This document shows positions 1 to 64,000 of a stretch of 64,000 nucleotides of DNA, one piece after another (positions within the stretch are counted from its first letter, which is position 1; the number at the start of each line of letters is the position of its first letter). A program made the translations under genes and the position numbers. Below the pieces are notes generated by a model, which worked only from the letters and a program-made list of their open reading frames with translations, was not told where the DNA came from and did no database searches. Source of the stretch: Thermus oshimai DSM 12092 (GTDB taxonomy: Bacteria; Deinococcota; Deinococci; Deinococcales; Thermaceae); assembly GCF_000373145.1 (NCBI RefSeq), contig NZ_KB890614.1, forward strand, positions 158,043 to 222,042, in the 5' to 3' direction.

Positions 1-1352
1 TCCACGATGTAGAAGTAGCCTTCCTCGTCCATGCGGGCCAGGTCGCCGGTGAAGAGCCAGCCGTCTTTGAGGGCGCGGCTGGTTTCGTCGGGGCGGTTCC
101 AGTAGCCTTTCATGACGTTGGGGCCTTTGACGATGAGCTCGCCCACCTCGCCCAGGGGGACCTCCTTCCCCTCCTCGTCCACCACCTTAGCCTCCACGCT
201 GGGGAGGGGCATCCCGATGGAGCCCTTCTTGATCTCCCCCAGCACGGGGTTGGAGTGGGTCACGGGGCTGGCCTCGGAAAGGCCGTAGCCCTCTATGAGC
301 CGGGCCCCGGTGATCTCCTCAAAGCGCTTGGCCACCTCCACGGGCAGGGGCGCGGCCCCGGAGAGGCAGATGCGGATGCTCTTCACGTTGCGCCCTTCAA
401 TCCCCGGGAAGTTGTTGAAGGCCACGTAGAGGGTGGGCACGCCGGGGAAGTGGGTGACCTTGTGCTTCTCAATGGCCTCCACGATGGGGCCGATCTCAGG
501 ACGGGGGAGGAGGACGATCTTGAAGCCCGCGTAGAGGCCGTAGTTCATGGCCACGGTCATGCCGTAGACGTGGAAGAAGGGCAGGGCCCCCAGCATCACC
601 CCCTGGCCGTGCAGGTCCTTGGAGGTGGGGTCCCAGGCGTCGATTTGCAGGACGTTGGCCACCAGGTTCTTGTGGGTGAGCATGGCCCCTTTGGAAACCC
701 CGGTGGTCCCCCCGGTGTACTGGAGGAGGGCCAGGTCCTCGGGGTCCGCGGGGTGGGGGGTGGCGGGGCTGGCCTTGAGGAGCTCGGTGAAGGCGTGGAA
801 CCCCTGGCGTCTGGGGAAGCCCAGGGGGAGCCCATCCCGCTTGGCCTTCAGGGGGTAGAGGAGGTTTTTGGGGAAGGGCAGGTAGTCGCGGATGCCGGTG
901 ACCACCGTGTGCCGGACGGGGGTTTCCCCCTCCACCTCCAGGAAGCGGGGCAGGAGGTGGTCCAGGATGACCAGGTACTCCGCCCCCGCGTCCTTGAGCT
1001 GGTGCCTAAGCTCCCGGGGGGTGTAGAGGGGGTTCACGTTCACCCCCACCGCCCCCGCCATCAGGGCCCCGTAGAAGGCGATGACGAACTGGGGGGAGTT
1101 GGGGAGCATGATGGCCACCCGGTCCCCCGGCTTGACCCCCAGGGCCTTAAGCCCGCCGGCGAAGCGCCGGGCCTCCTCCCACAGGGCGCGGTAGGTGAGG
1201 GTTTTGCCCAGGAAGTCCAGGGCGACCCCATGGGGGTAGCGCCCCGCGCTTTCCTCCAGGATCTTCCACAAGGGGATGGGGGGCACCTGGATCTCCGGGG
1301 GCACGCCGGGGTCGTAGTGCTTTACCCAAGGTTTGGCGCTGGCCGTCTCCAT
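1..1352 (-). CDS. fadD: Long-chain fatty acid-CoA ligase (FadD-like), C-terminus cut by the window edge
   Basis: An AMP-forming acyl-CoA ligase that activates fatty acids with ATP and CoA for beta-oxidation or lipid synthesis. The ATG at 1352 follows a good ribosome site (GGAGGT, 9 bp upstream). About 450 codons are present. The P-loop-like AMP-binding motif YTGGTTGVSKGAM lies near residue 210, EGYGLSEASPV further on, and the adenylation motif GWLFTGDLARMDEEGYFYI is reached just before the window starts. FadD proteins are usually about 550 residues, so some 100 C-terminal residues lie outside. A TATAAA hexamer on the minus strand (1385-1390) may be its -10. The chain length of the substrate cannot be told from sequence. 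Confidence 0.93.
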   Translation of the reverse strand, partial: METASAKPWVKHYDPGVPPEIQVPPIPLWKILEESAGRYPHGVALDFLGKTLTYRALWEEARRFAGGLKALGVKPGDRVAIMLPNSPQFVIAFYGALMAGAVGVNVNPLYTPRELRHQLKDAGAEYLVILDHLLPRFLEVEGETPVRHTVVTGIRDYLPFPKNLLYPLKAKRDGLPLGFPRRQGFHAFTELLKASPATPHPADPEDLALLQYTGGTTGVSKGAMLTHKNLVANVLQIDAWDPTSKDLHGQGVMLGALPFFHVYGMTVAMNYGLYAGFKIVLLPRPEIGPIVEAIEKHKVTHFPGVPTLYVAFNNFPGIEGRNVKSIRICLSGAAPLPVEVAKRFEEITGARLIEGYGLSEASPVTHSNPVLGEIKKGSIGMPLPSVEAKVVDEEGKEVPLGEVGELIVKGPNVMKGYWNRPDETSRALKDGWLFTGDLARMDEEGYFYIV

Positions 1353-1432
1353 CTTGGGACCTCCGCCTCGAGGGTACCAAAAACTTTATACCGCGTTCAA
1401 GGCTGGGGGTGTAGCATGGGGGAGGAGGGCTT

Positions 1433-2056
1433 ATGCGTTTTCGCGACCGAAGGCACGCCGGGGCCCTTCTGGCCGAGGCCCTTAAACCCTTGGGTTTGGA
1501 GAACCCCGTGGTGTTGGGGGTGCCTCGAGGCGGCGTGGTGGTGGCGGACGAGGTGGCCCGGGCCCTGGGGGGGGAGCTGGACGTGGTCCTGGCCCGCAAG
1601 GTGGGGGCCCCAGGCAACCCCGAGTTCGCCCTGGGGGCCGTGGGGGAGAAGGGGGACCTCATCCTCATGCCCTACGCCCGGAACTACGCCGACGAGAGCT
1701 ACCTCCTGCGGGAGGCGGCCAGGCAGCGGGAAACGGTGCGCAAGCGGGCGGAGCGCTACCGCAAGGCCCGCCCCAAGGTGCCCCTGAAGGGGCGGGACGT
1801 GGTCCTGGTGGACGACGGGGTGGCCACGGGGTCCACCCTCGAGGCCGCCTTGGCCACGGTCCTGGCGGAGGCCCCCCGGCGGGTGGTGGTGGCCGTGCCC
1901 GTGGGGAGCCCCGAGGCCCTAAAGCGCCTAAAGGAGAAGGCCGAGGTGGTGGCCCTCTCCGCCCCGGAGGACTTCGCCGCGGTGGGGGCCTACTACCTGG
2001 ACTTCGGGGAGGTCACGGACGAGGACGTGGAGGCCCTCCTCGCCGCCCGGGTATAA
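1433..2056 (+). CDS. Phosphoribosyltransferase family protein
   Basis: A type I phosphoribosyltransferase of 207 residues. The PRPP-binding signature VVLVDDGVATGSTLEAA lies near residues 124-140, and the N-terminal half has the VPRGGVVVADEVA segment seen in this fold. A Thermus thermophilus protein of this kind has a solved structure, as I recall, but the acceptor base is not established for the family, so no specific purine or pyrimidine is assigned. The ATG is preceded by GGGAGGAGGG. Its TAA stop shares one base with the next gene's ATG (TAATG), so the two are probably translationally coupled. Confidence 0.88.
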   Translation: MRFRDRRHAGALLAEALKPLGLENPVVLGVPRGGVVVADEVARALGGELDVVLARKVGAPGNPEFALGAVGEKGDLILMPYARNYADESYLLREAARQRETVRKRAERYRKARPKVPLKGRDVVLVDDGVATGSTLEAALATVLAEAPRRVVVAVPVGSPEALKRLKEKAEVVALSAPEDFAAVGAYYLDFGEVTDEDVEALLAARV

Positions 2057-2436
2057 TGGGGGGCATGAAGCCCGTGGTCAAGCAGGCGGCCAGCGTGGAG
2101 GCCCGCCCCGTGGAGCGGGGGGAGAAGGCCTTCATCCAGGTCCTCATCGGGCCTGAGGACGGGGCCCCCCACTTCATCACCCGCAAGTTCACCCTCCTCC
2201 CGGGGGGGCGCATCCCCAAGCACAAGCACCCCACCATTGAGCACGAGCAGTACGTCCTCTCCGGGCGCATGAAGGTCTTCTTGGGGGACGAGGTGAAGGA
2301 GGTGGCCGCGGGCCAGGCGGTGTACATCCCCCCGGACACCCCCCACGCCTACGTGAACGAGGGGGACGAGCCCGTGGAGTTCCTCTGCGTGATCCCCAAG
2401 ACCTCGGCCTACGCCACGGAGTGGCTGGAGGAATAG
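2056..2436 (+). CDS. Cupin domain protein
   Basis: A single-domain cupin of 126 residues. The conserved beta-barrel has the first metal-binding motif HKHPTIEHEQYVLSG (His ligands and a Glu) near residue 55 and the second motif PPDTPHAYVNEG near residue 95. Such small cupins bind a divalent metal and may be dioxygenases, isomerases or sensors; sequence alone does not decide. The start overlaps the stop of the phosphoribosyltransferase by one base. A second ATG at 2065 is possible but lacks the coupling. A strong bidirectional terminator follows at once. Confidence 0.85.
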   Translation: MGGMKPVVKQAASVEARPVERGEKAFIQVLIGPEDGAPHFITRKFTLLPGGRIPKHKHPTIEHEQYVLSGRMKVFLGDEVKEVAAGQAVYIPPDTPHAYVNEGDEPVEFLCVIPKTSAYATEWLEE

Positions 2437-2447
2437 AAGCTTAAAAG

Positions 2448-2475
2448 CCCCGCCGCAGCGTGCGCTGCGGCGGGG
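2448..2475. terminator. Bidirectional intrinsic terminator between convergent cupin and ABC permease genes
   Basis: A perfect 13-bp inverted repeat (CCCCGCCGCAGCG and its complement) with a 2-nt centre, flanked by AAAA on the left and TGTTT on the right. It can therefore end transcription from both sides. It lies exactly between the convergent stops at 2436 and 2479. Confidence 0.85.
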
Positions 2476-2478
2476 TGT

Positions 2479-3435
2479 TTAGGCCCGCACCTCCTGCCTT
2501 TGGAAGGCCACGTAGGCCAGGGTGAAGAGGAGGAGGGTGAGGGCCATGAGCCCCGTGAGCTGGGGCCAGACCAGAAGGAGGCTCTGGGAAAGGGGAAGGG
2601 GCGTGCCCAAAACGGCCCCCTCCAGCTGGGTGATGAGCACGGGGCCTAGGGAGCGCACCGCGGGGTTGAGGAGGCCGGTGAGGGCCTCCGCGTAGAGGGT
2701 GTTGGGGGAGAGGCGGGAGATCCAGAGGGCCAGGTTGGCCTGCCGGAGCTGGGACTCGGGGTCAAAGGGGTCCGCCTGGAGGAGGAGGGCGCTGGCGGCC
2801 AGGTCCGTGAGGATGGGGAAGAAGACCGCGAAGAAGAGCCAGACCCCAAGGGCGGCCAAGGCGGCGGTGGCGGGCTGGCGGAAGAGCACGGAGAAGAGGA
2901 GGCCCAAGGCCAGCCACACCCCGGCGTAGGCCAGGGTGGCCAGGAGGAAGAGGAGGGCCCGCACCACCTCCTCCCCCCCGGGGGGCACCCCCAGGCTGAA
3001 GAGGCCCAGGCCAACCACCAGGAGGAAGAGGGCGAAGAGGAGGACGGCGAGGGTCCCCAGGCCCGCCAGGAACTTGCCGAAGAGGAGGGCATCCCGGTAG
3101 ATGGGCTGGGCCAGAATCCGGGAAAGGGTGCCCCGGGCGTACTCCCCGTTCACCGCGTCAAAGGCCAGGGCGATGGCCGCCAGGGGGACGAAGAAGGAGA
3201 GGAAGCCCACGAAGGAGGGCAGGGGGTCTTGGGCGGTGGTGAGGAGCTTCAGGTAGAGGAAGGGGTCCTCCCCCACGGTCTGGCGCAGGGCCTGGCTCCC
3301 GGTGTAGACCGCCCCCAGGGCGGAAAGGAGGATGAGGGCCTCGAGGATCCGCATCCTAAGCCCTGAGAGGTGGTCGGCCATCTCCTTGAAGAAGACCGCC
3401 CAAAGCCCGGTCCAAGGAGACCCCTCACGCCGCAT
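2479..3435 (-). CDS. ABC-2 type transporter permease
   Basis: The membrane subunit of an exporter-type ABC system, 318 residues. It has an N-terminal cytoplasmic segment, then about six hydrophobic helices (near residues 30-50, 70-92, 118-150, 160-185, 190-215 and 285-312). A long extracytoplasmic loop lies between the first two. The segment [19 protein letters not shown] is typical of NosY-like ABC-2 permeases, where it couples to the ATPase. It overlaps the upstream ATPase gene by 11 bp and ends the three-gene operon. The transported substrate is unknown. Confidence 0.88.
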
Positions 3436-4345
3436 GGGCCACCTCCTTGAAGTAGTGGGCGTAGACCTCGTCCAGGCTGGGGCGGCGAAGGGTGAGGCCC
3501 CAAAGCCCCCCGCCCTCCACCGCCACCTGGGCCAAATGGGCCCGCACGTCCTGGGTGGCCAGGATGCGGTAAACCCCCCCCTGGGCCTCCACCCGGCTCA
3601 CCCCCTCCACCGCCAGGAACCGGGCCTCGAGGCCCGGCGCCCCTTCCAGGAGGATCTCGTACCCCCCTCCGAGCACCTTCTGGGCCAGCTCCTCCACCCT
3701 GCCCACCAGGGCGAGCCGGCCTTTGTGGAAAAGCCCCACCCGGTCGCAGATCTCCTGCACCTGGTGGAGGAGGTGGCTGGAGAGCAAGACGGTGATCCCC
3801 TCCCCCTTCAGGCCCTTGATGAGCTCCAAAAACTCCCGGGCGGCCTCGGGGTCCAGGCCCAGGGTGGGCTCGTCCAGGATGGCCACCTTGGGCCGTTTGA
3901 GGAGGACCTCCGCCAGGCCCAGCCTCTGGCGCATCCCCCGGCTGAAGGCGGAGACCCGCCGGTCCCTTACCTCCCAAAGCCCCATGCGCTTTAGGACCTC
4001 CTCAATCCGGGCCCGGGCCTCCCCGTCGGAAAGCCCCAGGAGGCGGGTGGTGTAGCGCAGGTTCTCCCAGGCGGTGAGCTCCCCGTAAAACCCCACCTGG
4101 TCGGGGAGGTAGCCCACCTTGGCCTTCACCTTGAGGGGCTCCCGCACGGGGTCGTGCCCCAGGACCCGGGCCTCCCCGGAGGTGGGCTCGGTGAGGCCCA
4201 GGAGCATAAGGATGGTGGTGGTCTTGCCCGAGCCGTTGGGGCCTAGGAGGCCGAAGACCTCCCCTTCGGCCACCTCCAGGTTCAGGTCCTCCACGGCCAC
4301 CACCCGGCCGTAGCGCTTGCTGAGGCCCCGGGTTTGGACCACCAT
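3425..4345 (-). CDS. ABC transporter ATP-binding protein (exporter, ABC-2 family)
   Basis: The ATPase subunit paired with the downstream permease, 306 residues. The Walker A motif [10 protein letters not shown] is near residue 37, the signature [13 protein letters not shown] near 133, Walker [14 protein letters not shown] near 153 and the switch histidine in LLSSHLLHQ near 188. A C-terminal extension of about 85 residues matches exporters of the NosF/CcmA-like class. The gene starts only 4 bp after the stop of the NEW3 protein gene, so the three genes are one transcription unit. Confidence 0.92.
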
Positions 4346-4349
4346 GGGG

Positions 4350-5495
4350 CTACCTCCGGCCGAAGCGGCTCACCGCGAAGCCCAGGACCAGGAGGGCCAC
4401 GGCCACCAGGGCCACGCCCACCAGGCCCCAGAGGGTGGAGGTGACCACCGTGGCCCGGTAGTCCAGGCTCTCGCTCACCCCCTCGCTCCCCGAGAGGGAG
4501 AGGGTGACCATGTAGTCCCCGGCCACGGCCTTGGGGGAGGGCTTGATGCGGGCGGTGACCTCCTGCTCCTGGCCGGGGTCTAGGGTGTCGATCTTTTCGG
4601 GCTCAAACTTCACCTCCCAGCCCGAGGGCTCCATGGCGCTGAAGGAGAGGTTCTTGGCGGGGGCGCTCCCCTCGTTCTTCACCAGGAGCTTCACCGGGTT
4701 CTCCCGGCCCGCGGTGACCCGGCCGGAAAGCCGCCCCTCCTTGGTGCTGAAGCGCACCTCGGGGCGGCCCGTGACCTCCAGGGTGAGGGCGAGCTCCGCC
4801 TTGGCGTCCCCCGCCTGGGCCCTCAGGGTGAGGCCGTAGGTGTCCGCCTTGGTGTCCTTGGGCAGGGAGACCTCCACGTCCAGGTCCTTGCTCTCCCCAG
4901 CCTTGATGGGGAGGCTCGTCACCTGCTGGCCGCTGAAGGCGGGGGTGAAGGTCACCTGGAAGCCCTGGGGGGCCTCGTACTCCAGGGAGACCAGGAGGTC
5001 CTGGTCGGACTCGTTTTTGAGGGTCACCCGGTAGCGGAAGGAGCTCGTGGGGGGGCCTTTCAGGATGGGGAGCTCGGCCTCGAGGCTAAGCCGCTTGGGC
5101 AGGCCCTGCCCCACGATGAGGGTGAGGGGGAGTTGGGCCCGCTGGCCCAGGCCCTCCGCGGTGACGAGGAAGCGGTAGGTGCCGGGGCGCACCTCCCTGG
5201 GGGGCTGGAGCTTGAGGGTGAGGGTGGCCTCCCCGTCGGGGGCCAGGTAGACCGCCCGCACCAGCCGCCCCCCGCCCATGAGCACCGCCTGCCAGCCCTG
5301 GGGGACCTCCGCCAGGCCCACCCGCACCGGCCCCGGCGGCAGGCCGTAGTTTTTAAGGGTTAGGGTCAGGGTTACGCTCTCCCCGGGCTGGACCCCGATC
5401 TCCGGGTAAAGGGTGCCCAGGGAAAGCCCCCGGAAGCCTTGGGCCGAAGCCACGCCCAGCGCCAAGACGAAGAGCGCAAGGAGCTTTCGCACCAT
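4350..5495 (-). CDS. Secreted, membrane-anchored NEW3-domain protein
   Basis: A 381-residue protein with an N-terminal signal peptide ([20 protein letters not shown]) and a single C-terminal membrane helix followed by RFGRR. The region between is made of repeated beta-sandwich modules of the NEW3/CARDB type: the pattern [51 protein letters not shown] recurs about three times. It should sit on the outer face of the cytoplasmic membrane. It is the first gene of an operon with an ABC-2 ATPase and permease, which suggests it works with that transporter, but its ligand is unknown. AAGGAGG precedes the ATG. Confidence 0.82.
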
Positions 5496-5542
5496 ACCTG
5501 CCTCCTTAAACGAGGCTAGGGGGAAAGGATGAGCCCAAAATG

Positions 5543-5561
5543 AAAAAGGGCCCAGGGGGCC
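5543..5561 (-). terminator. Intrinsic terminator of the AdoMet decarboxylase gene
   Basis: Read on the minus strand, a GGCCC/GGGCC stem with a CCT loop is followed by CTTTTT. The stem touches the stop codon of the decarboxylase gene at 5561. The 5-bp stem is short, but the T run is the clearest in the region. Confidence 0.6.
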
Positions 5562-5995
5562 TAGCCCACCCGGGCCTCGAGGTACTCCCGCTCGCCCAAA
5601 ACGATCTGCCGGGCCAGCTCCGGGTCCTTGGGGAACTCCTTGCCCCGCTGGATCATGTAGGTCTCGTAGCGGCCGATCTCAAACACCTCGGCCAGCTTCT
5701 TCAGGGCCTTGCTCATGTCAAAGGCCTTACAGGAGAAAATGTCAATGGAGAGGAAGCGCTTCTTGGGGAAGGTGTGGATGGCGATGTGGCTCTCGGCGAT
5801 GATCACCACGCCCGTCACCCCGTCCTCCCCCCCGGGCCCGTAGCTGTAGACGAAGGGGGGCAGGACCTTGGTCATCTCCATTTCCTCGGGGAGCTCGTCC
5901 AGGACGCGCCGGACCAGCTCAGCGTCCCGGAGCTTTTCCGGGTTGGCGTCGTAGCCGTCCAGCATCAGGTGTGGACCAAAACCGAAGAGTTCCAC
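5561..5995 (-). CDS. speH: S-adenosylmethionine decarboxylase proenzyme
   Basis: Makes decarboxylated AdoMet, the aminopropyl donor for the many polyamines of Thermus. The proenzyme cleaves itself at Glu68-Ser69 in AESHIAIHTFP, and Ser69 becomes the catalytic pyruvoyl group. His74 and Cys89 (FSCKAF) match the catalytic His and Cys of the small bacterial/archaeal family. I chose the GTG at 5995 because AAGGAGG lies 8 bp upstream and it gives the usual family length (144 residues). An ATG-initiated extension to 6151 would run through the promoter. A consensus promoter and a terminator bracket it as a single-gene unit. Confidence 0.93.
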   Translation of the reverse strand: MELFGFGPHLMLDGYDANPEKLRDAELVRRVLDELPEEMEMTKVLPPFVYSYGPGGEDGVTGVVIIAESHIAIHTFPKKRFLSIDIFSCKAFDMSKALKKLAEVFEIGRYETYMIQRGKEFPKDPELARQIVLGEREYLEARVG

Positions 5996-6049
5996 CCGTA
6001 CCACCTCCTTCCCGTGCCCCCCGGGGTATCCCCCCGCGGCACGCCCCCC

Positions 6050-6078
6050 ATTATGGCCCCCCCTCCCCCCCCTGTCAA
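6050..6078 (-). promoter_or_regulatory. Promoter of the AdoMet decarboxylase gene
   Basis: On the minus strand TTGACA (6073-6078) and CATAAT (6050-6055) are 17 bp apart, a near-perfect housekeeping promoter. Transcription would start near 6043, leaving a leader of about 48 nt before the GTG start. Confidence 0.8.
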
Positions 6079-6234
6079 TACCTTGTGCTGGTGCGGAAAA
6101 CCCCCAGGCCCCCTCCCGGGGGGTTACCCCTTTCTCCTTTCCCCAGGCCACCGGGGGGTTTGCCTTTCTGGGAGAAGCCTTTATACCTATATGGGGTATA
6201 GGGGGCGGTTTGTGGCCTCCAGCAAAGCCCGGCC

Positions 6235-6264
6235 CCAGGGCCAGGGTGGTATGATGGCCCCTGG
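6235..6264 (+). promoter_or_regulatory. sdh operon promoter region with inverted repeat around the -10
   Basis: TATGAT at 6250-6255 is the best -10 for the sdh operon; no good -35 lies 17 bp upstream. The -10 is enclosed by an imperfect inverted repeat, CCAGGGCC (6235-6242) and GGCCCCTGG (6256-6264). This could be an operator or, in the transcript, part of a hairpin. AAGGAGG at 6267-6273 is the ribosome site of sdhC. Confidence 0.5.
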
Positions 6265-6276
6265 CAAGGAGGTGCC

Positions 6277-6642
6277 ATGTACAGGGGCAGAGAAGGGCAG
6301 TGGGCGTTTTACCTGCACCGCATCTCGGGGCTCGGCATCCTGGTCTTCCTCATCCTTCACATCCTGAACATCGGGAGCGCCATGTGGGGGCCGGAGGTGT
6401 CCAACGCGCTCATGAAGTTCTACCACCAGCCCGTGTTCCAGCTGGGGCTTCTCCTCCTCATCGCCGGGGTGCTCTACCACGGCTTCAACGGCCTCCGGAT
6501 CATCCTCATGGACTTCACCGCCTGGGGGGTGCGCTACCAGCGGGCCCTCTGGTACGGGGTCTGGGTGCTCTTCGTGGTCTTCTACCTGCCCTTCCTCATC
6601 AAGATCGGGGGCGGGATCTTAGGGGGTAGCCATGGCGATTAA
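6277..6642 (+). CDS. sdhC: Succinate dehydrogenase cytochrome b556 subunit
   Basis: One of two membrane anchor subunits of complex II, 121 residues. Three hydrophobic helices are visible (near residues 15-35, 53-75 and 91-110). The segment FYLHRISGLG at the start of helix 1 and YHGFNGLR after helix 2 carry the histidines used for heme b binding and the quinone-site arginine and serine region in this family. AAGGAGG lies 3 bp before the ATG. It overlaps sdhD by 11 bp. Confidence 0.9.
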   Translation: MYRGREGQWAFYLHRISGLGILVFLILHILNIGSAMWGPEVSNALMKFYHQPVFQLGLLLLIAGVLYHGFNGLRIILMDFTAWGVRYQRALWYGVWVLFVVFYLPFLIKIGGGILGGSHGD

Positions 6643-7027
6643 GTCCAAGCGGTACCCGGAGGCCCGGCTCGAGGCCAACACCAACCTCGAGCTCTACTGG
6701 TGGGTCTTCATGCGGATCAGCGGGGTGGTCCTGGTCTTCCTCCTCATCGGCCACATGTGGATGAACGCCATCCTGGCCGATTTGAACACCATCGACTACG
6801 AGTACGTGGCCAAGAGACTCTCCCAGACCACCTGGAAGGTCTACGACTGGCTCATCCTGGCCCTGGGCCTCCTGCACGGGGCCAACGGGCTCCGCTACGT
6901 CCTGGACGACTGGATCCGGGACCCGGCGAAGCGCTTCTGGACCAAGGTGGTGGCCTACAGCCTCATCGCGTTCCTCTTCTTCTACGGGAGCCTTTCCCTT
7001 TTCAACCATGATTTCGGGGTGAACTAG
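6632..7027 (+). CDS. sdhD: Succinate dehydrogenase membrane anchor subunit
   Basis: The second anchor subunit of complex II, 131 residues with three membrane helices (near 22-45, 70-92 and 105-125). HGANGLRYVLDDW after the second helix parallels HGFNGLR of SdhC and supplies the second heme-ligand histidine. GHMWMN in helix 1 is also typical. The start lies inside the end of sdhC and the stop is one base before the sdhA start. Confidence 0.88.
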   Translation: MAIKSKRYPEARLEANTNLELYWWVFMRISGVVLVFLLIGHMWMNAILADLNTIDYEYVAKRLSQTTWKVYDWLILALGLLHGANGLRYVLDDWIRDPAKRFWTKVVAYSLIAFLFFYGSLSLFNHDFGVN

Positions 7028-7028
7028 T

Positions 7029-8762
<1,734 letters not shown>

Positions 8763-8770
8763 GAGGCGGC

Positions 8771-9469
8771 ATGCAGGTCACGCTCAAGGTGCTCCGGTTT
8801 GACCCCGCCAAGGACCAAAAGCCCCGCTGGGAGACCTACCAGGTGGAGGCCGAGCCCTGGGATCGGGTCCTGGACCTCCTGCACAAGGTCAAGGCCGACC
8901 AAGACGGAACCCTTTCCTTTAGGAGAAGCTGCGGCCACGGCATCTGCGGCTCCGACGCCATGCTCATCAACGGTAAGAACCGCCTGGCCTGCAAGACCCT
9001 GGTCAAGGACCTGGGGCACACCATCACCGTGGAGCCCATCCGGGGCCTGCCGGTGGAGAAGGACCTCATCGTGGACATGGAGCCCTTCTTCGCCGCCTAC
9101 CGGGCGGTGAAGCCCTACCTCATCAACGACGAGCCTCCGCCCCAGCGGGAAAGGCTCCAGTCCCCGGAGGAACGGGAGCGGTTTGACCACGGGACCAAGT
9201 GCATCCTCTGCGCCAGCTGCACCACCAGCTGCCCCGTCTTCTGGGTGAACGGGGCCTACCTGGGCCCCGCGGCCATCGTCCAGGCTCACCGCTTCATCTT
9301 CGACTCCCGGGACCGGGGGAAGAGGGAGCGCTTCAAGGCCTTGGGCTCGGGAAGCGGGGTGTGGCGGTGCCGCACCGCCTACAACTGCACCGAGGCCTGC
9401 CCCCGGGAGATCCCCGTGACCCAGCTCATTGAGGAGGTCAAGCGGGCCATCCTCTTTGACCGGTTCTAG
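8771..9469 (+). CDS. sdhB: Succinate dehydrogenase iron-sulfur subunit
   Basis: The electron-transfer subunit of complex II, 232 residues. The N-terminal plant-ferredoxin-like domain has CGHGICGSDAMLINGKNRLAC for the [2Fe-2S] cluster. The C-terminal domain has CILCASCTTSCPVF and CRTAYNCTEACPREIP for the [4Fe-4S] and [3Fe-4S] clusters. It is the last gene of the sdhCDAB operon: the ATG lies 8 bp after sdhA with GGAGGCGGC upstream, and a hairpin terminator follows the stop. Confidence 0.97.
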   Translation: MQVTLKVLRFDPAKDQKPRWETYQVEAEPWDRVLDLLHKVKADQDGTLSFRRSCGHGICGSDAMLINGKNRLACKTLVKDLGHTITVEPIRGLPVEKDLIVDMEPFFAAYRAVKPYLINDEPPPQRERLQSPEERERFDHGTKCILCASCTTSCPVFWVNGAYLGPAAIVQAHRFIFDSRDRGKRERFKALGSGSGVWRCRTAYNCTEACPREIPVTQLIEEVKRAILFDRF

Positions 9470-9472
9470 GCG

Positions 9473-9520
9473 CCCCGCCGAAGCGAAAGCTTCGGCGGGG
9501 ACCCCAGAAAGGGGTTTGGG
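9473..9520 (+). terminator. Terminator hairpins after the sdh operon
   Basis: A perfect 12-bp stem (9473-9484 with 9489-9500) is closed by a GAAA tetraloop. A second small stem CCCC/GGGG around AGAAA (9502-9514) follows and is trailed by TTTGGG. The first stem has the CCCCGCCG arm that recurs in other terminators of this window. Confidence 0.75.
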
Positions 9521-9562
9521 CGCGCCTTTCCTCCAAGCCCCCTGGGGTGTAGCTGTGGGGCC

Positions 9563-10831
9563 CTAGGGGGTAAGCCGGTGCCGGTCCCGGGGGAAGGCCC
9601 GGGCGTAGCGCACGTTGGGGAGGCCGAGGAGCTTTTGCGTGAGCCGCTCGGCCCCGATGGCGAAGCCCCCGTGGGGGGGCATGCCGTACTTGAAGACCTC
9701 CAGGTACCCCTGGAAGCCCTCGGGGTCCATGCCCTTGGCCTTTAGGCTCTCCAAAAGCTCCTCGTAGCGGTGGATCCGTTGGCCGCCGGAGGTGATCTCC
9801 AGGCCCCGGAAGAGGAGGTCAAAGCCCCGGGTGGTGCCGTCGGGCTCGGGGTGGGTGTAGAAGGGCCTAAGGGCCCGGGGGTACTTGGTGATGAAGAGCC
9901 AGTCCGTGCCCCAGCGGGCCTTGGCGTACTCCCCGAGGAGCCGCTCGGCCTCCTCGGAGAGGTCCTGGCCCACGGGGTAGCCGAGCTCCTCCTTCAGGAT
10001 CCTCCGGGCTTCCTTATGGGTGAGGCGGGGGATGTCTTTGGGGAAGGAGGGCCACTCCGCCCCCAGGAGGCGGATCTCGTCCCCGGCGCCCGTAAGGGCC
10101 TCTTCCAGCATCTCCTGGAGGAGGGCTTCCTCCAGGTCCATGATCTCCTCCTCGCTCCCGATAAAGCCCATCTCCACGTCCAGGGAGAGGTACTCGTTCA
10201 GGTGGCGGCTGGTGTGGTGCTCCTCCATGCGCCACACGGGGGCCACCTCGTAGACCCGCTCAAACACCCCCACCATGATCTGCTTGTAGAGCTGGGGGGA
10301 CTGGGCCAGGTAGGCCCTTTTCTCAAAGTAGTCCACCCCGAAAAGCCCCGACCCCCCTTCCGCCCCGGCGCGCACCACCTTGGGGGTGAAGATCTCCGTG
10401 AAGCCCTGCCGGTCCAAATACCGCCGGAAGCCCCGCACCAGGGCGGCCTGCACCCTGAGGGGGGCGCGGGCCTTCTCCCCCCGTAGGGTCACGTAGCGGT
10501 ACTCCAGGAGGGTGTCGGGGTGGGCCCGCCACTCCTCCTTGGGGATCTCCACCGGGGTGGGCTCCAGGGCGGGGGAGAGGACCTCCAGGGCCTCCGCCTG
10601 GACCTCGAGGCCCCCCGGGGCCTTGGGGCTTTCCACCACCACCCCCCGCACCCTTAGGCTGGACTCGGGTAAGGGGAGCCTCTGCCCCCCGGTCACCACC
10701 TGGACGATGCCCGTCCGGTCCCGGAGGAGGAGGAACTGGATCTTCCCCAAATCCCGCCGCCAGTGCAGGAAGCCCCAAAGCTCCACCTGCTTCCCGATGT
10801 GCTCCTTCAGGTCCTTTACCAGAACGCGCAT
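9563..10831 (-). CDS. aspS2: Aspartyl-tRNA synthetase 2, archaeal-type, probably non-discriminating
   Basis: Charges aspartate onto tRNA-Asp and, if non-discriminating, onto tRNA-Asn for amidation by GatCAB. Its 422 residues match the short archaeal-type AspRS2 of Thermus and lack the inserted domain of the long bacterial enzyme. An N-terminal OB-fold (VELWGFLHWRRDLGKIQF) binds the anticodon. Class II motif 2 is EVAPVWRMEEHHTSRHLNEY and motif 3 is GFAIGAERLTQKLLG near the end. The aspartate pocket region is GGSGLFGVDYFEKRAYLAQS. In Thermus the tRNA-dependent route is the known way to make asparagine. A leader peptide with two Asn codons and a terminator precede the gene, suggesting attenuation. 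Confidence 0.93.
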   Translation of the reverse strand: MRVLVKDLKEHIGKQVELWGFLHWRRDLGKIQFLLLRDRTGIVQVVTGGQRLPLPESSLRVRGVVVESPKAPGGLEVQAEALEVLSPALEPTPVEIPKEEWRAHPDTLLEYRYVTLRGEKARAPLRVQAALVRGFRRYLDRQGFTEIFTPKVVRAGAEGGSGLFGVDYFEKRAYLAQSPQLYKQIMVGVFERVYEVAPVWRMEEHHTSRHLNEYLSLDVEMGFIGSEEEIMDLEEALLQEMLEEALTGAGDEIRLLGAEWPSFPKDIPRLTHKEARRILKEELGYPVGQDLSEEAERLLGEYAKARWGTDWLFITKYPRALRPFYTHPEPDGTTRGFDLLFRGLEITSGGQRIHRYEELLESLKAKGMDPEGFQGYLEVFKYGMPPHGGFAIGAERLTQKLLGLPNVRYARAFPRDRHRLTP

Positions 10832-10845
10832 CTTCCCTCCCTATA

Positions 10846-10896
10846 GCCAAACCCCCCCGGCAAGCGGTGGCCGGGGGGGTCCTCCAGGCCCCCCTG
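10846..10896 (-). promoter_or_regulatory. Candidate transcription attenuator (antiterminator/terminator) before aspS2
   Basis: On the minus strand the 11-bp stem 10880-10870/10861-10851 with an 8-nt loop, followed by TTTGG, is a terminator about 20 bp before the aspS2 ATG. Just upstream, the run GGGGGG (10894-10889) can instead pair with the C run of the terminator's first arm (10879-10874), which would prevent the terminator. The CAGGG that begins this region can also pair with CCCTG in codons 3-4 of the leader peptide. This is the 1:2, 2:3, 3:4 layout of a trp-type attenuator. The T run is short (three T). Confidence 0.7.
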
Positions 10897-10926
10897 TTAG
10901 GCGTTATTCAGGACGGCAGGGCGCAT
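10897..10926 (-). CDS. Leader peptide MRPAVLNNA (putative aspS2 attenuator peptide)
   Basis: A nine-codon open frame starting with ATG at 10926, preceded by GGAGG 5 bp upstream, and ending with TAA directly before the antiterminator run. Residues 7 and 8 are tandem asparagines (AAT AAC); AAT is a rare codon in such a G+C-rich genome. A ribosome waiting for Asn-tRNA would stop there and leave the next segment free to form the antiterminator. The peptide has its own promoter, with -35 and -10 17 bp apart. No homolog search could be run; its role is inferred from the arrangement. Confidence 0.65.
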   Translation of the reverse strand: MRPAVLNNA

Positions 10927-10936
10927 GTTGCCCTCC

Positions 10937-10965
10937 AGTTTAGGGGGCGGCCTCCCCCGCGTCAA
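10937..10965 (-). promoter_or_regulatory. Promoter of the leader peptide-aspS2 unit
   Basis: On the minus strand TTGACG (10960-10965) and TAAACT (10937-10942) are separated by exactly 17 bp. The -10 begins with the TAA stop codon of the upstream 99-residue gene. The predicted start near 10930 leaves only a few bases before the leader peptide ATG. Confidence 0.7.
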
Positions 10966-11239
10966 GCGCCTCCCAGGCCAGGAGGAGCCCGGGGAGGGCC
11001 TCGAGGGGGGCCACGGTGAAGAAGTCCGCCTCCTCCCAGCGCCGCCTGGCCCAGGTGCCGGAAAAGCCCCCAAGGGAGCGCTCCTCCGCCTCCTCCAGGA
11101 GAAGCCGCCGTTTAAGGAGGCGCACGTCCCCCTGGGGGGAGAGGTAGACCCGGAGGAGGAGGCCCCCCCGCCGCTTCTCCCCCACCCAGTAGCCCTCCTC
11201 CTGGAAGACCTCGTAGCCCAGAGCCTCAAGGGCTTCCAT
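10940..11239 (-). CDS. Hypothetical protein, 99 residues
   Basis: I do not recognise this family. The protein is small, soluble, without signal peptide or membrane helix, and alternates short beta-like stretches (YWVGEKRRGGLLLRVYLS, DVRLLKRRLLLEE) with an acidic, Trp-containing C-terminal half. Its ATG overlaps the end of the PLD-like gene by 14 bp, so it is probably translated from the tatD-PLD message. The overlap and matching codon use support a real gene. Its stop codon forms part of the aspS2 leader promoter. Confidence 0.65.
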   Translation of the reverse strand: MEALEALGYEVFQEEGYWVGEKRRGGLLLRVYLSPQGDVRLLKRRLLLEEAEERSLGGFSGTWARRRWEEADFFTVAPLEALPGLLLAWEALDAGEAAP

Positions 11240-12518
11240 CCACCACCTCCAGCTGGTTGGGGTCGTCCAGGACGATCTCGTAATACCCGGCGTAGATCAC
11301 GATCCGCCCCCGGGCCCGCACGGTCTTACCCAGGTAGCTTTGGGGGAAGGGCTGGGCGAAGAGGCCGTAGCTCCGGGGGAAGACCACGAGCCTTAGGTCG
11401 CTTTCCCCCTCCCCGAAGTGGAGGAAGGCCACCGTGCCCCGGTCCTCCACCCGCCGGATGACCCCTTCCACCGTGGCGATGCGGCCGTAGTGCCTGGGGG
11501 CCTCCGTCCAGGGGATGACCCCTTCCAGAGGGGGCAGGGCGAAGGGGTTTTGGGGGAGGGCCTTGGCCCAGTCCCCCTCCATGACCTTGAGGAGCCTCTC
11601 CAGGGCCTCCCCCCGCCCAAGCCGCACGGCAAGCTCCCGGTTGGCGTTCAGGCTGTTGGCGCTCAGGTTGAGGCTCCCCACTAGGGCCTCCTCCCGGTCC
11701 CGCACCAGGACCTTGGCGTGCACGTAGGGGGAGGGGAGGAAGCGTACCTCGGCCCCTGCCGCCTGGAGCTCCAGGGCCCCCGCCAGGAAGTAGGTGTCCC
11801 CCTCCTCCTGGGGGCTACCCAGGAGGCGCACCCTCACCCCCCGCTTCAGGGCGGCCTTCAGGGCCTCGATCACCTCCCGGTCGGCCATGGCCTGGTGCTC
11901 CAGGAACAGTTCCCGCTTGGCCCCCCCGATCATCCCCAGGAGGACCTCCCGGGCGTTTCCCTCCCGCACGCCCCCCAGGGTGCGGCTTGGGGCCCAGACC
12001 AGGCGGGCGCGGCTCAGGTCCAGCCGTTCCCCATTCCAGTCCGCCTGGAAGACCCGGCGGATCTCCCGCACGCTTTCCGGATCGTCCAGGATGAGGGCGT
12101 ACTCCCGGTTGGCGCTGAAGGAACTGCCGGTGAAGTTCATGGTGCCCACCCAGGCCTTCTTCCCGTCCACCACCAGGCTTTTTTCGTGGACGAAGACGAA
12201 GCGGAAGGGTTGGGTGAGCCTCACCTCCACCCCCCGGTCCTTTAGGGCCTGGTAGACGGAGAGGTCCACCCGGCCCCCGGAGGGCTCCCGCTCCAGGAGG
12301 ACCCGCACCTTGACCCCCCGGGCCGCCGCCTGGCCTAAGGCTTCCACCAGGTCCATGCGGCTTGGGGTCCAGAGGTACATCTTCACCAGGATCTCCTCCC
12401 GGGCCTCCCCGATGAGCCCAAGGAGGGGGGCAAGCCCGTCCTCGGGCTCCACCACCAGCCGGGGTGCGGCCAGGGCCAGGCCCAAAAGGGCGAGAAGAAG
12501 GGCAAGGGCGCGCTTCAT
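11226..12518 (-). CDS. Secreted phospholipase D-like protein with C-terminal OB-fold
   Basis: A 430-residue exported PLD-superfamily enzyme. A signal peptide (MKRALALLLALLGLALAAP) is followed by two HxKx4D catalytic motifs, HEKSLVVDG near residue 115 and HAKVLVRDR near 268, which together form one active site for phosphodiester cleavage. The last 90 residues (from IATVEGVIRRVEDRGT) look like a nucleic-acid-binding OB-fold, so a nuclease acting outside the membrane is more likely than a lipase. I chose the ATG at 12518 because it overlaps the tatD stop as ATGA; a GTG at 12527 is the alternative. Confidence 0.85.
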   Translation of the reverse strand: MKRALALLLALLGLALAAPRLVVEPEDGLAPLLGLIGEAREEILVKMYLWTPSRMDLVEALGQAAARGVKVRVLLEREPSGGRVDLSVYQALKDRGVEVRLTQPFRFVFVHEKSLVVDGKKAWVGTMNFTGSSFSANREYALILDDPESVREIRRVFQADWNGERLDLSRARLVWAPSRTLGGVREGNAREVLLGMIGGAKRELFLEHQAMADREVIEALKAALKRGVRVRLLGSPQEEGDTYFLAGALELQAAGAEVRFLPSPYVHAKVLVRDREEALVGSLNLSANSLNANRELAVRLGRGEALERLLKVMEGDWAKALPQNPFALPPLEGVIPWTEAPRHYGRIATVEGVIRRVEDRGTVAFLHFGEGESDLRLVVFPRSYGLFAQPFPQSYLGKTVRARGRIVIYAGYYEIVLDDPNQLEVVDGSP

Positions 12519-13273
12519 AGGGACCACCGGAAAAGCCCCTCGGCGTTCCTGTCCGTGAGGGCCTCCGCCTCCTCAAAGCTTACCCCAAGGCTTTCCGCCA
12601 GGCGAAAGAGGGTGTGGCGCACGTAGTGGGGGCGGTTCCTTTGGCCCCGAAAAGGCTCCGGGGGGAGGAAGGGGGTGTCCGTTTCCACCAGGAGCTTTTC
12701 CCGGGGGAGCCTCCTCGCCGCCTCCCGGAGGGCCCCGTTCTTCTTGTAGGTGAGGGGGCCGGCGAAGCTGAAGTAAGCCCCCGTCTCGAGGCCGGCCCTC
12801 TCCAAGGCGGGGTGCCCGGAGAAGGCGTGGAGCACCGCCTTCTTGGGCCGGTTTTGGAGGAGCCACTCCGAGAGGTCTTCCTCCGCCTTTCCGTCCCTGC
12901 TCCGCACGTGGAGGACCAGGGGAAGGCCGAGCGCTTCCGCCAGGGCCGCCTGGAAGTCCAGGGCCCGGTACTGGGCGGGCCCGGTCTCGGGGGTCCAGTA
13001 GTAGTCCAGGCCCGTTTCCCCGATGGCCCGCACCCGCGGGTGGCGGGCGTAGTGCCTCAGGGCCTCCTCCACCTCCGGGGAGAGGAGGTGGGCGGAGGTG
13101 GGGTGGAGGCCCACCGCGGCGTAGACGTTGCCCTGGGCCAGGGCTAAGGTCCGTTCCCAGCGGGCGGGGTCCACCCCCAGGGTGAGGACGGCCCTGAGCT
13201 CCGGGAGATGGGCCTGGGCCTCCTTAAGCTCCTCGGGTTCCAGGAAGTCCAGGTGGGCGTGGGTGTCGGTCAC
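12515..13273 (-). CDS. tatD: TatD family metal-dependent deoxyribonuclease
   Basis: A TIM-barrel metal-dependent hydrolase of 252 residues; family members are 3'-5' DNA exonucleases. Metal ligands are DTHAHLD at the N-terminus, the Glu in AIGETGLDYYW near residue 88, His in VLHVRSRD near 126, His in LHAFSGH near 148, and Asp in LVETDTPFLPPEP near 200. The GTG at 13273 gives the standard N-terminus; longer ORF forms read through a noncoding region. It is the first gene of an operon with the exported PLD-like protein (ATGA overlap) and the 99-residue unknown. Confidence 0.93.
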   Translation of the reverse strand: MTDTHAHLDFLEPEELKEAQAHLPELRAVLTLGVDPARWERTLALAQGNVYAAVGLHPTSAHLLSPEVEEALRHYARHPRVRAIGETGLDYYWTPETGPAQYRALDFQAALAEALGLPLVLHVRSRDGKAEEDLSEWLLQNRPKKAVLHAFSGHPALERAGLETGAYFSFAGPLTYKKNGALREAARRLPREKLLVETDTPFLPPEPFRGQRNRPHYVRHTLFRLAESLGVSFEEAEALTDRNAEGLFRWSL

Positions 13274-13317
13274 GATCCCTACTGTAGCCCAAGCCAAGGG
13301 GGGAAGGGGGCCTTTGG

Positions 13318-13330
13318 TATCCTTGGAAAA
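13318..13330 (+). promoter_or_regulatory. -10 of a leaderless promoter for the lipocalin-like lipoprotein
   Basis: TATCCT (13318-13323) ends 7 bp before the ATG at 13331. The expected transcription start is therefore at or next to the A of the start codon, and no ribosome site is present. Confidence 0.5.
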
Positions 13331-14311
13331 ATGCGGCGCGTTCTTTGGGCCCTCCTTCTCCTTTCGGCCTGCGCGCCCACCCTCCTCCGGGTGGACCCCC
13401 TCCGCCTCCCCGACCCCGCGGACTGGGACCCCAAGCCCGCCCCCCTGGAGTGGTGGTACGCCTCGGGGTGGGTGGGGCCCTACGCCTTCCACTTCGCCTT
13501 CTTCAAGGCTTTCCCCCCGCCCGGCTACCGGATCTTCGGCCTGCCGGGGGAGCTTTTCGGCCCCTTCCACGCCGTCCACCTGGCCCTCACGGACCTGAGG
13601 ACGGGAAAGAGGGGGTTCCTCGAGGCCTCCGACTTCCTGGGCCCTAAGGGCGAGGCCCGTCCGGGGCCCAGCCTGGAGCTCGAGGGGTACCGCTTCTTTC
13701 GGGAAGGGGAGGGGTTCCGCCTCCAGGCCCCCCTTCTGGACCTTCGCTTTCTCCCCGGCAAACCCCCGGTGGTCCACCCCCCCGGTTACTCCGGTACGGA
13801 GGCCACGGGGCGGATGTACTACCAGTCCTACACCCGCGTCCCCGCCTTGGGGCGGGTGGGGGAGGAGGCCGTGGCGGGGGAGGCCTGGCTGGACCACCAG
13901 TGGGGGGAACAGCTTTCCGGGGTCTCCGCCACCTGGGACTGGTTCGGCCTGCACCTTTCCGACGGTTCCGAGCTCATGGCCTACCGGGTGAAGGACCGGG
14001 AGGGGCGGGTGGTGCAGGTGTTGGGGAGCCGGATAGACCCCCTGGGCCGGGCGGAGGCCCTGGAGCTCACCCTGGAGCCCCTTTCCCTCTGGACCTCACC
14101 CTCCGGCCGGAGCTACCCCTTGGAGTGGCGGCTTCGGGGGCCGGGGCTGGACCTCCAGTTGAAGGCCCTTTTCCCCGAGGGGGAGATCCTCTCCCGCACC
14201 ACCCGGGTGGCCTACTGGGAGGGGCCGGTGGCCGGGGAGGGCACCCTCCTCGGCTACCGGGTCCGGGCCCAGGGGATGGGGGAGTTCGTGGCCGGGGCTT
14301 GGCAGCCCTAG
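13331..14311 (+). CDS. Lipoprotein with AttH/CrtC lipocalin-like domains
   Basis: A 326-residue lipoprotein: the signal ends in LLLLSAC, with Cys16 as the lipidated residue. The rest matches the AttH/carotenoid 1,2-hydratase lipocalin fold, with conserved PLEWWYASGWV, PFHAVHLALTDL, and the second-barrel motif AWLDHQWGEQL plus WDWFGLHLSDGSELMAYRV. The family includes hydroxyneurosporene hydratases but most members have unknown ligands. Thermus makes carotenoid glucosides, yet a lipid-anchored hydratase would be unusual, so no function is assigned. The start at 13331 fits the lipoprotein signal and the -10 seven bases upstream. Confidence 0.85.
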   Translation: MRRVLWALLLLSACAPTLLRVDPLRLPDPADWDPKPAPLEWWYASGWVGPYAFHFAFFKAFPPPGYRIFGLPGELFGPFHAVHLALTDLRTGKRGFLEASDFLGPKGEARPGPSLELEGYRFFREGEGFRLQAPLLDLRFLPGKPPVVHPPGYSGTEATGRMYYQSYTRVPALGRVGEEAVAGEAWLDHQWGEQLSGVSATWDWFGLHLSDGSELMAYRVKDREGRVVQVLGSRIDPLGRAEALELTLEPLSLWTSPSGRSYPLEWRLRGPGLDLQLKALFPEGEILSRTTRVAYWEGPVAGEGTLLGYRVRAQGMGEFVAGAWQP

Positions 14312-14335
14312 CTGAGCCCGTTATACTAAAGGAGG
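14299..14335 (+). promoter_or_regulatory. Promoter and ribosome site of the FMN reductase gene
   Basis: TTGGCA (14299-14304) and TATACT (14322-14327) have a 17-bp spacer. AAAGGAGG follows directly at 14328-14335, so the transcript would begin within or just after this purine run. The -35 lies inside the end of the lipoprotein gene. Confidence 0.7.
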
Positions 14336-14350
14336 TTTAGTCGTCGGGTG

Positions 14351-15004
14351 ATGAGTATGGGCTTACGCGTCCTAGGCGTCAACGCCTCGGCCAGAACGGA
14401 CGGGTTTACCGCGGAGCTTTTGGAAAAGGTTTTGGAAGCCGCCCGGAACCTGGGGGCGCACACGGAGCGGTTGGATCTGGTGAAGCACCCTTTTCCCTTT
14501 TGCGTGGGGAACTATTCCCTGGATCCCGCGGCCTGCGGCCCCGAAACCTGCGTCCAGGGGCCCTGGGACGGGTTTGGCCGCATCGCGGAGCGCATTCTGA
14601 ACGCGGACGCGGTGGTCTTCGCCACCCCCGTCTACTGGTTCAGCGTCTCCGCCCAGATGAAGGCCCTGCTGGAGCGGATGACCTCCATGGAGAACCAGGG
14701 CCTCCTCAACCTGGGCAAGCCCATGGCCCTCCTGGCCGTGGCCGAGGAGGAGGGGGCGGCCCAGGCCCTTTCCCAGATGCTCCTGCCCTTGGCCTACATG
14801 GGCTTTGTCCTGGCCCCCTTGGGCCTGGTCTACGCCCACCGGCGGGGGCTTAGGCGGCTGGAGGACAACCCCGAGCTCCTGGAGGACGCCCGCATCGCCG
14901 GGGAAAACCTGGTGCGCCTGGCGGAGGGGCTTAAAGGGGTTCCCTTCCGCGAGCCTTTGCCCAGCCACCTCTACCGCACGCCCCCCAAGGTGGCCGCGGA
15001 TTAG
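14351..15004 (+). CDS. NAD(P)H-dependent FMN reductase / flavodoxin-fold oxidoreductase
   Basis: A flavodoxin-like NADPH-dependent FMN reductase of about 217 residues. The phosphate-binding loop is VNASARTDGFTAELLEKVL at the N-terminus, and the second flavin loop is VFATPVYWFSVSAQMKALLERM near residues 90-112. A cysteine-rich stretch (PFCVGNYSLDPAACGPETC) near residue 55 occurs in iron-sulfur-flavoprotein relatives, but the spacing here does not prove a cluster. Start is uncertain among GTG 14348, ATG 14351 and ATG 14357; 14351 is used. Its stop overlaps the convergent tsaB stop by 4 bp. Confidence 0.85.
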   Translation: MSMGLRVLGVNASARTDGFTAELLEKVLEAARNLGAHTERLDLVKHPFPFCVGNYSLDPAACGPETCVQGPWDGFGRIAERILNADAVVFATPVYWFSVSAQMKALLERMTSMENQGLLNLGKPMALLAVAEEEGAAQALSQMLLPLAYMGFVLAPLGLVYAHRRGLRRLEDNPELLEDARIAGENLVRLAEGLKGVPFREPLPSHLYRTPPKVAAD

Positions 15005-15549
15005 AGGTACAGGGGGTTGAGCCCCGGGTGGGCGAAGGGGAGGAGCTCGTAGAGGGCCCGGGGGTCAGGGGGGGCGTCCAGGAGGAGGCCTTCTTGGGGG
15101 AGTTCTTCCGCCTTCCAGCGGGCAGGGGGGTGGAGCTCCACCGGCTTTCCCTCCCGCTTGGCGTAGGTGGCCCCGTAGTAGAGCCGGTTCCGGGCGGTGA
15201 AGAGGGGGGTAAGGGGGGGGCCTCCCTCCTCCAGAAAGGGCCAGCAGGCGGCGAGGAGGCTGGACACCCCATAGACCCGGGCGGAGAGGCCCAGGGCCAC
15301 CCCTTCCCCTGCGGCTAGGGCGATGCGGAGCCCGGTGTAGGAGCCGGGACCTTCCCCCAGGACCAGGGTGCCGATCTCCTCCTTCCGCGCCCCCACCTCC
15401 TTTAGGAGCTCATCCAGGAGGGAGAAGAGGTGCTCCTCGTGGCGCCGTTCCACCCGCACCACCCGGCCCAGGCCCTCCCCGTCCCGGAAGAGGCCCAGGG
15501 CCAGGTAGGGGGTGGCGGTGTCCAGGGCCAGGGTCCACACGCCCCCCAT
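15001..15549 (-). CDS. tsaB: tRNA t6A biosynthesis protein TsaB
   Basis: A subunit of the TsaBD complex that makes threonylcarbamoyl-adenosine at position 37 of ANN-decoding tRNAs. The ASKHA-fold signatures are LALDTATPYLALGLF at the N-terminus and LGEGPGSYTGLRIALAAGEGVAL near residues 64-87. At 182 residues it is shorter than E. coli TsaB (about 230), as in many thermophiles. ATG at 15549 is used; a GTG at 15540 would also leave the fold intact. The divergent permease promoter overlaps its own -10. Confidence 0.92.
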   Translation of the reverse strand: MGGVWTLALDTATPYLALGLFRDGEGLGRVVRVERRHEEHLFSLLDELLKEVGARKEEIGTLVLGEGPGSYTGLRIALAAGEGVALGLSARVYGVSSLLAACWPFLEEGGPPLTPLFTARNRLYYGATYAKREGKPVELHPPARWKAEELPQEGLLLDAPPDPRALYELLPFAHPGLNPLYL

Positions 15550-15561
15550 CTTACGCCCTTG

Positions 15562-15569
15562 GGTATACT
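15562..15569. promoter_or_regulatory. Overlapping divergent -10 boxes for tsaB and the sugar permease
   Basis: TATACT on the plus strand (15564-15569) lies 8 bp before the permease ATG. TATACC on the minus strand (15562-15567) lies 12 bp before the tsaB ATG. Only one polymerase could occupy the 8-bp site at a time. Confidence 0.5.
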
Positions 15570-15577
15570 TTCCCGGG

Positions 15578-16771
15578 ATGCGGCCCTACCCCTTTCCCCT
15601 AGCCTTAGGGCTTGGCGTGCTCCTGGCCCTGGCGGCCTACGCCAGGGCCCTTGGCTTCTTCCCTCCCGGGGGGGTTTACCTGGCCCTCCTCCTCTACGGG
15701 CTTCTCGCCCTTTGGGGGCTCCGGTATGGGGCGGTGTACGGCCTTCTCCTCCTGGGGCTTTTAGCCTGGGTCTGGCCCTGGGCGCCGGTGCTGGCGGTCC
15801 TTCTCCTTTTCCTCCTCGAGGCCCGCCGCCTTCCCGAGAAGGCCCAGGGGGCCTTTTACGGCTGGCTTTTCGTCTGGCCCTTTCTCGCCCTCCTCCTCAT
15901 CTGGCAGGTCTTTCCTACCCTGTACGCCTTCTACCTAAGCCTCTTCGAGAAGGTGAACTTCCTGCGCCGGGCAGAGTTTGCGGGCTTGGAGAACTACGCC
16001 ATCCTCCTCCGGGACCCCCTCTTTTGGCGGGCGTTGGGCAACACCTTCTGGTACGTGCTCTTTACCGTGCCCACGGGGCTTCTCCTGGCCACGGGGGTGG
16101 CCATCCTCCTGAACCTGCGCCTGGCCTTCCAGGGCCTTTACCGGACGCTTTTCTTCCTGCCCTACATCACCGCCCTCACCGCGGCGGCCGCGGTGTGGCG
16201 GTGGATCTACCACCCGGAGTTCGGCTTTCTGAACTGGCTCCTGGGCACCCCGGGGCTGGACTGGCTCAACACCCCCAAGGGGGTCTTTGCCCTCCTCCTG
16301 GAGCCTTTGGGCCTCAAGGTCCAGGGGTTTCTGGCCGGGCCCAGCCTGGCCTTTTTGGCGGTGATGGTCATGAGCGTGTGGCATTTCCTGGGCTACCAGG
16401 TAGTCATCCTCCTGGCGGGGCTCCAGAGCATCCCCAAGGAGTACTACGAGGCCGCGGAGCTGGACGGGGCGAGTTTTTGGCAGAAGCAGCGCTACATCAC
16501 CTGGCCCCTCCTTTCCCCCACCCTGTTCTTCCTCTTCACCCTGGGGCTCATCGGGGCCTTCCAGGTCTTCACCCAGGTCTACGTCCTCACCCCCACGGGG
16601 GGGGTCTTGCAGGACACCCTCACCGTGGCCTTCTACCTCTACAACAAGGGCTTCAGGGACGCGGACTTCTCCTACGCCAGCGCCATCGCCACCCTCACCT
16701 TCCTGATCATCCTGGCCCTCACCCTCCTCCAGCGGCGGGTCCTGGAAAGGCGGGTGCACTATGAGGCGTAG
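15578..16771 (+). CDS. ABC sugar/glycerol-phosphate transporter permease (MalF/UgpA type)
   Basis: A membrane subunit of a CUT1-type importer, 397 residues. Extra hydrophobic helices in the first 85 residues precede the standard six-helix permease domain, as in MalF-like proteins. The EAA loop that contacts the ATPase is EYYEAAELDGASFWQKQRYITWPLL near residues 288-312. ATG at 15578 follows TATACT by 8 bp. It overlaps the second permease by 11 bp. No ATPase gene is nearby, so a shared MsmX/MalK-type ATPase elsewhere is likely. Confidence 0.9.
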   Translation: MRPYPFPLALGLGVLLALAAYARALGFFPPGGVYLALLLYGLLALWGLRYGAVYGLLLLGLLAWVWPWAPVLAVLLLFLLEARRLPEKAQGAFYGWLFVWPFLALLLIWQVFPTLYAFYLSLFEKVNFLRRAEFAGLENYAILLRDPLFWRALGNTFWYVLFTVPTGLLLATGVAILLNLRLAFQGLYRTLFFLPYITALTAAAAVWRWIYHPEFGFLNWLLGTPGLDWLNTPKGVFALLLEPLGLKVQGFLAGPSLAFLAVMVMSVWHFLGYQVVILLAGLQSIPKEYYEAAELDGASFWQKQRYITWPLLSPTLFFLFTLGLIGAFQVFTQVYVLTPTGGVLQDTLTVAFYLYNKGFRDADFSYASAIATLTFLIILALTLLQRRVLERRVHYEA

Positions 16772-17957
16772 CCTGGGGGTGCTCCTCGTCCACGCTTTCC
16801 TCCTTTTTGGGGGGGTCCTCATGGCCTTCCCCTTCTACTGGATGCTGGCCACCAGCTTCAAAAGCCCACAGGAGGCCCTCCAGGCCGAGCCCATCTGGTG
16901 GCCCGAGCGGATGAAGCCGCAAAACTGGTTCCAGGCCGCCCGCCTGGGGGATAGCCCCCTTTGGGGGGGCCTGGGCCCCGGGCGGAGCCTCGAGCTCCGC
17001 TTCCCGGCCCCGGAAGGGGGGGAGCCCCCCCGGGCCTTGGTGCCCAGGACCCCGGGGGCCTTCGTGGACCCCCGGGCGGAAGGGACCAAGGTGGAGGTGG
17101 TCTACGGGGAAGGGGCCTGGCGCATCCGGCTTCTCAACACCACGGGGGAGGCCTTTAGGGTGCTGCCCCTGGTGGTCCTCTGGCCCAAGGACCTGCCCCT
17201 AAGCCCCCCCTTGCCCCCGGATGCCCTCCGCTCCCAGGGGGCGTTTTGGCGGCTGGAGTGGGTGAACATCGCCCCGGGGGCCTTGGGGTACGTCTTCCAC
17301 AACTACCTCGAGGCCTGGCGGGCCGCCCCTTGGGGCCGCTACTTCTTCAACAGCTTCTTCACCGCCCTCACCCAGGTGGCGGTGGGCCTCTTCCTGGCGG
17401 CCTTGGCGGCCTTCGCCCTGGCCCGCCTGCCCTTCCCGGGCAAGGAGGGGGTCTTCGTCCTCATCCTGGCCACCATGATGGTGCCGGGGGAGGTCCTCCT
17501 CATCCCTAACTACGTCCTCCTGGCCCGGCTGGGCTGGCTGGACACCTACTACGCCCTCATCGTCCCCTGGCTGGCCTCGGTCTTCGGGGTCTTCCTCCTG
17601 CGGCAGTTTTTCCTCTCCCTCCCCCAGGATCTCTTTGACGCGGCCCGCATTGACGGGGCGGGCCCCCTCACCCAGCTTTTCCGCATCGCCCTGCCCCTGG
17701 CCGTGCCGGGCATGATCTCCTACGGCATCTTCACCTTCCTGGGGGCCTACAACGCCCTCCTCTGGCCCCTCATCGTCACCCAGAGCCCGGAGATGCGCAC
17801 CGTGCAGCTTGGGCTTCAGGCCTTCGTCCAGGAGGCGGGCTCGGACTACGGGGCCCTGATGGCCGCCAGCACCTTCGTCATCCTGCCGGTCATCCTGGGC
17901 TACTTCCTGGCCCAGCGCCAGTTCACCGAGGGCATCGCCCGCTCGGGGCTCAAGTGA
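16761..17957 (+). CDS. ABC sugar/glycerol-phosphate transporter permease (MalG/UgpE type) with large extracytoplasmic insertion
   Basis: The second permease, 398 residues, about 120 longer than usual (about 275). Helix 1 is near residues 7-30. After the normal NWFQAAR element (55-61) an extra, soluble, Pro/Gly-rich, beta-like segment of about 120 residues runs to residue 180. Then NYLEAWRAAPWGRYFFNSFF resumes the standard family sequence. The EAA loop is DLFDAARIDGAGPLTQLFRIALPLA near residue 292. Topology puts the insertion outside the membrane, near the binding-protein dock. Confidence 0.9.
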   Translation: MRRSLGVLLVHAFLLFGGVLMAFPFYWMLATSFKSPQEALQAEPIWWPERMKPQNWFQAARLGDSPLWGGLGPGRSLELRFPAPEGGEPPRALVPRTPGAFVDPRAEGTKVEVVYGEGAWRIRLLNTTGEAFRVLPLVVLWPKDLPLSPPLPPDALRSQGAFWRLEWVNIAPGALGYVFHNYLEAWRAAPWGRYFFNSFFTALTQVAVGLFLAALAAFALARLPFPGKEGVFVLILATMMVPGEVLLIPNYVLLARLGWLDTYYALIVPWLASVFGVFLLRQFFLSLPQDLFDAARIDGAGPLTQLFRIALPLAVPGMISYGIFTFLGAYNALLWPLIVTQSPEMRTVQLGLQAFVQEAGSDYGALMAASTFVILPVILGYFLAQRQFTEGIARSGLK

Positions 17958-18010
17958 GGCCTTGACCGAGGGATGACCAACCCTGTGGTAGGCTAAGCCC
18001 GGTGGTGCGT

Positions 18011-19264
18011 ATGAAAGGTTGGCTTCTCCTACCGGCGGTGCTCAGCCTGGCCCTGGCCCAAGGGGCCAAGCCCGAGGACGTGATCAAGGAACAGTGCGCC
18101 AAGGCCAAGGTGGTGGCCGAGCTCTGGCACGGCTTCACCGGCGGGGCCCCCAAGGCGGCCTTGGAGAACCTGGTGGTGGAGTTCAACAAGGCCCAGCAGG
18201 GCCGGTGCGTCCGCCCCGTGCCCCAGGGGGGGTACCGGGACCTCTCCACCAAGATCAAGGCCGCCTTCGCCGCGGGGAACGTGCCCGCCATGGCCCAGGC
18301 CTACGAGAACAACATCGCCCTGTACCTCGAGGCCAAAGCCCTTCTGCCCATTGAAACCCTGGGCGTGCGCCTCCAGGGGGTGAACCTCACCTTCCTGAAC
18401 GGGGTGCGCTTCGGCGGCCTGGTCTACGGGGTGCCCTTCAACAAGAGCATCCAGGTCCTCTACTACAACGCCGACCTCCTCCGCAAGCACAAGGCCAAGC
18501 CCCCGGCCACCCTGGAGGAGTTCGTGGCCCTAAGCCGCCGCCTGGCCCAGGCGGAGGGGGGCCCCGTTTACTGGTTCCAGCCCGACGCCTCCACCTTCGC
18601 CTACTTCTTCTTCAACCTGGGCGGGGAGTACCTGAAGGGGGGCCGTCTGGTCCTGAACTCCAAGGAGGCGGTGGAGGCCCTAAGCCTCCTCCAGCGGGGG
18701 GTGAAGGAGGGCTGGGCCAAGGCCATCACCTCCGGCTACATCAACCAGAACCTGGGTTCCGGGCCCTACGCCTTCAGCGTGGACACCTCCGCGGGCTACA
18801 CCTTCTACCGTCAGGGGGCTAAGTTTGACCTGGGCGTGGCCACCCTGCCCGGAAGGAAGGCGGGCCAGCCCGGCTTCGGCCTGGTGCAGGGGACCAACCT
18901 GGTGGTCTTCCGGAATAGCCCCAAGGAGGCCCAGGCGGTGGCCAAGGACTTCCTCCAGTTCGTCATCAGCCCCCGGGCCCAGGCGGTGTTCTCCACGGCC
19001 ACGGGGTACGTGCCCGTCACCGAGGCCGCCCTTAAGGACCCGGTGTACCAGAGCTACGTGGCGGAGAACCCCGATTTCGCCACCATCGTGCGCCAGTCCC
19101 GCTACGCCAAGCTGGAGCCCGCTTTGGCGGAGTGGGAGCAGATCCGCTTTGACATCCTGGGCCAGGCCATCAAGGAGGCCATCTTGAACGGGGTGGACCC
19201 CAAGGCCGCCCTGGACAAGGCCCAGAAGCAGGCGGAAGACCTCCTCGCCGGCAAGACCCGCTAA
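18011..19264 (+). CDS. ABC transporter substrate-binding protein (UgpB-like)
   Basis: The periplasmic receptor of the importer, 417 residues with a signal peptide (MKGWLLLPAVLSLALAQG). The patterns AELWHGFTGG near residue 38, GVPFNKSIQVLYYNADLLRK near 140 and FSTATGYVPVTEAAL near 330 parallel E. coli UgpB, which binds glycerol-3-phosphate and glycerophosphodiesters. A sugar ligand is equally possible. TTGACC at 17962-17967 is a candidate -35 for a separate promoter in the 53-bp gap after the permease, but no well-spaced -10 was found. Confidence 0.9.
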   Translation: MKGWLLLPAVLSLALAQGAKPEDVIKEQCAKAKVVAELWHGFTGGAPKAALENLVVEFNKAQQGRCVRPVPQGGYRDLSTKIKAAFAAGNVPAMAQAYENNIALYLEAKALLPIETLGVRLQGVNLTFLNGVRFGGLVYGVPFNKSIQVLYYNADLLRKHKAKPPATLEEFVALSRRLAQAEGGPVYWFQPDASTFAYFFFNLGGEYLKGGRLVLNSKEAVEALSLLQRGVKEGWAKAITSGYINQNLGSGPYAFSVDTSAGYTFYRQGAKFDLGVATLPGRKAGQPGFGLVQGTNLVVFRNSPKEAQAVAKDFLQFVISPRAQAVFSTATGYVPVTEAALKDPVYQSYVAENPDFATIVRQSRYAKLEPALAEWEQIRFDILGQAIKEAILNGVDPKAALDKAQKQAEDLLAGKTR

Positions 19265-19278
19265 GGGCAAGGCCCCGT

Positions 19279-19306
19279 CCCCGCCGCAAGACCCCTTGCG
19301 GCGGGG
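19279..19306 (+). terminator. Intrinsic terminator after the binding-protein gene
   Basis: A perfect 12-bp stem (19279-19290 with 19295-19306) and an ACCC loop. There is no T run, but the arm CCCCGCCGC is the same as in the terminators at 2448 and 9473. The next promoter's -10 starts 3 bp after it. Confidence 0.7.
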
Positions 19307-19308
19307 CG

Positions 19309-19320
19309 TATACTTAGGCC
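19309..19320 (+). promoter_or_regulatory. -10 of a leaderless promoter for aldehyde:ferredoxin oxidoreductase
   Basis: TATACT (19309-19314) ends 6 bp before the ATG at 19321. Any -35 would fall inside the terminator hairpin. There is no ribosome site, so the message is probably leaderless. Confidence 0.6.
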
Positions 19321-21186
19321 ATGCCCAAGGGCTACCACGACCGCGTGGCCTTCGCGGACCTCTCCACGGGCCGCATCTGGTACGAGAGCTACGGCGAGGC
19401 CTTCTGGCGCCGGTACCTGGGGGGGCGGGCCCTAGCCGCCTACCTCCTCCTCAAGCACGTGCCCCCGGGGGCGGACCCCCTGGGCCCGGAAAACGCCCTG
19501 GTCTTCGCCCCCGGGGTCCTCACCGGCGCCCCCATCTCCGGCTCCGGCCGGAACACCGTGGCCGCCAAGAGCCCCCTCACCGGAGGGTACGGGGACGCGG
19601 AGGGGGGCGGCTTCTTCGGGGCGGAGCTGAAAAACGCCGGCCTGGACGCCCTGGTGGTCCTGGGGCGGGCGGAAGGCCCCGTCTACCTGCACGTGGAGGA
19701 CGGGGAGGTGCGCCTCCACCCCGCCCCCCACCTCTGGGGCAAGGACCCCTTGGAGGTGGAGGCCCTCATCAAGGAGGTCCACGGGCCCACCACCCGGGTG
19801 GCCCAGATCGGCCTTGGGGGGGAGAACCGGGTCCTCACCGCCAACGTCATCCACGACCTGGCCCACTTCGCCGGCCGGGGGGGCTTGGGGGCGGTCATGG
19901 GGGCCAAGGGGCTGAAGGCGGTCTCCGCCCGGGCCAAGCCCGCCACCCGGCCCGCCTACCACGACCCCGCCCTCCTCAAAACCTTGGCCCGGCGCATGGT
20001 AGAGGAGCGCATGGAGCGGGCCGCGGGCCTGGTCACCATGGGCACCGTGGGCACGGTGAAGCCCTTTAACCTCCGGGGGGTCCTTCCCAGCCACAACTTC
20101 CTGGACGGCCACCTCGAGGGAGCCGAGGCCCTGGACGGCACCAGCCTGGACGCCCTGGGCATCCGCATCGGCCGGGACACCTGCTACGCCTGCGCCATCC
20201 GCTGCAAGCAGGTGGTGCGCATCGAGGGCACGGGCCGCTACGACGTGCGCCCCGAGTACGGGGGGCCGGAGTACGAGGGCCTGGGGGCCTTGGGCTCCAC
20301 CTGCGGGGTCACCGACCCCTACGCGGTGACCAAGGCCAACACCCTCTGCAACCAGTACGGCCTGGACGTGATCGGGGTGGGGGTGGCCATCGCCTCGGCC
20401 ATGGAGGCGGTGGAGAAGGGCTATCTGGACGACGAGGGCCTGGGCCTCCGCTTCGGGAACGGGGAGGCCCTCATCGCGGCCATAGAGAAGCTCGCCCGGC
20501 GGGAAGGGCGCTTGGGGGAGCTCCTCGCCCAGGGGGCCAAGCGGCTCGCGGAGGCCATAGGCCACCCGGAGCTCGCCATGCACGTGAAGGGCCAGGAGGT
20601 GCCCATGCACGACCCCCGGTACAAGCGGGCCCTGGGGGTGGGGTACGCGGTGAGCCCCACGGGGGCCGACCACAACCACAACCTCCACGACACCGCCTAC
20701 GCCAAGGAGGGCCGGGCCCTGAAGGAGCTCCGCTTCTACGGGGAAGACTTCGCCCCCCTCCCCGTGGAGGACCTTTCCGAGGCCAAGGTGCGCATGCTCT
20801 GGACCAAGACCCGGGAGCGGGGGTTCGTGAACAGCCTGGTCCTCTGCGACTTCGTCCCCTGGACCCCGGAGGAGTGGCAGGAGGCGGTCTACGCCGCCAC
20901 GGGCTGGCGCCTTTCCCCGGAGGAGATGCTCCAGGTAGGGGAGAGGACCCTCCAGCTCACCCGGCTCTTCAACCTGCGCGAAGGCTTGGGTCCGGAGGAG
21001 GACCGCCTGCCGGAGCGCTTCTTCCAGCCCTTCCGGAAAGGAAACCCCGAGGCCCGGCTGGAGCGGGAGGCCTTCCAGGAGGCCCTTAAGGCCTACCGGC
21101 GCCTGGCGGGCTGGGAGGAGGGGGTGGATAGGGGAAGGCTTTCTGCCCTCGGCCTAGAGGAGTTCCAGGACGCCCTGGCGCACTAG
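19321..21186 (+). CDS. aor: Tungsten-containing aldehyde:ferredoxin oxidoreductase
   Basis: Oxidises aldehydes to carboxylic acids, passing electrons to ferredoxin, with a tungsto-bispterin and a [4Fe-4S] cluster. The 621 residues cover the whole family. The cluster ligands are Cys288, Cys291 and Cys295 in CYACAIRCK and Cys509 in LVLCDFVPW. The N-terminal pterin-binding region has RIWYESYG, GGRALAAYLLLKHVPPG and PLTGGYGDAEGGGFFGAELK; the second pterin loop includes PEYGGPEYEGLGALGSTCG. Substrate is not predictable. It has its own promoter. The last 33 bp overlap the convergent DUF58 gene. Confidence 0.95.
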   Translation: MPKGYHDRVAFADLSTGRIWYESYGEAFWRRYLGGRALAAYLLLKHVPPGADPLGPENALVFAPGVLTGAPISGSGRNTVAAKSPLTGGYGDAEGGGFFGAELKNAGLDALVVLGRAEGPVYLHVEDGEVRLHPAPHLWGKDPLEVEALIKEVHGPTTRVAQIGLGGENRVLTANVIHDLAHFAGRGGLGAVMGAKGLKAVSARAKPATRPAYHDPALLKTLARRMVEERMERAAGLVTMGTVGTVKPFNLRGVLPSHNFLDGHLEGAEALDGTSLDALGIRIGRDTCYACAIRCKQVVRIEGTGRYDVRPEYGGPEYEGLGALGSTCGVTDPYAVTKANTLCNQYGLDVIGVGVAIASAMEAVEKGYLDDEGLGLRFGNGEALIAAIEKLARREGRLGELLAQGAKRLAEAIGHPELAMHVKGQEVPMHDPRYKRALGVGYAVSPTGADHNHNLHDTAYAKEGRALKELRFYGEDFAPLPVEDLSEAKVRMLWTKTRERGFVNSLVLCDFVPWTPEEWQEAVYAATGWRLSPEEMLQVGERTLQLTRLFNLREGLGPEEDRLPERFFQPFRKGNPEARLEREAFQEALKAYRRLAGWEEGVDRGRLSALGLEEFQDALAH

Positions 21187-21828
21187 GGCAGGGAGGGGGG
21201 CTTCCCCCACCCTTAGGAGGGCGTACCGCCCCCGCCTTAGGGCGAGGAGCCGCAGGGCCTTGAGGTGCGCGGCTAGGGCTTCCTTGTAGGCCTCCACCTC
21301 CCCTAGCCCCACGCTTAGGGCCTCCCCCGTCTCCACGTCCTGGAGAAGGGCTTCCCGGAAGGGGGGGTTAAGCTCCAGGGGGGAGAGCACCTGCACCAGG
21401 ACCACCCGCCGGGGGAGGAAGCGGGCCCAGGGCAGGGGGTCCAGGCCGTCCGTGAGGAGGACCAAGACGCCCCGGCCGGGCCTTAGGGCGGTGAGGGGGC
21501 CCCGTTCCAGGCGGGCCCTCGCGTCCTCCTGGCGGGCGATCTTCAGGAGGAGCTGGGCCACCTTTTGCGCGTAGGGGAGTTTCCCGTGGAGGCGCATGCT
21601 CTCGCTTTCGTCCAGAAAAAAGCGGAAGCGGGCCCGCTCGGGGGCGGTTTCCACCCGGGTGTAGAGCCGGCCGGTCTTGGCGTAGGCCCGCCAGTGGACC
21701 CGGCGCACCTCGTCCCCTTCCGCGTAGGGGCGGAGCTCGTAGAACTCTCCCCCTGTGCCCTTCTTCCGGGCCAGGCGCTCCCCGGGGTAGGGGAGGTGGG
21801 GGCGGGTGGCGATGCGGTAGCGGGTCAT
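21154..21828 (-). CDS. DUF58 domain protein
   Basis: A 224-residue DUF58 protein, related to the vWA-fold partners of MoxR AAA+ ATPases. The defining motif GEFYELRPYAEGDEVRRVHW is near residues 26-45, followed by DESESM near 75, a MIDAS-like Asp-x-Ser-x-Ser, and LLTDGLDPLPWARF near 125. No MoxR gene is visible nearby. It starts with ATGA overlap on the nrdJ stop, so it is co-transcribed. Its final 33 bp run antisense to the end of the aldehyde oxidoreductase gene. Confidence 0.88.
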   Translation of the reverse strand: MTRYRIATRPHLPYPGERLARKKGTGGEFYELRPYAEGDEVRRVHWRAYAKTGRLYTRVETAPERARFRFFLDESESMRLHGKLPYAQKVAQLLLKIARQEDARARLERGPLTALRPGRGVLVLLTDGLDPLPWARFLPRRVVLVQVLSPLELNPPFREALLQDVETGEALSVGLGEVEAYKEALAAHLKALRLLALRRGRYALLRVGEAPLPALVRQGVLELL

Positions 21829-23585
21829 GGGGTCTGGCAGAAGGTGCACACGCCCAAGGGGGGTAGGGGCTCGATGACCTCTTCCCGGCTCCCCTCCCGG
21901 AAGACGGTGATCCCCTTGCACCCCTCCTTCCAGGCGGCCAGGAAGAGCTTTTCCACGGTTTCCTTGGGGGTTTCCCGGGGCAGGTTCACCGTGGAGGAGA
22001 TGCTCTGGTCCACGTGCCGCTGGAGCACCGCCTGGAGGCGCACCCGCCGGAAGGGGTCCACCTGGTGGGCCGTGGGCCAGTCCGGGAGGTCCTTGCCCCC
22101 CGCTTGCCGGTAGCGCTTCAAGAGGGGGTGCTCCGCCAGGTAGACCTGCCCCCCCGCGTGCCGCAGGTAGGTGAGGGCGAAGATGGGCTCGATCCCGCTC
22201 GTCACCCCCGCCAGGAGGGAGATGGAGCCCGTGGGGGCGATGGAGAGGAGGGCGGCGTTGCGCAGGCCCTTTTCCACCTGGAGAAAGAGGGGTTCGGGCA
22301 GGGCCTGGATGAAGGGGCTTTGGAGGTGCGCCCGGGGGTCAAAGGCGGGGAAGGGCCCTTTACCCTTCGCCAGGCGGGCGCTTTCCCAGTAGGCCGCCTC
22401 CTTAATGCGGCGCAGGGCCTCCTCCGCCAGGGCCAGGGCCTCGTCTGAGCCGTAGGGGAGGCCCAGCATGGCGAGGGCGTCCGCCAGGCCCATGACCCCA
22501 AGCCCGATGCGGCGGCTTCGGAGGGAGGCCACCCGCTGGGCCCTTAGGGGGTGGCGGGTTTTCCCCAGGTCCACGATGGCGTCCAGGAAGCGCACCGCCC
22601 CCATGGCCGCCTCCTCCAGGGCGGCGAAGTCCAGCCGGGCCTTGGGGGTGAAGGGGGCCTGGACGAAGGCCGCCAGGTTCAGGCTTCCCAGGTTGCAGGC
22701 CCCGTAGGGCTCCATGGGCACCTCCCCGCAGACGTTCACCCCCTGGACCTCCAGGCCCCCGTACTGGGCCGTGGCCCAGGTGCGGATCCGGTCCCAGAAG
22801 AGCAGGCCGGGCTCGGCGCTTTTCCAGGCGGCCTCCACCAGGGCCTGCCACACCTCCCTGGCCCGCACCGTCTTTTGGATCTCCTCCCGGGGCGTGGTGA
22901 AGCTTAGGGTCCAGGGGGCGTCTTCCAGGGCGGCCTCGAGGAAGGCGTCCGTAACCCGCACGGAGAGGTTGGCGTGGCGGATGCGCCGCCGCTCGGGGTC
23001 GGTCTTGGCCTCTATGAAGGCGGGGAGGTCGGGGTGGGTGTCGGAGAAGGTGAGCATGAGGGCCCCCCGCCGGCCGCCGCTCGCCCCCATCACCCCCGCC
23101 AGGGTGGAGAAGAGCTCCAAAAAGCTCACCGCCCCCGAGCTTTCCACGCCGGCGTTGCCCACCTTGGCCCCTTGGGGGCGGAGGACGTCCGCGTTGGTGC
23201 CCACCCCGCCCCCGTAGGCGAAGGTGCGCATGGCCTCCTCCAGAAAGCGGGCGATGCCCCGCACGGAGTCTTCTCGGATGGGGATGAAGTAGCAGTTGAA
23301 AAGGGTGCTTTTGCGCCAGTTCCCGAGGCCAAAGAGGATCCGCCCCCCGGGGACGAAGCGGAAGTCCCCGAGAAGCCTCAGCACCTCCCCTTCCGCCCCC
23401 CGCTCCACCCGGGCCACCCCCCGGGCGAGCCTCTGCCAAAGCTCCTCGGGGGTGGCCTCCAGAAGGCGGCCCTCCTCGTCCCTAAGGGCGTAGCGGTTCA
23501 GGAAGACCCCAGCCCTGAGCTCGTCCCCACCGAAGAAGTCCAGGGCCAGCCGCCAGGCTTCCTCTTCCCGATAGGCCTTGGGCAC
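21825..23585 (-). CDS. nrdJ: Vitamin B12-dependent (class II) ribonucleotide reductase
   Basis: Makes deoxyribonucleotides using adenosylcobalamin to form the thiyl radical. The 586-residue protein has the first redox Cys in STLFNCYFIPI near residue 98. The active-site trio Asn-x-Cys-x-Glu is NVCGEVPM near 287, followed by the partner Cys in GACNLGSLNL and the NrdJ-type TGSISLLAGVTSGIEP. The C-terminus ends CTFCQTP, the Cys pair that re-reduces the active site. Start is GTG at 23585, six bases after TAAACT. It is shorter than many NrdJ proteins but complete in motifs. Confidence 0.93.
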   Translation of the reverse strand: MPKAYREEEAWRLALDFFGGDELRAGVFLNRYALRDEEGRLLEATPEELWQRLARGVARVERGAEGEVLRLLGDFRFVPGGRILFGLGNWRKSTLFNCYFIPIREDSVRGIARFLEEAMRTFAYGGGVGTNADVLRPQGAKVGNAGVESSGAVSFLELFSTLAGVMGASGGRRGALMLTFSDTHPDLPAFIEAKTDPERRRIRHANLSVRVTDAFLEAALEDAPWTLSFTTPREEIQKTVRAREVWQALVEAAWKSAEPGLLFWDRIRTWATAQYGGLEVQGVNVCGEVPMEPYGACNLGSLNLAAFVQAPFTPKARLDFAALEEAAMGAVRFLDAIVDLGKTRHPLRAQRVASLRSRRIGLGVMGLADALAMLGLPYGSDEALALAEEALRRIKEAAYWESARLAKGKGPFPAFDPRAHLQSPFIQALPEPLFLQVEKGLRNAALLSIAPTGSISLLAGVTSGIEPIFALTYLRHAGGQVYLAEHPLLKRYRQAGGKDLPDWPTAHQVDPFRRVRLQAVLQRHVDQSISSTVNLPRETPKETVEKLFLAAWKEGCKGITVFREGSREEVIEPLPPLGVCTFCQTP

Positions 23586-23601
23586 CCTTCCAGTTTACGC
23601 C

Positions 23602-24570
23602 CTAGACCCGGATGGTCACCCGGGCCCCCGTTTCAAAAAGGTGAATGGAATCTATAAAGCGCACCACCCGGGTGGCGTGGCCCATGACGATGGAGTGGGT
23701 CCGGGCGCCGCCGCCGAAGAAGCGCACCCCCTGGAGGATGTCCCCGTCGGTGATGCCGGTGGCGGCGAAGACGATCTCCCGGCCTGGGGCCAGGTCCTCC
23801 GTGCGGTAGACCCGCCTTTCATCCCCCCCCATGGCCCTGAGGCGGGCCCGCTCCTCCTCGTTTTGGGGGGTGAAGCGGGCCTGGATCTCCCCCCCGAGGC
23901 ACTTGAGCGCCGCCGCCGCCAAGACCCCTTCCGGGGCCCCGCCGATGCCCATGACCGCGTGCACCCCCGTGCCCCTTATGGCCGCGGCCAGGGCGGCGAT
24001 GACGTCCCCGTCGGAGATGAGCTTGACCCGGGCCCCGGCCTCGCGGATCTCCCGGATGAGCCGTTCGTGCCGGGGCCGGTCCAGGACCACGATGACCAGG
24101 TCCTCCACCGCCCGCTGCAGGGCCAAGGCCAGGGCCTTGAGGTTGGCGGAGACGGGCCAGGTGAGGTCCACGAGCCCGGCCGCAGGGGGAGGGACGATGA
24201 GCTTTTCCATGTACATGTCGGGGGCGTGGAAGAGCCCCCCTTTCTCGCTTAGGGCGATGACGGTGACCGCGTTGGGGAGGCCCTTGGCCGCGGTGGTGGT
24301 GCCCTCCACGGGGTCCACGGCGATGTCCACCTCCACCCCTCCCTGGCCCAGGACCTCGCCGATGTAGAGCATGGGGGCCTCGTCCATCTCCCCCTCCCCG
24401 ATGACCACCGTGCCCCGGATGGGGAGTTCGTTCAGGACGCGGCGCATGGCCTCGGTGCCCGCCTCGTCCACCGCCTCCTTGTCCCCCTTGCCCGCGAAGC
24501 GGCTGGCGGCCAGGGCCGCCTGCTCCGTGACCCGCACCACCTCCAGGACCAGTCGGCGCTCAATTTCCAT
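23602..24570 (-). CDS. glpX: Fructose-1,6-bisphosphatase class II
   Basis: The GlpX-type phosphatase of gluconeogenesis, 322 residues. Metal and substrate motifs are [16 protein letters not shown] near residue 58, [13 protein letters not shown] near 85, [11 protein letters not shown] near 163, and [16 protein letters not shown] near 208, with [16 protein letters not shown] near the end. A minus-strand TATGAT (24577-24582) lies 6 bp before the ATG and overlaps the hisIE stop codon, so glpX can be made from its own leaderless message as well as by read-through from his genes. Confidence 0.95.
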
Positions 24571-24577
24571 GGTTCCA

Positions 24578-25204
24578 TCATACCGGCCGGGGCCGGTGCC
24601 GCGCCCAGAGGGTCTCCGCCAGGGCCTCGAGGCCCACCCCCTCCTCCGCCAGGACCAAAAGAAGGTGGAAGAGGAGGTCCGCGGCCTCGTGGCGGAGCTC
24701 CTCTGGGTTGTGGTTTTTGGCGGCGATCATGACTTCCCCCGCCTCCTCCCCGATCTTCTTCAGGATGCGGTCCAGCCCCTCCCGGTGTAGCCGGGCCACG
24801 TAGCTCCCCTCGGGGAGGGTCTTCAGGCGCTCCTCTATGGTGGCGTAGACCTGGGCCAGGACGAAGCCGAGAGGGGGGTTCCCGGGCAGGAGGGCCCGGT
24901 GGAAGCAGCTCCTCTCCCCGGTGTGGCAGGCGGGGCCCTGGGGCAGGACCCGGTAGACCACCGCGTCCCCGTCGCAGTCCAGGAGGACCTCCACCACCTC
25001 CTGCACGTGCCCGGAGGTCTCCCCCTTGCGCCAGAGGGCCTTCCGGCTTCGGCTGTAGAAGGTGCTCCGCCTCGTCCTTAGGGTTTCCTCCAGGGCCTCC
25101 CGGTTGGCGTAGGCCAGGGTGAGGACCTCCCCCGTGCGGGCGTCCTGCACCACCACCGGCACCAAGCCCCCTTCGTCAAAGCGCACCTGGGAAAGGTCAA
25201 TCAA
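24578..25204 (-). CDS. hisIE: Bifunctional phosphoribosyl-AMP cyclohydrolase / phosphoribosyl-ATP pyrophosphatase
   Basis: Carries out steps two and three of histidine synthesis. The N-terminal HisI domain (about 1-105) has [17 protein letters not shown] and the zinc/metal motifs [11 protein letters not shown] and CHTGERSCF. The C-terminal HisE domain (about 118-205) has the MazG-like [16 protein letters not shown] and [14 protein letters not shown]. It overlaps the end of hisF by 8 bp, so the two are one transcription unit. Confidence 0.95.
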
Positions 25205-25955
25205 GGCGCACCTCCACGCCCCTTTGGGCCAGGAAGCCCTTGAGCTTTGGGATGGAGATCTCCCCGAAGTGGAAGACGCTGGCGGCCAAGGCGGCCTCCG
25301 CCCCCGCGGCGAAGGCCTCCAGGAAGTGCTCCATCCGGCCGGCGCCCCCGCTGGCGATCACCGGCACGTTCACCGCCTGGGCCACCATCTCCGTGAGCTT
25401 CAGGTCGTACCCCTCCTTGGTCCCGTCCCGGTCCATGCTGGTGAGGAGGATCTCCCCCGCGCCCAGCTCCGCCCCCCGCACCGCCCACTCCACCGCGTGG
25501 AGGCCCGTGGGGATGCGCCCCCCCGCCACGTGGACCTCGGGGAAATCCCCCTTCCAGCGGGCGTCAATGGCCAGGACCACCGCCTGGGCGCCGAAGTGGT
25601 CGGCGAGCTCGGCGATGAGCTCGGGGCGCCGGACGGCCGCGGAGTTCACGCTCACCTTGTCCGCCCCGGCCTTGAGGAGCCGCCTGGCGTCCTCCACGCT
25701 CCGCACCCCGCCCCCCACGGTGAGGGGGATGAAGACGGACTCCGCCACCCTCGCCACCACGTCCAGAAGGATGGCCCGCTCCTCGTGGGTGGCGGAGATG
25801 TCCAGGAAGACCAGCTCGTCCGCCCCGCTCCCGTCGTAGGCCCGGGCGGCCTCCACCGGGTCCCCCGCGTCCTTTAGGTTCACGAAGTTCACCCCCTTCA
25901 CCACGCGGCCCGCGTGGACGTCCAGGCAGGGGATGATGCGCTTGGCCAGGCCCAC
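25197..25955 (-). CDS. hisF: Imidazole glycerol phosphate synthase cyclase subunit
   Basis: A TIM-barrel cyclase that with HisH makes imidazole glycerol phosphate and AICAR. The catalytic acid/base Asp lies in [18 protein letters not shown] at the N-terminus and the second in [13 protein letters not shown] near residue 130. Phosphate-binding loops are [10 protein letters not shown] near 82 and [13 protein letters not shown] near 225. GTG at 25955 gives the standard 252 residues and lies 6 bp after TATAAT. hisH is not in the window. Confidence 0.95.
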
Positions 25956-25961
25956 GGGGCC

Positions 25962-26002
25962 ATTATAGGCCACTTTCCCCAAGGCCTTTCCCCTGCTAGA
26001 GT
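25962..26002. promoter_or_regulatory. Divergent -10 boxes of hisF and trmFO
   Basis: On the minus strand TATAAT (25962-25967) ends 6 bp before the hisF GTG. On the plus strand TAGAGT (25997-26002) ends 7 bp before the trmFO ATG. Both transcripts would be leaderless or nearly so. The starts are 54 bp apart. Confidence 0.6.
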
Positions 26003-26009
26003 GGGAGGG

Positions 26010-27320
26010 ATGGAACGGGTGAACGTGGTGGGCGCTGGGCTTGCGGGGAGCGAGGCCGCCTGGACCCTCCTCCGCCTGGGGGTGCCCGTGCGCCTTTTTG
26101 AGATGCGACCCAAGCGCATGACCCCCGCCCACGCCACCGACCGCTTCGCGGAGATCGTCTGCTCCAACTCCTTAGGGGGGGAAGGGGAGACCCAGGCCAA
26201 GGGCCTTCTCCAGGCGGAGATGCGCCTTGCGGGAAGCCTGGTCATGGAGGCCGCCCATAGGGCCCGGGTCCCCGCCGGGGGGGCCCTCGCCGTGGACCGG
26301 GAGGAGTTTTCCGCCTACATCACGGAGAGGCTTTCCGCCCACCCCCTTTTGGAGGTGGTGCGGGAGGAGGTGCGGGAGATCCCGGAGGGCATCACCGTCC
26401 TCGCCACCGGCCCCCTTACGGGCGAGGCCCTAGCGGAGGCCCTGAAGCGGCGCTTCGGGGACCACTTCCTGGCCTACTACGACGCGGCAAGCCCCATCGT
26501 CCTCTACGAGAGCATTGACCTCACAAAGTGCTTCCGTGCGGGCCGCTACGGCCAGAGCGCGGACTACCTGAACTGCCCCATGACGGAGGAGGAGTACCGC
26601 CGCTTCCACGAGGCCCTCCTCGAGGCCCAGCGCCACACCCCCCACGAGTGGGAGAGGCTAGAGTTCTTCGAGGCCTGCGTGCCGGTGGAGGAGCTCGCCC
26701 GCCGGGGCTACCAGACCCTCCTCTTCGGCCCCATGAAGCCCGTGGGGCTCAAGGACCCCCGCACGGGGCGGGAGCCCTTCGCCGTGGTCCAGCTCCGCCA
26801 GGAGGACAAGGCGGGGCGGATGTGGAGCCTGGTGGGCTTCCAGACCGGGCTCAAGTGGCCCGAGCAGAAGCGCCTCATCCAGATGATCCCCGGGCTGGAG
26901 AACGCGGAGATCGTGCGCTACGGGGTCATGCACCGGAACACCTACCTGAACGCCCCCCGGCTCCTCCAGGAGACCCTGGAGTTTAAGGGGGAGGAGGGCC
27001 TCTTCGCCGCGGGGGTCCTGGCGGGGGTGGAGGGCTACCTAGAAAGCGCGGCCACGGGCTTCCTCGCCGGGCTCAACGCCGCCCGCAAGGTCCTTGGCCT
27101 TCCCCCCACCGCCCCCCCGGAGGAGAGCATGCTGGGGGCCTTGGTGCGTTTCCTGGCCACGGCCAACCCCGAGGGCTTCCAGCCCATGAACGCCAACTGG
27201 GGCCTGGTGCCCCCGGTGGAGGTCAAGGACAAGAAGGCCAAGCGCCAGGCCATGTACCAAAGGGGCCTACAGGCCTTCGCCCGCTGGCTGGAGGAGCTCC
27301 TCCCCGTGCCCAACCCTTAG
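26010..27320 (+). CDS. trmFO: Methylenetetrahydrofolate-tRNA-(uracil-54-C5)-methyltransferase
   Basis: The folate- and FAD-dependent enzyme that makes ribothymidine (T54) in tRNA, a base further modified in Thermus for heat stability. Its 436 residues begin with the FAD motif [16 protein letters not shown]. Other signatures are [37 protein letters not shown], and the C-terminal [23 protein letters not shown] at 26010 is used; longer reading frames start inside hisF. Its stop overlaps the uvrA stop by 3 bp. Confidence 0.95.
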
Positions 27321-30175
27321 TCCGCCGCCACCCCGATCCTCTCCGCGATCTCCGGGATCCTGGCCAGGAAGACCCCGGTGGGGCTTCCCGAGCGGGCCAC
27401 CTCCTCCGGGGTGCCCTCGGCCACGATCTCCCCGCCCCGGTCCCCCCCTTCGGGGCCCAGGTCTATGACCCAGTCCGCGGTCTTCACCACGTCCAGGTTG
27501 TGCTCGATGACCACCACGGTGTTCCCCGCGTCCACCAGGCGGTGGAGGACGTCTAGGAGCTTGGCCACGTCGTCAAAGTGGAGGCCGGTGGTGGGTTCGT
27601 CCAGGATGTAGAGGGTGCGGCCCGTGGCCTTGCGCCCCAGCTCCGTGGCCAGCTTGATCCGTTGGGCCTCGCCCCCGGAGAGGGTGGGGGAGGGCTGGCC
27701 CAGCTTCATGTAGCCCAGGCCCACGTCCACCATGAGCTGGAGCTTGCGGGCGATGGTGGGGATGTTCTGGAAGAAGTCCAGGGCCTCCTCCACGGTCATG
27801 TCCAGCACGTCGGCGATGTTCTTGCCCCGAAGCTTCACCTCCAGGGTCTCCTTGTTGTAGCGCTTGCCCTTGCACACCTCGCAGGGCACGTAGAGGTCGG
27901 GGAGGAAGAGCATCTCAATCTTTACCGTGCCGTCCCCCCCGCAGGCCTCGCACCGGCCCCCCTTCACGTTGAAGGAGAAGCGGCCGGGGCCGTACCCCCG
28001 TTTCCTGGCCTCCGGGGTCTTGGCGAAGAGGTCGCGGATCTCGTCAAAGATGCCGGTGTAGGTGGCGGGGTTGGAGCGGGGGGTGCGGCCGATGGGGGAC
28101 TGGTCTATCTCGATGACCTTGTCCAGGTGCTCGAGGCCCTCCAGGGCCTCGTAGGGCCCGGGGACGGCCTTGGCCCGCATGAGCTTCTGGGCCAAAGCGG
28201 CGTAGAGCACGTCGTGGATGAGGGTGCTCTTGCCGCTGCCCGAAGGCCCGGTCACGGCCACGAAGCGGCCTAGGGGGATCCTCAGGGTGACCCCTTTCAG
28301 GTTGTTGGCCCTAGCCCCCTTGAGGACCAGCCACTTCCCGTTCCCCTTCCGCCTTTCCCGGGGCACGGCGATCTTCTTCTCCCCCCGGAGGTAGGCCCCG
28401 GTGAGGCTTCTTGGGCTATTCAGGATGGCCTCCAGGGGGCCTTCCGCCACCACCTCCCCCCCGTGGATCCCCGCCCCCGGGCCCATGTCCACGATCCAGT
28501 CCGCGGCCCGCATGGTCTCCTCGTCGTGCTCCACCACGATGAGGGTGTTCCCCAGGGCCTGGAGGCGCTTCAGGGTCCGGATGAGGCGCTGGTTGTCCCG
28601 GGGGTGGAGGCCGATACTGGGCTCGTCCAGCACGTAGAGCACCCCGGTGAGCCCCGAGCCCACCTGGGTGGCCAGGCGGATCCTTTGGGCCTCCCCGCCG
28701 GAGAGGGTGTTGGCCGCCCGGTCCAGGGTGAGGTAGTCCAGGCCCACGTCCACCAAAAAGCCCAGCCGCTCCACGATCTCCCGCAGGATGGGGTGGGCGA
28801 TCTTGGCCTGGAAGGGGGGGAGCTTTTCCTCGAGGCCCCGGAAGAACTCCAGGGCCTCCCGCACCGGGAGGGCCGAGACCTCGGCGATGTTCTTCCCCGC
28901 CACCCGCACGGAGAGGACCTCCTTCTTGTACCGCGTCCCCCCGCAGACCGGGCAGGGCCTTAGGCTCATGAACCCCTCCAGGACCTCCCGCACCCCTTCG
29001 GACTCCGCCTCCTGGTAGCGCTTTTCCAGCCAGGGGATGACCCCCTCGTAGTGCACCTCCACCCGGAAGGTCTCCTTCCCCCCCCGGCGGAAGACCACCT
29101 GGAAGGGCTCGGGGAGGCCGTAGAGCACCGCCTTCTGGGCCTCCTCGGGCAGGTCCTTGAAGGGGGTCTTGAGGTCAAAGCCCAGGTGCTCCGCCAAGGC
29201 CCTAAGCCGCTCCCAGAGGTAGCTCCGGCCCGTGTCCCGCCCCCGGGCCCAGGGGAGGATGGCCCCTTCCGCCAAGGAGGCCTCGGGGTTCACCACCAGG
29301 GCGGGGTCAAACTCCTGCTTGTACCCAAGCCCCGAGCAGGCGGGGCAGGCCCCGTAGGGGGCGTTGAAGGAGAAGATGCGGGGTTCCAGCTCCTCCAGCA
29401 CGCTCCCGTGCTCCGGGCAGGCGAACTTCTCCGAGAAGAGCTCCTCCTCGCCCAGGTCGGGGTAGAGGACCCTTAAGAGGCCTTCCCCCCGGAGGAGGGC
29501 GAGCTCCACCGCCTCCGCGATCCGGGGCCGCTCCTCTTCGCGGAGGGCCACCCGGTCAATGACCAGGTCAATGTCGTGCTTTTCGTACTTTTCCAGATTC
29601 AGCCCCTGGGCCTCCTCCAGGGGGTAGATGACCCCGTCCACCCGCACCCGGGCGTACCCCTCCTTGAGGAGCTGGGCGAAGAGCTTGCGGTACTCCCCCT
29701 TCCTTCCCCGCACCAGGGGGGCCATGAGGATGGCCCGGGTCCCCGGGGGGCGGGCGAGGAGGCGGTCGGTGATCTCCGTGGCGGACTGCTTCTCTATGGG
29801 GCGGCCGCACTCGGGGCAGTGGGCGGTGCCCACCCGGGCGAAGAGGAGGCGGAGGTAGTCGTGGATCTCCGTCACCGTGCCCACGGTGGAGCGGGGGTTG
29901 TGGCTGGTGGTCTTCTGGTCAATGGAGATGGCAGGGGAGAGGCCCTCGATGCTCTCCACCTCGGGCTTGTCCATGACCCCCAGGAACTGGCGGGCGTAGC
30001 TGGAGAGGCTTTCCACGTAGCGCCGCTGCCCCTCCGCGTACAGGGTGTCAAAGGCCAGGGTGCTCTTCCCCGAGCCCGAAACCCCGGTGATGACGATGAA
30101 CTTGCCCCGCGGAAGCTCCAGGCTGATGTTCTTGAGGTTGTGCTCCCGCGCGCCCCGGATGACGATGCGGTCCAT
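27317..30175 (-). CDS. uvrA: Excinuclease ABC subunit A
   Basis: The damage-recognising ATPase of nucleotide excision repair, 952 residues, the usual length. Two ABC cassettes are present: Walker [13 protein letters not shown] near residue 31 and [12 protein letters not shown] near 645, with two signature motifs LSGGEAQRI. The zinc-binding Cys pairs include [35 protein letters not shown] and [10 protein letters not shown]. The minus-strand TATACT at 30183-30188 lies 7 bp before the ATG, so the message is probably leaderless. Confidence 0.97.
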
Positions 30176-30182
30176 CCGTGGA

Positions 30183-30188
30183 AGTATA
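30183..30188 (-). promoter_or_regulatory. -10 of the uvrA promoter (leaderless)
   Basis: TATACT on the minus strand, 7 bp before the ATG at 30175, with no ribosome site between. Confidence 0.6.
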
Positions 30189-30215
30189 CCACCCCTTCCC
30201 AGGAGGGGCTAGGGT

Positions 30216-30614
30216 CTAGAGGCGGAGGTGGAGGAGGGGCACCCCAAGCCCGGGGGTTCGGGCCAGAGGGCCATCCGCCGTGAGGAGAGGGGCGGAAAGC
30301 CTCCGGGCCAGGGCCACGTAGAGGGCGTCGTAGGCCGAAACCCGTTCCCTAAGGCCCCAGGCCTCTTCCAAAAGCGCGCGGTGGTCCACCCGCCTTAGGG
30401 GCCAGCTCCTGAGGTCTTCCACCGCCTCTTGGGCCCGTTTTTCCGAAAGCCTTCCCGATAGGACGGCTTTTCTCAGGACGGCCAGAACCTCCGCGTCCAA
30501 AAGGGCAGGGGCGTAAAGGAGGTGTTCCCCGACCAGGGCCTCCACCTGGAGCCCGAGGGGGGTGCGGAGGAGGTATTCCGCCGCGGCAGAGGCGTCTAGG
30601 ACGAGCCGCCCCAC
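30216..30614 (-). CDS. vapC: PIN-domain toxin (VapC family)
   Basis: The toxin of a type II toxin-antitoxin pair; VapC proteins are Mg-dependent ribonucleases that cut tRNA or rRNA. Of 132 residues, the acidic active-site set is visible: LVLDASAAAEYLL near residue 5, DAEVLAVLRK near 41, YDALYVALARR near 97 and LLTADGPLAR near 115. I chose the GTG at 30614; it overlaps the antitoxin gene by 19 bp, as is usual for coupled pairs. Confidence 0.88.
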   Translation of the reverse strand: MGRLVLDASAAAEYLLRTPLGLQVEALVGEHLLYAPALLDAEVLAVLRKAVLSGRLSEKRAQEAVEDLRSWPLRRVDHRALLEEAWGLRERVSAYDALYVALARRLSAPLLTADGPLARTPGLGVPLLHLRL

Positions 30615-30829
30615 CGTTCCTCCCGCGCTTCTTCCAGGAGGGCGCCGGCCGGTACCCCGAGGTGGACCGCTTCCCGGCCCCTTAGCCGTTCCTCCCACTC
30701 GGCCCGCTCCACCTCCCGCTCCAGGGCCCTTAGGACCCATTCGCTGAGGGAGACCCCCTGGGCTTTGGCCTGGCGGAGGAGGCGGGCCTTGAGCTCCGGG
30801 GGGACCCTCTTGACCTGAAGGGTGCTCAC
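30596..30829 (-). CDS. vapB: Antitoxin (VapB/FitA-like, ribbon-helix-helix)
   Basis: The DNA-binding antitoxin paired with the PIN toxin, 77 residues. The N-terminal half (STLQVKRVPPELKARLL, then AQGVSLSEWVLRAL) has the strand-helix-helix layout of FitA/Arc-type repressors. The acidic C-terminal tail (PAGALLEEAREERWGGSS) is the part that usually binds the toxin. GTG at 30829 lies 6 bp after TAAAAT, suggesting a leaderless message. A 14-bp perfect palindrome overlaps that promoter and is the likely operator. Confidence 0.85.
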   Translation of the reverse strand: MSTLQVKRVPPELKARLLRQAKAQGVSLSEWVLRALEREVERAEWEERLRGREAVHLGVPAGALLEEAREERWGGSS

Positions 30830-30835
30830 GGCATG

Positions 30836-30853
30836 ATTTTAGCATGCTAAAGT
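30836..30853. promoter_or_regulatory. Palindromic operator spanning divergent leaderless promoters (vapBC and SIS gene)
   Basis: TTTAGCATGCTAAA (30838-30851) is a perfect 14-bp palindrome. The vapB -10 (TAAAAT on minus, 30836-30841) and the SIS gene -10 (TAAAGT on plus, 30848-30853) use its two ends. Both start codons lie 6 bp after their -10. A VapBC dimer bound here would block both promoters. Confidence 0.75.
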
Positions 30854-30859
30854 GGGGCT

Positions 30860-31891
30860 ATGGCATCCCACTTCCGCCGGGAGTCCGAGGAAGCCCCCCT
30901 GGTGGTGGAGCGCCTTCTCCGGGAGAACCGGGGTGAGGTGGAGGGCCTGGCCGCCTTCCTCCGGCGGCGCCCCCCGGCCCTGGTCCTCACCGTGGCCCGG
31001 GGGAGTTCGGACCACGCGGCCCTCTTCGCCAAGTACCTCCTCGAGGCCCGCCTTCTCTGGCCCACCCTCTCCTTCGCCCCTTCCGTCCTCACCCTCTACC
31101 GGGCCAGGCCCCGCCTGCCCCACCCCGCCCTCCTCCTGGCCTTTAGCCAAAGCGGGGAAAGCCCGGACGTGGTGGAGGCGGTGCGGGCCTTCCGGGAGGC
31201 GGGGGTCCTCACCGTGGCCTTGGTGAACCGGGAGGATAGCCCCCTGGCCCAGGCGGCGGAGGTCCTCCTCCCCCTCCACGCGGGGGAGGAAAAGGCGGTG
31301 GCCGCCAGCAAGAGCTTTCTCGCCATGCTGGCCGCTTTCCTCCAGCTTTTCGCCCACCTCCTGGAGGAGGGGCGCCTAAGGGAGGCCCTCCCCCTCCTCC
31401 CCGAGGCCCTCTTCCGGGCCCTGGGGGTGGAGGGGAGCCTGGAGTACCTGGAGGAGGCGGAGGGGCTTTTCGCCCTGGGCCGGGGGTTTGCCTACCCCCT
31501 GGCCCTCGAGGCCGCCCTCAAGCTCAAGGAGGTGGCCGCCCTCCACGCGGAAGGCCTTTCCCTGGCGGAGTTCCTCCACGGGCCCCAGGCCCTATTGGAA
31601 GAGGGCTTTCCCGTTCTCGCCCTGGTGCAGAAGGACGAGGCCTTTGAGGGTGCCCTTTCCGCTCTGGAGGGTCTTAAGGCCAAGGGGGCCCACCTCCTGG
31701 TCCTCTCCGCCGAGCCCGACGCCCTGGCCCTGGCCCATAGCCCCCTCAAGGTCCCCCTGGCCCTCCCCCCGGAGCTCAACCCCCTCCTCCTGGCCCAGGC
31801 CTTCTACCCCTTGGCCGAGGCCCTGGCCCGGGCACGGGGCCAGGACCCCGACCGGCCCCGGCACCTTTCCAAGGTCACCCGGACCCGGTAG
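30860..31891 (+). CDS. SIS-domain sugar isomerase (GlmS isomerase-like / glucosamine-6-phosphate deaminase type II)
   Basis: A 343-residue protein with two SIS domains and no N-terminal glutaminase domain. Sugar-phosphate loops are VARGSSDHAALFAKYLLE near residue 45, FSQSGESPDVVEAVRAF near 94, and AASKSFLAML near 147. The second domain has GRGFAYPLALEAALKLKEV near 208 and GLSLAEFLHGP. The lack of glutaminase points to a deaminase or ketose-amine isomerase rather than GlmS itself. It is divergent from vapBC with shared control DNA. Confidence 0.85.
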   Translation: MASHFRRESEEAPLVVERLLRENRGEVEGLAAFLRRRPPALVLTVARGSSDHAALFAKYLLEARLLWPTLSFAPSVLTLYRARPRLPHPALLLAFSQSGESPDVVEAVRAFREAGVLTVALVNREDSPLAQAAEVLLPLHAGEEKAVAASKSFLAMLAAFLQLFAHLLEEGRLREALPLLPEALFRALGVEGSLEYLEEAEGLFALGRGFAYPLALEAALKLKEVAALHAEGLSLAEFLHGPQALLEEGFPVLALVQKDEAFEGALSALEGLKAKGAHLLVLSAEPDALALAHSPLKVPLALPPELNPLLLAQAFYPLAEALARARGQDPDRPRHLSKVTRTR

Positions 31892-31903
31892 GGAAAGGCA
31901 GCG

Positions 31904-32233
31904 TTAGAACACCCTCCCCCCTAGGGGCACGGGCCTCTCCGGGGTGAGGAGGACCACCCGCCCCTCCTCGTCCGGTACCCCCAGCACCAGCACCTCCGAG
32001 GGGAAGCCGGCCACAGAGCGGGTGCCCAGGTTCACCGCGCAGACCACAAGCCGCCCCACGAGCTCCTCCGGGCGGTAGAGCTCGGTGATCTGGGCCGAGC
32101 TCGTCTTTACCCCTAGGGGCCCGAGGTCAATCCAGAGCTTGTAGCTGGGTTTTCTGGCCTTCTCGTGGGGCTCGGCCTTTAGGACGCGCCCCACCCTTAG
32201 GTCCAGGAGCTGGAAGGCTTCCAAGGGGTTCAT
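31904..32233 (-). CDS. csaA: tRNA-binding domain protein, CsaA-like
   Basis: A 109-residue EMAP-II/Trbp111-type OB-fold protein. The core LDLRVGRVLKAEPHEKARK, LWIDLGPLGVKTSSAQI, VGRLVVCAVNLGTRSVAGF and SEVLVLG matches CsaA, a dimeric tRNA-binding protein also described as an export-related chaperone. The ATG at 32233 gives the family length; a longer frame would run into the MFS promoter. The 3' end is 12 bp from the SIS gene's stop (convergent). Confidence 0.9.
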   Translation of the reverse strand: MNPLEAFQLLDLRVGRVLKAEPHEKARKPSYKLWIDLGPLGVKTSSAQITELYRPEELVGRLVVCAVNLGTRSVAGFPSEVLVLGVPDEEGRVVLLTPERPVPLGGRVF

Positions 32234-32251
32234 GGAAGGTATTCTTCCAGC

Positions 32252-32280
32252 TTGGCTTTCCCTTAGCAAGCCCCCATAAT
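32252..32280 (+). promoter_or_regulatory. Promoter of the MFS transporter (leaderless GTG start)
   Basis: TTGGCT (32252-32257) and CATAAT (32275-32280) are 17 bp apart. The expected start of transcription is 32287-32288, exactly at a GTG codon in frame with the transporter. The ATG at 32279 lies inside the -10 and would not be transcribed from this promoter. Confidence 0.65.
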
Positions 32281-32287
32281 GGCCTTC

Positions 32288-34961
<2,674 letters not shown>

Positions 34962-34965
34962 GCCT

Positions 34966-35199
34966 TTACTCCTCACCAAAAAGCCGCTTCAGGGCCTCCC
35001 CGCCTCCCCTTTTCCGGGCGGGGCGGAAGAGGCCCTCCTTTTCCTCCAGCTTCCCCTCTTGCACCAGGGCCTTCAGGGTGTCCTCCAGCTCCTTTTTGGA
35101 AAAGGGCTCCCCTTCCTCGTCCAGATAGCGCTGGATGTCCTTGAAGGTGGCGTAGCGAAGGGCCTCCACCGCCCGCATGACCCAGGCCTTGCGGTCCAT
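34966..35199 (-). CDS. Hypothetical small winged-helix-like protein, 77 residues
   Basis: Not a family I recognise by name. MDRKAWVMRAVEALRYATFKDIQRYL, split as helix-turn-helix, followed by KKELEDTLKALVQEGKLEEKEGLFRP, looks like a small winged-helix DNA-binding unit with a basic tail. Minus-strand TAGGAT (35206-35211) is 6 bp before the ATG, supporting the start and a leaderless message. Its ATG overlaps on the opposite strand with a possible ATG of the next gene (CCATGG). It converges with guaB, 4 bp apart. Confidence 0.75.
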   Translation of the reverse strand: MDRKAWVMRAVEALRYATFKDIQRYLDEEGEPFSKKELEDTLKALVQEGKLEEKEGLFRPARKRGGGEALKRLFGEE

Positions 35200-35701
35200 G
35201 GCACCATCCTACCCCGCGCCCCTGGGGCAAGCTGAAGGGGTGGACCCCTACCGGGAGTACCAGGACTACGTGGTGGCCTCGAGGCTCCTCCTGGCCCGGG
35301 GCTTGGGCCGGGAGGTGCTTTCCCTAGCCCAGTACGCCAGGCTCCGCCTGAGGCGGCTGGAGCTTGCCCGATCCGGGCGGTTTGCCGAGCTGGAGGCCCT
35401 GGACGAGCGCCTCCGCTACGGGTACTGGACGAACCCCTTGCGCCTTAAAGCCTTTGTGGAGAGGACCAAGGACGCTCCCTACTGGGCCTCCCCCGAGGCC
35501 TTTGAGGCTCTCCTTTTCCCCGAGGAGCGCGCCCGCCTCCGCCACCCCGGCCAGGCCGGGGCCTACTACCTGGGCTTCCTGCGCCTGCCCCACCTCCTCA
35601 TGGCCCCCCTGGCCTTTGAGGAGGCCCTAAGGGAACAGGAGGAAAGGGCCCGGGACCTCCCCCTCTTCCTCAACGCCTTCCACCGGGTGGCGGGGGGGTG
35701 A
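35198..35701 (+). CDS. Hypothetical protein, 153-167 residues
   Basis: I do not recognise the family. The protein is Leu/Arg/Glu-rich and mostly helical (YREYQDYVVASRLLLARGL, LAQYARLRLRRLELARSGRF, LRLPHLLMAPLAFEEALRE), with no signal peptide or membrane helix. The first 14 residues from ATG 35198 (APSYPAPLGQAEG) look noncoding-like, so a GTG at 35240 is an equal candidate; neither has a good ribosome site. Codon use matches neighbours. Confidence 0.65.
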   Translation: MAPSYPAPLGQAEGVDPYREYQDYVVASRLLLARGLGREVLSLAQYARLRLRRLELARSGRFAELEALDERLRYGYWTNPLRLKAFVERTKDAPYWASPEAFEALLFPEERARLRHPGQAGAYYLGFLRLPHLLMAPLAFEEALREQEERARDLPLFLNAFHRVAGG

Positions 35702-35724
35702 GGGGGGCTTGGGCTGCATACCCC

Positions 35725-35752
35725 TTTACAACTCCGCAAACCGGTGTATAAT
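35725..35752 (+). promoter_or_regulatory. Strong orphan promoter between convergent genes
   Basis: TTTACA (35725-35730) and a perfect TATAAT (35747-35752) are 16 bp apart in an unusually A+T-rich patch. No sense gene follows: the next gene, thiN, is on the other strand and ends at 35777. A transcript from here would be antisense to thiN. A 7-codon frame (ATG 35757 to TAG 35780) is the only open frame at its start. Confidence 0.55.
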
Positions 35753-35776
35753 AAGGATGTACCCCAAAGGAAAGCC

Positions 35777-36388
35777 TTAGAAGAGGTAAAGGACCGCCCG
35801 CCCCTCCACCACCTCCACCCGGATGGGGCCCAGGGCCTCGTTCTCCAGGGTGAGGGTGGTGGCCTTGAGCGGCGTGGGAGGGAGGTTCCACCTCGCCCCC
35901 TCCACCCCCAAGGTGGCCTCGGGGTAGGGGAGGAGGCTGAAGGGGGTGCCGGGGGGGAGGGGGAAGGCGTGCACTCCGGGAAGGAGGGGGAAGGCCCGCG
36001 TAAGCCCGTCCGTGAGCTCCACCTTTAAACCCTTTTGGGCCAGGGCGAAGGCCAGGTTCAGGTGGGCCAGGGTGTGGTCCAGCCGACCCCCAATCCCCCC
36101 GAGGAGGAGGACCTCCTCCGCCCCCAGGGCCAGGGCCCGCTCCAGGAGGGCCTCCCCGTCCGTCTTGTCCTTGGCCCGGGGGAGGATCTCCTTGGGGGCT
36201 TTCAGGGCCCGTTGGAGCCAGGGGGGGCTGGAGTCCATGTCCCCAAGCCAAAGCTCCGGCACCGCCCCCAGGGCCAGGGCGTGCCGGGCCCCGGAGTCCG
36301 CGGCCAGAAGGCGGAAGCCCTCAAGCCTCTCCTTCAGGGCCTCCGTCACCAGGAGGGGCCCGCCTAGGAGGAGGGCGAAGTGGCTCAT
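35777..36388 (-). CDS. thiN: Thiamine pyrophosphokinase
   Basis: Transfers pyrophosphate from ATP to thiamine, giving the cofactor in one step from salvaged vitamin. The 203-residue protein has LLAADSGARHAL near residue 28, ELWLGDMDSSPPW near 46, the metal-binding PRAKDKTDGEALLERAL near 69 and LGGIGGRLDHTLAHLNLA near 96, all family signatures. It overlaps the upstream ABC ATPase by 4 bp (ATGA), which links it to transport. Confidence 0.94.
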   Translation of the reverse strand: MSHFALLLGGPLLVTEALKERLEGFRLLAADSGARHALALGAVPELWLGDMDSSPPWLQRALKAPKEILPRAKDKTDGEALLERALALGAEEVLLLGGIGGRLDHTLAHLNLAFALAQKGLKVELTDGLTRAFPLLPGVHAFPLPPGTPFSLLPYPEATLGVEGARWNLPPTPLKATTLTLENEALGPIRVEVVEGRAVLYLF

Positions 36389-37338
36389 CCTTCCTCCAGG
36401 GGCAGGGCCAGCCCAAGGTCCAGCGCCAGGGGAATGGGGGCCCCCTCCGCCGGGCCCTCGGGGGCCTCGAGGTAGAGCCTAACCCCCCTCACCCGCACCC
36501 AAAGCCCCACCCGCCCTCCGAAGAAAAGCCGCTCCTCCACCACGCCAGTAAGCTCCCCTCCTGGTCTCAGCGCCCTCGGAGGGAGGAGGTGGGGCCTTGG
36601 GGGAAGGCCTAAGGCCTCGCTTTCCTCGGGGGAGAGGAGGTTTTTGTGGCCCAGGAAGCGGGCGGTCCAGGCATCCTTTGGCCTTCCGTAGACCTCCTCG
36701 GGCCGCCCCACCTGCACCACCCGCCCGGCCTTTAGGATGGCCAGGCGGTGGGCCAGGAGGAAGGCCTCCTCCTGGTCGTGGGTCACCAGCAAGGCGGTGA
36801 CCCCTTCCTCCCGGAGGGTCCTCCGGAGGAAGAGGAGGAGCTCCTCCCTGAGCCTCCGGTCCAGGGCCCCCAGGGGCTCGTCCAGGAGGAGGAGCCTGGG
36901 GCGGGGGGCCAGGGCCCGGGCCAGGGCCACCCGCTGCTGCTCCCCCCCGGAAAGGGCCCCGGGCTTCTTTTGGGCGTGGGGGGTGAGCTCCATCCTCTCC
37001 AAAAGCTCCGCCACCCGCCTCTCCCGCTCCCCCTTGGGCCAGCGGGCCTCCACCAGGCCGAAAGCAATGTTCTCCGCCACGCTGAGGTGGGGGAAGAGGG
37101 CGTAGTCCTGGAAGAGGAAGCCCACCTTGCGCCGCTCGGGGGGGAGGGGGGTGAGGTCCTCCCCCCTAAAGCGCACGAAGCCCTCGTCCGGGGGGAGGAG
37201 CCCGGCGATGAGCTTTAGGAGGGTGCTCTTCCCGCTTCCCGATGGGCCCAAAAGGGCCAGGACCTCCCCTTCCGCCGCCTCCAGGTGGGCCTCGAGGCGG
37301 AAGCCGGGAAAGGCCTTCTTAAGGCTAAGCGCCAGCAC
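36385..37338 (-). CDS. ABC importer ATP-binding protein with TOBE domain, probably for thiamine or a related cation/cofactor
   Basis: An importer ATPase of 317 residues. Walker A is [13 protein letters not shown] near residue 33, the Q-loop FLFQDYALFPHLSV near 77, the signature LSGGEQQRVALARAL near 127 and Walker B LLLLDEPLGALD near 148. The C-terminus (from about 235) is a TOBE-like regulatory domain, as in FbpC/PotA, and longer than E. coli ThiQ. Operon with thiN suggests thiamine uptake, but permease and binding protein are not here. GTG at 37338 lies 6 bp after a minus-strand TTTAAT. Confidence 0.85.
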   Translation of the reverse strand: MLALSLKKAFPGFRLEAHLEAAEGEVLALLGPSGSGKSTLLKLIAGLLPPDEGFVRFRGEDLTPLPPERRKVGFLFQDYALFPHLSVAENIAFGLVEARWPKGERERRVAELLERMELTPHAQKKPGALSGGEQQRVALARALAPRPRLLLLDEPLGALDRRLREELLLFLRRTLREEGVTALLVTHDQEEAFLLAHRLAILKAGRVVQVGRPEEVYGRPKDAWTARFLGHKNLLSPEESEALGLPPRPHLLPPRALRPGGELTGVVEERLFFGGRVGLWVRVRGVRLYLEAPEGPAEGAPIPLALDLGLALPLEEG

Positions 37339-37356
37339 CCCCCCATTAAAGCAAAG

Positions 37357-37377
37357 GCCCCGGGGACCTCCCGGGGC
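37357..37377 (-). terminator. Terminator between cytochrome c-552 and the ABC ATPase
   Basis: An 8-bp perfect stem (37357-37364 with 37370-37377), read on the minus strand and followed by CTTTGCTTT. It separates cycA from the leaderless ABC gene, whose -10 begins 7 bp further on. Confidence 0.6.
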
Positions 37378-37394
37378 TTCCTTCAACGCACCCT

Positions 37395-37841
37395 TTACTT
37401 CAGGCCGATCTTCTTGCGCTCCTCCAGCACCTGCTGGGGGGTAAGCTTCTTGCTCCTCAGGGCCTTCACCTCATCGGCGGTGAAGGGCTTGAAGCCCTTG
37501 ACCTTCTTGTCGTCCCCCCAGGCGGTGGAGATGTGGTTGAGCAGGGCGGCGATCTCCTCGTCCTTGAGCTGGCCGTAGGCGGGCATGGCCCCGTTGTACT
37601 TCATGCCCTTCACCTCAATCGGGCCCTGGAGGCCGTTGAGGAGGACCAGGATCAGGTACTCCCGCCCGCCCTTCAGGTTCAGGACCTCGCTCACGTGGCC
37701 CGCCAGGGGCGGGAAGGCCCCGGGAAGGCCCTGCCCGGTGGCCTGGTGGCACCCCGCGCACTGGGCGTAGAGCTTGGCGCCGTCCGCCTGGGCCAAGGCC
37801 AGGCTGCCCAAAACCAGAAGCCCTAAGATGGTCCGCTTCAT
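37395..37841 (-). CDS. cycA: Cytochrome c-552
   Basis: A periplasmic mono-heme class I cytochrome c, the known electron donor to ba3-type oxidase in Thermus. The 148-residue precursor has a signal peptide (MKRTILGLLVLGSLALAQ) and the mature protein starts near QADGAKLYAQCAGCHQ with the heme site CAGCH. The Met ligand lies in KGMKYNGAMPAYGQLKDEE. The C-terminal extension (KKVKGFKPFTADEVKALR...) is typical of Thermus c-552. GGAGGG precedes the ATG at 37841. It is divergent from the sox cluster, whose enzymes likely reduce it. Confidence 0.95.
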   Translation of the reverse strand: MKRTILGLLVLGSLALAQADGAKLYAQCAGCHQATGQGLPGAFPPLAGHVSEVLNLKGGREYLILVLLNGLQGPIEVKGMKYNGAMPAYGQLKDEEIAALLNHISTAWGDDKKVKGFKPFTADEVKALRSKKLTPQQVLEERKKIGLK

Positions 37842-37860
37842 CGCTAACCCTCCGGGGGAT

Positions 37861-37889
37861 AGGGTATTTTGTCCCGGGGCCCGCGTCAA
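37861..37889 (-). promoter_or_regulatory. Promoter of cycA
   Basis: On the minus strand TTGACG (37884-37889) and TACCCT (37861-37866) are 17 bp apart. The start near 37854 leaves a short leader containing GGAGGG. Confidence 0.65.
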
Positions 37890-38126
37890 GGGGTATGGCT
37901 TTAGCCTTCCTTAAGCTATCGGTTCTCACGGAGGAAGGGGGTTACTTCGGTGAGGGCGGCCTTTGGTTTACCCGTATGGGGTTTATCCCTGCGCGAGATC
38001 CGGCTGCGCCCTCCGGGAAAGGGGAGGGTTTGACCCCCTTTGGCCTTGGGGTAAGTGTTTTGTTTTTACCCGTAAAGGAGAGGCTTATCTGTGAGGGGGT
38101 CCCCCTTTGTGAAAAGTGTATTTTTG
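37890..38126. promoter_or_regulatory. Non-coding control region between cycA and sox, with repeats
   Basis: About 240 bp with no credible gene and many T runs compared with the rest of the window. TTTACCCGTA occurs twice (37967-37976 and 38065-38074), and the second copy extends to TTTAC-CC-GTAAA, an inverted repeat. TGTGA occurs twice near 38090 and 38108, each followed by purines, with GGGGGTCCCCC between. These are candidate sites for a regulator of sulfur oxidation; none matches a motif I can name with certainty. Confidence 0.45.
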
Positions 38127-38155
38127 TTGACAAACCCCTGACGGCGCAGTAAGGT
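38127..38155 (+). promoter_or_regulatory. Promoter of the sox operon
   Basis: TTGACA (38127-38132) and TAAGGT (38150-38155) with a 17-bp spacer. Transcription would begin near 38162, leaving about 30 nt before the first ATG. Confidence 0.75.
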
Positions 38156-38192
38156 ACAAATGTCCTTGGGGTGTACCCAGGCGGAGTAGTGT

Positions 38193-38627
38193 ATGCGCCG
38201 TTACGGGGTGGCGGTTCTCCTGATGGTCCTCTTGGGGTGGGTGCAGGGCGCCCAGACCGATTTCTCCCGCTGGTATCCCTACGGCGAGGCCCTGGCCTTG
38301 GCCCAGGCCCACGGCCGGGTGGTGATGGTGTACTTCCACAGCCCCCACTGCCCTTACTGCGACCAGATGAACACCTTCGTCCTCTCCGACCCCAGGGTGG
38401 CCAGCCTCCTGGAGAGCCGCTTCGTGGTGGCCTCCGTATCCACGGAAACCCCGGAGGGCCAGGACCTGGCCCGGCGCCACCGGGTGCCGGGCAACCCTAC
38501 CTTTGTCTTCCTCGTCCCCAAAGGGGGGGCGTGGGAAGAGGTGGGCCGGCTTTTTGGCAGCCGGCCCCGGGCGCAGTTTCTGGAGGAGCTGCGCCGGATG
38601 TGCGCCAAAGGAGGTGCGTGTGAATAG
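38193..38627 (+). CDS. Periplasmic thioredoxin-like protein (SoxW/SoxS type)
   Basis: A 144-residue secreted thioredoxin-fold protein. The signal peptide MRRYGVAVLLMVLLGWVQGA precedes the redox motif CPYC in YFHSPHCPYCDQMNTFVL near residue 53; the cis-Pro loop is RVPGNPTFVF near 103. As the first gene of the sox operon it is likely to keep the carrier Cys of SoxY reduced, receiving electrons from CcdA further downstream. It overlaps soxY by 8 bp. Confidence 0.88.
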   Translation: MRRYGVAVLLMVLLGWVQGAQTDFSRWYPYGEALALAQAHGRVVMVYFHSPHCPYCDQMNTFVLSDPRVASLLESRFVVASVSTETPEGQDLARRHRVPGNPTFVFLVPKGGAWEEVGRLFGSRPRAQFLEELRRMCAKGGACE

Positions 38628-39072
38628 GCGAGGCTTTCTGAAGACCACCGGCTTGGCCCTCGGGGCCCTGGCCGTAGCCGGCTTCCCGGCCAAGGCCCAG
38701 GCCCTGGAGGGCGAGGACCTGGCCAACCTGGAGAAGGCCCTCCAGGAGGCCTTGGGCAAGGGCTTTAAGGACCTGACCCCCTCGAGCGCCATCAAGCTCA
38801 CCATGCCCGCCATCGCGGAGAGCGGGGCCAACGTGCCCGCGGAGGTGGAGGTGAACCTGCCCTCTAACCAGATCAAGGCGGTGCACCTCTTCGCGGACAA
38901 GAACCCCACCCCGAGGCTCGTCACCTTCATGCCCATGAAGGCCCTGCCCTACTACGCCACCCGGGTCCGCCTGGCGGAGACCACGGCGGTGCGGGCGGTG
39001 GTGGAGACCACCGACGGCAAGCTCCTTCTGGCCTCGGCCAGCACCCGCGTGACCGTGGGTGGGTGCGGTTAA
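38620..39072 (+). CDS. soxY: Thiosulfate oxidation carrier protein SoxY
   Basis: The swinging-arm carrier that holds sulfur intermediates as cysteine S-conjugates. The 150-residue precursor begins with a Tat signal (NRRGFLKTTGLALGALAV) and ends with VTVGGCG, whose Cys is the attachment site. The C-terminal GGCG is one Gly shorter than the usual GGCGG. GTG at 38620, with AAAGGAGG upstream, gives the Tat signal; longer frames lie inside the thioredoxin gene. SoxZ follows 12 bp later. Confidence 0.94.
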   Translation: MNRRGFLKTTGLALGALAVAGFPAKAQALEGEDLANLEKALQEALGKGFKDLTPSSAIKLTMPAIAESGANVPAEVEVNLPSNQIKAVHLFADKNPTPRLVTFMPMKALPYYATRVRLAETTAVRAVVETTDGKLLLASASTRVTVGGCG

Positions 39073-39084
39073 AGGAGGTAGACC

Positions 39085-39411
39085 ATGGCCATCCGTGTGA
39101 TCGTACGCCTAACGCCCGCCAAGCCCAAGGCGGGGGAGGAAGTGAAGCTCCAGGCGGTGGCCCAGCACCCCAACGAGCCCGGCACCCGTCGGGATGCGGA
39201 GGGGAAGCTCATCCCCGCCAAGTACATCAACCTGGTAGAGGTCTACTTTGAGGGGGAAAAGGTCTCGGAGGCCCGCCCCGGCCCCTCCACCAGCGCCAAC
39301 CCCCTCTACGGCTTCAAGTTCAAGGCGGAGAAGCCGGGCACCTTCGTGGTAAGGCTGAAGGACACCGACGGGGATACGGGCGAGGGTTCCGTCAAGCTGG
39401 AGCTGGCGTAG
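39085..39411 (+). CDS. soxZ: Thiosulfate oxidation carrier complex protein SoxZ
   Basis: The partner of SoxY, 108 residues, with an immunoglobulin-like beta fold and no signal peptide: it is exported by riding with the Tat-targeted SoxY. Characteristic stretches are IRVIVRLTPAKPKAGEEVKL at the start, YINLVEVYFEGEKV near residue 47, and NPLYGFKFKAEKPGTF near 72. AAAGGAGG precedes the ATG. A strong hairpin lies just after the stop. Confidence 0.95.
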   Translation: MAIRVIVRLTPAKPKAGEEVKLQAVAQHPNEPGTRRDAEGKLIPAKYINLVEVYFEGEKVSEARPGPSTSANPLYGFKFKAEKPGTFVVRLKDTDGDTGEGSVKLELA

Positions 39412-39416
39412 GCGAG

Positions 39417-39441
39417 GCGCCCGGGGGAACCCGGGCGCTTT
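39417..39441 (+). terminator. Intra-operon hairpin between soxZ and soxA
   Basis: A perfect 9-bp stem (39417-39425 with 39430-39438) with a GGAA loop followed by TTTAT, 6 bp after the soxZ stop. It is a partial terminator or an RNA-stabilising 3' end for the soxYZ message; the ribosome site GGAGG of soxA follows. Confidence 0.6.
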
Positions 39442-39454
39442 ATGGAGGTGGGGT

Positions 39455-40222
39455 ATGCGGGTATGGGTTTGGGGCGTTTTTCTGGCCCTCATGGCGTTCG
39501 CCCAAGGCACGGACCCGCGGGAGGAGGCCAAACGCCAAAAGGAGCTCCTCCTCCAGACCGCGGGCATCCTGCCCACGGAGCTGGTGGTCCAGCAGGGGGA
39601 GGAGCTCTTTAACCGCAAGGGGCCTTCTGGGAAGACCATGGCCGAGTGCGATTTCGGCCTGGGGAAGGGGGTGCTGGAGGGAGCGGCCGCCCGGCTTCCC
39701 CGCTACTTCCTGGATACGGGCCGGGTGGAGGACCTGGACGGCCGCATCGTGACCTGCCTGACCAGGGTCCTGGGCTACAAACCCCAGGAGGTGAAGCGGC
39801 AGGAGGTGGTGGCCCTGGCCTTTTACATCGCCAGCAAGTCCACCGGGCACAGGATCCAGGTGCGCCTCCTCTTCCCGGAAGAGAGGGCCCTTTACGCCTT
39901 GGGGGAAAAGCTCTTCTACGCCCGAAGCGGCCAGCGGGACATCGGTTGCGCCACCTGCCATATAACCTACGTCAAGCGCCGGGCGGGGGTCCTGCCCTAC
40001 GCGGACGTCCTGGGGGAGGACAAGTCCTGGACCCACTGGCCCGCCTACCGCTACTCCAACGACCAGATCTGGACCATGCAGGACCGCATCCGGGCCTGCT
40101 ACGGCAACATCGGCCACCCGCAGCCCAATTTTTACTCCACGCCCATCCTGGCCCTAGAGCTCTTCCTGGCCTATAACAACAACGGGGCCGTGGTGGAAGA
40201 GTGGCCCGCCTTCGTGCGGTAG
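39455..40222 (+). CDS. soxA: Sulfur oxidation c-type cytochrome SoxA (copy 1)
   Basis: With SoxX forms the cytochrome that joins thiosulfate to the SoxY cysteine. The 255-residue precursor has a signal peptide ending near AFAQG. It is the mono-heme form: one CATCH site (Cys165, Cys168, His169), while Cys in AECDFGLG and TCLTRV probably form a disulfide where di-heme SoxA has a second heme. The Cys in RIRACYGNIGHPQPNF is the active-site heme ligand that carries the persulfide. The second copy lies at 43086. Confidence 0.93.
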   Translation: MRVWVWGVFLALMAFAQGTDPREEAKRQKELLLQTAGILPTELVVQQGEELFNRKGPSGKTMAECDFGLGKGVLEGAAARLPRYFLDTGRVEDLDGRIVTCLTRVLGYKPQEVKRQEVVALAFYIASKSTGHRIQVRLLFPEERALYALGEKLFYARSGQRDIGCATCHITYVKRRAGVLPYADVLGEDKSWTHWPAYRYSNDQIWTMQDRIRACYGNIGHPQPNFYSTPILALELFLAYNNNGAVVEEWPAFVR

Positions 40223-40234
40223 AAGGGGGTAGCC

Positions 40235-40807
40235 ATGCGGAAGCTTGCCATCCCACTTCTCCTCCTGGTCTTGGCCCTGGCCTTGGCCCAGCGGTACTTC
40301 ACGGAGGAAGAGCTTAAGCGCATCCAGGAGGGCGGCAAGGCTTATTCGGAGGTCTTCATCAACCAGCGCCCGGACCAGGCCCTTTGCTCCCTGCACAAAA
40401 ACCGCCTTCCCGCGGAGCTCCTTCCCAAGTTCATAGAAGAGCAGCGGGCCCTCATCCGCTACCCCGCGGACGGGAAGCTCATGGGGGACTGGCGCAAGGG
40501 TGGGGCCATCTTCAACAACCTGCAGAAGGCCAACTGCTTCTCCTGCCACTTTGGCTCCCCTGTGCACCTGGGGGGGGACGTGGGGCCCAGCCTGGAGAAG
40601 TACGGTCTCCAGCGGGGCCAGTCGGAGGCGGTCCAGCGCTACACCTACGAGGTGATTTACAACTCCTGGGCCTACTTCCCCTGCACGGTCATGTACCGCT
40701 TTGGGGCCTTGGGGGGCCTCACCCCGGAGGAGATCGCCGACGTGGTGGCCTACCTCCTGGACCCTGAGTCCGACTTCAACACCAAGCCCGCGGTGGGGTC
40801 GCGATGA
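40235..40807 (+). CDS. soxX: Sulfur oxidation c-type cytochrome SoxX (copy 1)
   Basis: The small subunit of SoxAX, 190 residues. A signal peptide (MRKLAIPLLLLVLALALA) is followed by a helical stretch and the heme motif CFSCH in LQKANCFSCHFGSP near residue 101. The axial Met is in PCTVMYRFGALGGLTPEE near 157. GDVGPSLEKYG is conserved in SoxX. Its last 4 bp overlap the soxB start, so translation is probably coupled. Confidence 0.92.
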   Translation: MRKLAIPLLLLVLALALAQRYFTEEELKRIQEGGKAYSEVFINQRPDQALCSLHKNRLPAELLPKFIEEQRALIRYPADGKLMGDWRKGGAIFNNLQKANCFSCHFGSPVHLGGDVGPSLEKYGLQRGQSEAVQRYTYEVIYNSWAYFPCTVMYRFGALGGLTPEEIADVVAYLLDPESDFNTKPAVGSR

Positions 40808-42525
40808 ACCGAAGGGAGCTCCTCTTCCTGCTCTCCGCCCTGGCCGGCCTTTCCCCTAAGGCCCTGGCCCAGGTGCTGGAGAACCCGTCCAAGCTTTACG
40901 ACCTTCCCCCTTACGGGGAGGCCACCCTCCTTTACTTCTCGGACCTCCACGGCCAGGCCTTCCCCCACCACTTCATGGAGCCCCCGAACCTCATCGCCCC
41001 CAAGCCCCTCATGGGGCGGCCCGGGTACCTCACGGGGGAGGCCATCCTGCGCTACTACGGGGTGCCTCGAGGCTCCCTTCTCGCCCACCTCCTCTCCTAC
41101 CTGGACTTCGTAGAGCTGGCCCGGGCCTTCGGCCCCTTGGGTGGGTTCAGCGCCCTCACCGCCCTCATCCGAACGCAGAAGGCCCAGGTGGAGGCGGAAG
41201 GGGGGAAGGCCCTGGTCCTGGACGGGGGGGACACCTGGACCAACTCCGGGCTTTCCCTCCTCACCCAGGGGGAGGCCATCGTGGAGTGGCAGAACCTGGT
41301 GGGGGTGGACCACATGGTCTCCCATTGGGAGTGGACCCTGGGGCGGGCGCGGGTGGAGGAGCTCCTCAGTCGGTTTGGGGGGGAGCTCCTCTCCTACAAC
41401 GTGGTGGACGAGCTTTTCGGAGATCCCCTTTTTCCCGCCTACCGCCTCCACCGGGTGGGGCCTTACGCCCTCGCGGTGGTGGGGGCCAGCTACCCCTACG
41501 TGAAGGTCTCCCACCCCGAGGAGTTCACCGAGGGGCTTTCCTTTGCCCTGGACGTGCGCCGGCTCCAGGAGGCGGTGGACCGGGCCCGGGCCGAAGGGGC
41601 GGACGCGGTGGTCCTCCTCTCCCACAACGGCCTCCAGCTGGACGCGGCCCTGGCGGAGCGGGTGCAGGGGATAGACCTCATCCTCTCCGGCCACACCCAC
41701 GACCTCACCCCCCTGCCTTGGCGGGTGGGGAAGACCTGGATCGTGGCGGGGAGCACCGCGGGGAAGGCCCTCATGCGGGTGGACCTGAAGCTCAAGAAGG
41801 GAGGGGTGGCCAACCTGCGGGTGCGGGTGCTGCCGGTTCTGGCGAACCACCTTCCCAAGGCCGAGGACGTGGAGGCCTTCTTGGAGGAGAAGACCGCCCC
41901 CCACCGGGACCACCTCTTCGCCCCCCTGGCGGTCACCGAAACCCTCCTCTACAAGCGGGACACCCTCTACTCCACCTGGGACCAGCTGGTGGGGGAGGCG
42001 GTGCGGGCCACCTATCCGGAGGTGGAGGTGGTCTTCAGCCCCGCGGTGCGCTGGGGGACCACCCTTCTCCCCGGCCAGGCCATCACCTACGACCACCTCT
42101 ACGCCTACCTGGGCTTCACCTACCCCGAGCTCTACCTCTTCTACCTCAGGGGGGAGCAGATCCGGAACGTGCTGGAGGACATCGCCAGCAACGTCTTCAC
42201 CCCCGACCCCTTCTACCAGCAGGGGGGGGACGTGAGCCGGGCGGTGGGCCTGCGGTACGTCCTGGACCCCGACGCCCCCGCGGGCCGGCGCATCCGGGAG
42301 GTGGAGGTGGGGGGGAGGCCCCTAGACCCGAACCGCCGCTATTTGGTGGCCGCCTACGGGGGGAGGCTCCAGCGGGTGGGGGAGGCCAAGCCCGGGTATG
42401 AGCCCAGGCCCATCCACGAGGTGGTGGCGGCCTACCTGAAGTCCGTGGGGCGGGTGCGCGTCCTGCCCGAGCCCAACGTGCGCGTTCTGGGGCGCAACTA
42501 CCGTGTACCGGAGGTGACGGGATGA
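40804..42525 (+). CDS. soxB: Thiosulfohydrolase SoxB
   Basis: A di-manganese hydrolase that removes sulfate from the SoxY-bound sulfonate. The 573-residue precursor has a twin-Arg leader (NRRELLFLLSALAGL). The metallophosphoesterase motifs are YFSDLHGQAFPHH near residue 47, LDGGDTWTNSG near 140, VLLSHNGLQ near 278 and ILSGHTHDL near 299. The 5'-nucleotidase-like C-terminal domain spans about 375-560. The Thermus enzyme has been studied structurally. It sits at the centre of the A-X-B-X-A arrangement. Confidence 0.97.
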   Translation: MNRRELLFLLSALAGLSPKALAQVLENPSKLYDLPPYGEATLLYFSDLHGQAFPHHFMEPPNLIAPKPLMGRPGYLTGEAILRYYGVPRGSLLAHLLSYLDFVELARAFGPLGGFSALTALIRTQKAQVEAEGGKALVLDGGDTWTNSGLSLLTQGEAIVEWQNLVGVDHMVSHWEWTLGRARVEELLSRFGGELLSYNVVDELFGDPLFPAYRLHRVGPYALAVVGASYPYVKVSHPEEFTEGLSFALDVRRLQEAVDRARAEGADAVVLLSHNGLQLDAALAERVQGIDLILSGHTHDLTPLPWRVGKTWIVAGSTAGKALMRVDLKLKKGGVANLRVRVLPVLANHLPKAEDVEAFLEEKTAPHRDHLFAPLAVTETLLYKRDTLYSTWDQLVGEAVRATYPEVEVVFSPAVRWGTTLLPGQAITYDHLYAYLGFTYPELYLFYLRGEQIRNVLEDIASNVFTPDPFYQQGGDVSRAVGLRYVLDPDAPAGRRIREVEVGGRPLDPNRRYLVAAYGGRLQRVGEAKPGYEPRPIHEVVAAYLKSVGRVRVLPEPNVRVLGRNYRVPEVTG

Positions 42526-43082
42526 AGCGAAGTGCGGTTTTGGCCATAGGTCTTTTGCTCCTGGGCCTCGGGTTTTCCCAGTTAAGCCCCTTCAAGGCCC
42601 GGCTCCAGGCGGCCATCCAGTCCGGTGGCCCCGAGTTTGCCCAGGTGATGCTGGGCCAGGATAAGGCCCAGGCCCTCTGCACCCAGTACCGGGACAAGCT
42701 CCCCCCCGAGCTCATCCCGGCCTTCCTGGAGGAGCAGAAGGCCCTCATCAAGTACCCCCAGAACGGGAAGCTCATGGGGGACTGGAAGAACGGGGAGAAG
42801 GTCTTCACCGACCCCAGGCGGGGGAACTGCTACGCCTGCCACCAGGGGGTGGCGGACGAGGTGGCCCACGGCACCATGGGGCCGAGCCTCCTGAACTACG
42901 GGGCCAGGGGCCAGTCCGAGGCGGTGGTGCGCTACACCTACGAGAAGATCTACAACGCCTGGGCCTTCGTGCCCTGCTCCCTCATGTACCGGGGCGGGGT
43001 GCACGGCCTCTTCACCCCTGAGGAGACCGCGGACCTGGTGGCCTTCCTCTTGGACCCTGAGTCCCCCATCAACCGGAGGTGA
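42522..43082 (+). CDS. soxX2: Sulfur oxidation c-type cytochrome SoxX (copy 2)
   Basis: A paralog of the first SoxX, 186 residues, with signal peptide (MKRSAVLAIGLLLLGLGFSQ), heme site CYACH near residue 105 and the Met ligand in PCSLMYRGGVHGLFTPEE. The two SoxX proteins share LCxxxxDKLPPEL-like and KLMGDWKNG segments, so both are true SoxX. It overlaps soxB by 4 bp (ATGA) and is followed 3 bp later by soxA copy 2. Confidence 0.9.
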   Translation: MKRSAVLAIGLLLLGLGFSQLSPFKARLQAAIQSGGPEFAQVMLGQDKAQALCTQYRDKLPPELIPAFLEEQKALIKYPQNGKLMGDWKNGEKVFTDPRRGNCYACHQGVADEVAHGTMGPSLLNYGARGQSEAVVRYTYEKIYNAWAFVPCSLMYRGGVHGLFTPEETADLVAFLLDPESPINRR

Positions 43083-43085
43083 GCT

Positions 43086-43880
43086 GTGAGGAAGCGCCTT
43101 GTTCCTGTTCTGTTGGGCTTGGCTGGCCTCGGGGCCCTCTTCGCCTACACCCAAGGGCAGAAGCCCCTGGACCCCTTTGAGGAGGCCATGCGCCAGCGGC
43201 AGATGTACCTGGAAACCTTCGGCGTGCTCCCCGGGGAGCTCTTCGTGGAGGAGGGCAAGGAGCTCTTCCACCGCAAAGGGCCTTCCGGGAAGACCCTCGA
43301 GGCCTGCGACTTCGGCAAGGGGCCTGGGGTGCTGGAAGGGGTCTACGCCATCCTGCCCAGGTACTTCCCCGATAGCCGCAAGGTGGAGGACCTGGAAAGC
43401 CGGGTCTACACCTGCATGCAGACCGTCCAGGGGTATAAGCCAGGGGAGATCAAGCGGGAGGAGGTGCAGGCCATCACCACCTACATCGCTTCCTTCTCCT
43501 CCAAGGCCAAGATCCAGGTGGTGCCCAAGCACCCGGAGGAGCTGGCCATGTACAACCTGGGCCGGGAGCTCTGGTATACCCGTGCCGGGAGCCGGGACAT
43601 GAGCTGCGCGGTCTGCCACGACCAGTACGCCGGCCAGAGGGTGCGCCTCTCCCCGGTGCGGAGCCCCAAGCAGGGCCTGGGGAACGAGTGGCCGGCCTAC
43701 CGCTTTGAGGCGGACAAGCTCTACACCATGGAGGACCGGATCAACTTCTGCTACGAGTCCATCGGCATCCACCCCCCCGCCTTCTACTCCGAGCCCCACA
43801 TCGCCCTTACGGTCTACATGCTGGCCGAGGCCACCAAGGCGGGGAAGACCTTTGAGGAGCTCCCCTTCTTCACCCGCTAG
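43086..43880 (+). CDS. soxA2: Sulfur oxidation c-type cytochrome SoxA (copy 2)
   Basis: A paralog of the first SoxA, 264 residues, GTG start. It shares the KGPSGKT(L/M)xxCDFGxGxGVLEG segment and has one heme site, CAVCH near residue 176, and the active-site Cys in RINFCYESIGIHPPAF. The presumed disulfide cysteines (ACDFG, YTCMQT) are also kept. All catalytic features are present, so it is probably functional with the adjacent SoxX2. Confidence 0.91.
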   Translation: MRKRLVPVLLGLAGLGALFAYTQGQKPLDPFEEAMRQRQMYLETFGVLPGELFVEEGKELFHRKGPSGKTLEACDFGKGPGVLEGVYAILPRYFPDSRKVEDLESRVYTCMQTVQGYKPGEIKREEVQAITTYIASFSSKAKIQVVPKHPEELAMYNLGRELWYTRAGSRDMSCAVCHDQYAGQRVRLSPVRSPKQGLGNEWPAYRFEADKLYTMEDRINFCYESIGIHPPAFYSEPHIALTVYMLAEATKAGKTFEELPFFTR

Positions 43881-43882
43881 CC

Positions 43883-44314
43883 ATGCGTAGGCGCGACCTC
43901 CTCCTTTTCCTCCCCCTCCTCCCCCTGGCCCGGGGGGCGGAGGGGGAGGGGTGGGTCCAGGCCTTTGGAACCTTCATAGAAAAGGTACCCCCGGCGAGCT
44001 ACCTGGTCTACCCCACGGAGGCCGCGGACCTCCTCCTCTTTGAGCCCTTGGTCCTGGACGTGCGCACGGAGGAGGAGCGCAAAAAGGGGTACATCCCGGG
44101 CTCGGTGCACATCTACGCGGGCCAGGTGCCGAGGCGCCTTTCCGAGCTCCCCAAGGATAAGGAGGCCCTCATCCTGGTCTACTGCAACTCGGGGAGCGTT
44201 TCCATGGTGGTGGCCGCCTTCCTACAGGCGGCCGGGTACAAGAACGCGAAGAACATCGCCCATGGGTTCAAGGGCTGGCTGGACGCCGGCCTGCCGGTGG
44301 AGGGAGGATCATGA
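43883..44314 (+). CDS. Periplasmic rhodanese-domain sulfurtransferase
   Basis: A single-domain rhodanese of 143 residues with an N-terminal export signal (RRRDLLLFLPLLPLARG). LVLDVRTEEERKKGYIPGSVH near residue 55 is the family core, and the catalytic Cys is in LVYCNSGSVSMVVAAFL near 97. The signal suggests it handles sulfane sulfur outside the membrane, alongside the Sox proteins. It begins 2 bp after soxA2 and overlaps the next gene by 4 bp. Confidence 0.9.
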   Translation: MRRRDLLLFLPLLPLARGAEGEGWVQAFGTFIEKVPPASYLVYPTEAADLLLFEPLVLDVRTEEERKKGYIPGSVHIYAGQVPRRLSELPKDKEALILVYCNSGSVSMVVAAFLQAAGYKNAKNIAHGFKGWLDAGLPVEGGS

Positions 44315-45162
44315 GGAAGCTTTTTGCGCTCTTTTTGGTGGCGGGCCTTTCCCTGGCCCAATCTCTCCTGGTGGAGGTGCGGGGAAGCCTCGAGGCGGTG
44401 GAGGGGAGGACCCTGGCCGCCCTCAAGGCGGTGGGCCTGGAGCCCGACCGGGTGCTGAACCTGGGGGAGCAGGTGCGCCAGGTGACGGGGCCCGGCTTCC
44501 CCGACTACCGGCTCATCGTCCTCAAGCCGGAAAAGGGGAGCCTCGAGGCGGTGAGCAAGAACCCCATGGCGGCCATCGTCCTGCCCCCCACGGTGTTCAT
44601 CACCGGAGGGGGGGAGCGGTACACCGTGGGCACCTTTGACGGCCGCCTCCTTTTTGGGATGCTGGGGGTGTACGGGGGCGAGGTGGAGCGGCTCACCTGG
44701 CGGCTGGAGGCCGCGCTGGGCCGGCTTGGGGTGGTGAAGCGCCTGCCTCCGGCCATGATGCCCGACCCCTCTAGCGGCATGATGCCCGCCCTTTTCTACC
44801 GCGTCCCCAACGCCGCCCTGGAGGACGTGGTCCTCCAGGTGGAGGCGGAACTGGCGGCAAACGGCCTTAACCTCCTCCCCAACGTGAAGGTGGGCCCGGT
44901 GACGGTGATCATGCCCTGCAAGAGCGAGTGGGCCCGGATCATGTTCCTCACCCAGCCCGCGGGGGGCTTCGCTGCACCCTGCCGCTTCTTCGCCATGCAG
45001 ATGGGCAAGGACGTCCTGGTGGGGGCCATCGAGCCCATGCTCATGACCATCATGCCCGGGGTCATGGGCTCCCCTGCGGTGGCCATGCTCCAGGAGGCCC
45101 GCCAGGTGATGAGCTCCGTTTTGGAGACCGTGGGCGGGGTGCCCTACCGCCCTGGTCCATAA
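44311..45162 (+). CDS. Secreted protein with two DUF302 domains
   Basis: A 283-residue protein with a signal peptide (MRKLFALFLVAGLSLAQS). Two related halves are visible: VRGSLEAVEGRTLAALKAVGL then a second unit beginning near LYRVPNA-like FYRVPNAALEDVVLQVEAEL. Both fit the DUF302 fold, whose members often sit in sulfur-oxidation or heavy-metal clusters with unknown roles. The region after residue 180 has two Cys (MPCKSEW, APCRFF) and many Met residues (MLMTIMPGVM). Function unknown; a sulfur or heme ligand is conceivable. Confidence 0.8.
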   Translation: MRKLFALFLVAGLSLAQSLLVEVRGSLEAVEGRTLAALKAVGLEPDRVLNLGEQVRQVTGPGFPDYRLIVLKPEKGSLEAVSKNPMAAIVLPPTVFITGGGERYTVGTFDGRLLFGMLGVYGGEVERLTWRLEAALGRLGVVKRLPPAMMPDPSSGMMPALFYRVPNAALEDVVLQVEAELAANGLNLLPNVKVGPVTVIMPCKSEWARIMFLTQPAGGFAAPCRFFAMQMGKDVLVGAIEPMLMTIMPGVMGSPAVAMLQEARQVMSSVLETVGGVPYRPGP

Positions 45163-45174
45163 GGGAGGGAACGC

Positions 45175-46461
45175 ATGAGCAAGGTGAACCGGCGCCAGCT
45201 TCTCAAGACGGGGGCCGCCTTGGCCGCGGCCGGGGCCTTGGGCCAGGGCTTCGCCCAGGAGTTCTACGCTTCCCCGCCCACCCTCCTCCCCCGCACCCGG
45301 GCCCCCCGGGTGGTGGTGGTGGGGGGCGGCTGGGGCGGGACCACCGTGGCCCGAAAGGTGAAGCAGCAGAACCCCAACGTGGAAGTGGTCCTGGTGGAGC
45401 AGAAGCCCCTTTTCATGTCCTGCCCCATGTCCAACCTCTTCCTGGCGGGGGTGAAGCCTCTGGAGTGGCTCGTCTTTGACTACACCAACGTGGTCAAGGA
45501 CGGGGTGGTCTTCGTCCAGGAAAGGGTCTTGGACATCAACCTGGGCCGCCGCCTGGTGCGCACCACGGGGGGGTACCTTTCCTACGATTTCCTGGTCCTG
45601 GCCCCTGGCGTCGCCTACATGTACGAGGCCATCCCCGGCTACCAAGAGGCCAAGCAGTTCCTCCCCGTGGGCTTCCGCCCCTTTGAGCACATCGCCTTGA
45701 GGCGCATGCTGGACCAGTTTGACGAGACCGGTGGGGAGCTCGTCATGTACATCCCCAACCCCCCCTACCGCTGCCCCCCGGGCCCCTACGAGCGGGCGGC
45801 CATGCTGGCCTGGCGGCTTAAGACCAAGGGGGTAAAGGGGAAAGTCATCGTCCTAGACGCCAACCCACAGCCCATCTCCAAGGCCCCTGGCTTCCTCGCC
45901 GCCTACAACGAGCTCTACAAGGACTACCTGGAGTACGTGCCCAACACCCGCATCACCGGCCTGGACTACGGGAAGAAGGTGGTGCAAACCGAACTTGGGG
46001 ACGTGCCCTTCACCCTGGCCAACATCATCCCCCCCATGAAGGCCGCGGACATCGTCCAGCAGGTGGGCCTGGGGGAACGCTGGGCCAACGTGCGCATCCC
46101 CTACTTCTTCTCGGAGAAGGACGACCGGGTTTACCTGCTGGGGGACATCACCGGCAACACCCCCTACCCCAAGAGCGGCATGGTGGCCTACGTCTCCGGC
46201 ACCATCGTGGCCCGCCAGATCACCGAACGCCTCCAGGGGAAGCCCCTCACCGAGATCCCGCCCGAGCTTCCCAACAACATCTGCTACTCCTTTGTGGACT
46301 CCGAGGAGGCCATCTGGGTGGCGGCCAACTACTCCTGGGACGAGGCGGCCAAGCAGATCAAGAGCCAGAGCTCCGTGGACAACCAGCGCTCCGCGGCCAA
46401 CGGCACCGCGGCTTTCGGCTGGGCCACGGGGATCTGGAACGACATGTTCGGCCCCGCCTAA
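45175..46461 (+). CDS. soxF: Flavocytochrome c-type sulfide dehydrogenase flavoprotein (SoxF/FccB-like)
   Basis: A 428-residue FAD protein exported by Tat (SKVNRRQLLKTGAALAAAGAL). The FAD fold VVVVGGGWGGTTVARKV starts near residue 43; VLLGDITGN-like VYLLGDITGNTPYPKSG near 318 binds flavin. Redox cysteines are in FMSCPMSN near residue 80 and PPYRCPPG near 195, plus NNICYSF near 370, matching the disulfide-containing active site of FccB. It oxidises sulfide or polysulfide and would pass electrons to a cytochrome c. A terminator follows. Confidence 0.93.
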   Translation: MSKVNRRQLLKTGAALAAAGALGQGFAQEFYASPPTLLPRTRAPRVVVVGGGWGGTTVARKVKQQNPNVEVVLVEQKPLFMSCPMSNLFLAGVKPLEWLVFDYTNVVKDGVVFVQERVLDINLGRRLVRTTGGYLSYDFLVLAPGVAYMYEAIPGYQEAKQFLPVGFRPFEHIALRRMLDQFDETGGELVMYIPNPPYRCPPGPYERAAMLAWRLKTKGVKGKVIVLDANPQPISKAPGFLAAYNELYKDYLEYVPNTRITGLDYGKKVVQTELGDVPFTLANIIPPMKAADIVQQVGLGERWANVRIPYFFSEKDDRVYLLGDITGNTPYPKSGMVAYVSGTIVARQITERLQGKPLTEIPPELPNNICYSFVDSEEAIWVAANYSWDEAAKQIKSQSSVDNQRSAANGTAAFGWATGIWNDMFGPA

Positions 46462-46468
46462 CCCCCTG

Positions 46469-46497
46469 CCCCGCCCCCCAAGGGGGCGGGGTTTTCT
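46469..46497 (+). terminator. Intrinsic terminator after soxF
   Basis: A perfect 10-bp stem (46469-46478 with 46482-46491), CAA loop, followed by TTTTCT. The best-formed terminator in the window; it divides the sox cluster into two transcription units. Confidence 0.9.
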
Positions 46498-46507
46498 GTA
46501 GCCCCTA

Positions 46508-46522
46508 GATACTGTGGGAGGG
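46508..46522 (+). promoter_or_regulatory. -10 and ribosome site of the soxC unit
   Basis: GATACT (46508-46513) is a plausible -10 directly after the terminator, and GGGAGGG (46516-46522) lies 3 bp before the ATG at 46526. Confidence 0.45.
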
Positions 46523-46525
46523 TAT

Positions 46526-47809
46526 ATGGACCGAAGGAAGTTTTTCCGGCTTCTAGGCGCAGGGGGCCTTTTGGGCCTCCTAAAGGGAAAGGCCCAGGGT
46601 GCGCCCTGGGACGAGAAGGCCTTTGAGCCCCTGAAGACCCTGGGGGCCCCTCTTTCCGAGTACGGGACCCGGAGCCCCTTTGAGGAAGGGGTGGTGCGCT
46701 ACATCTCCCCCAACCTGCGCACCCGGCACTCGGGGGCGGACTTCGCCCCGCTGGAGAAGCTGGAGGGGGTCATCACCCCCAACGGCCTCCACTTTGAGCG
46801 CCACCACGCGGGGGTGCCCCAGGTGGACCCCAAGGCCTACCGCCTGGTGATCCACGGCATGGTGGAACGGCCCCTGGTCTTCACCCTGGAGGACCTCAAG
46901 CGCTTCCCCTCCGTGACCCGCACCTACTTCATTGAGTGCGCGGGCAACGGGCAAAACGGCTACCGCAACCCTCCGGACCCTAACCTCACCGCCACCCGTA
47001 GCCGCGGCCTGGCCTCCAACGCCAGCTGGACCGGGGTGCCCTTGGCCCTCCTCCTCAAGGAGGCGGGGGTTAAGCCCGAGGCCAAGTGGCTCATCCCCGA
47101 GGGGATGGACGCGGCCATGTACACCCGCTCCCTCCCCCTGGAGAAGGCCATGGAGGACGTGCTGGTGGCCTACGCCCAAAACGGGGAGGCCCTGAGGCCG
47201 GAGCAGGGCTACCCCGTGCGCCTGGTGGTGCCGGGCTGGGAGGGGAGCATCCAGGTGAAGTGGCTCCGCCGCATCCTGGTCACGGACCTGCCCACCATGG
47301 CCAAGGACGAGACCAGCGAGTACACGGACGTGATGGCGGACGGCCGCGTTCTCGCCTTCACCTGGGTCATGGACCCCGAGTCCATCATCACCTACCCCTC
47401 GGGGCTCCAGGAGATCAAGCCGGGCTTCCACGAGATCCGGGGCTTGGCCTGGAGCGGGCACGGCCGCATCACCAAGGTGGAGATCTCCTTTGACGAGGGC
47501 AGGACCTGGCGCCAGGCCACCCTCGAGCCCCCCGTGGAGCGCTACGCCTTCGTGCGCTTCAAGATGCCCTGGTACTGGAACGGGGAAGAGGTGGTCCTCT
47601 GGAGCCGGGCTTGGGACGAGAAGGGGAACACCCAGCCCACCCGGGAGGAGTTTTTCAAGAAGTGGGGGAAGAACAACCGCTACCACTACAACGCCATCCA
47701 GGCCTGGCGCGTGCTGAAGGACGGCCGGGTGGTGAACGGGGACCGGCCCCTGGGGAGCGTGGCCTTCGGCCCGGCGGGCGGGTGCGGTGGGGAGGTGTTT
47801 GATGGTTAA
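46526..47809 (+). CDS. soxC: Sulfane dehydrogenase molybdoprotein SoxC
   Basis: The molybdenum subunit of SoxCD, a relative of sulfite oxidase, which oxidises the outer sulfur bound to SoxY. The 427-residue precursor has a Tat signal (MDRRKFFRLLGAGGLLGLL). The Mo-ligand Cys138 is in FIECAGNGQNGY, and SWTGVPLALLLKEAGVK and MYTRSLPLEKAM follow as in this family. The C-terminal dimerisation domain (about 310-420) is present. Having SoxC and a SoxD-like cytochrome predicts full oxidation to sulfate rather than sulfur globules. Confidence 0.95.
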   Translation: MDRRKFFRLLGAGGLLGLLKGKAQGAPWDEKAFEPLKTLGAPLSEYGTRSPFEEGVVRYISPNLRTRHSGADFAPLEKLEGVITPNGLHFERHHAGVPQVDPKAYRLVIHGMVERPLVFTLEDLKRFPSVTRTYFIECAGNGQNGYRNPPDPNLTATRSRGLASNASWTGVPLALLLKEAGVKPEAKWLIPEGMDAAMYTRSLPLEKAMEDVLVAYAQNGEALRPEQGYPVRLVVPGWEGSIQVKWLRRILVTDLPTMAKDETSEYTDVMADGRVLAFTWVMDPESIITYPSGLQEIKPGFHEIRGLAWSGHGRITKVEISFDEGRTWRQATLEPPVERYAFVRFKMPWYWNGEEVVLWSRAWDEKGNTQPTREEFFKKWGKNNRYHYNAIQAWRVLKDGRVVNGDRPLGSVAFGPAGGCGGEVFDG

Positions 47810-48350
47810 GCGCGTCCTGATCCTCTTAAGCCTCTTGGGCCTGGCCTTGGGGGCCCGCTACGGCCTCGGGACCCCCATTTCCGAGGACCTCGCCCTCCAG
47901 TACGACCTCCGGCCCGCCGTCCTCCCCGATGGCCGGGGCCTTCCCCCGGGGGAGGGGAAGGTGGAGGAGGGCGGGCGGATCTACGCGGAGAAGTGCGCCT
48001 CCTGCCACGGGGCCAGCGGGGAGGGGTACCCCTTCAACCGCCTGGTGGCCGAGCCCTTCCCCATCACCCCGGATACGGAGCCCGTGGAGTACGCCATCGG
48101 CAACTACTGGCCCTACGCCACCACCCTGTACGACTACATCCGCCGGGCCATGCCCTTCGGGGCCGAGGGGAGCCTCACCAACGAGGAGGTCTACCACCTG
48201 GTGGCCTACCTCCTCTACATGAACGGCATCACCGACGCGGACACCCCCATCAACCAGACCACCCTGCCCAAGATCCGCATGCCCGCCCGGGAGCTTCTGG
48301 ACCTGGATCCGGAGACGAAGCGCCGCTTTCCCTGGCTCACCCTGCCGTAG
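47802..48350 (+). CDS. Mono-heme cytochrome c, SoxD-like partner of SoxC
   Basis: A 182-residue secreted cytochrome c with a signal peptide (MVKRVLILLSLLGLALG). One heme site CASCH lies near residue 69, and the Met ligand is probably in RRAMPFGAEGSLTNEEVYH near 118. Its ATG overlaps the soxC stop, with GGAGG upstream. Classical SoxD has two hemes and is about twice as long, so this is a shorter form. It likely carries electrons from SoxC to c-552. Confidence 0.88.
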   Translation: MVKRVLILLSLLGLALGARYGLGTPISEDLALQYDLRPAVLPDGRGLPPGEGKVEEGGRIYAEKCASCHGASGEGYPFNRLVAEPFPITPDTEPVEYAIGNYWPYATTLYDYIRRAMPFGAEGSLTNEEVYHLVAYLLYMNGITDADTPINQTTLPKIRMPARELLDLDPETKRRFPWLTLP

Positions 48351-48359
48351 GATGGGGTC
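48348..48359 (+). promoter_or_regulatory. -10 of a leaderless promoter for ccdA, overlapping a stop codon
   Basis: TAGGAT (48348-48353) begins with the TAG stop of the soxD-like gene and ends 6 bp before the ccdA ATG. Confidence 0.5.
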
Positions 48360-49028
48360 ATGACGGTCTCCTTGGGCGCGGCCTTTCTGGCGGGGGTGCT
48401 CTCCTTCCTCTCCCCTTGCGTCCTGCCCCTGGTCCCCACCTACCTCTTCTACCTGGGGGGGGAGAGGGGGCGCCCCCTCTTCAACGCCCTCTTCTTCATC
48501 CTGGGCTTCGGGGCGGTGTTCTTCCTCCTGGGCCTCCCCTTCACCCTCCTCGGGGGGCTCCTCTTTGAGTACCGCCCCCTCCTCGCCCGGATCGGGGGGG
48601 TGCTCCTCATCCTCTTCGGCCTCTACATGCTGGGCCTAAGGCCCCGCTGGAGCGTGGGCCTCCGCTACCAGGGGGAGACGGGAAGCCCCCTGGGGGCGTT
48701 CCTCCTGGGGGCCACCCTGGGCCTGGGGTGGACCCCCTGCATCGGCCCCATCCTGGGGGCCATCCTCACCTTGACCGCGGTGGGGGGCGGGGTGGGGCTC
48801 CTTTTGGCCTACATCCTGGGCCTGGCGGTGCCCTTCTTCCTGGTGGCCCTCTTCGCGGAGCGGCTCAAAGGGTGGCTTAGGCGGGCGGGGCGGCTTTCCC
48901 ACTACGTGGAGCTTTTGGCGGGGGTGGTGCTCCTCCTGGTGGGGGTCCTCCTCCTCACGGATACCCTCACCGCCCTCAACGCCTTCTTCCTGCGCCTGAC
49001 CCCCGAGTGGCTCCAACGCTACCTCTAG
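48360..49028 (+). CDS. ccdA: Cytochrome c biogenesis protein CcdA (SoxV-like)
   Basis: A six-helix membrane protein of 222 residues that carries electrons from cytoplasmic thioredoxin to periplasmic thioredoxin-fold proteins. The two redox cysteines lie in FLSPCVLPLVPTY near residue 20 and LGWTPCIGPILGAI near 125. Placed between the sox and ccm gene sets, it could serve both the first-gene thioredoxin of the sox operon and CcmG. Confidence 0.94.
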   Translation: MTVSLGAAFLAGVLSFLSPCVLPLVPTYLFYLGGERGRPLFNALFFILGFGAVFFLLGLPFTLLGGLLFEYRPLLARIGGVLLILFGLYMLGLRPRWSVGLRYQGETGSPLGAFLLGATLGLGWTPCIGPILGAILTLTAVGGGVGLLLAYILGLAVPFFLVALFAERLKGWLRRAGRLSHYVELLAGVVLLLVGVLLLTDTLTALNAFFLRLTPEWLQRYL

Positions 49029-49054
49029 GGACGTTTTTCCCGAAGGGTGCGGGG

Positions 49055-49066
49055 TAGACTTAAGCC
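49055..49066 (+). promoter_or_regulatory. -10 of a leaderless promoter for the ccm operon
   Basis: TAGACT (49055-49060) ends 6 bp before the ccmA ATG at 49067 in a 38-bp gap; no ribosome site is present. Confidence 0.5.
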
Positions 49067-49636
49067 ATGTTGCTTCGCCTCGAGGGCCTCTCCAAGCGCT
49101 TTGGCCGCGACTGGGTCCTGAAAGACCTCGCCTTCACCCTAGAAAGGGGAGAGGTGGTGGCCCTCCTGGGCCCCAACGGGTCCGGCAAGACCACCCTCCT
49201 GAGGCTCATGGCGGGGCTCTTGAAGCCCACAAGGGGCTTTGTGGAGCGGAAGGGGCGGGCCCTCTTCCTCCCCAACCCCCCGGCCTTCCACCGCCACCTC
49301 ACCGCCCGGGAGCACCTGGCCTACGACCTGGCCTTCCACGGGCGGAAGGGGGAGGTGGAGGGGGTGTTGGCCCGCTTTGGCCTTCCCCCGGAAGGCCCCC
49401 TCTTCACCTTTTCCAGCGGGATGAAAAAGCGCCTGGCCCTGGCCCGCTTCCTCCTTCTTAGGCCCGAGATCTGGCTTCTGGACGAGCCGGAAACGGCCCT
49501 GGATGGGGAGGGGCGGGGCCTCCTTAGGGAGGTCCTCTCCGAGGCCAGGCGGGAGGGCGGGGTGGTGCTGGCCACCCACGACCTGGCCCTGGCGGAGGGC
49601 GTGGCGGACCGGGTCCTGCGCCTGGGGGCGGCGTGA
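49067..49636 (+). CDS. ccmA: Cytochrome c biogenesis ATP-binding protein CcmA
   Basis: The ATPase of the CcmAB(C) complex that releases heme-loaded CcmE. The 189-residue protein has Walker [16 protein letters not shown] near residue 32, signature FSSGMKKRLALARFL near 112 and Walker B IWLLDEPETALDGEG near 132. Its short length is usual for CcmA. Downstream ccmB overlaps by 4 bp. Confidence 0.93.
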   Translation: MLLRLEGLSKRFGRDWVLKDLAFTLERGEVVALLGPNGSGKTTLLRLMAGLLKPTRGFVERKGRALFLPNPPAFHRHLTAREHLAYDLAFHGRKGEVEGVLARFGLPPEGPLFTFSSGMKKRLALARFLLLRPEIWLLDEPETALDGEGRGLLREVLSEARREGGVVLATHDLALAEGVADRVLRLGAA

Positions 49637-50298
49637 GGCGGATCCTCCTCCTGGCCCTGAGGGACCTCCGCCTCGAGGTGCGGGACCGGGCCGGGCTCGC
49701 TTCCCTCCTGGCCTTCTTCCTCCTCACCGTCTTCCTCATGGCCCTGGCCCTGGGGCCGGAGGAGGGCCTCCTGAGGCGGGCGGGCCCAGGGGTGCTCTGG
49801 GTGGCCTTGGCCTTCATCAGCACCCTTCTCGCCAGCCGGGCCTTCGCCCTGGAGGTGGAGGACGGCACCCTGGACGACCTCCTCCTCACCCCCGGGGGGA
49901 AGGAGTGGGTCTATTTCGGCAAGCTCCTCTTCCAGATGCTCCTCCTCGCCCCCTTGGGGGCCCTGGCCCTTTTGGTGGTGGCCGGGCTCTTCTACCTTCC
50001 CCTGGAAAAGGGGCTCGCCCTTTACCTTACGGTGCTCCTCGGCACCCTGGGCTACGCCAGCGTGGCCACCTTCTACGCGGGGCTCCTCGCCCGGCTTCGG
50101 GGGCGGGAGGTTCTGTTGCCCCTCCTCCTCTTCTCCTTAGTGGTGCCCGTGGTCCTGGCCGCGGTGCGGGCCAGCCTGGGCCTGGTGGAGGGGGTGGACC
50201 TTGGAGAGGTGGCGGGCTGGTGGCAGCTCCTTGGGGTCTTTGACGTGGTGTACGTCACCGCCGCGGCCCTCCTCTTCCCGGTGGTCATGGAGGGGTAG
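49633..50298 (+). CDS. ccmB: Heme exporter protein CcmB
   Basis: The membrane subunit of CcmAB, 221 residues with about six helices. RDLRLEVRDRAGLASLLAFFLLTV at the start and EVEDGTLDDLLLTPGGKEWVYFGK near residue 75 are family signatures. GTG at 49633 overlaps the ccmA stop. A 47-bp gap separates it from ccmC. Confidence 0.92.
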   Translation: MRRILLLALRDLRLEVRDRAGLASLLAFFLLTVFLMALALGPEEGLLRRAGPGVLWVALAFISTLLASRAFALEVEDGTLDDLLLTPGGKEWVYFGKLLFQMLLLAPLGALALLVVAGLFYLPLEKGLALYLTVLLGTLGYASVATFYAGLLARLRGREVLLPLLLFSLVVPVVLAAVRASLGLVEGVDLGEVAGWWQLLGVFDVVYVTAAALLFPVVMEG

Positions 50299-50345
50299 TT
50301 CACGGTGGCTTAACCGAGAGGCGGCAAACTTAAGGAGGAGTGACC

Positions 50346-51029
50346 ATGACTGCGCAGATGAAGGACCGACCGGACACCTGGACCTGGCTCTTCCTGGGCC
50401 TGGGCCTGGCCCTCCTGCCCGTGGGGCTCTACCTGGCCCTGGCGGCCCCCCCGGACGCCAACCAGGGGTACCTGGCCCGCATCATGTACCTGCACGTGCC
50501 CGGCGCCTGGCTGGGCTACCTGGCCTTCTTCGTCACCTTCCTCTACTCCCTCCTCTACCTCTTCCGCCAGGACCCCCGCCTGGACCGGGTGGCCCTGGCC
50601 AGCGCGGAGATCGGCCTGGTCTTCATGGGGCTGGCCTTGGTCACGGGGATGCTCTGGGCCCGGCCCACCTGGGGGGTGTACTGGACCTGGGAACCTAGGC
50701 TCACCACCACCGCCATCCTCTTCGCCGTCTATGTGGGCTACTTCCTCCTCCGGGGGGCCATTGAGGACCCCGAGCTCCGCCGCAAGGCGGCGGCGGCGGT
50801 GGGGATTCTGGGCTTCATCAACGTGCCCATCAGCTACATGTCCGTGAAGTGGTGGCGGAGCCTCCACCAGACCCAGTCCATTGACCTCACCACAGGCAAG
50901 ATCCACATGGCCCCGGAGATGCTCCAGGCCCTGCTCTTTAACCTCTTGGTCTTCACCCTGCTTTACCTGGGGTTTTTGCGCTTCCGGGCGTTCTTGGCCG
51001 CCCTCGAGGCCCGGAAGGAGGAGGCATGA
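50346..51029 (+). CDS. ccmC: Heme handling protein CcmC
   Basis: Delivers heme to CcmE. A six-helix protein of 227 residues with the tryptophan-rich periplasmic motif WGVYWTWEPRLTTT near residue 110 and flanking histidines in MYLHVPGAWLGY (near 42) and KWWRSLHQTQS (near 170). The usual WxWD is WTWE here. ATG 50346 follows AAGGAGG by 7 bp. It overlaps ccmD by 4 bp. Confidence 0.94.
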   Translation: MTAQMKDRPDTWTWLFLGLGLALLPVGLYLALAAPPDANQGYLARIMYLHVPGAWLGYLAFFVTFLYSLLYLFRQDPRLDRVALASAEIGLVFMGLALVTGMLWARPTWGVYWTWEPRLTTTAILFAVYVGYFLLRGAIEDPELRRKAAAAVGILGFINVPISYMSVKWWRSLHQTQSIDLTTGKIHMAPEMLQALLFNLLVFTLLYLGFLRFRAFLAALEARKEEA

Positions 51030-51124
51030 GCGAGGTCTTCGTCACCTGGGTCTACGCCCTCACCTACCTCACGGTCTTCGGCTACCTGGCCTACCTCTTT
51101 TGGCGGTACCGGAGGGTGCGATGA
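51026..51124 (+). CDS. ccmD: CcmD-like small membrane protein, 32 residues
   Basis: A tiny gene with one membrane helix (EVFVTWVYALTYLTVFGY) followed by a basic tail (WRYRRVR), the layout of CcmD, which holds CcmE to CcmABC. It fits exactly between ccmC and ccmE with ATGA overlaps at both ends and GGAGGAGG before the ATG. The size, position and helix-plus-basic-tail pattern support it, though sequence similarity in this family is weak. Confidence 0.85.
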   Translation: MSEVFVTWVYALTYLTVFGYLAYLFWRYRRVR

Positions 51125-51549
51125 GGCTCAAGTACGCGGTGGGGCTTCTGGTCATCCTGGGGGCCTTGGGCTACCTCATCTTCGGGGGCCTGGGCCAGAA
51201 CCTGGTCTACTTCCTGACCCCTTCCGAGTACCTGGAGGGGCAGGCCCGCTACCAGAACCGCCCCGTGCGCCTGGGGGGGCTCGTCAAGCCGGGCACCGTC
51301 CAGTACGACAAGGACCGGCTGGAGCTCCGCTTCGTCCTCACGGACGGGGTGGCGGAGGTGCCGGTGGTCCACAAGGGCACCCCCCCGGGGATGTTCAAGG
51401 AGGGGCAGGGGGTGGTGGTGGAGGGCCGCTTCCGGGAGGGGACCTTCCAGGGCACCAACCTTCTCGTGAAGCACTCGGAAACCTACCAGCCCCCCAAGGA
51501 GGGCTACACCCCCGAGGAGGTCCGGAAGCTCATTGAGGAGGCCAAATGA
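51121..51549 (+). CDS. ccmE: Cytochrome c maturation protein CcmE
   Basis: The periplasmic heme chaperone, 142 residues. An N-terminal anchor helix (KYAVGLLVILGALGYLIFGG) is followed by a beta-barrel domain. The heme-binding His is in LLVKHSETYQPPKEG near residue 116, with the family Tyr four residues later; the usual motif HDENY is HSETY here. It overlaps ccmD and ccmF. Confidence 0.94.
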   Translation: MRLKYAVGLLVILGALGYLIFGGLGQNLVYFLTPSEYLEGQARYQNRPVRLGGLVKPGTVQYDKDRLELRFVLTDGVAEVPVVHKGTPPGMFKEGQGVVVEGRFREGTFQGTNLLVKHSETYQPPKEGYTPEEVRKLIEEAK

Positions 51550-53477
51550 CCCCGGCCCTTCTGGGCAACCTGGGCGTAAGCCTGGCCCTAGCCTTTAGCC
51601 TCCTGGGCCTGGCCCTGGCCCTCCTCGCCTACCTCCAGGGGGAAGGCCGCCTCTTAAAGGGGGCGAGGGCCCTGGTCCTCCCCGCCTTCCTCGCGGCCCT
51701 TACCGCTTTCCTCGCCCTGGAGTGGGCCCTCCTCACCCACGACTTCACCCTGGCCTACGTGGCCGCCCACCACACCACCAAGGACCCCCTTTGGGTCACC
51801 CTGGTGACCCCCTGGGCGGCCCTGGAGGGCTCCATCCTCCTTTGGGGCCTCCTCCAGACCTTCTACACCCTCCTGGCCAGCCGCCGCCTCCCCGATCCCT
51901 GGCGTTCCTCCCTCATCCTAGCGGTCCTCTTCGGCATCCAGGTCTTCTTCTTCGGGGTCATGGCCACGGCGGCGAGCCCCTTTGAGACCCTGCCCAACCC
52001 TCCCCCGGACGGCATGGGCCCCAACCCCCTCCTCCAGAACCACTGGATGATGGCCGTGCACCCCGTGCTCATGTACCTGGGCTTCGTGGGGTTTTCCGTA
52101 CCCTTCGCCTACGCGGTGGCCGCCATGGCCACCAGGCGCTACCAGGCCTGGGTGGGGGAGACCCGCTGGTGGGCCCTCATCGCCTGGGGCTTCCTCACCG
52201 CGGGGAAGGTGGCGGGGGGGTGGTGGAGCTACGAGGTTCTGGGCTGGGGCGGGTACTGGGCCTGGGACCCGGTGGAGAACGCCAGCTTCATCCCCTGGCT
52301 TCTCGCCACCGCCTTCCTCCACACCGCCTACGTGCAGGAGACCCGGGGGGCCTTCAAGGTCTGGAACTTCGCCTTCGTGACCCTGGCCTTTTCCGCCACC
52401 CTCCTCGGCACCTTCCTCACCCGGAGCGGGGTCATCCAGTCCGTGCACGCCTTCGCCGAAGGCCCCGTGGGCCCCATCTTCCTAGGGGGCTTTTTGGCCT
52501 CCCTTTTCCTCGGCCTCGGCCTCCTTTACCGGGTGAGCCGGGAGGTGCGGGACGCCGCGGTCTTCCGTCCCCTTTCCCGGGAAGGGGCTTTGCTCCTGGG
52601 GGCCTTCTTCTTCGCGGGCTGGGCCTTGGTGGTCCTCCTGGGGACCCTCTACCCCCTCCTGGTGGAGGCGGTTTCCGGGGCTAAGGTGAGCGTGGGGGCC
52701 CCCTTCTTCAACCAGATCTCCGCCCCCATCGGGGTGGGGATCCTCCTCCTCATGGGGGTGGGGCCCATCCTCCCCTGGCGGCGGCCGCGGCCCGAGGTCT
52801 TCCGCAACCTGTACCTTCTCCTTGCGGGCCTCCTCTTGGGAACCCTTTTCGGCCTCCTCCGGGGCTACACCCTGGGGGCTTCCTTGGCGGTGGGGCTTTT
52901 CCTCTACAACGCCCTGGCCGTGGGGCTTCTTTTCCGGGAGGGCTTTCTAGCAAGAAAGGCGGCGGGGCTTAACCCCTGGGGCTTTCTGGAAAACCGCAGG
53001 CGGGTGGGGAGCCTCCTCGTCCACTTTGGCGTGGCCCTCATGGGCCTGGCCATCGCCTTCAGCCAGGCCTACCGCCTCGAGGCGGAGAAGACCCTCTACA
53101 AGGGCCAGTCCTGGCCGGTGGCGGGCCTCACCCTCACCTTCCAGGGGGTGCGGGCCCTGGACGAGGGGCGGCGCTTCGCCGTGGAGGCCCTCCTCCGCAC
53201 CGATCGCTTCGGGGAGGTGCGCCCCAGGCTCCACTTCTACCCCCAGATGCAGTCCCCCCTGCCCTCCCCCAAGGTGGTCTACACCCTGAAGGACGACTAC
53301 TACTTCGTCCTCATGGACTTTGACCGGGAGAAGGGGGAGTGGGCCTCCATCCGGCTCATCCTCACCCCCATGGTCCTCTGGCTCTGGGTGGGGGGTGGGC
53401 TCATGGCCCTGGGGACGCTCTACATCCTCTGGCCCGCGGGCCGGCGGGCCGAGGTGGGGGAGGTGAAGGCGGCGTGA
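51546..53477 (+). CDS. ccmF: Cytochrome c heme lyase subunit CcmF
   Basis: The large membrane subunit that joins heme to apocytochrome, 643 residues with about 14 helices. The WWD domain is GGWWSYEVLGWGGYWAWDP, near residues 219-237, with EN and PWL following. Histidines at HWMMAVHPVLMYLGF near 160, HTAYVQETRG near 258 and in the C-terminal third match heme ligands. A periplasmic C-terminal domain near 500-590 precedes the last helix. It overlaps ccmG by 4 bp. Confidence 0.95.
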   Translation: MTPALLGNLGVSLALAFSLLGLALALLAYLQGEGRLLKGARALVLPAFLAALTAFLALEWALLTHDFTLAYVAAHHTTKDPLWVTLVTPWAALEGSILLWGLLQTFYTLLASRRLPDPWRSSLILAVLFGIQVFFFGVMATAASPFETLPNPPPDGMGPNPLLQNHWMMAVHPVLMYLGFVGFSVPFAYAVAAMATRRYQAWVGETRWWALIAWGFLTAGKVAGGWWSYEVLGWGGYWAWDPVENASFIPWLLATAFLHTAYVQETRGAFKVWNFAFVTLAFSATLLGTFLTRSGVIQSVHAFAEGPVGPIFLGGFLASLFLGLGLLYRVSREVRDAAVFRPLSREGALLLGAFFFAGWALVVLLGTLYPLLVEAVSGAKVSVGAPFFNQISAPIGVGILLLMGVGPILPWRRPRPEVFRNLYLLLAGLLLGTLFGLLRGYTLGASLAVGLFLYNALAVGLLFREGFLARKAAGLNPWGFLENRRRVGSLLVHFGVALMGLAIAFSQAYRLEAEKTLYKGQSWPVAGLTLTFQGVRALDEGRRFAVEALLRTDRFGEVRPRLHFYPQMQSPLPSPKVVYTLKDDYYFVLMDFDREKGEWASIRLILTPMVLWLWVGGGLMALGTLYILWPAGRRAEVGEVKAA

Positions 53478-54007
53478 GGTGGTTCTGGCTCCTCCTCCCC
53501 CTTCTCCTGGCGGGGCTTTTCTGGTGGGGGATGCAGCGGAACCCCAAGGAGCTGCCCTCCGTCCTGGCCCAGGAAAGGCGCCCCGCCCCGGACTTCACCC
53601 TGCCCCTCCTCCCCCCCTACCGGGCGGAGTGGGGGGAGGCCTTCCGGCTTGGGGACCACCTGGGCAAGAAGCCCATCCTCCTCAACTTCTGGGCCAGCTG
53701 GTGCTACCCCGCCTGCTACGAGGAGGCCCCGGTGCTGGAATCCTTCTGGCGGCGCTACCGGGAGCGGGTGCTCTTCGTGGGGGTGAACGTGCAGGACAAG
53801 GAGGCGGAGGCGGTGCGCTTCGTGGAGCAGTTCGGCCTTTCTTTCCCCAGCGTCTTTGACCCCCGGGGCCGGGTGGGGGTGGACTACGGGATGTACGGGG
53901 TGCCCGAAACCTTCCTCATCGACCGGGAGGGCCGGGTGGTCCTAAGGCACGCGGGGGCGGTGGACGAGGCCGCTTTGAGCCGCTACCTGGAGGAGGTGCT
54001 CCGGTGA
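53474..54007 (+). CDS. ccmG: Thiol:disulfide interchange protein CcmG/DsbE-like, with CX3C site
   Basis: Reduces apocytochrome cysteines before heme attachment. A 177-residue thioredoxin-fold protein with an N-terminal anchor (VRWFWLLLPLLLAGLFWWG). The family core FWASWCYPACYEEAPVL near residue 76 has three residues between the cysteines instead of the usual two (WCxxC). The DNA reads TGC TAC CCC GCC TGC with no sign of frameshift. The cis-Pro loop GVPETFLIDREG is normal. GTG at 53474 overlaps the ccmF stop. Confidence 0.92.
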   Translation: MRWFWLLLPLLLAGLFWWGMQRNPKELPSVLAQERRPAPDFTLPLLPPYRAEWGEAFRLGDHLGKKPILLNFWASWCYPACYEEAPVLESFWRRYRERVLFVGVNVQDKEAEAVRFVEQFGLSFPSVFDPRGRVGVDYGMYGVPETFLIDREGRVVLRHAGAVDEAALSRYLEEVLR

Positions 54008-54426
54008 GGCTTTTCCTTCTCGTCCTCCTCTTCTGGGCGGGGGCCCTGGCCCAGGAGACCGCCCCGCCCCCCGACCTTTCCCCGGAGGTGTTCCAGATCG
54101 CCCGGGCCCTCCGCTGCCCCGTGTGCCAGGGGGAGTCCGCGGCGGAGAGCAACTCCGGGGTGGCGGTGGAGATGCGCCGGCTCATCGCCGAGATGCTCCA
54201 AGAGGGCAAGAGCCCCGAGGAGATCAAGGCCTTCTTCGTGGAGCGCTACGGGGACTGGATCCTCTACGAGCCCCCCCGGAGGGGCCTTACCCTCTGGGCC
54301 TGGGTCCTGCCCCTTGTGGCCCTTCTCCTCCTTGGCCTTGGGCTTTTCGCCTACTTCCGGCCCAGGCCCCTGCCCAAGGAGCTTTTGGAAGAGGCGGAGC
54401 GCCGGATGAAGGAGCCCCCGGCATGA
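54004..54426 (+). CDS. ccmH: Cytochrome c maturation protein CcmH
   Basis: A thiol protein of the heme-ligation complex, 140 residues. After a signal peptide (GTG start, RLFLLVLLFWAGALAQE) comes the family motif ALRCPVCQGESAAESNS near residue 36, then MLQEGKSPEEIKAFFVERYGDWILYEPP, and a C-terminal helix. It overlaps both neighbours by 4 bp. Confidence 0.94.
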   Translation: MRLFLLVLLFWAGALAQETAPPPDLSPEVFQIARALRCPVCQGESAAESNSGVAVEMRRLIAEMLQEGKSPEEIKAFFVERYGDWILYEPPRRGLTLWAWVLPLVALLLLGLGLFAYFRPRPLPKELLEEAERRMKEPPA

Positions 54427-55399
54427 CGGCCACCCTTCTTTTCCTCCTTTTCCTGGCCCTGGGCCTTTTCCTGGCCCTAAGGCCCCTTTTCGGCCCCAAG
54501 GAGCCCTTCCCCGAGCCCCCCAGGCGGGAGGACCTCCTTAAGGAACTCGAGGTCCTAAAGGAGGAGGCGAAGGCCCTGGAGGGCGAGGAGCGCAGGCTGG
54601 CCCTGGCCCGCATGGTGGAGCTGGAGCGGGCCCTGGAGGGCTACCGCCCCCCAGCGCCCCGGCCTTTCCGGCCCCTCCCCCTCTTCCTGGCCCTGGGCGC
54701 GGTGCTCCTCCTGGGGGTGGGGCTTTGGCGCTACACCCTGCCCCGGCTTCCCGGGGAGACGGTGACCACCCAGCGCCTCGAGGCCCAGAAGCTCCGGGCC
54801 TTGGCGGAGAGGGCGAAGGGCACGGGGGCGGTGGAGGACCTCCTGGCCTGGGGGCGGGAGGCCTACGCCCTGGGGGTTTACGAGCAGGCGGCGGAGGCCT
54901 ACCTCAAGGTGCTGGAGAAGGACCCCAGGAACGTGGAGGCCATCCGCCGGGTGGGCATCCTCCTCTTCATGGCCGGGCGGCCGGAGGAGGCGAAGGCCTT
55001 CCTGGAGATCGCCCAGCACGCGGACCCCAAGGCCGCGGAGGGCTGGCTCTTCCTGGGGAACCTGTACTTCCAGGAGGGGGACCGGGAGCGGGCCATCGCC
55101 GCCTGGGAGAAGTACTTGGAGGTGGGGGGGGAGGCCCGGGAGCGGGTCCAGGGCCTGATCCAAATGGCCAAGGCCCAGGAGGCGGGCGGGACGGACGGGC
55201 GCACGGTGTACCTGGCCCGCTGCGCGGCCTGCCACGGGCCGGAGGCCGAAGGGGGGGTGGGCCCCAGGCTCAAGGGGAACCCCATCCTAAGGGCCCCCGA
55301 GGCGGTACGGGAGATCGTGCTAAGGGGCCGGGGCACCATGCCCGCGGTGCCCCTTTCCGAGGAGGAGCTTAAGGCCCTTCTGGACTACCTGAAAACGCT

Positions 55400-55403
<4 letters not shown>
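54423..55403 (+). CDS. CcmI-like TPR protein fused to a C-terminal cytochrome c domain
   Basis: A 326-residue protein. Two N-terminal helices (MTATLLFLLFLALGLFLALR and PLPLFLALGAVLLLGVGLW) frame a coiled segment, as in CcmI/CycH. TPR repeats follow from about residue 135 to 245 (YEQAAEAYLKVLEKDPRNVEA, FLGNLYFQEGDRERAIAAWE) and would bind apocytochrome tails. Unusually, the last 70 residues are a mono-heme cytochrome c domain: CAACH near residue 262 and a probable Met ligand in GRGTMPAVPLSEEELKALLDYL. The start ATG overlaps ccmH. Confidence 0.88.
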
Positions 55404-57614
<2,211 letters not shown>

Positions 57615-57625
<11 letters not shown>

Positions 57626-57671
57626 GGCCCGGATGTGCTACACTTGAGCCTGGCTTGCCCCCTGGGGGGCA
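57615..57671 (+). promoter_or_regulatory. rpsT promoter and leader hairpin
   Basis: TTGCCC (57615-57620) and TACACT (57639-57644) have an 18-bp spacer and would start a leader of about 34 nt. The leader contains a 7-bp stem (57656-57662 with 57665-57671) directly before the GGGGAGG ribosome site, which could control S20 translation. Confidence 0.5.
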
Positions 57672-57684
57672 TAAGGGGAGGATC

Positions 57685-57984
57685 ATGGCGCAAAAGAAAC
57701 CCAAGAGGAACCTTTCTGCTCTGAAGCGGCACCGCCAGTCCCTGAAGCGCAGGATGCGCAACCGGGCCAAGAAGTCGGCCATCAAGACCCTGAGCAAGAA
57801 GGCCGTGGCCCTGGCCGCGGAGGGCAAGGTGGAGGACGCCCTCACCATCCTGCGCAAGGCCCAGAGCCTCATTGACAAGGCGGCCAAGGGTTCCACCCTG
57901 CACAAGAACACCGCGGCCCGCAAGAAGTCCCGGCTCATGCGCAAGGTGCAGAAGGCCCTGCAGGCCGCAGGGGTCCAGGCCTAA
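57685..57984 (+). CDS. rpsT: 30S ribosomal protein S20
   Basis: A basic, three-helix 16S rRNA-binding protein of 99 residues. [22 protein letters not shown] near the N-terminus and [17 protein letters not shown] near residue 68 are the family signatures. GGGGAGG lies 5 bp before the ATG at 57685. Followed 12 bp later by the thx gene, so the two small-subunit proteins are made together. Confidence 0.96.
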
Positions 57985-57996
57985 GGGAGGTGCCTT

Positions 57997-58080
57997 ATGG
58001 GTAAGGGCGACCGTCGCACCCGTAGGGGCAAGATCTGGCGCGGCACCTACGGCAAGTACCGCCCCCGCAAGAAGAAGTAG
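57997..58080 (+). CDS. thx: 30S ribosomal protein Thx
   Basis: A 27-residue, strongly basic protein ([16 protein letters not shown], then [11 protein letters not shown]) known from the Thermus thermophilus 30S subunit, where it lies in the head and stabilises it. The remembered mature protein is 26 residues after Met removal and matches this sequence. GGGAGG lies 7 bp before the ATG. A hairpin follows the TAG. Confidence 0.95.
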
Positions 58081-58129
58081 GCCCTTTAAGGGCCTTGGTT
58101 TCCCCACCGCGGGCAACGCAGCGGTGGGG
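58081..58129 (+). terminator. Terminator hairpins after thx
   Basis: A 6-bp stem (58081-58086 with 58088-58093) is followed by a perfect 9-bp stem CCCCACCGC (58102-58110) with 58121-58129 and a 10-nt loop. The region also ends the convergent DUF4388 gene (stop at 58133). No long T run. Confidence 0.6.
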
Positions 58130-58132
58130 CCT

Positions 58133-58867
58133 CTAGCTTTCCCGCTCCATCTCCCAGAGGAGGTCCCTGAGAAGCCACCCCCGCCCCGGGGGGGAAAGCT
58201 CCCCGGAGGAAAGCCCCCGCACCAAATAGCGGCGCACCAGGTCCACGGGCACCCCCTGGGCGATGATCTCCCCCAGGTTGCGGGTCCCGTCCAGGAGGGC
58301 GGCCAGGGCGCCGAACTCCTCCAGGGTGGGGCTCTTCTTCCCTTGGTGGCGGATCCTCAGGGCGTACCAGGCGTAGCGGCGAAGGGGGTAGAGGTCCCCC
58401 TCCCTCACCCCCATGTAGGCCCGTTCCATGGCGATGAGGAGGGGCACCCCCCAGGCCTTGGCCGCAGCCCGCACGCTCTTCCCCCCCTGGAAGACCTCGT
58501 AGGGCTCCTTGGGGCGGATGGCCTCCAGGACGCGGCTTGGGGAGTCCACCAGGGTGCGGAACCGGTCCCACTCGTCGTTCACCCGGGCCCACTCCCCGAG
58601 AAGGGCGGCGAAGGGCATGAGGGGCTTTTCCGTCCCCGGGGGCCCGGGGCGGAAGCGGAAGCGCCCCTCCTTGGGGTGGAGGGGGAAGGTGAAGAGGGCC
58701 TCCAAGCCCTCCCAGTCCAGGATGGCCGCCCCCACCACCTCCCCCGCTTGGAGCCTCAGGGTGAGGGGCAGGGGGCCGGCCTGCACCTCCAAGGTCCCGG
58801 AGCGCCGGTGCTCGTGGATGAGGCTTAAGGCCTCCGTTAGAGGGAAAACGCTCAGCTCTCCTTCCAA
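58133..58867 (-). CDS. DUF4388 (PATAN-like) domain protein
   Basis: A 244-residue protein. The first 100 residues, GELSVFPLTEALSLIHEHRRSG then LRLQAGEVVGAAILDWEGLEAL, are the DUF4388 core found in bacterial signalling and gliding or polarity proteins. The C-terminal 130 residues are helical (YEVFQGGKSVRAAAKAWG, LYPLRRYAWYALRI) and I do not recognise them. No membrane helix. Its start overlaps the end of thrB by 16 bp. Role unknown. Confidence 0.78.
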   Translation of the reverse strand: MEGELSVFPLTEALSLIHEHRRSGTLEVQAGPLPLTLRLQAGEVVGAAILDWEGLEALFTFPLHPKEGRFRFRPGPPGTEKPLMPFAALLGEWARVNDEWDRFRTLVDSPSRVLEAIRPKEPYEVFQGGKSVRAAAKAWGVPLLIAMERAYMGVREGDLYPLRRYAWYALRIRHQGKKSPTLEEFGALAALLDGTRNLGEIIAQGVPVDLVRRYLVRGLSSGELSPPGRGWLLRDLLWEMERES

Positions 58868-59721
58868 AAGAACCCCTCCCCGATCTCCAGCACCAGGATA
58901 CGCCCTTCCCCCCGGTAGGCCTCCAGGGCCCTTGCCACCCCCTCTTCCTCCCCTTCCCGCACCAGCGCGGCCACCGTGGGCCCCGCCCCGCCGATGAAGG
59001 CCGCCAGGGCCCCCGCCGCCAGGGCCTTTCCGATGGCCTCCAGCACCCCGGGCATGAGGTGGGCCCGGTGGGGCTGGTGGAGGCGGTCTTGGCAGGCCTC
59101 CTTTAGGGCCTCGAGGCGGCCTGAGAAGAGGGCCGCGGGCCAGAGGGCGCTCCGGGCCAGGTTGAAGATCGCGTCCCGAAGGGGCACCTTCTCGGGCAGG
59201 GCCTTTCGGGCCAGGGGGGTGGGCACCTCGTAGGGGGGCACGGCGAGCACGAAGCGCACCCCTTCCGGGCGGGGGAGGGGGATGGCCAGGGGGGGGTCCG
59301 CCAGGGCGGCCACGAACCCCCCGTAGACCGCGGGGGCCACGTTGTCCGGGTGGCCCTCCAGCCCGGCCGCCACCCGGAAGACCCCTTCCCGGCCAAGCCG
59401 CCCCCCGGAGGCCCGGTCCGCCAGGGCCACCCCGGCCACCAGGGCGGCGGAGGAGCTTCCCATGCCCCGGGCCAGGGGGATGGGGTTGAAGGCGCGGATT
59501 AAAAGGGGCTCGGGGGAAAGCCCTAGGGCGCGCATCCCGGCCCGGTAGCCCTCGTGGATGAGGTTATCCGGGCCCTCCACCTGGCCTTCGCCCTCGTACA
59601 CGAAGAGGTCTTCCCGGGCGGGCTCGGCCTCCACCTGTAGGTAAAGGTCCAGGGCCACGCCCAGGGCGTCAAACCCGGAGCCCAGGTTGGCGAGGGTGGC
59701 GGGGACGAAGAGGCGGGGCAT
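58852..59721 (-). CDS. thrB: Homoserine kinase
   Basis: Phosphorylates homoserine for threonine synthesis. A GHMP-kinase of 289 residues: the N-terminal PATLANLGSGFDALGVALDLY, ATP loop NPIPLARGMGSSSAALVAGV near residue 80, GHPDNVAPAVYGGF near 122 and AAFIGGAGPTVAAL near 240. All match the family. Neighbours are not threonine genes. Confidence 0.95.
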   Translation of the reverse strand: MPRLFVPATLANLGSGFDALGVALDLYLQVEAEPAREDLFVYEGEGQVEGPDNLIHEGYRAGMRALGLSPEPLLIRAFNPIPLARGMGSSSAALVAGVALADRASGGRLGREGVFRVAAGLEGHPDNVAPAVYGGFVAALADPPLAIPLPRPEGVRFVLAVPPYEVPTPLARKALPEKVPLRDAIFNLARSALWPAALFSGRLEALKEACQDRLHQPHRAHLMPGVLEAIGKALAAGALAAFIGGAGPTVAALVREGEEEGVARALEAYRGEGRILVLEIGEGFFWKES

Positions 59722-59752
59722 ACAAGTCCCCTTCAGGATACCAGTGGGCCCT

Positions 59753-61201
59753 CTAGACCACCCCGAAAGGCATGGGTACCCGCCCCTCCTCCAAAAGCCG
59801 CCTCGCCCGGGGCAGGGCCTCGGCCACCTCGTGGGCCAGGAGGCCTATCCCCTTTTCCCCCGCCAGGAGGTCCCCCGCTAGGCCATGGAGGAAGACCCCG
59901 AGCCTCGCCGCCTCAAAGGGGGGAAGGCCCGCGGCTAAGAGGGCGGCGATGGCCCCCGAGAGCACGTCCCCCGTGCCCCCGGTGGCCAGGGCGGGGTGGC
60001 CCGTGGGGTTCACGGAAAGCCTCTCCCCTTCCGCCACCACCGTGGGGGCCCCTTTGAGGACCACGGTGAGGCCCGTCCGCTCGGCCAGGGCCCGGGCGGC
60101 CTCCAGGGGGTCTCCCGCCACGGCCTCCGGCGTGGTGCCGAGGAGGCGGGCCGCCTCCCCCGCGTGGGGGGTGAGGACCGCAGGAAGGCCCCGCCTGCGG
60201 TAGGCCTCCGCCACCTCGAGGGTCAGGGCGTCCGCGTCCAGGACGGTGGGGAGGCCCGCCTCCAAGGCCGCCAGGGCCCAGGCCGCCCCCCAAGGCCCCC
60301 CACCCATCCCCACCGCCAGGGCCTCCACCTTGAGGGGGGGAAGGCTGGGGGCGGGCACGGGGTGGAAGACCGCCTCCAGGGGCGAAGGGGGGTGCCCCTT
60401 GGGCAGGACCAGGTGCACCAGACCGGCCCCCATGCGGTAGGCCCCGAGGGCGGCGAGGAGGGGGGCCCCCGCGTAGAGGAGCCCTTCCCCCCGGTACCCC
60501 CCCAGAACCCCCACCCGGCCCACGCTCCCCTTGTGGGCGGTGAGGGGGCGGCGGGGGAGGAGGGGCCTTAGGGCCTCCAAGGTGGCGACCTCCGGGAGGG
60601 TGGAGTCCTCCAGGAGGTCCTTAGGGAGGCCGATCTCCGCCAGGAAAAGCCGCCCGCAGGCCTCCCGCTGAAAGAGGTGGGGCGTCTTGAGCCCCCCGAA
60701 GGCCACGGTGGCCGTGGCCCGCACGTGGGGGGCGTGGGGGAGCCCCGAGGGCAGGTCCAGGGCCAGGATGGGGAGGCGGGAGGCGTTCATCCTTTCCACC
60801 AGCCCCGCGTAAAACCCCGTAAGGGGCCCTTTTAGCCCGGTGCCGAAGAGGGCGTCCGCCAGGACCTCCCCTTCCGCCCAAGAGGCCTCCTCCAGGGGGC
60901 GGACCTCCACCCCGTGGGCCAGGAGGGCCTTTAGGGCCAAAAGGGCGTCTCCCTTCTGCCCCTCCTCCGCATACACCCGCACCCTCACCCCCTCCAGGAG
61001 GAGGTGGCGGGCCAGGACGAGCCCGTCCCCGCCGTTGTTCCCTTTGCCCGCAAGGACCACCGCGGGGGCCTCGCCGAAGAGGGCCCGGTAGACCCGGGCC
61101 GCCTTCATCCCCGCCCACTCCATGAGGAGGAGGGTGGGGTAGCCCCGCTCGGCCGCCCGTTCGTCTGCCCGGCGCATGGCCTCGGGGGTGAAGAGCCGCA
61201 T
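59753..61201 (-). CDS. nnr: Bifunctional NAD(P)H-hydrate epimerase / dehydratase
   Basis: Repairs NADHX and NADPHX, damaged cofactors that form faster at high temperature. The N-terminal YjeF epimerase domain (1-205) has AVVLAGKGNNGGDGLVLARHL near residue 47 and LDLPSGLP near 148. The C-terminal ribokinase-fold dehydratase (215-475) has AVGMGGGP, LDADAL near 320, LTPHAGEAARLLG and the catalytic NPTGHPALATGGTGDVLSGAI near 412-430. TATTGT lies 6 bp before the ATG. Confidence 0.94.
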   Translation of the reverse strand: MRLFTPEAMRRADERAAERGYPTLLLMEWAGMKAARVYRALFGEAPAVVLAGKGNNGGDGLVLARHLLLEGVRVRVYAEEGQKGDALLALKALLAHGVEVRPLEEASWAEGEVLADALFGTGLKGPLTGFYAGLVERMNASRLPILALDLPSGLPHAPHVRATATVAFGGLKTPHLFQREACGRLFLAEIGLPKDLLEDSTLPEVATLEALRPLLPRRPLTAHKGSVGRVGVLGGYRGEGLLYAGAPLLAALGAYRMGAGLVHLVLPKGHPPSPLEAVFHPVPAPSLPPLKVEALAVGMGGGPWGAAWALAALEAGLPTVLDADALTLEVAEAYRRRGLPAVLTPHAGEAARLLGTTPEAVAGDPLEAARALAERTGLTVVLKGAPTVVAEGERLSVNPTGHPALATGGTGDVLSGAIAALLAAGLPPFEAARLGVFLHGLAGDLLAGEKGIGLLAHEVAEALPRARRLLEEGRVPMPFGVV

Positions 61202-61206
61202 GGTTC

Positions 61207-61213
61207 TACAATA
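61207..61213. promoter_or_regulatory. Overlapping divergent -10 boxes of nnr and the sirtuin gene
   Basis: TACAAT on the plus strand (61207-61212) and TATTGT on the minus strand (61208-61213) share five base pairs. Each ends exactly 6 bp before its start codon (61219 and 61201). Confidence 0.6.
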
Positions 61214-61218
61214 GCCCC

Positions 61219-61962
61219 ATGGGGCTGGAAGAGGCGAGAAGGCGCCTGAGGGAGGCCAAGCGGGTGGCGGTCCTCACGGGGGCGGGGATCTCCAAGCCCT
61301 CGGGGATCCCCACCTTCCGGGACGCGGAGGGGCTTTGGAAGGCCTTCAACCCCCTGGACTACGCCACCCCCGAGGCCTACGCCCGGGACCCCAAGAAGGT
61401 CTGGGCGTGGTACGCCTGGCGCATCGCCAAGGTGCGGGAGGCGGAGCCCAACCCCGCCCACTACGCCTTGGCCCGCCTCGAGGCCGACCTCCTGGCCCGG
61501 GGCGGGGACTTTCTCTTGGTAACCCAGAACGTGGACGGGCTCCACGCCCGCGCGGGGAGCAAGAGGCTGGTGGAGCTCCACGGGAACATCCTCCGGGCCC
61601 GCTGCGAGGCCTGCGGGCGGCGCTTCCCCCTCCCCGAGGCCTTCCCCATCCCCCCCTCCTGCCCGGCCTGCGGGGCGCGGGCCCGGCCCGACGTGGTCTG
61701 GTTCGGGGAGCTCCTCCCCGAGGGGGCCTGGGAAAAGGCCTTAAGGGCCTTCTCCGAGGCCGACTTCGCCCTGGTGGTGGGCACCAGCGCGGAGGTGGAG
61801 CCCGCGGCCTCCTTGGGCCGCATCGCCTATACGGCAGGGGCCTACCTGGTGGAGGTGAACCCCGAGCCCACCCCCCTCACCCCCTTAGCCCACCTCTCCC
61901 TGCGCCTGGGGGCGGTGGAGGGCCTGGAGGCCCTTTACCCCTTGAGCTCGGCCCCGGGGTAG
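61219..61962 (+). CDS. cobB: NAD-dependent protein deacylase (sirtuin)
   Basis: Removes acyl groups from lysines using NAD. The 247-residue protein has LTGAGISKPSGIPTFRD near residue 20, VTQNVDGLHARAG near 95, catalytic His in LVELHGNILRARC near 115, and four zinc Cys (RCEACG, SCPACG). Tyr65 and Arg68 in WYAWR match the pair that allows succinyl-lysine removal in SIRT5-like enzymes. Its last 28 bp overlap the convergent CoA-transferase gene. Confidence 0.94.
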   Translation: MGLEEARRRLREAKRVAVLTGAGISKPSGIPTFRDAEGLWKAFNPLDYATPEAYARDPKKVWAWYAWRIAKVREAEPNPAHYALARLEADLLARGGDFLLVTQNVDGLHARAGSKRLVELHGNILRARCEACGRRFPLPEAFPIPPSCPACGARARPDVVWFGELLPEGAWEKALRAFSEADFALVVGTSAEVEPAASLGRIAYTAGAYLVEVNPEPTPLTPLAHLSLRLGAVEGLEALYPLSSAPG

Positions 61963-63248
61963 CTCCGGGGGAGGAGCTTCCGCTCCCAGGCGGCTTTAAG
62001 AAGCTCCTCCCGGAAGTCCGGGTGGGCCACCTCGATGAGGGCCAGGGCCCGTTCCCTTAGGGAGCGGCCGAAGAGCTCGGCGATGCCCCACTCCGTCACC
62101 ACGTAGTGCACGTCCGCCCGGGTGGTGACCACCCCCGCCCCCGGCTTCAGGTAGGGGACGATGCGGCTTTGGCCCTTGGCCGTGGAGGGGAGGGCGATGA
62201 TGGGCTTCCCCCCCTCGCTCCGGGCCGCCCCCCGGATGAAGTCCAGCTGGCCCCCGAAGCCCGAGTAGATGCGGGTGCCGATGGAGTCCGCCACCACCTG
62301 GCCCGTGAGGTCCACCTCTATGGCGGAGTTGATGGCCACCATCTTGCGGTTCTGGGCCACCACGAAGGGGTCGTTCACGTAGTCCGCGGGGTGGAGCTCA
62401 AAGAGGGGGTTGTCGTGCACGAAGCGGTAAAGCCGTTCCGAGCCCAGGACGAAGGTGCCGATGATCTTGCCCGGGTGGAGGGTCTTCCGCGCCCCGGTGA
62501 TGAGCCCTTTCTCCAAGGCCTCCAGGACCCCGTCGGAGATCATCTCCGTGTGCACCCCGAGGTCGCGGCGGCCCTCGAGGCTGGCCAGCACCGCGTCGGG
62601 GATGGCCCCGATGCCCATCTGCAGGGTGGCCCCGTCCTCAATGAGGCTGGCCACGTGGGCCCCGATGCGCCGCTCCACCTCCCCGAACCCCTCCCGCTTG
62701 AGCTCCGGCAGGGGGTAGTCCATCTCCACGATGGCCGTGAAGCGGGACACGTGCACGAAGGTGTCCCCCAGGGTGCGGGGCATCCTGGGGTTCACCAGGG
62801 CGATGACCAGGGGGGCGCTTTCCAGGGCGGCCTTGGTGGCGATGACCTCCACCCCCAAGGAGCAGAACCCGTGCTCGTCCGGGGGGGAGACCTGGACAAG
62901 CGCGGCGTCCAGGGGGAGGACCCGCCTTTTAAAGAGCCAGGGCACCTGGTGGAGCATGATGGGCACGTAGTCCGCCCGGCCCTCGTTCACCGCGGGCCGG
63001 TCCGCCGGGCCCACGAAGAGGGAGCGCCGCCGGAAGTGCCCCTCCATTTCGGGCCCCGCGAAGGGGTCTTCCCCCATCTGCAGGAGGTGGATGAGCTCCA
63101 CCCCTTCCAGTTCGTCCTTGCGGGCGGCTAGGGCTTTGAGGAGAGGGGTGGGGGTGGCGGCGTTGCCGGAAACGAAGACCCGCATCCCCGAGCGGATGAG
63201 GCCCACGGCGTCCTCGAGGCTGGTGAGGCGCTTGCGGTAGGCGCTCAC
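61935..63248 (-). CDS. Acetyl-CoA hydrolase / CoA-transferase family protein
   Basis: A 437-residue protein of the 4-hydroxybutyrate CoA-transferase/acetyl-CoA hydrolase family. Signatures are RVFVSGNAATPTPLLKAL near residue 23, VQVSPPDEHGFCSLGVEV near 118, and the active-site region LQMGIGAIPDAVL near 208 with HTEMISDGVLEAL near 233 (the Glu forms the CoA thioester). GGQLDFIRGAARS near 335 is also typical. Whether it transfers CoA or hydrolyses it is not certain. It overlaps the upstream dehydrogenase-like gene by 4 bp. Confidence 0.9.
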   Translation of the reverse strand: MSAYRKRLTSLEDAVGLIRSGMRVFVSGNAATPTPLLKALAARKDELEGVELIHLLQMGEDPFAGPEMEGHFRRRSLFVGPADRPAVNEGRADYVPIMLHQVPWLFKRRVLPLDAALVQVSPPDEHGFCSLGVEVIATKAALESAPLVIALVNPRMPRTLGDTFVHVSRFTAIVEMDYPLPELKREGFGEVERRIGAHVASLIEDGATLQMGIGAIPDAVLASLEGRRDLGVHTEMISDGVLEALEKGLITGARKTLHPGKIIGTFVLGSERLYRFVHDNPLFELHPADYVNDPFVVAQNRKMVAINSAIEVDLTGQVVADSIGTRIYSGFGGQLDFIRGAARSEGGKPIIALPSTAKGQSRIVPYLKPGAGVVTTRADVHYVVTEWGIAELFGRSLRERALALIEVAHPDFREELLKAAWERKLLPRSYPGAELKG

Positions 63249-64000
63249 AGCTCACCTCCCTTCTCCCCCCGGAAGAGGTAGGCCCCCGCGCGCAGGGCCT
63301 CCGGCCCCTTTTCCCCGAGCTCCTTCAGGTAGGGCAGGAGGTGGAGGGTGAGGGCGTGGCTGGCGGTGCGGGGCACCAGGGCCGGCACGTTGGGCACGCA
63401 GAAGTGGGTGACGCCCAGCTCCTGGTAGATCCCCGGGCGGCTGGTCTCCGCCACCCCGCCTTGGTCTATGGCGAAGTCCAGGAGGACGGAGCCGGGCCGC
63501 ATCCTCTCCAGAAGGCTCCGGGTGAGGAGGATGGGGGTCCTCTCCCCGGGCACCGCCACCGCCCCCACCAGGACGTCCGCGAAGGCGGTGTAGCGCTCCA
63601 GCCGGGTCTGGGTGATGAGGGCGGTCACCGCCCCCGCCGCCTCCTGGGCCGCCCGCTCCAGGGCCTTCAGGTCCTGGTCCAGGAGGTAGACGGAGGCCCC
63701 GGCCCCCAAGAAGGCCTTGGCCGCGGCCCGGCCCAGGACCCCGGCCCCCAGGATGACCACGTCCGCCGGCGGGATGCCGGGCAGGCCGGAAAGGAGGATC
63801 CCCGGCCCCTGGGGGGCCTCCAGGAGGCGGCCTGCGATCTGGGGGGCAAGCCGCCCCGCGATCTCGCTCATGGCCTTAAGCACCGGCCGCTCCTCGGGGG
63901 TGCCCAAGAGCTCGTAGCCGATGGCGGTGAGGCCCTTCGCCTCCAGGGCCTCCAAAACCCCGGACTCCGCCGCCGCCAGGTGCAAAAAGCCCAGGAGGAC
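63245..64000 (-). CDS. Alanine dehydrogenase/NAD(P) transhydrogenase-like protein, N-terminus beyond the window
   Basis: The visible 251 residues are the NAD-binding and C-terminal part of an alanine dehydrogenase/PNT-family protein. The Rossmann loop is VVILGAGVLGRAAAKAFL near visible residue 83, followed by LDQDLKAL. ITQTRLERYTAFADVLVGAV and LLDFAIDQGGVAETSRPG match alanine dehydrogenase (VDVAIDQGG). The reading frame continues past 64000 (VLLGF before the first visible Leu-His), so the substrate-binding N-terminus is missing from view. Coupling to a CoA-transferase is unusual for alanine dehydrogenase. Confidence 0.85.
   Translation of the reverse strand, partial: VLLGFLHLAAAESGVLEALEAKGLTAIGYELLGTPEERPVLKAMSEIAGRLAPQIAGRLLEAPQGPGILLSGLPGIPPADVVILGAGVLGRAAAKAFLGAGASVYLLDQDLKALERAAQEAAGAVTALITQTRLERYTAFADVLVGAVAVPGERTPILLTRSLLERMRPGSVLLDFAIDQGGVAETSRPGIYQELGVTHFCVPNVPALVPRTASHALTLHLLPYLKELGEKGPEALRAGAYLFRGEKGGEL

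Follow-up and report, generated by a model that had tools for sequence, protein, structure and literature searches.

The aspS2 gene of this Thermus genome is most probably controlled by ribosome-mediated transcription attenuation responsive to charged tRNA-Asn and, in relatives, also to charged tRNA-Asp, a reading to which we give a probability of roughly 0.87 on comparative sequence grounds. The Asn/Asp leader appears to be a real attenuator of aspS2 that extends across the class; its mechanism is known in kind, and the present instance seems to be undescribed. As the earlier note had supposed, no account was found in the literature on Asn/Asp or aspS2 leaders in Thermus or Deinococcus, and the main text of a survey of premature terminators contains neither Thermus, Deinococcus nor aspS (PMC2965389). 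Likewise, no description of how the Thermus AspRS2/GatCAB asparagine route is regulated was found in the literature. If the reading is true, the cell gauges charged tRNA-Asn and tunes the enzyme that starts its supply, and it does so in a genetically tractable thermophile. The leader would further show attenuation operating on a near-leaderless mRNA with just two hairpins, a minimal design conserved throughout a bacterial class, and it hints at a wider group of such switches before amino-acid genes.

The promoter, nine-codon frame, Asn codons, stop, G run and 11-bp stem that had been recognized before aspS2 all occur on the minus strand of the window (the whole stretch of 64,000 nt that was analysed). 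A promoter scan places the -35 element TTGACG at 10960-10965 (TTGACC in all other Thermus) and, after a 17-bp spacer, the -10 element TAAACT at 10937-10942; this is the sole promoter-like match within 9000-13000, where shuffled sequences average 0.2. TTGAC with 17/18-bp spacing is kept in every leader-bearing clade, and the distance from the -10 box to the leader ATG is 7-11 nt in nearly all relatives. Because the -10 box ends at 10937, the mRNA is expected from ~10930, which makes the leader near-leaderless. The predicted transcription start, placed from the -10 position, falls in the (C)AAC directly 5' of the ATG (10928-10930), where CAA(C/T)ATG is kept among Thermus relatives, and the conserved promoter likewise predicts a start near 10930. 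A 5'UTR of ~2-4 nt would fit the tendency of the phylum to place -10 boxes close to start codons, a leaderless pattern (PMC12340547). The GGAGG that had been listed among the leader elements does exist (10936-10932), but its place, downstream of the -10 box and ahead of the likely start, probably puts it outside the mRNA; it is absent in other Thermus, which have TTAGGCCCAACATG or TTAACCCCAACATG in its place. The -10 element overlaps the stop codon of an upstream ORF of 99 residues (10940-11239, minus strand) that has no NCBIfam match and is preceded by a phospholipase-D-like gene. The sequence 5' of the promoter varies between Thermus species, and thus the leader travels with aspS2.

The leader ORF, identified from the sequence and its conservation, spans 10897-10926 with its ATG at 10926 and encodes MRPAVLNNA (ATG CGC CCT GCC GTC CTG AAT AAC GCC TAA, with the TAA at 10899-10897). 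Its putative sensor codons are the Asn-Asn pair at 10903-10908, namely AAT (10908-10906) and AAC (10905-10903), and most Thermus have N-N or N-D here. The dinucleotide CA separates the TAA from the G run GGGGGG (10894-10889), which is conserved in all Thermus and would form the 5' arm of an antiterminator hairpin, GGGGGGCC-TGGA-GG-A-CCCCCC (10874-10894), a structure indicated by folding energy and by covariation in family f5 and, weakly, f4. The proposed helix between the G run and the C run of the first terminator arm holds up at -15.6 kcal/mol at 37 C (GGGGGGCC/GG-CCCCCC), with comparative support beyond Thermus. The terminator hairpin (10851-10880), indicated by folding energy and by covariation in Meiothermus-like genera, consists of 11 bp between the arms 10880-10870 and 10861-10851 with an 8-nt loop (-25.9 kcal/mol at 37 C), followed by TT and then GG. 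The two hairpins have the C arm in common and are mutually exclusive. By inspection, the Shine-Dalgarno region of aspS2 is the GGGAGGG at 10835-10841, and the gene itself occupies 9563-10831 (minus strand, ATG at 10831).

The aspS2 product is a non-discriminating, archaeal-type aspartyl-tRNA synthetase (AspRS2), which matches PDB 1n9w (the T. thermophilus AspRS2) with 862 bits and passes the cut-offs of the NCBIfam models TIGR00458 (aspS_nondisc) and NF003483 (aspartate--tRNA(Asn) ligase). In T. thermophilus, the second AspRS and GatCAB make asparagine on tRNA-Asn (PMC4206432). GatB is found in 101 of the 111 genomes searched, this genome included, and a search for AsnB-type asparagine synthetases detected none here or in 26 of 27 Thermus genomes. 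AsnRS and AspRS1 are present in nearly all genomes, again including this one, so that Asn-tRNA has a second source when free asparagine is available.

We propose the following course of events, in which promoter use, stalling, termination and the direction of regulation are inferred. Transcription would begin 2-4 nt 5' of the leader ATG, and a ribosome would start on the near-leaderless peptide. When Asn-tRNA is plentiful, the ribosome would reach the stop codon and its footprint would hide the G run; the C run would then pair with the downstream GGGGGGG, and the resulting GC hairpin would stop transcription before aspS2. When Asn-tRNA is scarce, the ribosome would stall once the first Asn codon occupies its A site, its leading edge then being just short of the G run, so that the G run and the C run could pair, the terminator would be blocked and aspS2 would be transcribed. 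The extra AspRS2 would supply more Asp-tRNA-Asn to GatCAB and thereby restore Asn-tRNA through what appears to be the sole visible route to asparagine in this genome. Such a rise of AspRS2 upon undercharging of tRNA-Asn would close a negative feedback loop.

The conservation of the parts, codons, spacing and stems, together with the identities of the genes, can be read from the DNA itself and supports, at that level, the attenuator reading of the earlier note. DNA upstream of aspS2 was fetched from relatives, and the class search covered 111 genomes of five families, none of them confirmed Deinococcaceae (families and genera are denoted f1-f5 and g1-g31; g1 is Thermus, and g4 is taken to be 'Meiothermus-like'). 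The recommended check for the peptide and its Asn codons in related genomes came out in favour: a promoter (class pattern TTGAC-17/18-TANNNT) and a short frame of the same layout precede aspS2 in 87 of the 89 loci examined, comprising 27/27 Thermus genomes, 23/23 genomes from the rest of the family and the majority of loci in the other families. No leader was found upstream of aspS2 in G053, and the relation of the frame in G110 to the other leaders is not clear. The G109 locus is truncated by a contig end, yet RDDDN is readable in it, and six leaders (G018, G025, G037, G049, G090 and G110) show a single clear sensor codon or none. In the single-contig Thermus genome G008, the aspS2 match (G008:C1:1161561-1162825; L027, L028) is split into overlapping frames (residues 1-229 and 225-422) by a frameshift or a sequencing error, and the leader is intact.

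The leader peptides are exemplified by MRPAVLNNA, MCPRSLNNA, MRLPQGNDA and MRPRLRNNER in Thermus, MLRADDNL and MLRTDNNS in the Meiothermus-like group, MRWARNNNA and MRGLLNNDR in f4, MKCFFNNSADDDN in f3 and MTHLAFSDDNSGSGRLGA in f5. Asn/Asp codons stand side by side in 78 of 87 leaders, against ~2-4% expected for a random peptide of similar size; few loci had more than one frame behind the promoter, and there the frame richer in Asn/Asp was chosen. Asn and Asp together account for 23% of the amino acids that distinct Thermus leaders encode versus ~6% in genes, and Asn alone for 13.6% of residues in distinct leaders of all clades versus 1.7% in Thermus genes. The rare codon choice points in the same direction, with ordinary-gene usage taken from the window and the fetched loci: AAT makes up 8 of 34 Asn codons in distinct Thermus leaders versus 15 of 641 in genes (p 5e-6, leader p values being optimistic because the leaders are kin by descent), and 23 of 28 versus 4 of 83 in the Meiothermus-like genera. 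Asn sensing as originally put forward is consistent with the Asn codons of Thermus, but 'asparagine only' was too narrow outside Thermus, as relatives use Asp codons too. A link between Asp codons in the leader and the absence of AspRS1 or AsnRS was rejected, both enzymes being present in nearly all genomes regardless of the leader.

Queuosine occupies the wobble position of the tRNAs for Asn, Asp, His and Tyr, all of them readers of NAY codons. A leader that senses this modification instead of charging would accommodate the facts that every sensor codon is NAY, that AAT and GAT require wobble reading and that His or Tyr stands beside Asn in a few leaders (G025 HN, G040 DNY, G042 DNNY). Queuosine sensing is nevertheless highly improbable, given that the sensed residues are almost exclusively Asn and Asp, which correspond to the two products of AspRS2, and that no part in queuosine synthesis is known for aspS2.

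The distances within the leader are also those that ribosome-mediated attenuation would call for. The gap between the first sensor codon and the antiterminator arm measures 11-15 nt for 26 of the 27 Thermus; most loci of g2-g4 and f4 have 15-16 nt, and most of those in f5 have 16-24 nt. In G006, G010 and G026 the stop comes one codon later, and the G run is still 15 nt from the first Asn. Toeprinting places the edge of the ribosome footprint 15 nt past the first P-site base, and our footprint model assumes that the ribosome reaches +15 from that base. According to the model, the antiterminator arm is 93-100% free on average in the seven clades when the first sensor codon is in the A site, and it is 100% covered in all seven when the ribosome is at the stop codon; the count omits G032, G065, G092, G104 and G110, where another helix was picked as the antiterminator or the sensor is unclear. 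The arm of f5 lies within the ORF, whose end encodes Leu-Gly-Ala-stop as CTCGGGGC (CTC GGG GCN), a layout that differs from the others yet, judging from the modelled footprint, obeys the same rule. Neither this spacing nor the Asn/Asp codons and the AAT enrichment would be predicted if the leader ORF served as a coupling or reinitiation device of a general kind, boosting aspS2 translation with no amino-acid sensing. Close leader genes with this proposed role are frequent in numerous phyla, Deinococcus-Thermus among them, but the effect peaks at 10-11 bp from stop to start (PMC4833913), whereas the leader stop and the aspS2 start are here 65 nt apart with a stable hairpin between them, and we regard such a device as a very unlikely explanation.

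Taken from this genome alone, the pairing of G run and C run is not beyond chance (shuffle p ~0.25), and single-genome pairing is weak evidence because GC-rich DNA pairs easily. Short ORFs and G/C runs are moreover frequent in a GC-rich genome, and the whole arrangement could on that account be a coincidence; the order of the parts, the codons and the spacing are, however, alike in 87 loci of five families with differing sequences, so that coincidence is hardly credible, and the comparative evidence lifts the leader far above chance. Since the C arm is common to both structures, the antiterminator arm and the 3' arm of the terminator must co-vary, and across clades they do. The antiterminator of f5 covaries at three pairs changed on both sides, with 0 of 500 shuffles scoring as high, and so do three pairs of the g2-g4 terminator (again 0/500). 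The f5 helix takes such forms as CTCGGGG/CCCCGAG, TTGGGGT/ACCCCAA, GCTTCGGG/CCCGAAGC and CCCGGGG/CCCCGGG. Covariation in f4 is suggestive for the antiterminator (46 of 500 shuffles as high) and likewise for the terminator. The stem covariation that the earlier note had hoped to see is thus found outside Thermus; within the genus the terminator stem is invariant and the comparison uninformative, the evidence coming from other genera.

A protector hairpin is typical of attenuators of the trp/his kind and is dispensable in compact ones. The CCCTG:CAGGG pairing that had been pointed out can form, with energies of -4.7 kcal/mol at 37 C and -0.6 at 65 C, yet it is not conserved. In no clade do leaders pair with their own antiterminator arm better than mismatched leaders do, and the pairing is weak in g4. 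Of the classic three-way attenuator originally described, the antiterminator/terminator pair therefore stands, while a conserved 1:2 protector hairpin does not.

A hairpin is found in nearly all loci, with 4-6 T after the stem in most relatives and few T in Thermus. That of the window is trailed by TTTGG only, and the terminator scan misses it because the T run is short. Long GC hairpins with T-poor downstream sequence, common to convergent genes, are seen at Thermus gene ends (e.g. window 9472-9500), and 9 of 20 hairpins at convergent gene ends, from the window and ten other Thermus loci, have 0-1 T in eight bases. The missing U tract thus looks like a habit of the genus and need not argue against termination. 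It would also be expected if the hairpin acted on translation or RNA stability, the stalled ribosome remodelling the leader and exposing the aspS2 start, and a long-range helix in some relatives, between leader codons 2-5 and a stretch before the aspS2 Shine-Dalgarno site, fits such action. Against it stand the canonical terminators with 4-6 T at the equivalent place in relatives, the normality of T-poor hairpins at Thermus gene ends and the position of the aspS2 Shine-Dalgarno site outside the hairpin, and we consider control at translation or stability in place of transcription attenuation unlikely.

The long-range helix, whose 3' side lies between the terminator and the Shine-Dalgarno site, can form in g14 (f4) and in g3/g4 (loci L084, L086, L080 and L087, plus those of g3/g4), with matching changes in G066 (TGGGCCCG/CGGGCCCA), G068 (TGGGGCCG/CGGCCCCA) and G047 (TGGACGG/CCGTCCA). 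Own pairs beat mismatched ones in 2000 of 2000 permutations in g2-g4 and 1996 of 2000 in f4, figures that are inflated by shared ancestry, and the same permutation test gave no clear own-pair advantage in Thermus or f5. Being downstream of the termination decision, the helix would act on translation or stability.

Leader-peptide attenuation is known for the trp, his, leu, thr and ilv operons, and E. coli pheST is a case involving an aminoacyl-tRNA synthetase. The aspS2 leader resembles the attenuators of amino-acid operons in its codons for the sensed amino acid, its mutually exclusive antiterminator and terminator and its use of ribosome position as the switch; it differs in that Asn and/or Asp is sensed, in having no conserved 1:2 protector, in being near-leaderless with no Shine-Dalgarno site of its own, and in its compactness (~80 nt). 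T-box riboswitches, which in Firmicutes include regulators of asparagine genes, likewise respond to tRNA charging and frequently govern tRNA synthetases, but they bind uncharged tRNA directly and have no leader peptide. An Rfam 15 search of the window, with the T-box covariance model included, matched no family.

Within the genus, leader-peptide attenuation of the T. thermophilus lysine cluster was reportedly described by Tsubouchi et al. (J Biol Chem, 2005). That system shares with the aspS2 leader both genus and kind of control, and differs in serving a biosynthetic operon and lysine, where the aspS2 leader has a tRNA synthetase and Asn/Asp codons. In the present genome, short frames followed by a hairpin also precede homocitrate synthase (MLAREKKLGRRGVG, with Lys-Lys and an aspS2-like promoter layout), lysJ (MSARGKT), DAHP synthase (MRTLGCPFGFYRPGGGALRPA, with Phe and Tyr), acetolactate synthase (ilvB; MRSGLALSLALVLIVGPAGGRA, with Leu, Val and Ile) and leuC (MRRAVILVLDRAGPV). 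These five leaders (L118, L119, L127, L128 and L136) are near-leaderless, have codons that mostly fit and, to judge from their sequences, likely form a set of leader-peptide attenuators in this Thermus; by analogy, the reported lysine-cluster attenuation beside the homocitrate synthase and lysJ leaders may serve as a lead to a wider set. A broader proposal, which we put forward tentatively and at less than even odds, is that the class-wide attenuator reads both Asp-tRNA and Asn-tRNA, the two products of the dual-specificity synthetase, and so sets the flow into tRNA-dependent asparagine synthesis, that some genera add the long-range helix between leader and ribosome-binding site for translational control, and that the whole belongs to a broader set of near-leaderless attenuators for amino-acid genes of the Deinococci. 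The pattern TTGAC-(16..19)-TANNNT-(6..11)-ATG occurs at 20 sites in this genome, and the reversed control pattern at 0.
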